IMG/VR virus record: IMGVR_UViG_3300050821_006729
Span: 1-24,977 of that record
Direction: 5' to 3' (one strand)
From: a virus
DNA length: 24,977 nt
A program made the translations under genes and the position numbers. A model generated the notes under the pieces. That model saw nothing but the letters and a program-made list of their open reading frames with translations. It ran no database searches and was not told the DNA's origin. This document shows, in pieces, positions 1-24,977 of this stretch (its first letter is position 1; each line of letters opens with the position of its first letter).

Positions 1-114
1 AAGCTGCCGTGCATCCCCAAAGCCTTGGCGTGGTCCTGCCCCGTAAAATCAACAGGTTGCCTAGGTTCCTACGCGGAATATGTTAGCACAGGTGTGCTAA
101 GCGTGTGAGCTTTT
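1..114. other. Left-end non-coding stretch
   Basis: No credible gene is seen here. Positions 11-22 read GCATCCCCAAAG, which recurs exactly at 10494-10505 in the long non-coding region. The rest is the downstream end of the leftward gene cluster and holds the palindrome listed separately. Confidence 0.5.
83..100. repeat. Perfect 8-bp-arm palindrome downstream of the leftward operon
   Basis: TTAGCACA and TGTGCTAA flank a 2-nt centre (GG). It lies about 15 bp beyond the stop codon of the last leftward gene. No T-run follows on the minus strand, so an intrinsic terminator is not clearly supported; a dimeric protein-binding site or a transcript-end hairpin are the alternatives. Confidence 0.5.
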
Positions 115-981
115 CTATGTGTAGTAATTCTCCGTTTCTCCTCCGACTTCCACCCATCCCTCTGGGTAAATAAGTCGGCTGAGAGCATTAGCCGAATCGT
201 CGCGTGGATTCCATCGGTAGTGAAATGCCGTTTCTCTGGGTTTGTCGAAGAAGTCAAGGTACTTAATGCACCCCTTGAAATGGACATACACTTCTCGGTT
301 TCTGATGCGTTGTGCTGTGGGTTCATCCAATGGAGCAGGTCTAAGCATGAAGTCGCTGTATGCAGCCGTAAAGTCACTTGCAGAAGCAACTGTTGGGAGA
401 TGGTGTATGCCATGCCCAAAAAATCCATTGTCGATAGAATCTGGTGAGTCACTGAGAACTGTATAAACTTCGGAGGAGACGCTGAAGGCTGGGGTAGACC
501 CGTAGAAAAACAATAGAAATTCGACTTTCAGAGGGATGCGTAGAGACAATATAAGTGACTGGGGTTGCCCCATTCTTATTCTTGCTCTCTCTTTGTTGAC
601 GACCAGCTCCACACTGTCTTTTAATATTCCGCTCTGCACCGACATTTGAGAGAGTTGGCCCTGCATGGTAGTCCACTGGCTCTCCATCGTTGCTCGTTGC
701 TGCTCCATAATGCCAGCCTGACGACGGTACACCAGCCAAGTGAGGAACATCACTACCAGTTGCAAGATGGCAACGCCAGCGAGTATCCCTGTAAACCACA
801 GCAATTTCATTTGAGTAGCGTGTTCTTCACCTGCTGCTTCTTGAGGGGTGCTTGCTCCTGGGCTCTCAGCGTTCTTGACATGGACTATGCTCTGACCGCT
901 ATTGGGTTCGGCAGTCCCCTCTGGTGCTCTCGCTGGCTGTTGTTGTCCAAAGACGATGATTGCGAGTATCAGCCATTTCAT
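115..981 (-). CDS. Membrane-anchored protein, paralogue of the 2184-2798 product
   Basis: The 288-residue protein has a hydrophobic N-terminus (WLILAIIVFG, residues 3-12) that may be a signal peptide, a Pro/Glu/Ala-rich linker, and a strong membrane helix at about residues 59-85 (KLLWFTGILAGVAILQLVV). A Gln/Met-rich, probably coiled-coil stretch (MEQQRATMESQ) follows, then a soluble domain of about 150 residues. Its C-terminus contains KYLDFFDKPRETAFHYR, closely matching KYRDIFGKNRETWFAYR in the first gene of this cluster, and an upstream STPAF resembles SPAW there. This pattern (G-x-x-K/E-Y-x-D-x-F, then T-x-F-x-Y) is known from uncharacterised bacterial membrane proteins. It is the last gene of the leftward operon, 15 bp after its neighbour. 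No strong ribosome site is seen before ATG 981. Function unknown. Confidence 0.8.
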   Translation of the reverse strand: MKWLILAIIVFGQQQPARAPEGTAEPNSGQSIVHVKNAESPGASTPQEAAGEEHATQMKLLWFTGILAGVAILQLVVMFLTWLVYRRQAGIMEQQRATMESQWTTMQGQLSQMSVQSGILKDSVELVVNKERARIRMGQPQSLILSLRIPLKVEFLLFFYGSTPAFSVSSEVYTVLSDSPDSIDNGFFGHGIHHLPTVASASDFTAAYSDFMLRPAPLDEPTAQRIRNREVYVHFKGCIKYLDFFDKPRETAFHYRWNPRDDSANALSRLIYPEGWVEVGGETENYYT

Positions 982-996
982 AACGGCACACTTGTA

Positions 997-1260
997 CTAG
1001 TCTTTGGTCAGACCGCTGAGGGTGTAGCCGACGATAGTGCCCAGGAGAGACACTAGGGCATCTTTTGGAAGAATGTTCTCGATTGAAAGGACCAGCAGAG
1101 AAGGCACAATCACCAGCAGAGCTACCAGAGAAATTGCTCTCTGCCCCAAGCCGAATGGACTGCCGTCTGCCTTTTTCAGATTAAAGCGTTTGTAGAGGGT
1201 GTAGAGCGTAGTCACGAACATAAAAGATAGAAGCGGTATTTCTAACGCCTTGTTTTGCAT
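997..1260 (-). CDS. Small integral membrane protein
   Basis: The 87-residue protein has at least two hydrophobic segments: around residues 9-22 (PLLSFMFVTTLYTLY) and residues 44-60 (ISLVALLVIVPSLLVLS). A third, weaker one lies near the C-terminus (LVSLLGTIVGYTLSGL). The start is supported by AGGAG eight bases before the ATG on the minus strand. It sits 20 bp after the basic protein gene and 15 bp before the larger membrane protein, inside a compact leftward operon. Two or three helices and small size are compatible with a holin or an exclusion protein, but no diagnostic motif is seen and neither role is claimed. Confidence 0.75.
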   Translation of the reverse strand: MQNKALEIPLLSFMFVTTLYTLYKRFNLKKADGSPFGLGQRAISLVALLVIVPSLLVLSIENILPKDALVSLLGTIVGYTLSGLTKD

Positions 1261-1280
1261 GACTACGCTCCTGTGATTCC

Positions 1281-1493
1281 TCAGGCAGCTTTCTTGGCCT
1301 TGGCCCAGCGTGCTCGTTGAGCTGCTGCAATCTTGGCTCGTGCTGCTTTGCTCATCTTCCTGCGTTTCCGCGTCTTACCACTTCCTTTACCCGGAGCAGA
1401 GACTCCGCTGCTCGATACGCTTCCTCCGTCCAACACTTTCAGCACTCTGTTCAGCCGGGTAATCTCCGCAACAACTGCTTCCCTAATATCCAT
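1281..1493 (-). CDS. Small basic protein with Ala/Lys/Arg-rich C-terminal tail
   Basis: The 70-residue protein starts at ATG 1493, preceded on the minus strand by AAAGGAG with good spacing; a longer reading start at 1586 has no such support. The N-terminal third (MDIREAVVAEITRLNRVLKVL) is probably helical. A Gly/Ser-rich linker leads to a strongly basic tail containing KTRKRRKMSKAARAKIAAAQ and then RARWAKAKKAA. Tails of this type (SxAARxKIAAAQRARWAK) are familiar in small DNA-binding or uncharacterised proteins of soil bacteria, especially Acidobacteriota. That family statement is from memory. DNA or RNA binding is inferred from charge alone. Confidence 0.75.
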   Translation of the reverse strand: MDIREAVVAEITRLNRVLKVLDGGSVSSSGVSAPGKGSGKTRKRRKMSKAARAKIAAAQRARWAKAKKAA

Positions 1494-1548
1494 GTTGTTC
1501 TCCTTTGGGTTCGTTCGCTCCTGCCGAAACTGGCAGAGAGTGTAACAC

Positions 1549-1824
1549 CTAATGTGCAGAGCTGAACACCCAGGCCAAGAACTCATAGAGAGCAGTTGCG
1601 CACAGGGCCACTATGAGGTGGATGCACCAGTACCCAGGACCATGATGTGCCATCTGCCGAGAAAAGAAATTACTTTGTGTCACTGCTGTAGGAGAGTTCG
1701 TATGTGAGCTTGTGGAGGTAGTCTGGGCATTCGTTCCATAGCTCAAATGGAAGTGCTCTACCGCTCCAATTTGAAGCGGAGGAAGCCCTTCGGAGGGAGG
1801 TAGAGATGGAGGATTAGACGGCAT
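1549..1824 (-). CDS. Small protein with C-terminal membrane helix
   Basis: The 91-residue product has a Pro/Ser/Thr-rich N-terminal part and a single strong hydrophobic segment near the C-terminus (IHLIVALCATALYEFLAWVF, about residues 68-87), so it looks tail-anchored. Its start overlaps the end of the upstream gene by 11 bp, which suggests coupled translation. A weak AGAGG precedes the ATG. It is followed after 55 bp by the basic protein gene. The low-complexity N-terminus makes it less certain than its neighbours; the overlap and the gap-free operon context favour a real gene. No family recognised. Confidence 0.55.
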   Translation of the reverse strand: MPSNPPSLPPSEGLPPLQIGAVEHFHLSYGTNAQTTSTSSHTNSPTAVTQSNFFSRQMAHHGPGYWCIHLIVALCATALYEFLAWVFSSAH

Positions 1825-2152
1825 CCTGTTCGCCTCTTATGACAAAGCGGTTTGGTCTCAGTCTAGATGGGTCTATGTACCACTTGATGCCAGCAGAAAA
1901 ACGCTCCGCACGTATGCTCACAAACTTCATGTAAGCATCTGCGTCCATCTCTTTGAGAATTGAAGCATCCTCTTCACGAGAGACGAACATTAAGATTTGA
2001 TTCGTAGCTCCTGTTTGCAGGTCGAAAGTGAGGTTGGCACTAATCCAAAACACATTCTTGGAAATGTCACTCACTTGAGACCCTGCACCTCCTCCAGATG
2101 CTGCACGTCCAGACACTATACGCCCAAGAACTGAGCCATATTCATCGGCCAT
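1814..2152 (-). CDS. Hypothetical soluble protein of the leftward cluster
   Basis: The 112-residue protein starts at ATG 2152 (MADEYGSVLGRIV), chosen because GGAGG lies ten bases upstream on the minus strand; the longer frame to 2170 would place the start upstream of that site. It has a Gly/Ala/Ser-rich segment (residues 14-25) followed by an apparent alpha/beta domain (VFWISANLTFDL, ILMFVSREEDASI). No membrane helix or known motif is seen. It lies 31 bp after the first gene of the cluster and overlaps the next by 11 bp. Function unknown. Confidence 0.7.
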   Translation of the reverse strand: MADEYGSVLGRIVSGRAASGGGAGSQVSDISKNVFWISANLTFDLQTGATNQILMFVSREEDASILKEMDADAYMKFVSIRAERFSAGIKWYIDPSRLRPNRFVIRGEQDAV

Positions 2153-2183
2153 TGTTATTTCCTCCGGCAAAAAGTCTACACGA

Positions 2184-2798
2184 TTAGGTGTGCTTGTTGT
2201 ATTGGGGATAGTTTGCCAAGCGAACCAGTTGCCTGTTGGTTTTGTAACCTACCACGCGGTAGGCAAACCACGTCTCTCGATTCTTGCCGAAAATATCCCG
2301 GTACTTGACGACGCCATACACAACGGTCATTGTATCGAGGGAGTGATGCCCTTTACCCGTAATGCTGCCAGACCATGTGGAAGGTTTTCCGGGAGCAATA
2401 GGCTCTGGTTCATTCTGAACAAGAGTGTCTGGGCCAATATATGGTTTGCTTGACAGTTTGTCTTTGTCTACGATTTCAAGACGAAGATGTTTTTCGGTAA
2501 TCCAAGCTGGACTTCGACCCTCATTGCTGCACCTGATTTCTATAGGACTCACACTAGTATTCGAGCCATCCGTTCCATCACCCAACAGAAGTCCCATGTT
2601 GGGGCCGAATACCAAATCAGCCATCACCCAAGCCCGTTCGATGTGTCTATCAGTTCCAATCTGTGTGAACACTCCAAAGAACAGGCCGATGGTGAACAGC
2701 GCAATGACCAAAGTAGAAACCGCATTCACGTAGTCAGGCCAAGGACGGGAATTGTCGGCAACAACGGCGGCCAGCAGAAGAACATTCATAGCGGCCAT
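2184..2798 (-). CDS. Membrane-anchored protein, first gene of the leftward cluster
   Basis: The 204-residue protein starts at ATG 2798 (MAAMNVLLLAAVV). CGGAG seven bases upstream supports this start; the frame continues upstream to a TTG at 2936, but that stretch has no ribosome site. One hydrophobic N-terminal segment and a second (VSTLVIALFTIGLFFGVF, about residues 28-45) precede a soluble domain of about 155 residues. The domain contains NEGRSPAW and, near the C-terminus, KYRDIFGKNRETWFAYR, the same signature as the 115-981 product. The two are probably diverged copies bracketing the operon. Proteins of this architecture are common but uncharacterised in bacteria. A role in altering the host envelope or excluding other phages is only an inference. 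Confidence 0.75.
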   Translation of the reverse strand: MAAMNVLLLAAVVADNSRPWPDYVNAVSTLVIALFTIGLFFGVFTQIGTDRHIERAWVMADLVFGPNMGLLLGDGTDGSNTSVSPIEIRCSNEGRSPAWITEKHLRLEIVDKDKLSSKPYIGPDTLVQNEPEPIAPGKPSTWSGSITGKGHHSLDTMTVVYGVVKYRDIFGKNRETWFAYRVVGYKTNRQLVRLANYPQYNKHT

Positions 2799-3133
2799 AA
2801 TTGTACTCCGGGCAAACGGAGAACCTTGTCCAGGACCAAAAACCGCTGCATTTGCATTCCTAGCCAATCCTAGCGTTCCAGGGTATTCGGCTCCAATAGC
2901 CCGTCCCCGGCTCGTTCCTGAGCCATCCCTGTGCAAAACCCAAGGTATTTAGAGCTTCGTGCCAAGGTAGAAGCCCGTCCCAGCCCGTTCTACTTAACCG
3001 CCGACTGCGCGGGCACTGCCCGCTTAGTATCTAGCCGTTGCGAGTTTTATTGGACTGGGGTTAGTCCGGGTTGCGAACCTCGGTATCGGGTGAGACACTG
3101 AAAGTAGATAGGGACCAGAGGAGAGCAACGCAG
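2799..3133. promoter_or_regulatory. Divergent intergenic region with several inverted repeats
   Basis: This separates the leftward cluster from the rightward genes, so promoters for both directions should lie here; no convincing -35/-10 pair was identified. Visible structures are GGCTC/GAGCC (2909-2924), GTAGAA/TTCTAC (2967-2993), the tight GCGGGC-act-GCCCGC hairpin (3009-3023) and GGTT-GCG-AACC (3069-3079). The left part can be read as an N-terminal extension of the leftward gene, but that lacks a ribosome site. Confidence 0.45.
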
Positions 3134-3310
3134 ATGGAGGACCGAAGTAAAGAAGTAATCGAGCAAGAAAAACGAATCGCTGCCAGAGCGTCAAGAGATA
3201 GGAAGCGTGTACTGGCAACGATGAAGCCTGCTCCTGCTCCCAAGAGCAAATTGCAGACGGCTCTGGACGAAGCCAGAGAAGGACCAAAGAAATTGCCCTG
3301 GGAAAAATAG
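3134..3310 (+). CDS. Small charged protein
   Basis: The 58-residue product (MEDRSKEVIEQEKRIAARAS...) is rich in Lys, Arg and Glu and predicted mostly helical, with a Pro-rich hinge (KPAPAPKSK) and a C-terminal KKLPWEK. The ATG at 3134 follows AGGAGAG at a suitable distance. It is the first rightward gene and is followed by a TTCG-loop terminator at 3338. Its RSKEV motif recurs in the next gene (LERSKEVVVARQ), suggesting a related helix. Function unknown. Confidence 0.6.
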   Translation: MEDRSKEVIEQEKRIAARASRDRKRVLATMKPAPAPKSKLQTALDEAREGPKKLPWEK

Positions 3311-3337
3311 TCACTTCACAATTCTGAAACACCACTG

Positions 3338-3361
3338 GGTCAGCCTTCGGGTTGGCCTTTT
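3338..3361 (+). terminator. Intrinsic terminator with TTCG loop
   Basis: GGTCAGCC, loop TTCG, GGTTGGCC (8 bp including wobble pairs), then TTTT. It lies 28 bp after the stop of the small charged protein gene. Confidence 0.7.
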
Positions 3362-3373
3362 CTATTGACTGCC

Positions 3374-3391
3374 GTGCAGCAGCTTCTGCAC
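3374..3391. repeat. Inverted repeat between terminator and next gene
   Basis: GTGCAG and CTGCAC form perfect 6-bp arms around CAGCTT. It lies between the terminator and the ATG at 3456, where a promoter for the next operon would be expected, so it could be an operator or a leader hairpin. Confidence 0.4.
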
Positions 3392-3455
3392 ACCAACCAA
3401 CAATCGTCTCATAGGACGCTAAACAACAAATTGAACATAGGAGTTGTACACCAAC

Positions 3456-3674
3456 ATGGCATCACTATTTGAAGGGAAGTTAACAATAAAGACTCCGCTC
3501 GAACGGAGCAAAGAAGTGGTTGTAGCAAGACAGGCTGCACTGGCTCGATTCATTGCAACGTCTGCACAGCGACACAACAAATCCGACATGAAGGAATTGC
3601 TCGGCACGTTCTGGGAAGCATACGAAGAACTGGGAGACTACATTGAGAAGCTGGAGGAATCCAGTCGTGGCTAA
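3456..3674 (+). CDS. Small helical protein upstream of the winged-helix gene
   Basis: The 72-residue protein begins MASLFEGKLTIKTPLERSKE. It has a short N-terminal beta-like segment, then a long helical part ending in an acidic stretch (YEELGDYIEKLEESSRG). TAGGAG lies 12-13 bases before the ATG, a long spacing. The last codons overlap the GTG start of the next gene by 8 bp, so the two are probably translationally coupled and functionally linked. Its RSKEV motif also occurs in the preceding gene product. No family recognised. Confidence 0.65.
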   Translation: MASLFEGKLTIKTPLERSKEVVVARQAALARFIATSAQRHNKSDMKELLGTFWEAYEELGDYIEKLEESSRG

Positions 3675-4113
3675 GAACTTAACAGGTCATATGGCGTTGT
3701 GGGTTGCCGCCAAGGCAATCCGATGCAAGACTCTTCAAGGAAAGCTTCTCCTACTTTACTACTGCGGAAATGCAGACTCCACAGGGTACTTCTACAAATC
3801 CTACGTGGATGCTGTGATTGAGACTGGAATCTCTGAGCGCACCATAAGACGCTACAATGAGGAATGGGAAAAGCACGGATTCATGCGAACGGTTGAGCCT
3901 GCTAAGTTCTCTGGCAAGTCCACGGACTATTACCTTAGCATTCCTAAGATACAGGCATGGGCAAAAGCTAGCCCAGTCGATAAGTTGAAAGATGCTGCAC
4001 GTATCGCTGGGAAAGAACGTGTAAAGGCATGGCGTGAGAACAACCCCAGAATGACCAAAAAACCTGTATTGCAGAGGCTGCAAGATGCTATTTGTGTAAA
4101 CGGTCAAACGTAA
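3667..4113 (+). CDS. Winged-helix DNA-binding protein, probable replication initiator or iteron-binding regulator
   Basis: The 148-residue protein begins at GTG 3667 (MAKNLTGHMALWVAAKAI). GGAGGA eight bases upstream favours this over an ATG at 3643, and the start overlaps the previous stop. Residues about 23-92 look like a winged helix-turn-helix: a helix KTLQGKLLLLYYCG, then SYVDAVIETGISERTIRRYN as the recognition motif, then a wing FSGKSTDYYLSI. Such N-terminal folds occur in lambda O-type and plasmid Rep initiators and in transcriptional regulators. The C-terminal 50 residues are basic and without a recognised domain. A 22-bp iteron array begins in the last codons and runs downstream, the arrangement expected of an initiator next to its origin or of an autoregulator. 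It is shorter than full Rep proteins, so a pure repressor role remains possible. Confidence 0.75.
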   Translation: MAKNLTGHMALWVAAKAIRCKTLQGKLLLLYYCGNADSTGYFYKSYVDAVIETGISERTIRRYNEEWEKHGFMRTVEPAKFSGKSTDYYLSIPKIQAWAKASPVDKLKDAARIAGKERVKAWRENNPRMTKKPVLQRLQDAICVNGQT

Positions 4114-4183
4114 CGCTTGTAACGGTCAAATGTAACGCTCGTAACGGTCAAATGTAACAAATATGGGCGTTACATTTGACCGG
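4099..4183. repeat. 22-bp iteron array (three direct copies plus one inverted)
   Basis: Core AACGGTCAAATGTAAC. Copy 1 starts at 4099 (one base different, overlapping the stop of the winged-helix gene), copy 2 at 4121 and copy 3 at 4143, exactly 22 bp apart, i.e. two helical turns. An inverted copy (GCGTTACATTTGACCGG) occupies 4168-4183. A further direct copy lies at 4317-4334. Even spacing on one face of the helix is typical of initiator or repressor binding arrays. Confidence 0.85.
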
Positions 4184-4228
4184 CCATCAATATATAACCC
4201 ATCAACCATACATCAAAGGTTCCATCAA
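4184..4228. repeat. AT-rich CATCAA direct repeats, possible DNA-unwinding element
   Basis: CATCAA occurs at 4185, 4200, 4211 and 4223 in a stretch with TATATAA, immediately after the iterons. Iterons followed by AT-rich short direct repeats are the classic layout of an origin of replication; the same DNA could instead hold a promoter. Confidence 0.5.
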
Positions 4229-4316
4229 TTGGGCTTCGCCCGTTGGGACTACCTTCTTTTATGTGGATTGGTTGGAGGCAGGAAGAGGCTTGGCGAAAGC
4301 CCAACTTGTTCCGCCT

Positions 4317-4337
4317 GTAACGGTCAAATGTAACACC
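4317..4337 (+). repeat. Detached fifth iteron copy
   Basis: GTAACGGTCAAATGTAAC matches iteron copies 2 and 3 exactly and lies about 175 bp downstream of the array, just before the terminator at 4342. A distant site of this sort could support looping or control of the downstream genes. Confidence 0.75.
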
Positions 4338-4341
4338 AAGG

Positions 4342-4366
4342 GCTGGACCTTCGGGTTCAGCTTTTT
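4342..4366 (+). terminator. Intrinsic terminator with TTCG loop
   Basis: GCTGGACC, loop TTCG, GGTTCAGC (8 bp with one G-T pair) followed by TTTTT. It ends the iteron-containing intergenic region 19 bp before the next gene start. Confidence 0.8.
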
Positions 4367-4384
4367 GAATTTCAGGAGAGAAGC

Positions 4385-4795
4385 ATGAACACGTACTTCA
4401 AGTATGCCCAGGTTGCCACGGATTTCAGCAGCCTGCAAAACAAATGCCTGCCGACAAACTTGGATGGCATAACGGAACGCAACGGACACTTCCTAGTAAT
4501 CGAATGCAAGCACGGTAATGAGCAGCCCAGCGGTGGGCAAGCGTGGATGCTGAGAGCATTCGGAGGCGTCCCAAAGTTCACTGTACTGATTGTCCACTGT
4601 GAACACGTAGAGGCTGACGAAAAAAGAACCAGACCATTCATTCCGGTCAGTTACAGCATCGTGACTGCGGATTGCATACAACTTCAGGTGCCAACGTCCA
4701 TTGAGGATTTCAGACAACGCTATCAGAAGTGGTTGGACAACTCAGAACTGGGTGCAAAGGCATTCGAGCAAGAGAGCAAGCAATGGGAAGCATAG
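4385..4795 (+). CDS. PD-(D/E)XK superfamily nuclease-like protein
   Basis: The 136-residue protein shows LDGITERNGHFLVIECKHGN: Asp27, then Glu40-Cys-Lys42 on a hydrophobic strand, followed by a Gln-containing helix (GGQAWMLRAF). This is the D-...-E-x-K signature of the restriction-endonuclease-like fold, as in VRR-NUC and phage resolvase or repair nucleases. The length suits a minimal single-domain member. CAGGAGAG precedes the ATG. The reading frame overlaps the next gene by 13 bp. In the phage context it may resolve branched DNA or trim ends; the exact substrate cannot be told. Catalytic residues are all present. Confidence 0.7.
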   Translation: MNTYFKYAQVATDFSSLQNKCLPTNLDGITERNGHFLVIECKHGNEQPSGGQAWMLRAFGGVPKFTVLIVHCEHVEADEKRTRPFIPVSYSIVTADCIQLQVPTSIEDFRQRYQKWLDNSELGAKAFEQESKQWEA

Positions 4796-5283
4796 AGCTT
4801 AACCAAGGCATCACGGTTGTCGTGGATGAGGAAGACCACCAGCAAGTGGTGGAAGCTGGCCCTTGGTTTGTTGCCACGACCAAACGCAAAGATGGGACTG
4901 TGCGTAAATCTTCAGTCGTTCGCAACACTGAGACAGGACAGCAGAAGCTGCATCACTTCATTCTGGGAATCAACGGAAAGCCCGTACATCACGACAATGG
5001 TGACCCGTTCGACTTCAGAAAGCACAACCTGACTACCGGAGCCACTGACAGGGATAGGCAGGCAGCGCGGTCCAAATCAACCGCTAGAAAATACACATCG
5101 CAGTTCAAAGGCGTGTCGTGGGACAAAGAACGAAACAAGTGGAAGGCAGACATTACCGTGAACTACAAGCTGATTCATTTGGGCCGATTCGACAGGGAAA
5201 TTGATGCAGCACGCAGGTACGACGAAGAAGCCAAGCAGAGGTTTGGTGAATTCGCACAATTAAATTTCCAACAAGCAGCGTAG
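4783..5283 (+). CDS. HNH endonuclease with C-terminal AP2 DNA-binding domain
   Basis: The 166-residue protein begins at ATG 4783 (MGSIELNQ) with AGAGAG upstream and overlaps the nuclease gene by 13 bp. Residues 55-85 carry the HNH core: LHHFILG, then VHHDNGDPFDFRKHNL, with the second His pair and the Asn that completes the motif. Residues about 107-162 form an AP2 domain: SQFKGVSWDKERNKWKA, then IHLGRFDREIDAARRYDE. HNH-AP2 proteins are known phage-borne homing endonucleases. This one is free-standing, with no intron visible, and sits directly behind another nuclease. It probably nicks DNA at a site in related phages and spreads its own gene. Confidence 0.9.
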   Translation: MGSIELNQGITVVVDEEDHQQVVEAGPWFVATTKRKDGTVRKSSVVRNTETGQQKLHHFILGINGKPVHHDNGDPFDFRKHNLTTGATDRDRQAARSKSTARKYTSQFKGVSWDKERNKWKADITVNYKLIHLGRFDREIDAARRYDEEAKQRFGEFAQLNFQQAA

Positions 5284-5292
5284 GAGAACGAA

Positions 5293-5970
5293 GTGAGTGA
5301 AGTAGGAAGAGAACTGACAGCCCAGGAGCTTGCCCAGATGGGCAATCCTAAGGAGCTGAATGAAGTGCCGTTGGACAAGTGCTTGAATAACGCGTTTGAG
5401 CCCAACGAAGGACCTGTAGTCAATTCCGATGGAGAAGAAGTTGAGGTTGAAAATTACATTCATTTTCCAGGAATGGATTTTGGTCACCCGTTTATGGCAC
5501 GTCGCAAACCAGATGGACTGCTGGAACTTCTGGGCAGCAATGCAGTGTTGGCGTCAGCGAGAAAGCAGGGAATACAAACCCTTCAGACCGTCATAGCGCA
5601 TGACAAGACTGATGAGCAGTGGTTGCTGATGAGCATTTTCAGTGGACCCTTCAATGTCTGGCGCGGTTATCACATGTGGAAGGTCAACAAGAGCATAAAT
5701 TCTGCGACATTCACAGAATGCGTGGAGAAGTGGTGGAGCAAAAGGCCACAGGTGCATTCTGCTCTCAGCCCTGTTGAACCACTGGTCATCTGCAACTGGT
5801 TAGAGCTGTACCAAGGTGCCGGAGCACAGATTATTGCTCCACACAAAATTGATGACGAATTCTTCAAACAGCTCATTCACGACAACGGAGCTTACGGCTC
5901 GTGGGCAGCAGCGCACACAGTCATGTCAGACATCAACCTCCGTATCGAGCGAAAGAATTGGGGACGATGA
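5293..5970 (+). CDS. Hypothetical protein, 225 residues
   Basis: It starts at GTG 5293 (MSEVGRELTAQELAQ), preceded by TAGGAGAA at good spacing and nine bases after the previous stop. The protein is soluble, with an acidic N-terminal third (NSDGEEVEVENYIHF) and aromatic-rich later part (VWRGYHMWKVNKS, VEKWWSKRPQ, ICNWLELYQGAG). No catalytic motif, zinc site or membrane helix is recognised. It ends just before the next small gene. Its place among the nuclease genes suggests an early or middle gene, but no function can be given. Confidence 0.75.
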   Translation: MSEVGRELTAQELAQMGNPKELNEVPLDKCLNNAFEPNEGPVVNSDGEEVEVENYIHFPGMDFGHPFMARRKPDGLLELLGSNAVLASARKQGIQTLQTVIAHDKTDEQWLLMSIFSGPFNVWRGYHMWKVNKSINSATFTECVEKWWSKRPQVHSALSPVEPLVICNWLELYQGAGAQIIAPHKIDDEFFKQLIHDNGAYGSWAAAHTVMSDINLRIERKNWGR

Positions 5971-5974
5971 ATCA

Positions 5975-6265
5975 GTGCCAACATTAGAAGAGAAGTGCCG
6001 AAAGATGCGCGAAAGAAACGCGCACATAAACCACGACCGGAGACATCGTGGGAGAGCAACCGAAGTGGTAGTAGACAAACGCAGCACAGACCCAGTGTAT
6101 TGGGATGACGTGTTATCCAGGCTTGGTCTTAGCATGAATGCAGGAGACAACCCTAAGCGTCTGTGGTACTGGGGCTCTAGCAAGACTGTAGAGGAAGCCG
6201 CAATGCGTTTGCTGATAGACAAACAGAGTCATCAAAGCAGCAATAAACATGTAACGTGTGACTAA
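5975..6265 (+). CDS. Hypothetical small basic protein
   Basis: The frame is open well upstream inside the previous gene; GTG 5975 (MPTLEEKCRKMRERNAH) or ATG 6005 are the plausible starts, giving 96 or 86 residues. GGGGACG upstream of the GTG is a weak ribosome site. The N-terminal half is basic (HDRRHRGRATEVVVDKRS); the C-terminal half has a hydrophobic core (YWDDVLSRLGLSMNAG, RLWYWGSSKTVEEAAMRLLI). It starts 4 bp after the previous stop. No family recognised. Confidence 0.55.
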   Translation: MPTLEEKCRKMRERNAHINHDRRHRGRATEVVVDKRSTDPVYWDDVLSRLGLSMNAGDNPKRLWYWGSSKTVEEAAMRLLIDKQSHQSSNKHVTCD

Positions 6266-6317
6266 TCAATAACATAAGTGAAAGTGCCACTACTATACGG
6301 GAAGGTACAACAAAATA

Positions 6318-6445
6318 CTCTCCTAACGAAGCCGTGGGCCTGAACGCCTTTTGACTCGATAAAGCATTAACGGCTTCACTTAATGCCCACGCACACATCA
6401 CACAAAGCTCTGCTTAATTGCAGGGCCTTTTTCAGTCTAGGAGAG
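6318..6445 (+). promoter_or_regulatory. Structured leader able to mask the ribosome site of the 6456 gene
   Basis: CTCTCCTA at 6318-6325 is perfectly complementary to TAGGAGAG at 6438-6445, the ribosome site of the next gene. Between them lie several exact complementary pairs: GAAGCCGT (6328) with ACGGCTTC (6370), CGTGGGC (6333) with GCCCACG (6385), and hairpin GCATTAA (6364)/TTAATGC (6380), whose loop carries the GGCTTC that can pair back to GAAGCC (a pseudoknot). The terminator hairpin at 6407 is also enclosed. The complementarity is seen; regulation is inference. Confidence 0.5.
6407..6432 (+). terminator. Intrinsic terminator in the leader
   Basis: GCTCTGC, loop TTAATT, GCAGGGC with one wobble pair, then CTTTTT. 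It lies just upstream of the ribosome site of the next gene, so it may attenuate transcription as well as end the previous operon. Confidence 0.7.
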
Positions 6446-6455
6446 AGAACACTGT

Positions 6456-6689
6456 ATGTCAGGATTTAGGCGTCACACCATGTCTGTGCTGCAAAGCGAA
6501 GACTCAATAGGTCCAGACGGCAAGGTCCTTGACCCAAACAGCGAACGGTATCGAGCTGAAGTCAAAGAAGTAAAGAAGGCAGAGAAGCGACACCGAATGA
6601 TGGTACGCAGAGGGAAATGCCAAACGTGCAAAGCAATGCAGGAGAGATTGAAGCAGCATGAACGAGAACGTTTACAAAGAACTTGTTGA
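6456..6689 (+). CDS. Small charged protein with CxxC motif
   Basis: The 77-residue protein (MSGFRRHTMSVLQSED...) has a long Lys/Arg/Glu-rich helix (AEVKEVKKAEKRHRMMVRRG) and then GKCQTCKAMQERLKQHERER. One CxxC pair alone would need a partner or a second chain to bind zinc. The ribosome site is TAGGAGAG at 6438-6445, slightly far from the ATG; an internal ATG at 6480 lacks one. The end overlaps the following 45-residue gene. Function unknown; a small nucleic-acid-binding protein is possible. Confidence 0.65.
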   Translation: MSGFRRHTMSVLQSEDSIGPDGKVLDPNSERYRAEVKEVKKAEKRHRMMVRRGKCQTCKAMQERLKQHERERLQRTC

Positions 6690-6795
6690 ACAGCAGCAAC
6701 GCAAGACCGATGTTCTGAACTGCATTCTCGACACCTTGCGAATACTGCACGGTACGACTAAGGAATTAGCCCAGGCTCTCAAGCCCAAAGGTTAA
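6658..6795 (+). CDS. Very small helical protein (45 residues)
   Basis: The frame reads MNENVYKELVEQQQRKTDVL and ends in LAQALKPKG. It overlaps the previous gene by 32 bp in another frame and is preceded by CAGGAGAG about ten bases before the ATG, the same ribosome-site type as most genes here. The whole sequence is predicted helical and could form a short coiled coil. Function unknown. Confidence 0.55.
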   Translation: MNENVYKELVEQQQRKTDVLNCILDTLRILHGTTKELAQALKPKG

Positions 6796-7091
6796 ACAAG
6801 AGTTTCGCACAGGGGAGCAACAAGACTTCGGGTGCACCAAGAATTGTTGAGCGTGCGAAGGGTATAGTTGGTTTCCGGTTGACGTGATGACTACAGGTTC
6901 TGTAGTCGGAGTCAGAGACTAATTGCCTCTCCCCAGAAATACTACCGACCTTCCACCTACTGTCCCTTCGGGTGGAATCATACCTTCCCATCCCTCCGCT
7001 CCTCTCCTAGCGTTGGCCTTGTAACAGAGCAGGTATCGAGCCGGGTCAGTTTGGGAACACCCGGCACATCCTCATATAGGAGAGCAGTTCA
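6796..7091 (+). ncRNA. Non-coding, hairpin-rich segment; candidate structured RNA
   Basis: No credible gene fills these 296 bp. Nested pairs are TTCGCAC (6804-6810) with GTGCGAA (6853-6859) and, inside, CAACAA (6818-6823) with TTGTTG (6844-6849). A perfect hairpin GACTACAG-gtt-CTGTAGTC follows at 6889-6907. GGGGAG (6812-6817) can alternatively pair with CTCCCC (6929-6934). No tRNA T-arm or anticodon arrangement is found. The right end is the leader listed next. Confidence 0.4.
7002..7084 (+). promoter_or_regulatory. Leader able to mask the ribosome site of the 7092 gene
   Basis: CTCTCCTA (7002-7009) is perfectly complementary to TAGGAGAG (7077-7084), the ribosome site of the next gene. Inside lies a hairpin CCGGGT (7041-7046)/ACCCGG (7059-7064). 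The same pair of octamers encloses the leader of the 6456 gene. Reading the first octamer as a minus-strand ribosome site for a 70-residue frame (6779-6991) is the alternative, judged weaker. Confidence 0.5.
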
Positions 7092-7286
7092 ATGGACTTC
7101 GACAAGATATTAAGCAACTTCAAAGATTACCACTTGCCAATTTGCATCGTCATGTTCTGTGTTGGTTCGGTCATGCAGTGGTTTCATCACCTCGACATGG
7201 CATACGTAGCCTACACAGGGACGATTCTAGGGGCAATCACAGGGCACGCTTTCAGCCCAGCGAGTAAGGAACAGCAAGACAAGTAA
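7092..7286 (+). CDS. Small membrane protein, two predicted helices
   Basis: The 64-residue protein (MDFDKILSNFKDYHLPICIV...) has hydrophobic segments at about residues 15-31 (LPICIVMFCVGSVMQWF) and 36-54 (MAYVAYTGTILGAITGHAF), with a charged C-terminus (SKEQQDK). Two helices with a charged tail fit a class II holin, but no endolysin gene is nearby, so this stays a possibility only. It follows TAGGAGAG and the structured leader, so its translation may be controlled. Confidence 0.7.
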   Translation: MDFDKILSNFKDYHLPICIVMFCVGSVMQWFHHLDMAYVAYTGTILGAITGHAFSPASKEQQDK

Positions 7287-7303
7287 GACTCAGGAGTGCA
7301 GCA

Positions 7304-7450
7304 ATGCACGACGCAGAGTATGACGTTCTTTTGAACCCATACAAGTTCTCGGACTTTTGCGAGTCCGCATTAACACCACAAGAAATACAGACCAGGAGAA
7401 AACGAACATGTCAGTTGAAACAGAAGTCAAGGCAGTGGCCGAAGATGTAA
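7304..7450 (+). CDS. Possible 48-residue protein overlapping the next gene
   Basis: The frame starts at ATG 7304 with CAGGAG seven bases upstream and reads MHDAEYDVLLNPYKFSDFCE. It runs 43 bp into the following gene. The N-terminal 30 residues look protein-like; the part within the overlap is basic and may be a by-product of the other frame. No family recognised. Confidence 0.45.
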   Translation: MHDAEYDVLLNPYKFSDFCESALTPQEIQTRRKRTCQLKQKSRQWPKM

Positions 7451-7791
7451 AGGCAGATATTGAGAAGGTCTCTGCTGAAGTAGAAGCGGACCTTGATAAG
7501 GTAACACCTGAAGCAAAGGCTGAAGTGGAAAAAGCTGAAGCTGCGATTGCGAAGGTTGAGAAGGCAGCTCGTATTGATGTCACGGTTGCTGAGAAGTTGA
7601 CCGTGCGAGAGTTGGAGTTGGAATTCATCAAGATTCAGATGGACCTGCGTACCCTGAGCGAGAAGGCTTTAGCCGTGCAGAAGAACTTCCAGCAGACGAT
7701 TGAAGTGCTAAAGAAACGCTACGCTGCTGACGGGGACTACGTGTGGCATGAGTTGGGAGCGTTCTTCCAGAGGATTGAAAAGAAGCTCTAA
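7408..7791 (+). CDS. Coiled-coil protein with heptad-like Ala/Glu/Lys/Val repeats
   Basis: The 127-residue protein starts at ATG 7408, preceded by CCAGGAGA. Residues 1-55 consist of near-repeats of about 7-11 residues (VKAVAEDVKADIEKV, VEADLDKVTPEAKAEVEKA), a long amphipathic helix. Residues 60-127 (LTVRELELEFIKIQMDLRTL ... VLKKRYAADGDYVWHELGAF) are also helical. No membrane segment is seen. Position between a membrane protein and the fibre-like gene suggests an accessory or structural role, not proven. Confidence 0.75.
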   Translation: MSVETEVKAVAEDVKADIEKVSAEVEADLDKVTPEAKAEVEKAEAAIAKVEKAARIDVTVAEKLTVRELELEFIKIQMDLRTLSEKALAVQKNFQQTIEVLKKRYAADGDYVWHELGAFFQRIEKKL

Positions 7792-7797
7792 GCAGCC

Positions 7798-7944
7798 ATG
7801 CTCTATCAACGAAAAACGTTCACCCTACCAACGACAAACCGACAGATGACCGCTGAGGAATATGCGGTTGCTGTCGGAGCTGTCTCTGCTAAGCCGAGTG
7901 CCCAGCCCAAGCCGACCAAGAAAACCAAAGAACGAAAGTCATAA
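7798..7944 (+). CDS. Small basic protein (48 residues)
   Basis: The frame reads MLYQRKTFTLPTTNRQMTAE and ends KPTKKTKERKS. The ordered part is short; the Pro/Lys-rich tail is probably disordered. It starts 6 bp after the previous stop and ends 12 bp before the fibre-like gene. No clear ribosome site other than AAGAAG upstream; coupling to the previous gene is likely. Function unknown. Confidence 0.5.
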   Translation: MLYQRKTFTLPTTNRQMTAEEYAVAVGAVSAKPSAQPKPTKKTKERKS

Positions 7945-7956
7945 GGAACACCCCGC

Positions 7957-9318
7957 ATGTCTAACCCAGTGAGTTTGATTCTTACTGACACAAATGGAAA
8001 CTCGCTTCAGGTGACTGGGGCAACTATTTTGACGCCTGCTGAACGGCACGCTTTAGGAATCTTGTTGTCACAGCCAATATCTGCTGTGCTGACAGACCAC
8101 TCAGGCAATCCGCTTCAGCTCTCTTCGTCAGCAGCTTCTAGTGCATGGGCAAGCCTCACAGGAGACTTGACCGAAACCCAGGTCATCCCATGGGATGGTG
8201 GTACGGTCGGCACACCGGACTCTGGAATATCCCGCATCGGCTCCGCGTCCCTCGCCATCGGTAATGGGACGACAGGAAACACGTCAGGTAGTCTGACGCT
8301 ATCAAGTCTTTACGCAAGCCTCGTCGATACCGTCGCCGTCACGTTGACTGGAGTATTCACTGACGGCACTGGTTCAGTCGGCACAAACGGCCAAGTCCTC
8401 TCATCGACCGTGACCGGAACGAAGTGGATTAACGCCGCTGCAAGTGGTGTCACGTCAGTCTCTGGCGATGGAACGATTCTCAGCAACTCAGGCTCGACCG
8501 GAGCGGTCACTCTCACACTTGAAAACGCTGGTCAGAATACAGTTCTGGCTGGTCCGATTTCAGGCGGAACTGGGGCACCGACTTATCGTTCGTTTGGTGT
8601 AGCAGACCTTCCGACTTCGGGAACATGGGCATTCGCTGGCACATTCTCAGGCAACTCCACAGTCAGCGGCAATGAGCTAATAACGGGCACGGAGACCCAC
8701 GGTCTCACTTCGTACACAGTGGCGATTACCAATTCTCCACAGCTAGTCATCGCAGGTTCTTACCAGAGTGCAACGAGCACGTTCGCAGAAGATTCGTGGA
8801 CTATCAGTGATGTCATCGGCACGGGAACCAACGGCACGAGCACGCTCACGTTGACGCACAGCGGAACCACAGGAACCGCAGCAGTTTCGGTGCCCCAGTT
8901 GAACACAAATACGCTGGTAGGCACTACAGCTATGGCGGCAACAATTGCTTCTGGTGAATTTACTTGGACAATTGCAGGCACCGTGGAGTATGTAATACAA
9001 AATGCCGTATTCAGAGGAAGCAACACAGGTGTTATAGGTTTCTCAGCAGGTGCACCTAACGCCGGAGGAGCAGACACTGCTATTTCTCGCGTATCAGCAG
9101 GAATACTCGCAATCGGAACGGGTGCCTCGGGCAGCACTGCCGGAACTATAGCGATGACGACGCAGTTGTTCACGGCATCGGCTTCGGCACCAACGAGTGC
9201 AGGAACAGCAGGAACAGTAGGCCAGATAATCTACAACGGCGGCTTCCTCTATCTCTGCACGGTAACAGGTGCGGCTGGTTCCGCAACGTGGACAAAGATT
9301 AGCTCGACATCAGTTTAA
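7957..9318 (+). CDS. Repeat-rich fibre-like protein
   Basis: The 453-residue protein is dominated by Ser, Thr, Gly, Ala and Val with very few charged residues, typical of trimeric beta-rich phage fibres. The N-terminal region repeats a small unit: VSLILTDTNGNSLQVTGA then ISAVLTDHSGNPLQLSSS. A motif ISRIGSASLAIGNGTTGN (about residues 90-107) recurs near the C-terminus as ISRVSAGILAIGTGASGS. TWAFAGTFSGNSTVSGN resembles repeats in many tail-fibre genes. It ends with a strand-rich knob (GQIIYNGGFLYLCTVTGAAG). AAGGAACA precedes the ATG. It most likely contributes to a tail or head fibre, and host binding is inferred. No depolymerase or chaperone domain is recognised. Confidence 0.75.
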   Translation: MSNPVSLILTDTNGNSLQVTGATILTPAERHALGILLSQPISAVLTDHSGNPLQLSSSAASSAWASLTGDLTETQVIPWDGGTVGTPDSGISRIGSASLAIGNGTTGNTSGSLTLSSLYASLVDTVAVTLTGVFTDGTGSVGTNGQVLSSTVTGTKWINAAASGVTSVSGDGTILSNSGSTGAVTLTLENAGQNTVLAGPISGGTGAPTYRSFGVADLPTSGTWAFAGTFSGNSTVSGNELITGTETHGLTSYTVAITNSPQLVIAGSYQSATSTFAEDSWTISDVIGTGTNGTSTLTLTHSGTTGTAAVSVPQLNTNTLVGTTAMAATIASGEFTWTIAGTVEYVIQNAVFRGSNTGVIGFSAGAPNAGGADTAISRVSAGILAIGTGASGSTAGTIAMTTQLFTASASAPTSAGTAGTVGQIIYNGGFLYLCTVTGAAGSATWTKISSTSV

Positions 9319-9327
9319 GGACACGAC

Positions 9328-9513
9328 ATGATTAAATTTCTGAAGTGGTTGCTTCACTTGCTGGAACCAAAGACCGAAGCAACCGTAACACTCGCGGACC
9401 TCAACACTTTACTGAACACTCTTCGAGCCGACGAAACTCTCGCATCGGCCCACGCTTTCACAATTCTCGCCAGGGTCAAGGCTGAGGTGAACAAGTTAGG
9501 GGCGGGTGCATAA
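9328..9513 (+). CDS. Small protein downstream of the fibre-like gene
   Basis: The 61-residue protein begins MIKFLKWLLHLLEPKTEATV, an amphipathic, hydrophobic N-terminal helix, followed by a helical part (LADLNTLLNTLRADETLASA). AAGGA precedes the ATG. The stop codon overlaps the next start as TAATG, so the two are translationally coupled. Function unknown; a membrane-associated peptide is possible. Confidence 0.6.
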   Translation: MIKFLKWLLHLLEPKTEATVTLADLNTLLNTLRADETLASAHAFTILARVKAEVNKLGAGA

Positions 9514-9866
9514 TGCTATACGTCATCTTAGCCGATGCCACGGTTCCTGCTGTTCAGTCTGTAATTTGGATTATCGAACACTTTAGCGCATTGGGTTGGC
9601 CTGCACTATGTTATGGGGTCTGGAAAGGTGCTAGGTTACTGACACAAGTAGAAGAACGAGCCATTCAAGCAGAGCAACACATCAACACACTCGCAACGAA
9701 TCATTTTCCACACATGGAAGCGAGTCTGGCAAACCAAGACAACCTTCTGAAGTCGATGGACGGTAGTCTGAAGACAATGGTAAGCAGCTTAGACGTTCTT
9801 GCGTCACAGAGACCCAAGCGCACAACCATTCGACAAAACCGCGCCACACGACCTGAGAACGACTAG
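9513..9866 (+). CDS. Membrane-anchored coiled-coil protein
   Basis: The 117-residue protein has a hydrophobic N-terminal segment (about residues 10-36, VPAVQSVIWIIEHFSALGWP and onward) and then a coiled-coil region (LLTQVEERAIQAEQHINTLA, MEASLANQDNLLKSMDGSLK). A basic, probably disordered tail ends it (RPKRTTIRQNRATRP). Its ATG overlaps the previous stop (TAATG). Small membrane-plus-coiled-coil proteins near fibre genes are often lysis accessory proteins (XhlA or spanin-like), but no diagnostic motif is seen. Confidence 0.65.
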   Translation: MLYVILADATVPAVQSVIWIIEHFSALGWPALCYGVWKGARLLTQVEERAIQAEQHINTLATNHFPHMEASLANQDNLLKSMDGSLKTMVSSLDVLASQRPKRTTIRQNRATRPEND

Positions 9867-10575
9867 CAAGAAGAACACCACAGGACAGAAGCCAAGGGAA
9901 TAGCCAAGGGTACACGCATACGCTTTCAATCCGCGCTATAAGCCGGAGGTTGACCTATAAGCAGTAAGAGGCAGGCAGAGACATCATAGGGACACAGCAT
10001 AAGCTTTGTTCCCAGGTATTTGCCAAGCCTCAACCCCATGTAAGTCTCTTTCATATCTGTATGATGGGACTGCTTAACTTCAGTCCTGGGCTTCAATCCA
10101 AGGCTCCTGCCAAGCCTTTGCCTTGCATCTGCTCTGCTTCACCCAGGTGTAGGCCGCTATTTCAGCTCAGCAAAACGCCTTGGACCGTCCCATAGCACAT
10201 TACCCGGCAGTGTTACTACGCTTTTCCTTCGCATTACCACGGCAAACACCTTGTTTTCAATGCATGGCTGTACGCACGCTTCGCAGGCGTGGTGATTCCC
10301 TTGACCATCCCAGGTCAAAAGTCCCCGCGTTTGCCCAGGACCAACCCGGTCGATAGCAAAGCACTGACCAGGGAACGCTAGGCACATCACCCGGCACATG
10401 CTAAGCCGTAGCAAAGAGAATGCTTTGCCAACAGCATTGAGACCCGGCAGGGATGTCCCCCAGTGACGGCAATGCAGGCGTGGCCTTGGTACAGCATCCC
10501 CAAAGTCAACGCATGGCAACCGCACGGCAGAACCATAGCTAGTCCCTGGGTAGAGACCCAGAGTAGGAGAGAACG
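9867..10575 (+). other. Long non-coding, hairpin-rich region
   Basis: No frame here has both a ribosome site and protein-like composition; the longest open frames run leftward and lack both. Visible structures include TTGACC/GGTCAA (10301-10318), GCAAAG/CTTTGC (around 10411-10428) and a perfect CTGGGT-agag-ACCCAG hairpin at 10546-10561 ending 2 bp before the ribosome site of the next gene. CCCGGCA occurs at 10203, 10390 and 10443. GCATCCCCAAAG (10494) is shared with positions 11-22, and CACCCGGCACAT (10388) with 7058. CTATAAGC is repeated at 9936 and 9955. No tRNA was found. It may carry structured RNA, promoters or a recognition site. Confidence 0.5.
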
Positions 10576-10830
10576 ATGACAGAACAAGAGATTATCCAGG
10601 AGTTGCGGAGCCTGATAGCTTCGCAGAAAGCCCTGATAGATGCCCAGCGTGACTGCATAGCCATGCTGAGTCATCCGGTCTGGATGGTGACCAACGACAC
10701 AAACAAGACCATTCCCTATGTAGCTCCGTTCATGCCGAGCTATCCAGGTTTAGGTGGAAGCACGAGTGACCCTCTGCCACCCCACGGCATCACCTTTTGC
10801 AAGAGCCAGCAGGCAGAGCAGAACTCCTAG
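10576..10830 (+). CDS. Hypothetical protein, 84 residues
   Basis: The protein begins MTEQEIIQELRSLIASQKAL, a helical, coiled-coil-like N-terminus of about 32 residues, then a Pro/Gly/Ser-rich extended part (YVAPFMPSYPGLGGSTSDPL). TAGGAGAG precedes the ATG, itself just after a perfect hairpin. It overlaps no neighbour and is followed 11 bp later by the next gene. A short helix plus extended tail could be a minor structural or adaptor protein; nothing more can be said. Confidence 0.65.
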   Translation: MTEQEIIQELRSLIASQKALIDAQRDCIAMLSHPVWMVTNDTNKTIPYVAPFMPSYPGLGGSTSDPLPPHGITFCKSQQAEQNS

Positions 10831-10841
10831 GAGAAGCAGTA

Positions 10842-11228
10842 ATGGAAAATGAAGTAGTCAACGAGACAAGAACCCGCACCTGTCACAACGAAGGTTGCAC
10901 TGAGACCCTGAGCTACACCCCAGGCGTCACCCAGATTACTGAGCAGTTCGCTATCGAACTTGGGCAATGGCTCACGGTCATGGGAGAGAACCTTCAGCCT
11001 GTGAATGGTGGATTTGCAGTGGTGCCTGGTATCAAGACATTCTGCTCGACCCAATGTCTGAAAGAGTACATCGAAGGCATGACCAAAGAATACGAGGAAG
11101 CAGAGGAACGAGCTGTTCAGCACATGCAAGAGCTTGTTGCTGGGAACATCGTAGAGCTGGAGGACCTGGACCTTATCGACAAGCCCGACCTGGAAAAACT
11201 GAGAGCAGCGGCAGAGGGAAAGTCTTAA
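10842..11228 (+). CDS. Putative zinc-binding protein
   Basis: The 128-residue protein starts at ATG 10842 with TAGGAGAA upstream. Residues 14-19 (CHNEGC) and 68-72 (CSTQC) form two Cys pairs suited to bind one zinc, with a long insertion between them. An acidic helical C-terminus (KEYEEAEERAVQHMQELVAG) follows. Its 3' end overlaps the convergent minus-strand gene by 4 bp. No named family recognised. Confidence 0.65.
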   Translation: MENEVVNETRTRTCHNEGCTETLSYTPGVTQITEQFAIELGQWLTVMGENLQPVNGGFAVVPGIKTFCSTQCLKEYIEGMTKEYEEAEERAVQHMQELVAGNIVELEDLDLIDKPDLEKLRAAAEGKS

Positions 11229-12226
11229 TCAGGCTCAGCAAATACAAAGCCACGTCCAAAGCACCTCTTGCACAAAGTTCTCGGCAAAGGCGCAAATTGT
11301 GACCCTTTTGATGGGAAACAAGGGTGTCCATCGACCCAGCGAGAATCGTGAGGGAAGTCCTTATCCACGCAATGCATCAATATCTCCCCAGCCTGATTTG
11401 TCACGGTAATTGATTCTTGAAAAATGGGCATTACCGTCATCCGATTGGCAAAGGTAATTTGTGGTCCAGTATTTACGATGCGAAGGTCTTCATTGCCCTG
11501 AAACGATTGGTCTCCGACTCGATAAGTAAAGTAGAAGGTATATTCCTGGGTGTTGACGTTCTCAGGTATCCAAAGAATCTTGTCTCCCGGAGATGTTCGG
11601 TCTATTTCTGGGTAATTTCTCTCTACGTAACTGTGCGTGATTAGTTGTGCCGCAACATTTTTGTCGGCTTCCGCTTTGGCTACACCAATCATCTCCTCAT
11701 CACGCATGCGCATGAAGCTATTGAAAAGTGGTTTGTGTGCGTTCTCCCCACTCACAATAAGAATCCAACCGGGAGGCCCATTAGGGCCTAGTGATGCTGA
11801 AAAGGCTCCGGGGTTGACGAAGAAGAAATCAAGTTGTGTCTCTGAGTAGATGGAACGCCGACCGTAGAAGCCAAAGAGAAGGGCAGTACCGATAAGAATA
11901 GCCAGCCGTATCCATCGAGCCGCAGGAGTAAGCTGCCATACCGAATACGACCCAGACACCAGGGCCACAGTAAACCATGCCCATGCCTCACAGGGGTGAT
12001 TCTCCAACATCGAGTACCCCAGTGGGCCAACGGTAAAAATTACAGACGCAACGAGACCAAGAGCGTCTAGTGCACGCTTCCTACTACTTCTTCTGCGTGG
12101 AACGCTATCCAACCACTCGACGACTTGGTGCCATCGCCAGATGAGCCGGAGCTTTACGACTTCACCATCGCTCATTTCATTAAGAACCCCAATGGAGAGA
12201 GTGAATATATTCGCAGACTTCACCAC
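11225..12226 (-). CDS. Lone minus-strand membrane protein
   Basis: The frame encodes up to 333 residues from GTG 12226; ATG at residue 18 (MSDGEVVKLRLIWRWHQ) is an alternative start, and neither has a strong ribosome site. A basic segment (PRRRSSRKRALDA) precedes three hydrophobic segments (LGLVASVIFTVGPLGYSML, WAWFTVALVSGSYSVW, IRLAILIGTALLFGFYG) at about residues 55-120. A soluble domain of about 210 residues follows (FFFVNPGAFSASL, YTFYFTYRVGDQSF). Near the C-terminus are CVDKDFPHD and CKRCFGRG. It is the only leftward gene in the right 22 kb, which marks it as an inserted accessory gene. An envelope or superinfection role is inference. Confidence 0.75.
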   Translation of the reverse strand: MVKSANIFTLSIGVLNEMSDGEVVKLRLIWRWHQVVEWLDSVPRRRSSRKRALDALGLVASVIFTVGPLGYSMLENHPCEAWAWFTVALVSGSYSVWQLTPAARWIRLAILIGTALLFGFYGRRSIYSETQLDFFFVNPGAFSASLGPNGPPGWILIVSGENAHKPLFNSFMRMRDEEMIGVAKAEADKNVAAQLITHSYVERNYPEIDRTSPGDKILWIPENVNTQEYTFYFTYRVGDQSFQGNEDLRIVNTGPQITFANRMTVMPIFQESITVTNQAGEILMHCVDKDFPHDSRWVDGHPCFPSKGSQFAPLPRTLCKRCFGRGFVFAEPD

Positions 12227-12277
12227 GCGTGTCTAGGCTGACCTTCCATTGGACTGAAGATTTAGGAGAGCAAACAA

Positions 12278-13672
12278 ATGCAGCCATATTCGCTGCTTAT
12301 CACCTCGTGTAATCGCCACGACCTTTTAGAAAAGACCATCAAATCATTTCTGAAGACAGCAGATGTGCAACCACGGCAAATAGTGATTGTCGAAGATGGT
12401 GACACACCAATGCCTGCCTTCCTCAGCAAGTACAAGCATCTCGGCCTCACATGGATTAACAACGGAACACGACGGGGACAGATTTACTCATGTGACCGTC
12501 TGTGGCAGGAATGCAAATACGACTACGCCATGTGGATGGAAGACGACTGGGTTTTCACCCAGGGAGACTTCATCACAAAGAGCTTTGAAATTTTGGAGAA
12601 GTACCCAGAGGTTGTGACCGTCACTCTTCGTGGTGACTGGAATCACCCTCTCATTGATGACAACCGCTTCCCGTTCAAGATTGCCCAGCCGAACTGGAAA
12701 GGCGCGTGGGGTGGATTCTGTTTCAACCCAGGTCTACGCAGGAAAGCCGACTACACGCGCATTGGTTCCTATGGCAAACATGTGGGCTACGGCTCTCATG
12801 GTTTGGGCCATGAGATGGACCTGAGCAAGCTCTACTCCTCTATGGGGTACGTGCTGGCAGCCCTCCCCAACCACTGTGCTCACATCGGAGGTGGACGCAG
12901 CAGGGCTATAGAGCCTTTGCTGGTACAGCCTTCAAGAGTTCTGATTGCAATCAAAGCAGGGCACGCTCTGAACTACACCAAATGGGAATCCTCAGAGAGC
13001 CCACTGTTTAACCGAACAACGGCATGGGAAGGGAAGCCGTATGGAGATGTAATCCACATCTCGACCGCTACCAATACCCGGCTCCAGGCCATAAGGGATA
13101 CGTGGTGGAGAGACTGCAAAGCCTACGCAACGCTGGATGCCAAGTTCTTTTACGGCAGACTGCCAGCGGGAATGCAGCGCACACCTGAAGAAGATGAAGT
13201 GTTCCTCCAGGTCGAAGACGATTATGAGCATTTGCCACACAAGACCGTGGCAATTTGCAAGTGGGCACGAGAACACAACTATGACTTCGTGTTCCTCTGT
13301 GACGACGACACTGGAGTTTATGTAGACCGATTGATGATTGAAGTGCAGTCATTGCCCTTCGATTATGCAGGCCACATCAATGGCGGGTCCTGTTCTGGAG
13401 GGTGCGGCTATTTCCTCTCCCGCAGAGGGATGGAAGCCGTACAAGAGTCCCCAAATTGCTGGGCAGAAGATGTGTGGATTGGGAAGTGCATGAAGTCCGC
13501 AGGCATACCGATGGTTGACCTGCCAATGCACTACCCAGGCTACGCAGACCATTACTTTTTCAAGAATGGATTCGACCCGAGCAAACTACACAACCAAATT
13601 GTAACGATGCACGCGCTACGTCCTGAAGACCTTCGGGATTGGTATGCATATGAGAAGGCGCAACAAGCCTAA
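12278..13672 (+). CDS. Two-domain glycosyltransferase (GT2-like plus GT31-like)
   Basis: The 464-residue protein starts at ATG 12278 after TAGGAGAG. Residues 1-215 look like a GT-A family 2-type transferase: SLLITSCNRHDLLEKTIKSF (5-24), IVEDGD (37-42) and the metal-binding-like MEDDW (87-91). Residues about 255-420 resemble family 31 (beta-1,3-galactosyltransferase-type) enzymes: RLQAIRDTWW (268-277), VEDDYEHLPHKT (312-323), CDDD (341-344) as DxD, and EDVWIGKC (397-404). Both halves retain their acidic metal motifs, so both may be active. It would add sugars from nucleotide-sugar donors in the cytoplasm, to virion protein, phage DNA or host glycan. It lies directly before the packaging genes, 9 bp from the small terminase. 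Confidence 0.8.
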   Translation: MQPYSLLITSCNRHDLLEKTIKSFLKTADVQPRQIVIVEDGDTPMPAFLSKYKHLGLTWINNGTRRGQIYSCDRLWQECKYDYAMWMEDDWVFTQGDFITKSFEILEKYPEVVTVTLRGDWNHPLIDDNRFPFKIAQPNWKGAWGGFCFNPGLRRKADYTRIGSYGKHVGYGSHGLGHEMDLSKLYSSMGYVLAALPNHCAHIGGGRSRAIEPLLVQPSRVLIAIKAGHALNYTKWESSESPLFNRTTAWEGKPYGDVIHISTATNTRLQAIRDTWWRDCKAYATLDAKFFYGRLPAGMQRTPEEDEVFLQVEDDYEHLPHKTVAICKWAREHNYDFVFLCDDDTGVYVDRLMIEVQSLPFDYAGHINGGSCSGGCGYFLSRRGMEAVQESPNCWAEDVWIGKCMKSAGIPMVDLPMHYPGYADHYFFKNGFDPSKLHNQIVTMHALRPEDLRDWYAYEKAQQA

Positions 13673-13681
13673 CGAGCAACT

Positions 13682-14110
13682 ATGACACCTCTTGAAGAAG
13701 TGAAGGCACACCCGCTGTTCGACCAGCTCACACCTCTGCAACAAACATTTGTAACCCACTACGTTGAGACTCAGGACCTAGTAATGAGTGCTCGATTAGC
13801 CGGGTACAACTGCCGAGATGACAAGCGGTTTGAACTGATGGCACGCAAGAACCTGAAGAATGCCAGCATCAAAAAGCTGGTTTCCATTGGTCTGAAATAT
13901 GACCCAATAGGTGGGCTCATCACGAAGCCAGAGGCTCTGATGCTTCTCAGTGACCAAATCCACAAAGCTGAGAACAGCACCATGTTTTATAGGCTCATGT
14001 CCTTGTATGCAGACCTGAAAAAGTGGACTAGTCCCAAACCAGACTTGGACATCAACAGGATTGTGCAGGCCAGTGAAGAGAAACGCAGGCAAGAACGGAA
14101 CAAAGGATAA
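13682..14110 (+). CDS. Terminase small subunit-like protein
   Basis: The 142-residue protein has an N-terminal region LTPLQQTFVTHYVETQDLVM with SARLAGYN, the helix-turn-helix pattern typical of phage small terminases (LTxxQxxFVxxYL ... AxxxAGY). A longer helical part (LMLLSDQIHKAENSTMFYRL) would form the oligomer, and a basic tail (EKRRQERNKG) follows. It sits two genes upstream of the large subunit, the usual order. The small subunit recognises phage DNA and hands it to the motor. Size agrees with the family. Confidence 0.75.
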   Translation: MTPLEEVKAHPLFDQLTPLQQTFVTHYVETQDLVMSARLAGYNCRDDKRFELMARKNLKNASIKKLVSIGLKYDPIGGLITKPEALMLLSDQIHKAENSTMFYRLMSLYADLKKWTSPKPDLDINRIVQASEEKRRQERNKG

Positions 14111-14115
14111 CGACA

Positions 14116-14346
14116 ATGGCACTTGAAGCCTTAATGGGTCCCCAGAAGAAAAAGCGGACCAAGATGATTGATTTAACTCCCGTCTCCAAAGGACACAAAC
14201 CGGATGGACCGCATGGACGCGCAGCGGTAAAGGCACTGGGACGAACCAAGACTACTGGCAACTTCGCAAAGATTGAAGCAGCGAAAGGCAAGGGAGCTGC
14301 AATCGCGGCATATCAAAACAAGTTGGCTGCACACAAAGCAGCGTAG
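14116..14346 (+). CDS. Small basic protein between the terminase genes
   Basis: The 76-residue protein (MALEALMGPQKKKRTKMIDL...) is Lys/Ala/Gly-rich, with a disordered basic front (KGHKPDGPHGRAAVKALGRT) and a helical Ala-rich end (GAAIAAYQNKLAAHKAA). It starts 5 bp after the small terminase stop. Charge suggests DNA binding during packaging, but no family is recognised. Confidence 0.65.
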   Translation: MALEALMGPQKKKRTKMIDLTPVSKGHKPDGPHGRAAVKALGRTKTTGNFAKIEAAKGKGAAIAAYQNKLAAHKAA

Positions 14347-14375
14347 TAAGGAGCGTTGCTCCTGAAGAGGGAGCA

Positions 14376-15971
14376 ATGACGAAACCAACAGACACGGTTG
14401 TTGCAGCAGTAGCAGCACGAACGGAAGAACGAGAGAAATGCCGTAGGGATAAATTCTACCTCTCTGAGATTCTAGGCTACGACTTCCAAAAAGACGTACA
14501 CCAGCCACTCTTCGACAACTACATTTCCTACGATGACAGCCGACCCTGGGTGGAGCAGTCCACCACAAAAAAGAGAATGGTGCTCTGGTCCCGAGGTTTC
14601 TACAAGACCACCTCCATCGTCGTTGAGATTGTCCAGTCCATTCTGAATTTCCCTGACATTCGTATTCTGCTGATGCAGGGCACAGTTCCGAACACCAAGA
14701 CTCTTCTCAAGGAAATAAAGAGCCACTTCGATGGCTCCAACTTCCGCTCCAGGCTGAAAGATATTTTCCCGGAGTTCTGCCAGACAGAAAAGAAGCTGGG
14801 CACGGCTATGGACTTCACTGTTCCTAACCGAACCAGAACCCTGAAGGATCCAACGGTCAGAGTCGCATCACCAAAGACCACGAAGTCAGGACAGCACTAT
14901 GATGCCGGGTTCTTTGACGACCTTGTGAACGACCAGAACTACCGCAACCCTAAGCTCATAAAAAAGGCCATTGATGATTTCAACATGTACGCGCCACTGA
15001 TTGACCCAGGCGGGTACTTCTTCATCACAGGCACGCGCTACGCATTTGGTGACATGTATGAATGGGTCCAGCGGCAGGATGCAACCACGCACGAGTGGAA
15101 CATCAGCACCAGACCTTGCTGGTTCAAGGATGAGAACGACAACCTCGTTTCATACTTCCCTCCAAGGAAGTTGGCCGATGGCCGAATCGTTGGCATCTCC
15201 GTTGAAGAACTGAAGTCCAAGCAGGCTGCTGACCCTGAGATGTTCGCAGCCCAGTACCTCAATAAGCCCATCTCGACAACAGCTCATCTGTTCCCAGAAG
15301 AACTGATGCTCTCTCACGTCCGTTCATTGGTCGGAGAGAATGCACCACCTCTTGGACTGAAGACCTTGTTTATAGACCTTGCGTCTTCAACGAGCAGTTC
15401 TAGTGACCAGAGAGTCCTCATGTGTGGGCAGCAAGACTCTATGGGCAGAGCGTACGTAACGGACTGCATAGGTGGTCAATGGGGACCGCTTGAGTTCTCA
15501 AAAGTCATCATTGCCAAAGCACTGGAGCACAGGCCGATAGGGATTTACATAGAAGGCTCTGCCGCAGGAAACATCTTCGTCTCCTACTTGAAGATGGTTG
15601 CCCAGGGGCTGAACGTAATGTTGCCTCTGCACTTCATAAAAATTGACAACAGAAAAGGTGCCAAGCACCTAAGAATCTCCACTCTCAGTGGAATTCTGAA
15701 GCAGGACAAGCTGTTCTTTTCAGCCGGATTGCCAGTTTGGGACAAGCTCCTAGAACAGTTCATAGCTTACCCACGAGCACGACACGATGACTACCCTGAC
15801 ACAGTTGCACTGATGTGCAACCACTACGAAACAGCAACGTACAGGATTCCTCCGGTCAAAAGTATAGGGCAATACCTTACACAACAACACACAGTTATCC
15901 CAGAGATTATCAAGGACAAACACCAAGACTCTTACATGGGAGGTTCTATGGGCTGTGGATTTGAAGATTAA
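14376..15971 (+). CDS. terL: Terminase large subunit
   Basis: The 531-residue protein has an N-terminal ATPase with a Walker A-type loop SRGFYKTT (residues 72-79), Walker B HYDAGFFDDLV with Asp181/Asp182 (174-184), and coupling motif FFITGTRY (215-222). The C-terminal RuvC/RNase H-like nuclease shows LFIDLASS with Asp334, YIEGSAAG with Glu393, and RHDDYPD with Asp471/472. All expected acidic residues are present, so it should be active. It powers DNA entry through the portal and cuts the concatemer. Length is ordinary for the family. GAGGGAGCA precedes the ATG. It is followed 12 bp later by the portal gene. Confidence 0.93.
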   Translation: MTKPTDTVVAAVAARTEEREKCRRDKFYLSEILGYDFQKDVHQPLFDNYISYDDSRPWVEQSTTKKRMVLWSRGFYKTTSIVVEIVQSILNFPDIRILLMQGTVPNTKTLLKEIKSHFDGSNFRSRLKDIFPEFCQTEKKLGTAMDFTVPNRTRTLKDPTVRVASPKTTKSGQHYDAGFFDDLVNDQNYRNPKLIKKAIDDFNMYAPLIDPGGYFFITGTRYAFGDMYEWVQRQDATTHEWNISTRPCWFKDENDNLVSYFPPRKLADGRIVGISVEELKSKQAADPEMFAAQYLNKPISTTAHLFPEELMLSHVRSLVGENAPPLGLKTLFIDLASSTSSSSDQRVLMCGQQDSMGRAYVTDCIGGQWGPLEFSKVIIAKALEHRPIGIYIEGSAAGNIFVSYLKMVAQGLNVMLPLHFIKIDNRKGAKHLRISTLSGILKQDKLFFSAGLPVWDKLLEQFIAYPRARHDDYPDTVALMCNHYETATYRIPPVKSIGQYLTQQHTVIPEIIKDKHQDSYMGGSMGCGFED

Positions 15972-15983
15972 AGGACCAATAGT

Positions 15984-18050
15984 ATGGGTTTCGAGCAACT
16001 TGAACAAGCTATCAACGATGCGAATGTACCAGTGCTCACGGCAGAGCAGGTTGCCTTCGACAATGAAGAGTTAGATGACGATGCAGCCCTAGCCATAGTG
16101 CTAGGAGACGTTGATACAGCCGTCACATTTGTGCAGTCCAAAGGCTTGCCCATTGATTGGGACCAGTCTGACGACCTGTACCGAGGCTACGTAAAACCAA
16201 GAACCTGGCCTGGGACTGATGTAGCACGTGCCAATTTATCAATGCACCTCATTCTAGAGGTGATTGAAAAACTGCTGCCAGAGATTTATCTGAGCTACTT
16301 CAGTGAGGACCAGCCGTTCATTCTTGAACCCAAGGGCAGGACCACTGAAAAAGCTGCAAGAGCACGCGCAAAGGTCCTGAACTGGGCTCTCAAGAACTGT
16401 GAGTTCAAAGAACAGATACGCAGAACACTGAAGCAGTGCCTGCTCTACGGCTTCTCAGTCGGCAAGTATGGCTGGGAAACGGAAACAAAGACCATTAAGA
16501 CCTACCAGCGCAAAGTGGCTTCCAAGAAAGTCATTGCTGGTAACGACCAAATAGAGATTAACACCCCTGAGAGTGACGAAGTTGAATGCAAGCTGACTGA
16601 AGTCACTATCAACAAGCCAGTCTACGAGAACCTTGAAGTACGCACGTACATGATTGACCCGAAACTGCGAGAGCAAGACTGCCGCAAGGGTCGATTCATG
16701 GTGTTCCAGAAGTTCATCACAGCCGACGACCTTGTTGACTTGGCTGAAAATGAGACTTTCAAGAATGTTCCCACCAAAGAGGAACTGCGAACCATCCTAA
16801 CCTCCGGCTCAGAGCCCACTACGGACTCTCTGAAGGGTTCAAAGCCAATGTCTTGGCGTGACCTTCAGGCCGAACCACAGGATTCTGGTGTCGCAAACAC
16901 CTCTACCGTTGGTGGAGGCTCGACCGACCCACTGAAACAGCCACTTGAGCTGCTTGAATGGTGGTCAGACGACCGCGTTATCACTGTTCTGCAACGAAAG
17001 ATTGTAATTCGCAATGAACAGCATGAGTTCCCAGTCAAACCGTTCGTGTCCTCTGCCTTCGTAGACGTAATGGGCAGTGCATACGGCTTCGGTATCGCAA
17101 AGATTCTCTCTGGTGAACAGCGTTTTGAAGCTGGTGTCCTGAATTCGTGGATTGACCAGTTGACCCTCATTCTGAACCCGGTATTCCAGACAGCAAAAGG
17201 TGTGAGCAGTGGCACTCAGCAAATAAAGTTCTCTCCAGGCAAGGTTATTACTGAGTCTTCAGAGCTGAAGCCCCTTGTTCAGCAGTCAGTCACCCAGGAA
17301 GCCCTGGGAGCCATCGCTAATTCTGAGAGCCGTGCCAATCGGCGCGTTGGATCCAATGGCGGAAGTGATATTCCGACCCAGGCTCTACGCACAGCCCAGG
17401 GTGTGAACGCATTCCAGGCAGATGTGACATCGCGATTGCAGTATTTCATCGACATTTTCAGCAACATGGTCTTCATACCAGTGCTGAACGCGTTCATTGA
17501 GATGTGCAACGACCACCTGAAGCCTTCCCAGATTCGCCAGATTCTGAATGATGAAGATGGCAAGGACTACGAAGGCGACATCATGGAAGTGTACAACGCC
17601 ACGACCAGTCTGAAGGTTCTGGCTACTACACAACTAGCTGCACGCAAGGCAACTGCCCAGCTCATCCCCGCGCTAATCCAAATGGTCTCTGCCGCACCTG
17701 TTCAGGATTCTCTGACACAGCAAGGCAAGAAATTCAACTACGAAGAGTTGGTTGAAGAGGCTCTGGACCTGGCTGGATGGGATGCAGATGCACTCATTGA
17801 GGACATGACAGCCGAAGACCTGCAACGGGCTCAGCAAATGAACCCGGCATTGCAGAAGGCCCAGGCCGACCAAGCTGTTGAGCAAACCAAGCAGCAAGGC
17901 ACTCTGCAACAGATTCAGGAGCAGAACACAGGCAAGGCTGGTGTTGCAATCGTTAAGCACATTCTTGACGAGAGCAAAGCCGAGAACCAACTTGGACCAG
18001 CTCTTGAGCAACTGTCACAACCACCACAGCAGGCTCCACAAGCTGCATAG
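15984..18050 (+). CDS. Portal protein
   Basis: The 688-residue product directly follows the large terminase, in the expected order. The N-terminal third contains the stem and wing-like part (YRGYVKPRTWPGTDVARANL, then a long helix EVIEKLLPEIYLSYF). The middle has SAFVDVMGSAYGFGIAKILS and NSWIDQLTLILNPVFQTAKG, typical of large podovirus portals. The C-terminus is Gln-rich and coiled coil (LQKAQADQAVEQTKQQGTLQ), like a portal barrel or tail. It forms the dodecameric ring at one capsid vertex through which DNA passes and to which the tail adaptor binds. Its large size fits P22- or N4-like short-tailed phages rather than siphoviruses. Confidence 0.85.
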   Translation: MGFEQLEQAINDANVPVLTAEQVAFDNEELDDDAALAIVLGDVDTAVTFVQSKGLPIDWDQSDDLYRGYVKPRTWPGTDVARANLSMHLILEVIEKLLPEIYLSYFSEDQPFILEPKGRTTEKAARARAKVLNWALKNCEFKEQIRRTLKQCLLYGFSVGKYGWETETKTIKTYQRKVASKKVIAGNDQIEINTPESDEVECKLTEVTINKPVYENLEVRTYMIDPKLREQDCRKGRFMVFQKFITADDLVDLAENETFKNVPTKEELRTILTSGSEPTTDSLKGSKPMSWRDLQAEPQDSGVANTSTVGGGSTDPLKQPLELLEWWSDDRVITVLQRKIVIRNEQHEFPVKPFVSSAFVDVMGSAYGFGIAKILSGEQRFEAGVLNSWIDQLTLILNPVFQTAKGVSSGTQQIKFSPGKVITESSELKPLVQQSVTQEALGAIANSESRANRRVGSNGGSDIPTQALRTAQGVNAFQADVTSRLQYFIDIFSNMVFIPVLNAFIEMCNDHLKPSQIRQILNDEDGKDYEGDIMEVYNATTSLKVLATTQLAARKATAQLIPALIQMVSAAPVQDSLTQQGKKFNYEELVEEALDLAGWDADALIEDMTAEDLQRAQQMNPALQKAQADQAVEQTKQQGTLQQIQEQNTGKAGVAIVKHILDESKAENQLGPALEQLSQPPQQAPQAA

Positions 18051-18058
18051 GAGATTAG

Positions 18059-18310
18059 ATGGACATTTCACAAAAGGCCCTGTTAGTTGGCACCACCAAC
18101 TCTCAGGGCTGGCTACTCGCTACGCGGTTGGGTGAAGAGATTCTAAAGGAATTGGAATCAACAGCACTCAACTGTGAAGACGACGACAAAACAGCAGGAC
18201 TAGTGCGTGAGGCACGAGCTTCACGAAAGTTCTGGGAGCGATGGCTCAGCTATATCGACAATGCCAAAAACCCAGAAGTGAAAGACGAATTCATTGAGGT
18301 ATCAATGTAG
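18059..18310 (+). CDS. Hypothetical protein downstream of portal
   Basis: The 83-residue protein (MDISQKALLVGTTNSQGWLL...) is helical and acidic, with AGLVREARASRKFWERWLSY and a C-terminal EVKDEFIEVSM. GGAGAT precedes the ATG, 8 bp after the portal stop. The stop TAG is followed at once by the ATG of the endonuclease N-terminal fragment. A small head protein is likely from position; no family is recognised. Confidence 0.65.
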   Translation: MDISQKALLVGTTNSQGWLLATRLGEEILKELESTALNCEDDDKTAGLVREARASRKFWERWLSYIDNAKNPEVKDEFIEVSM

Positions 18311-18409
18311 ATGCCTAAGTACGTTGAGCACCCAAAGACGGAAACCACCTACGTACGGAAGTGGCGTGCAACAGGAAAGACCCAGACTTCAATAGACGGA
18401 ACAACCTAA
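18311..18409 (+). pseudogene. N-terminal fragment of the endonuclease VII-like gene, out of frame
   Basis: From ATG 18311, adjacent to the previous stop, the frame reads MPKYVEHPKTETTYVRKWRA and ends at a TAA after 32 codons. This start type (short basic segment with a KWRxTGK-like motif) is what precedes the core in many phage endonuclease VII-like proteins. Reading one base back at GGAAAGACC (18373-18381) joins it to the downstream frame as RATG-KDPDFNRRNNLKY. Either a one-base loss or a -1 frameshift event fits. Confidence 0.5.
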
Positions 18410-18666
18410 AATACACTTTTGGCATGTCTCTGGAGGAGTACAACCTGCTCCACGAAAAGCAAAATGGGTTATGTGCCATCTGCCAACAACCAGAGACAGA
18501 CACTCTCCGTGGTCGTCTTAAACCTCTTTCTATTGACCATTGTCACCACACAAATAGAGTTCGTGAACTTCTCTGCGGAAAATGCAACAAGGCTCTCGGA
18601 CTATTCAAAGACAACATTCTCATACTTGAAGCTGCTATTGCGTACTTGAAAAAGCATCTTCAATGA
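18361..18666 (+). CDS. Endonuclease VII-like HNH nuclease (main frame)
   Basis: The frame opens at GTG 18361 and gives 101 residues, though the true N-terminus may be the fragment at 18311. Visible motifs are FGMSLEEYNLLHEKQ, then GLCAICQQP (CxxC), LSIDHCHHTNRVRELLCGKC with a second CxxC, and NKALGLFKDN. This is the recombination endonuclease VII domain: a zinc-stabilised His-Asn-type nuclease known from T4 gp49, which cuts branched DNA, and from many free-standing mobile nucleases. The catalytic DHCHH and all four Cys are intact. It interrupts the portal-scaffold-capsid order, as mobile nuclease genes often do. No strong ribosome site precedes the GTG. Confidence 0.8.
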   Translation: MACNRKDPDFNRRNNLKYTFGMSLEEYNLLHEKQNGLCAICQQPETDTLRGRLKPLSIDHCHHTNRVRELLCGKCNKALGLFKDNILILEAAIAYLKKHLQ

Positions 18667-18712
18667 ACAAATTGTAAAGGTGCGGATTGCGCCAGAACAG
18701 GATTAAGACATC

Positions 18713-19669
18713 ATGGCAACTGAAGTTCAGGAAGTAGCACTGCCGTTCGACCCGGAGACAGCTCCTCTGGAGGAATTGAAAGCGAAAATCAATGCAGGAG
18801 AAGTTGAGAAGCCTGCTGCCGACAAGCCAGAGCAGAAGCGAGATGACAAAGGCCAATTTGTTGCGGCTGAGGAAGCAGTTGAAGAAGTAGAACAAGCTGC
18901 TGAAGACATTGAGGAAGAAATCATCTATCAGCGCAAGATTGACCTGGGTGACGGCTCAGGCGTCCAGGTGTTCCAGGGAAAGAGCCTGGAGGAGCTAGTA
19001 GACAAGCTCGTGAAGGCCCAGGAGAACGCTACAAAGAAGATTAGGCAACTAGCCGAGCAGCAACCCAAGACAAACACCTCGACCAAGAGACAGCGAACAG
19101 CAGAAGATGAATTCCTGCTTTCCCAAGAGTTGATGACAAAGCCTAGTGCAGCTTTTGAGAAGCTGTTCCAGGAATCCGTTGGGATGCCCATCAGTGAGTT
19201 CAAGAGCAATGTTGAAGCCGTGAAAGTGTTCAACAGCAGCCGTGCTGCTGATGAGGCTGCTAAGAGCTTCGTTGAAGCGACTCCAGAGTATTTTCCGAAC
19301 AAAGCAAACGGAGTCAAGGTTCAGAATTATTTGAAGACCTATCAGCTTCCCGCGACTTTGGAGAACATCACGAAGGCTTACACCGAGCTGAATAACAGCG
19401 GTCTGCTCCAGGTACGACCCGCTGAGTCTGCTAGTGAAGTAAAAGAAGTAACCCAGGATACTCCTGTGCAGGAAGTAGCGCCAACCGTGCAGAAACCACG
19501 CAAAGCATCAAGTGGCCTTTCGGCAAGGGGTGGTGCAGGTCCAGTTGTCAAGAAAGCTCCAGTGACACAAGAGGACTTTGAACGAGAAACCGCTGGCATG
19601 ACTGCTGCTCAGATTCGAGCAAAAGCGATGTCACAGAATCCCATAGCCAAGGACCCTTGGGACTTCTAA
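18713..19669 (+). CDS. Probable capsid scaffolding protein
   Basis: The 318-residue protein is acidic, low in aromatic residues and highly helical (EEAVEEVEQAAEDIEEEIIY; SLEELVDKLVKAQENATKKI). A central part (LSQELMTKPSAAFEKLFQES) is also helical, and the C-terminal region is Pro/Ala/Gly-rich before a final helix and NPIAKDPWDF. Position between portal and major capsid genes, acidity, and coiled-coil character match phage scaffolding proteins, which guide capsid assembly and then leave the head. Sequence alone does not name the family. A gap of 222 bp with regulatory structure separates it from the capsid gene. Confidence 0.65.
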   Translation: MATEVQEVALPFDPETAPLEELKAKINAGEVEKPAADKPEQKRDDKGQFVAAEEAVEEVEQAAEDIEEEIIYQRKIDLGDGSGVQVFQGKSLEELVDKLVKAQENATKKIRQLAEQQPKTNTSTKRQRTAEDEFLLSQELMTKPSAAFEKLFQESVGMPISEFKSNVEAVKVFNSSRAADEAAKSFVEATPEYFPNKANGVKVQNYLKTYQLPATLENITKAYTELNNSGLLQVRPAESASEVKEVTQDTPVQEVAPTVQKPRKASSGLSARGGAGPVVKKAPVTQEDFERETAGMTAAQIRAKAMSQNPIAKDPWDF

Positions 19670-19891
19670 AACGAGCGTAACCCGCTGGACGGGAAGGACC
19701 GTGAGAATCGGTCCACCCTTTAAGTTCTGATTGGCAATCGGATTGAAAGCCAGTCAATCGAAATACCTGCGAGTTTGCATGTCAGTAATCGGATTGATGA
19801 ACCCCCACAAATGACGCAGCACCAAGGCGCGAAACATCGGCCTACCGCGTAGACACATAAGAAATAAATGAAGTAAGAGGAAATAACACAT
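19670..19891 (+). promoter_or_regulatory. Structured leader of the major capsid gene
   Basis: A hairpin GGACCG (19696-19701)/CGGTCC (19709-19714), extended by GGG/CCC (19691-19693 and 19716-19718), follows the scaffold stop; no strong T-run follows it. AATCGGATTGA occurs exactly at 19736-19746 and 19787-19797. GATTG or CAATC appears in both orientations between 19729 and 19797, so the repeats can pair or bind a regulator. AGAGGAAA precedes the capsid ATG. A strong, separate expression unit for the capsid gene would be expected here. Confidence 0.5.
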
Positions 19892-20887
19892 ATGAGTCTG
19901 CCTAGTGCAGCTTCAGTAGTCAGCTCCGGTCTAGCTGGCTATCCTACCGTGTATTACGACCGTGTTGCGGTTGAAACTCTCCGCAACAACCTGTTCTTGT
20001 ATCCTGCCTGCGACCAAAAGCAGATGCCAGACAGAAGTGGCGTTGCAATGCAAATTTTCGGCTACACCGCATTCGGCGCTAACACCACTCCCGCTACCGA
20101 AGGTACTCCGGGTTCTGGTGAAGCATTGACCCAGGTCACTGGCACTCTTGACCTGAGCAACTACGTTGATTATGTCAGCTTCTCGAACGTTGTGACCCTG
20201 ACCGCTATCAGCGATGTTGTTGCAGAAGGTGCTGTTGAGTTGGCATATCGTGGCGCATTCAGCGTTGATACGGTCATCTCGACCGAGCTGGACACCATTG
20301 CCAACGGCAACTCTGGTGCACGTATTGACATCCTGAGCGGCAGTTACATGTCTGCTGCTATCAGCAGGGAAGCGGCTATGACGCTGCGTTCCGTCAACGT
20401 GAAGCCCAAGGCTAATGGTCGCTACTATGGCGTCATTACGTCTCTGTCTGCGTTCGACTTGGTAAACGATTCGAGCACTGGCGGGTTCCTTGACCTGGAG
20501 AAGTTCTCTCTGATGGGCAAGGGGGCTGATGGTTCTCAGAATGCTGGCATCGACGCTACCAACATGATTGGCAGCGTGGGTGGAGTGGACTGGCACGAAT
20601 CGAATGCTCTGCCGACAGAATCCCACTGGGAGTCTTCGGCTTACACCGCGTATCACGCGTATGTAATCGGCAAAGACGGCATCATTGCTTCTTCGCTGGG
20701 CAAGACGCAGTTGGCTCAGAAGAACTTTAGCGTGAAAGTTGCTAAGTTCGACCAGCCAATCGCTGTTGACCCTGCAAACCAGATTGCTGCTGCTGCTTCT
20801 TACAACTTCTTCTTCGGTTGTGTGGGGCGTCCAGGTAGCACTGCTGGATTCATTCGCATCCGTTCGGAAGCATCCCTGACTGCCTAA
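19892..20887 (+). CDS. Major capsid protein, N4-gp56 family-like
   Basis: The 331-residue protein has the pattern of N4-gp56-type capsid proteins. It shows an N-terminal YPTVYYDRVAVETLRNNLFL, then PDRSGVAMQIFGY and the T-P-x-T-E-G-T loop, followed by LTQVTGTLDLSNYVDYVSF and VAEGAVELAYRGAFSVDTVI. The C-terminal half has strands and the expected KPKANGRYYGVITSLSAFDL, with a Phe-rich end (YNFFFGCVGRPG). These proteins adopt the HK97 fold. No N-terminal cleavage domain is seen; the separate upstream scaffold supports its absence. It is followed by a hairpin at 20915. Confidence 0.85.
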   Translation: MSLPSAASVVSSGLAGYPTVYYDRVAVETLRNNLFLYPACDQKQMPDRSGVAMQIFGYTAFGANTTPATEGTPGSGEALTQVTGTLDLSNYVDYVSFSNVVTLTAISDVVAEGAVELAYRGAFSVDTVISTELDTIANGNSGARIDILSGSYMSAAISREAAMTLRSVNVKPKANGRYYGVITSLSAFDLVNDSSTGGFLDLEKFSLMGKGADGSQNAGIDATNMIGSVGGVDWHESNALPTESHWESSAYTAYHAYVIGKDGIIASSLGKTQLAQKNFSVKVAKFDQPIAVDPANQIAAAASYNFFFGCVGRPGSTAGFIRIRSEASLTA

Positions 20888-20914
20888 TCGTCAGTATCAG
20901 GAATTGGAAATGTG

Positions 20915-20937
20915 GGGCTGGCTTACATCAGCAGCCC
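20915..20937 (+). terminator. Hairpin after the capsid gene, weak terminator
   Basis: GGGCTG and CAGCCC form perfect 6-bp arms with an 11-nt loop, followed by TGTTCCATTTTA. The T-run is interrupted, so partial termination lowering downstream tail-gene expression is plausible. Confidence 0.5.
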
Positions 20938-20958
20938 TGTTCCATTTTAGGGAGAGGA

Positions 20959-21225
20959 ATGAAAAACGTAATTGTTGTCAGACCCTATTGCTCGACCGAC
21001 GAACTGCAAGACGCATTGAGGCAAGCCAAGTTGATGCAGGCAATAGGGGTGATTGTGACAGAGCCAAAGAACCTCAGTATGGCTCAGGAGTTTGACGCGG
21101 AAATTATAGCGATGTTCGGGAAAACAGAGCAGGCCCTGAAAGCTGCTCAAGAAATTTCAGAAGCCAGTGACTCAGCAGTAGTGGTCATAGGAGAACCAAG
21201 TGCTAATACAGATGGACCGCAATGA
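20959..21225 (+). CDS. Hypothetical small protein downstream of capsid
   Basis: The 88-residue protein (MKNVIVVRPYCSTDELQDAL...) has an alternating strand-helix pattern (IGVIVTEPKNLS, AVVVIGEPSA), like a small alpha/beta fold. GGGAGAGGA precedes the ATG. The end overlaps the start of the next gene by 26 bp. No known family; position suggests a head-completion or decoration role, without direct support. Confidence 0.6.
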   Translation: MKNVIVVRPYCSTDELQDALRQAKLMQAIGVIVTEPKNLSMAQEFDAEIIAMFGKTEQALKAAQEISEASDSAVVVIGEPSANTDGPQ

Positions 21226-21712
21226 ATTAGGAGACAAGCGGCTAGACCCAAAAGAGAATCTAGCAAAACTCAAAGAAGAGAACAGAAAGTTAGCTGCCAA
21301 ATCGAAGATTAAAGACCAGAGCCTGCTGGAAAATAAAGACATGGCTATCGGCTCTCCGATGGACTGGCATGACTTGGTGCGGTTGCTGACTAAAATGAAC
21401 CCCGCTCTCATCATTGAGGATGGTGGTGTCAGAAACGCACTAGCCGTGCGTTACCCAGGGCATCTTGAAGATGGAACTTATGGAAAAAGATACATCACTG
21501 GTTTCTATAAGGAAGTGCTACCAGAGTTCTCCTGCATTCTCAGTGATGAACGCGGCAGGGCTACAAGGGAATGCCGTGGATGGAGAACGGTACTAGTCCC
21601 TCTAATTCGTCAGGGAATTATCAGTTACAAAAACGCGGTAGATGTCTTTGGTGAACCCAATGGACAACGAAGCGGTCGATGGAAAGAACTGCTACAGCGC
21701 GAACGTGCATAG
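21200..21712 (+). CDS. Hypothetical protein, 170 residues
   Basis: The start at GTG 21200 (MLIQMDRNELGDKRLDP) has AGGAGA six to seven bases upstream; ATG 21212 is the alternative. A basic coiled-coil N-terminus (ENLAKLKEENRKLAAKSKIK) leads to a compact domain (LVRLLTKMNPALIIEDGGVR, ERGRATRECRGWRTVLVPLI). The C-terminal motif GIISYKNAVDVFGEPNGQRS is distinctive but not assigned to any family. It overlaps the previous gene by 26 bp. A structural or assembly role is possible. Confidence 0.65.
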   Translation: MLIQMDRNELGDKRLDPKENLAKLKEENRKLAAKSKIKDQSLLENKDMAIGSPMDWHDLVRLLTKMNPALIIEDGGVRNALAVRYPGHLEDGTYGKRYITGFYKEVLPEFSCILSDERGRATRECRGWRTVLVPLIRQGIISYKNAVDVFGEPNGQRSGRWKELLQRERA

Positions 21713-21773
21713 TAGAGCAATATAAAAACCAAAGCAATACTGGCCCTGAACGAATGGGGCAGAAAAGAGCAAT

Positions 21774-22178
21774 ATGTCAGAGACCAAAGAAACTCCTGTT
21801 AATGCAGAGCTGTTGAAAGAGCTAATACAGGAACTTAAGAAACCAGCACCACCAACCGAAGAAGAGTTAGCAACGCGGGAAGAGAAAAAGCGGAAGGTTC
21901 AGCAAGAGCAAGAGAAACGCAGACGCATGGCTACCAAGCATGCGAGCATACTTGAAGCGAAGAAGATGCAGCAGAAGACCTGCACGCACCTCAGACGTGA
22001 TGGCACCTCCAGAGCTGTTTACGTGAAGCATGGCAACTACCTCATCTGCCAGAAATGCAACGTACTGATTCGTCCCACTGAGGACCAGAAAAACAAGTCG
22101 AACATTAACACCATCTACGATACCAATCTGTTCAACCGATTGTTCCAGATGAGCGTTACCTCAAACGTCTTCGACTAA
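21774..22178 (+). CDS. Coiled-coil protein with a zinc-ribbon-like motif
   Basis: The 134-residue protein starts MSETKETPVNAELLKELIQE. Its first half is a Lys/Glu/Arg-rich helix (TREEKKRKVQQEQEKRRRMA). Residues about 70-97 hold CTHLRRDG, then YLICQKCNVLIRP: Cys, His, Cys and Cys could bind one zinc. The end is acidic and Asn-rich. It lies 61 bp after its neighbour, preceded by AAAAGAG, and its stop codon overlaps a terminator hairpin. Function in the head-tail module is unknown. Confidence 0.65.
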   Translation: MSETKETPVNAELLKELIQELKKPAPPTEEELATREEKKRKVQQEQEKRRRMATKHASILEAKKMQQKTCTHLRRDGTSRAVYVKHGNYLICQKCNVLIRPTEDQKNKSNINTIYDTNLFNRLFQMSVTSNVFD

Positions 22179-22193
22179 CCCTCTGAGGGTTTT
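22177..22193 (+). terminator. Short intrinsic terminator overlapping a stop codon
   Basis: AACCCT, loop CTG, AGGGTT, followed by TT and TTTTA-like sequence. The left arm overlaps the stop codon of the zinc-ribbon-like gene, which may reduce hairpin formation while ribosomes pass. Confidence 0.6.
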
Positions 22194-22241
22194 AGGAAGC
22201 TGGCTCTCCGCAAACCAGCACACATTCAAAGGACAATCTTA

Positions 22242-23324
22242 ATGGCCTGTACTACTACGCTACAGCAGGTGGTGAACCTTACGTCCACCCATGCAGACTT
22301 GATGCCACTCTCGGGAGTTGCTGGCTACAACAATGAGCCTGCACTGTCACTCTGCAATGACACGCTACAAGAACTGCTTTCCCATCCACATGACTGGAAA
22401 TTCAACCGTCGTGATTGGCTCTCATTCGTCACAGCACAGTGCCAACAGGATTACAAAATCGCCGGAGCTACGGCATTCACTCTGGGCACCAACCTCACGA
22501 ACAACACTGGAGTTCAGTCGGCTGGAGCCCAGATTGACCTAGCGACAAATGACGCCATCACTGTGGCTGATGGTGTGGTGACCGTCAACATCATTCAGGG
22601 GCAGATGCCCCATCAGTTGACCGTTGGTGCAACGGTATACATGACTGGCGTTGTGATGACCACAGGCAATGCCGCTGCGTACAACGCTGTTCAGATTCAG
22701 AACGCCTCTGAGTTCACCTGGGTGGGAGCCATTGGAGCTGTCATCACGGCAGTCACTGCAACCTCATTCTCATTCAATGCCCTGACAGGTCAGAACAATG
22801 GAGATGTGGGGGGAGCCCCTGGAATCTTTGATTACGGGTGGTTAGGCTCGTGCACCTGCACAGAGCTGAACAACAACTCCTCAGTCGGAAACATTCGACC
22901 GATGGAAGCCGTAAGGAATCTGGCCCTATCCCAGAGGGTAAACAACCCCACCAAAATGTGCGTATTGCAGACGTACAAAACCGCCACAGGTGCCGACTCT
23001 GGCGTCATTCGAGTTCGTCTTGAGAACCCATGCGGCAGTGACATCTGGACAGTTAACCCAGTCTACCAAGCCAAGGCTCCTCTACTGACTTCATTGAACG
23101 ACACATGGAGCCCATTTCCCGATGAGTACGGCTATGTCTATCGCCAAATGCTCATTGCAAGGATGTACCGCTACATCAACTCCACTCAGCAAGTTGCCGA
23201 GTTCCAAAAGGCTGAAGCAGCAATAGCCAAAGCAACAGGTGCTGATGACCGAGAGATGAGTGATGTGCATGTCTATCCAGAATCCAGCTTAGTCGATGGC
23301 ACTTGGTACGGATACATCTGGTAA
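22242..23324 (+). CDS. Head-tail adaptor or tail protein with an inserted beta-domain
   Basis: The 360-residue protein begins MACTTTLQQVVNLTSTHADL and contains GYNNEPALSLCNDTLQELLS with HPHDWKFNRRDW, a pattern seen in podovirus adaptor or tail-tube proteins. Residues about 112-180 form an inserted beta-domain (LTVGATVYMTGVV, then VITAVTATSFSF). It resembles the small FCCH-type modules annotated in many phage structural proteins. A related module lies in the next gene. The end returns to the adaptor-like part (YGYVYRQMLIARMYRYINST). It follows the capsid block as head-tail connectors do. Precise family not certain. Confidence 0.65.
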   Translation: MACTTTLQQVVNLTSTHADLMPLSGVAGYNNEPALSLCNDTLQELLSHPHDWKFNRRDWLSFVTAQCQQDYKIAGATAFTLGTNLTNNTGVQSAGAQIDLATNDAITVADGVVTVNIIQGQMPHQLTVGATVYMTGVVMTTGNAAAYNAVQIQNASEFTWVGAIGAVITAVTATSFSFNALTGQNNGDVGGAPGIFDYGWLGSCTCTELNNNSSVGNIRPMEAVRNLALSQRVNNPTKMCVLQTYKTATGADSGVIRVRLENPCGSDIWTVNPVYQAKAPLLTSLNDTWSPFPDEYGYVYRQMLIARMYRYINSTQQVAEFQKAEAAIAKATGADDREMSDVHVYPESSLVDGTWYGYIW

Positions 23325-23362
23325 TGACCAAACAGCTCTGCTGCAAAACATAAGGAACAAGA

Positions 23363-24977
23363 ATGTCTAACACTAACATTGCAGGGCCTAATGCCAGAAC
23401 TAGTCTAGAGGCAGGAACAATCTTTATACCCATGTGGCACTCTGGGCTCTACACCCAGCGTAGTCCGCTGTTCACTCCGATGAGTTCGTTTGGACTCCAG
23501 ATGGTTCAACGGATGGACACACTATGGGGTGGGCTCAACATGGAGTTGAGTCTAGACAACACTCTAGTTCGTCGTCCTGGGTTTACATCCCTGTGCTCTG
23601 AGGCGTTCGGAAGTGATGAATACCCACTCACTTACTATTCGTTCAAGAACATCGCGGGAGATGTGTACCCACTCGTAGATACGCAAGACGCTGTTTACAC
23701 TTTCAGTCCCACAACTCTCACAAGCATCTTCGATAAGACAACCGAGACCCAGACATCGTTCCAGAAGGTCGGCAACACTCTTTACTTTGGGGACAGCGCA
23801 GACCTTCAACAGTGGACGGGCTCAGGCTCTACATTCGCCATCGGCCTAGCAGTTCCGACCGTTGCCCCTACATTCACGATAGGCACAGGGTTCCTGCTTC
23901 CCACTGTCGGCTTCTCCTATGGCTACAGCTACGGGAACAGTTCAACGGGTCACGTCTCAACGATGTCTCCCGCGTCTTCAGACACTGGTGACCTAGACGT
24001 TTCCACGGTCACAGAAGCAAGCGTCACCTACCAGATTGATTCGTTGAACGTCAACGACACTGGTGGGAATGGACCCTTCACTGTCATGTTCGGAACTCCC
24101 AACGGCAACAACCTCTGGGTCGGCGCTAAAGTCACAGTCTCAGGAAACTGGGGCACGGCTCCAAACGCTTCAGCCATCAATGGTGCTTACACCGTCACAG
24201 TTGTTTCTGCATCTTCGTTTGGGGCTTCAACCTCCAAGTGGGGACCACCCGCGTCTAGTCCTACCATCGGTCAGAACTCCAATCTGCAAGAATCTGGATT
24301 GACCGGAGTGACTGCTGTACTTCAGCCCATCACCATCCCAGGCTCGACAGCGGCAGACCCATACGTTTACACGGTCAACCAAGCTGACATCTTCGCGCCC
24401 ACAAATGCGTTTGATGGTGAAGGCAGCAAGTCTTCAATGGTCGTAACTGGACCACTGGGAACACCCGTCTACACCCAGATTGAAAGCGGAACACCAACAA
24501 CAGGTCAATACGTGGTCAACGCCTCAACAGGTCAGATTACGTTTGCATCGGCTGATGCTGGGAAGATAATCATTCTGACCTATGACGTTACTCCTACAAC
24601 TGGAGGAAACCCAGTTGGGTTCATCGTCACTGGTCCTAGCTCTAACAACAGCTTCACAGGTGGTACGCAGACTGACATCACTGGCTACACTGGTGCAGAT
24701 AACGTAGTCGTATATCGAAGTCTCGATACTGACGGCACTGCTGGACCTTGGTACCTTCTCTCGACCATTCCGAACAATCTTGCACTGACTCAAGCAGCCC
24801 ATACGAGTCAGACACAGCAGACGGTCTACACACTGGCAAACCCATGCCCTGCTGGAGCCAACAACGGCTTTGCTAGTGCAGCAGGAACTGGGGGAGCGAC
24901 TATAGCTGGATTCAGTCACAGTGCGAACAATGGGACGTTTGACATCATAGCGTCCACTGAAACGACCATCACCTGTA
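23363..24977 (+). CDS. Tail structural protein, truncated by the window end
   Basis: The frame is open from ATG 23363 to the last base with no stop: at least 538 residues. AAGGAACA precedes the ATG, 38 bp after the previous stop. The N-terminus (ARTSLEAGTIFIPMWHSGLY, then LWGGLNMELSLDNTLVRRPG) matches a pattern common in podovirus tail proteins near the adaptor gene, probably a tail nozzle or hub. Residues about 240-290 repeat the beta-module of the neighbouring protein (LWVGAKVTVSG, YTVTVVSASSFG). Residues about 335-410 form another beta-domain (GQYVVNASTGQITFASADAG). SANNGTFDIIASTETTIT at the end is a further repeat unit. High Ser/Thr/Gly content fits a virion component. Confidence 0.75.
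   Translation, partial: MSNTNIAGPNARTSLEAGTIFIPMWHSGLYTQRSPLFTPMSSFGLQMVQRMDTLWGGLNMELSLDNTLVRRPGFTSLCSEAFGSDEYPLTYYSFKNIAGDVYPLVDTQDAVYTFSPTTLTSIFDKTTETQTSFQKVGNTLYFGDSADLQQWTGSGSTFAIGLAVPTVAPTFTIGTGFLLPTVGFSYGYSYGNSSTGHVSTMSPASSDTGDLDVSTVTEASVTYQIDSLNVNDTGGNGPFTVMFGTPNGNNLWVGAKVTVSGNWGTAPNASAINGAYTVTVVSASSFGASTSKWGPPASSPTIGQNSNLQESGLTGVTAVLQPITIPGSTAADPYVYTVNQADIFAPTNAFDGEGSKSSMVVTGPLGTPVYTQIESGTPTTGQYVVNASTGQITFASADAGKIIILTYDVTPTTGGNPVGFIVTGPSSNNSFTGGTQTDITGYTGADNVVVYRSLDTDGTAGPWYLLSTIPNNLALTQAAHTSQTQQTVYTLANPCPAGANNGFASAAGTGGATIAGFSHSANNGTFDIIASTETTITC

Follow-up and report, generated by a model that had tools for sequence, protein, structure and literature searches.

In phage lambda, the C-terminal half of the initiator protein O binds the loader P. 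The lambda origin itself contains four 18-bp iterons separated by short spacers and joined to a 38-bp AT-rich stretch, and it lies inside gene O (PMC3349717, PMC7466680). A DnaD-like N domain that binds iterons is a trait which the candidate initiator described here would share with RepA_N initiators such as PLE RepA of Vibrio cholerae; the mode of helicase recruitment of the latter is not understood, and PLE RepA, unlike the present protein, has a C-terminal domain (PMC7145576). Among known phages, the best match to the present protein is gp48 of Vibrio phage 1.110.O (MG592483; 44% identity over 48 aa). The two are alike in that four 21-bp iterons of the Vibrio phage are located directly behind the winged-helix (wHTH) segment, within the gene, whereas gp48 is longer (229 aa), its C-terminal half being encoded beyond the iterons, and has a DnaB-like helicase gene as its next neighbor.

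We analyzed a linear, 24,977-base virus record (hereafter, the window), in which the segment 3363-4366 is, judging from its sequence, most likely a tailed-phage replicon, namely an iteron-controlled origin of the theta type together with a dedicated wHTH initiator. The features of this segment are collected in Table 1. Their anatomy gives good support to a reading as initiator plus origin, and the wHTH gene with its array belongs to the class of iteron origins that come with a dedicated winged-helix initiator, here in a version with a short protein, as also seen in two capsid-related phages, G002 and G015. This kind of origin is already known; what is added here is the short initiator and a new phage group. 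An earlier note on this DNA had proposed an initiator and an origin in the style of lambda O or a plasmid Rep. The lambda O part of that proposal, as far as origin recognition is concerned, is supported by PHROG profile matches and by an arrangement that recurs in relatives, but its extension to the whole protein is not, because only the DNA-binding half is present.

Table 1. Features in and around the candidate origin segment, with positions in the window.
Feature	Position	Strand	Remarks
Intrinsic terminator ending the preceding unit	3337-3362	+	GGGTCAGCC-TTCG-GGTTGGCCT then TTTCTATT; -14.2 kcal/mol
72-aa ORF, no assigned function	3456-3674	+	stop overlaps start of wHTH gene (GTGGCTAA); PHROG_26865 (unknown function), E 6e-4
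wHTH putative initiator gene, 148 aa	3667-4113	+	GTG start, GGAGG just upstream
Iteron 1	4097-4114	+	variant TAAACGGTCAAACGTAAC; holds stop codon of wHTH gene
Iteron 2	4119-4136	+	GTAACGGTCAAATGTAAC
Iteron 3	4141-4158	+	GTAACGGTCAAATGTAAC
Iteron 4	4169-4182	-	inverted; perfect 14-nt core CGGTCAAATGTAAC
Probable DNA unwinding element	4184-4228	+	four CATCAA repeats and TATATAA
Iteron 5	4317-4334	+	GTAACGGTCAAATGTAAC; detached
Intrinsic terminator ending the cassette	4338-4366	+	AAGGGCTGGACC-TTCG-GGTTCAGCTTTTT; -16.4 kcal/mol, z -3.7

With lambda O and ori-lambda, and with their relatives in Stx phages, the locus shares a wHTH initiator and 18-bp iterons with short spacers; as in ori-lambda, an easily melted stretch directly follows iterons and the origin starts in the initiator gene (PMC7466680, PMC3349717). 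The lambda O-type features found in the window are an N-terminal wHTH homologous to those of initiators, iterons beginning in the gene, and a low-stability stretch alongside. In contrast to lambda, the window gene ends in the first iteron, which leaves the larger part of the origin beyond the gene; one iteron is inverted and one is detached; and the iteron sequence is a different one. The P-binding C-terminal half is also lacking, and no P-, DnaC- or DnaB-type gene is found nearby in this 25-kb fragment. The locus would function in the manner of ori-lambda and O, but we do not class it as lambda O, because a loader-binding domain and a neighboring loader were sought and not found.

In the 148-aa protein, the wHTH spans about residues 20-91 and is followed by a short tail of about 55 residues, which is helical in a low-confidence structure model; single-sequence structure prediction of the whole protein was poor (pLDDT 51). 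Comparison with the PHROGs returned families 428 (E 8e-7), 270 (E 1e-4), and the O-like 391 (E 0.004), as well as 6493 and 8102. All informative matches were phage replication initiators or DnaD-type loaders, reached only via the N-terminal wHTH part of their profiles, and no known regulator family scored in the PHROG search. Alignment of the window protein by hhalign to the wHTH segments of G015, G002, and Vibrio gp48 gave E 3e-6 and a probability of 88; PHROG and hhalign scores to initiators are modest, below family grade. Searches of Pfam and NCBIfam produced nothing above cut-off, the best, sub-threshold Pfam match being the general HTH_29, and a RepA_N relationship was found neither in Pfam nor, by phmmer, among structures in the PDB. 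The only matches of a PDB sequence search were to fatty acid synthase (E 0.01), and these were judged to be due to chance. The C-terminal helicase-loading half of O-type initiators is absent from the protein, and no ORF continues its frame. Close relatives of the wHTH protein were not found in viral contigs, species genomes, plasmids, or 24 capsid-related records. The earlier note had seen no other replication gene in the window, and in agreement with it, models for three helicase and loader families (DnaB_C, AAA_25, and IstB/DnaC) matched nothing in this 25-kb linear fragment.

The 18-bp unit GTAACGGTCAAATGTAAC is present in five copies within 4097-4334, compared with 0.02 expected by chance from shuffled sequences. 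When the whole 24,977-base record was scanned with the 17-nt probe TAACGGTCAAATGTAAC, with at most three mismatches allowed, exactly five matches were obtained (4098, 4120, 4142, and 4318 on the plus strand and 4169-4185 on the minus strand); zero shuffles reached five copies, and a separate repeat search of the record gave the same iteron register. Iterons 1-3 are direct repeats at 22-bp spacing, and the stop codon TAA (4111-4113) is inside iteron 1, so that the array starts within the last codons of the gene. Both scans thereby reproduce the three direct iterons that had been described earlier, and the inverted fourth copy and the detached fifth copy reported with them were recovered as well. 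Iterons 3 and 4 together form an inverted repeat of 14 bp, free of mismatches, around a 10-nt loop; its interpretation as a terminator or RNA element was rejected because no U run follows the hairpin. No comparable repeat cluster was detected elsewhere in the window. The exact iteron was absent from other viral contigs, and versions with up to three mismatches were absent from the 24 capsid-related records.

Beside the iterons, CATCAA occurs at 4185, 4200, 4211, and 4223, with TATATAA at 4191, which confirms the repeats noted previously behind the array; a cluster of this kind was reached in 0 of 50 shuffles. The 50-mer starting at 4186 is the least stable of the array region and belongs to the 0.45% of lowest stability in the window; the AT richness of the stretch is nevertheless modest, 63% AT at best. 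From this arrangement, we infer a sequence of binding, melting, and replication: the 148-aa winged-helix protein would bind the five 18-bp iterons and wrap them into a compact nucleoprotein complex, which may strain the adjacent CATCAA/TATATAA stretch to the point of melting. Theta replication would then begin with the loading of the host's helicase, primase, and polymerase at the melted DNA.

The 72-aa ORF, the putative initiator gene, and the iteron array are bracketed by the two terminator hairpins, and the iterons are placed behind their gene, between these terminators, rather than at a promoter. No forward promoter was found at the array, where one promoter-like site was counted versus 1.3 expected, and on the minus strand a weak sigma-70-like match (4216-4189) lies next to the inverted iteron. 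Since the stop of the 72-aa ORF overlaps the GTG at 3667, translational coupling of this ORF to the wHTH gene is suggested, and its product is possibly a partner of the wHTH protein. GC skew was considered as evidence of an origin near 4,150 and was rejected, because it follows the coding strand: the skew turns at about 2,600-3,100, coinciding with the change of coding strand, and hence carries no independent information on an origin near 4,150. A control region is located approximately 1 kb to the left of the origin cassette, at 2936-3071, where coding switches from leftward to rightward and both GC and AT skew turn. To the right, a 136-aa protein (4385-4795) without a Pfam match has, by eye only, a motif like that of PD-(D/E)XK nucleases (LDGITERNGHFLVIECKHG...SGGQ), and a homing-type endonuclease of the AP2/HNH kind (4783-5283; PHROG 99, E 3e-23) adjoins the cassette. 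Rfam and tRNA scans gave no matches.

In the right part of the record, Pfam and PHROG profile matches identify genes for a terminase, an SU10-type portal, and a major capsid protein. Judged by capsid, the record is closest to 27 viral contigs, and because several of these reach 37-42 kb, it probably represents somewhat more than half of a tailed-phage genome. Tunturiibacter phage Tunturi_3 is the nearest annotated phage by capsid, with 26% identity; Tunturiibacter is a genus within the Acidobacteriota. A portal-based search for relatives added two further short contigs only. A two-domain glycosyltransferase (12278-13672 in the window), with matches in 21 of the searched loci, is found upstream of the terminase in most of the capsid-related phages, and a protein that by eye resembles an endonuclease VII-type HNH protein (18361-18666) recurs in relatives.

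Two of the capsid-related phages have short O-like initiators. G015 encodes a 169-aa protein with HTH_36 above the Pfam cut-off and initiator matches down to E 2e-16, and its gene holds three copies of AAGGGTTCAGAA plus an inverted TCTGAACCC directly behind the wHTH segment. G002 encodes a 170-aa O-like wHTH protein (E 2e-10), and the 800 bp upstream of the gene contain arrayed iterons of the GGTGGTAGCTATTTACTACC type, many of them with a spacing of 21-29 bp. Both are like the window in the size of the protein (148-170 aa across the three), in its composition of a wHTH and a short tail, in the presence of iterons in or near the gene, and in the lack of any DnaB_C, AAA_25, or IstB/DnaC match in their linear records. 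They differ in the position of the iterons, which are inside the gene in G015 and upstream of it in G002, in iteron sequence, which is unrelated to that of the window, and in protein identity, which is very low. Repeat sequences that vary between phages while the arrangement persists are as expected of initiator-origin pairs, and the repeat clusters in the wHTH genes of the compared phages exceeded 300 of 300 shuffles. Two other relatives without a wHTH protein, G008 and G017, carry an AAA_25 helicase gene instead (G017 also has a Prim-Pol domain), with clusters of inverted or direct repeats about 0.4-1.4 kb upstream of it. The wHTH and AAA_25 modules were found in 3 and 4 of 16 relatives, respectively, a mutual exclusion that is suggestive and not significant. 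The left arms of these four phages (L030 of G002, L040 of G015, L042 of G017, and L044 of G008) carry exchangeable replication modules, whereas the capsid, portal, and terminase genes are common to all. Both G002 and G017 have an integrase gene at the left end, which suggests that they are temperate.

These phages may conceivably start replication by the winged-helix protein alone, with neither a loader nor a helicase-loading domain of their own, although we hold this to be doubtful. The iteron complex would then pass the opened origin straight to the host replisome, with DnaA or a loader of the host, or else the 72-aa protein, as intermediary, by a route shorter than that of lambda O-P. Because three helicase and loader families were searched in linear records, the window and the records of G002 and G015 may still encode some other type of helicase.

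Domains of the wHTH type are common among regulators, and the protein could accordingly be a transcription regulator for which the iterons serve as operators, with no role in the start of replication. The minus-strand sigma-70-like match beside the inverted iteron and the general character of the best, sub-threshold Pfam match would suit a regulator, whereas the profile matches are to initiators and loaders, the array is downstream of the gene and ahead of a terminator without a forward promoter, and relatives carry such arrays within an initiator gene; a purely regulatory role is hence unlikely. Another explanation is that the short protein is a curtailed initiator acting as an inhibitor or copy-number control of replication, and that a full-length initiator is encoded in the part of the genome that the record lacks. 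The protein indeed consists of the DNA-binding half only and ends within the first iteron, and the record is a 25-kb linear fragment, against 37-42 kb reached by related records. However, initiators just as short are found in two related phages, whose records of 39 and 37 kb yielded no longer wHTH initiator, and the window includes the left arm, the place of the replication genes in relatives, so that we consider this explanation quite improbable.

Iteron centromeres bound by wHTH proteins occur in some phages and plasmids. By analogy, the array could be a partition centromere or an incompatibility site, with the small wHTH protein acting as adaptor (TubR/tubC-like) in plasmid-like prophage maintenance. 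Against this, no partition NTPase gene was recognized alongside in the gene list or in family scans of the neighbors, and the protein matches initiators instead; a role in partition thus has very little to recommend it. The reading as an origin with its own initiator, by comparison, would assign a complete and compact origin cassette, roughly 1 kb long and flanked by two terminators, to a group of uncultured tailed phages; among annotated phages, the closest to this group by capsid has an Acidobacteriota strain as its host. No described replication system was found for this phage group. If the 148-aa protein suffices, it would be a minimal phage initiator, and the contribution of the O-type C-terminal half would become directly testable. 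The cassette also offers a practical basis for building laboratory vectors for this host group.

Viral contigs were also searched by the iteron core, without protein information, for two cores 10-14 bp apart, and six contigs were obtained. Two of them contain ORFs of 357 aa (L059, 5587-6660) and 368 aa (L060, 8019-9125) with six ACGGTCAAA cores at 23-bp spacing. This core is identical to that of the window iteron, and in L059 the reading frame of the first core agrees with that of the final codons of the window gene (NGQT). Neither ORF matched a PHROG or Pfam family; a winged helix in their N-terminal part is a lead, unsupported by profile comparison (PHROG E 0.35, hhalign probability 0.6). 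Three contigs were treated as chance occurrences, namely L057, an ambiguous case, and, with repeats within a DNA methyltransferase gene, L058 and L062. A different viral contig of 53 kb (L061) has at 900-1380 an intergenic GGTCAAATAACG array in both orientations, near the window iteron in sequence, which is a candidate origin.
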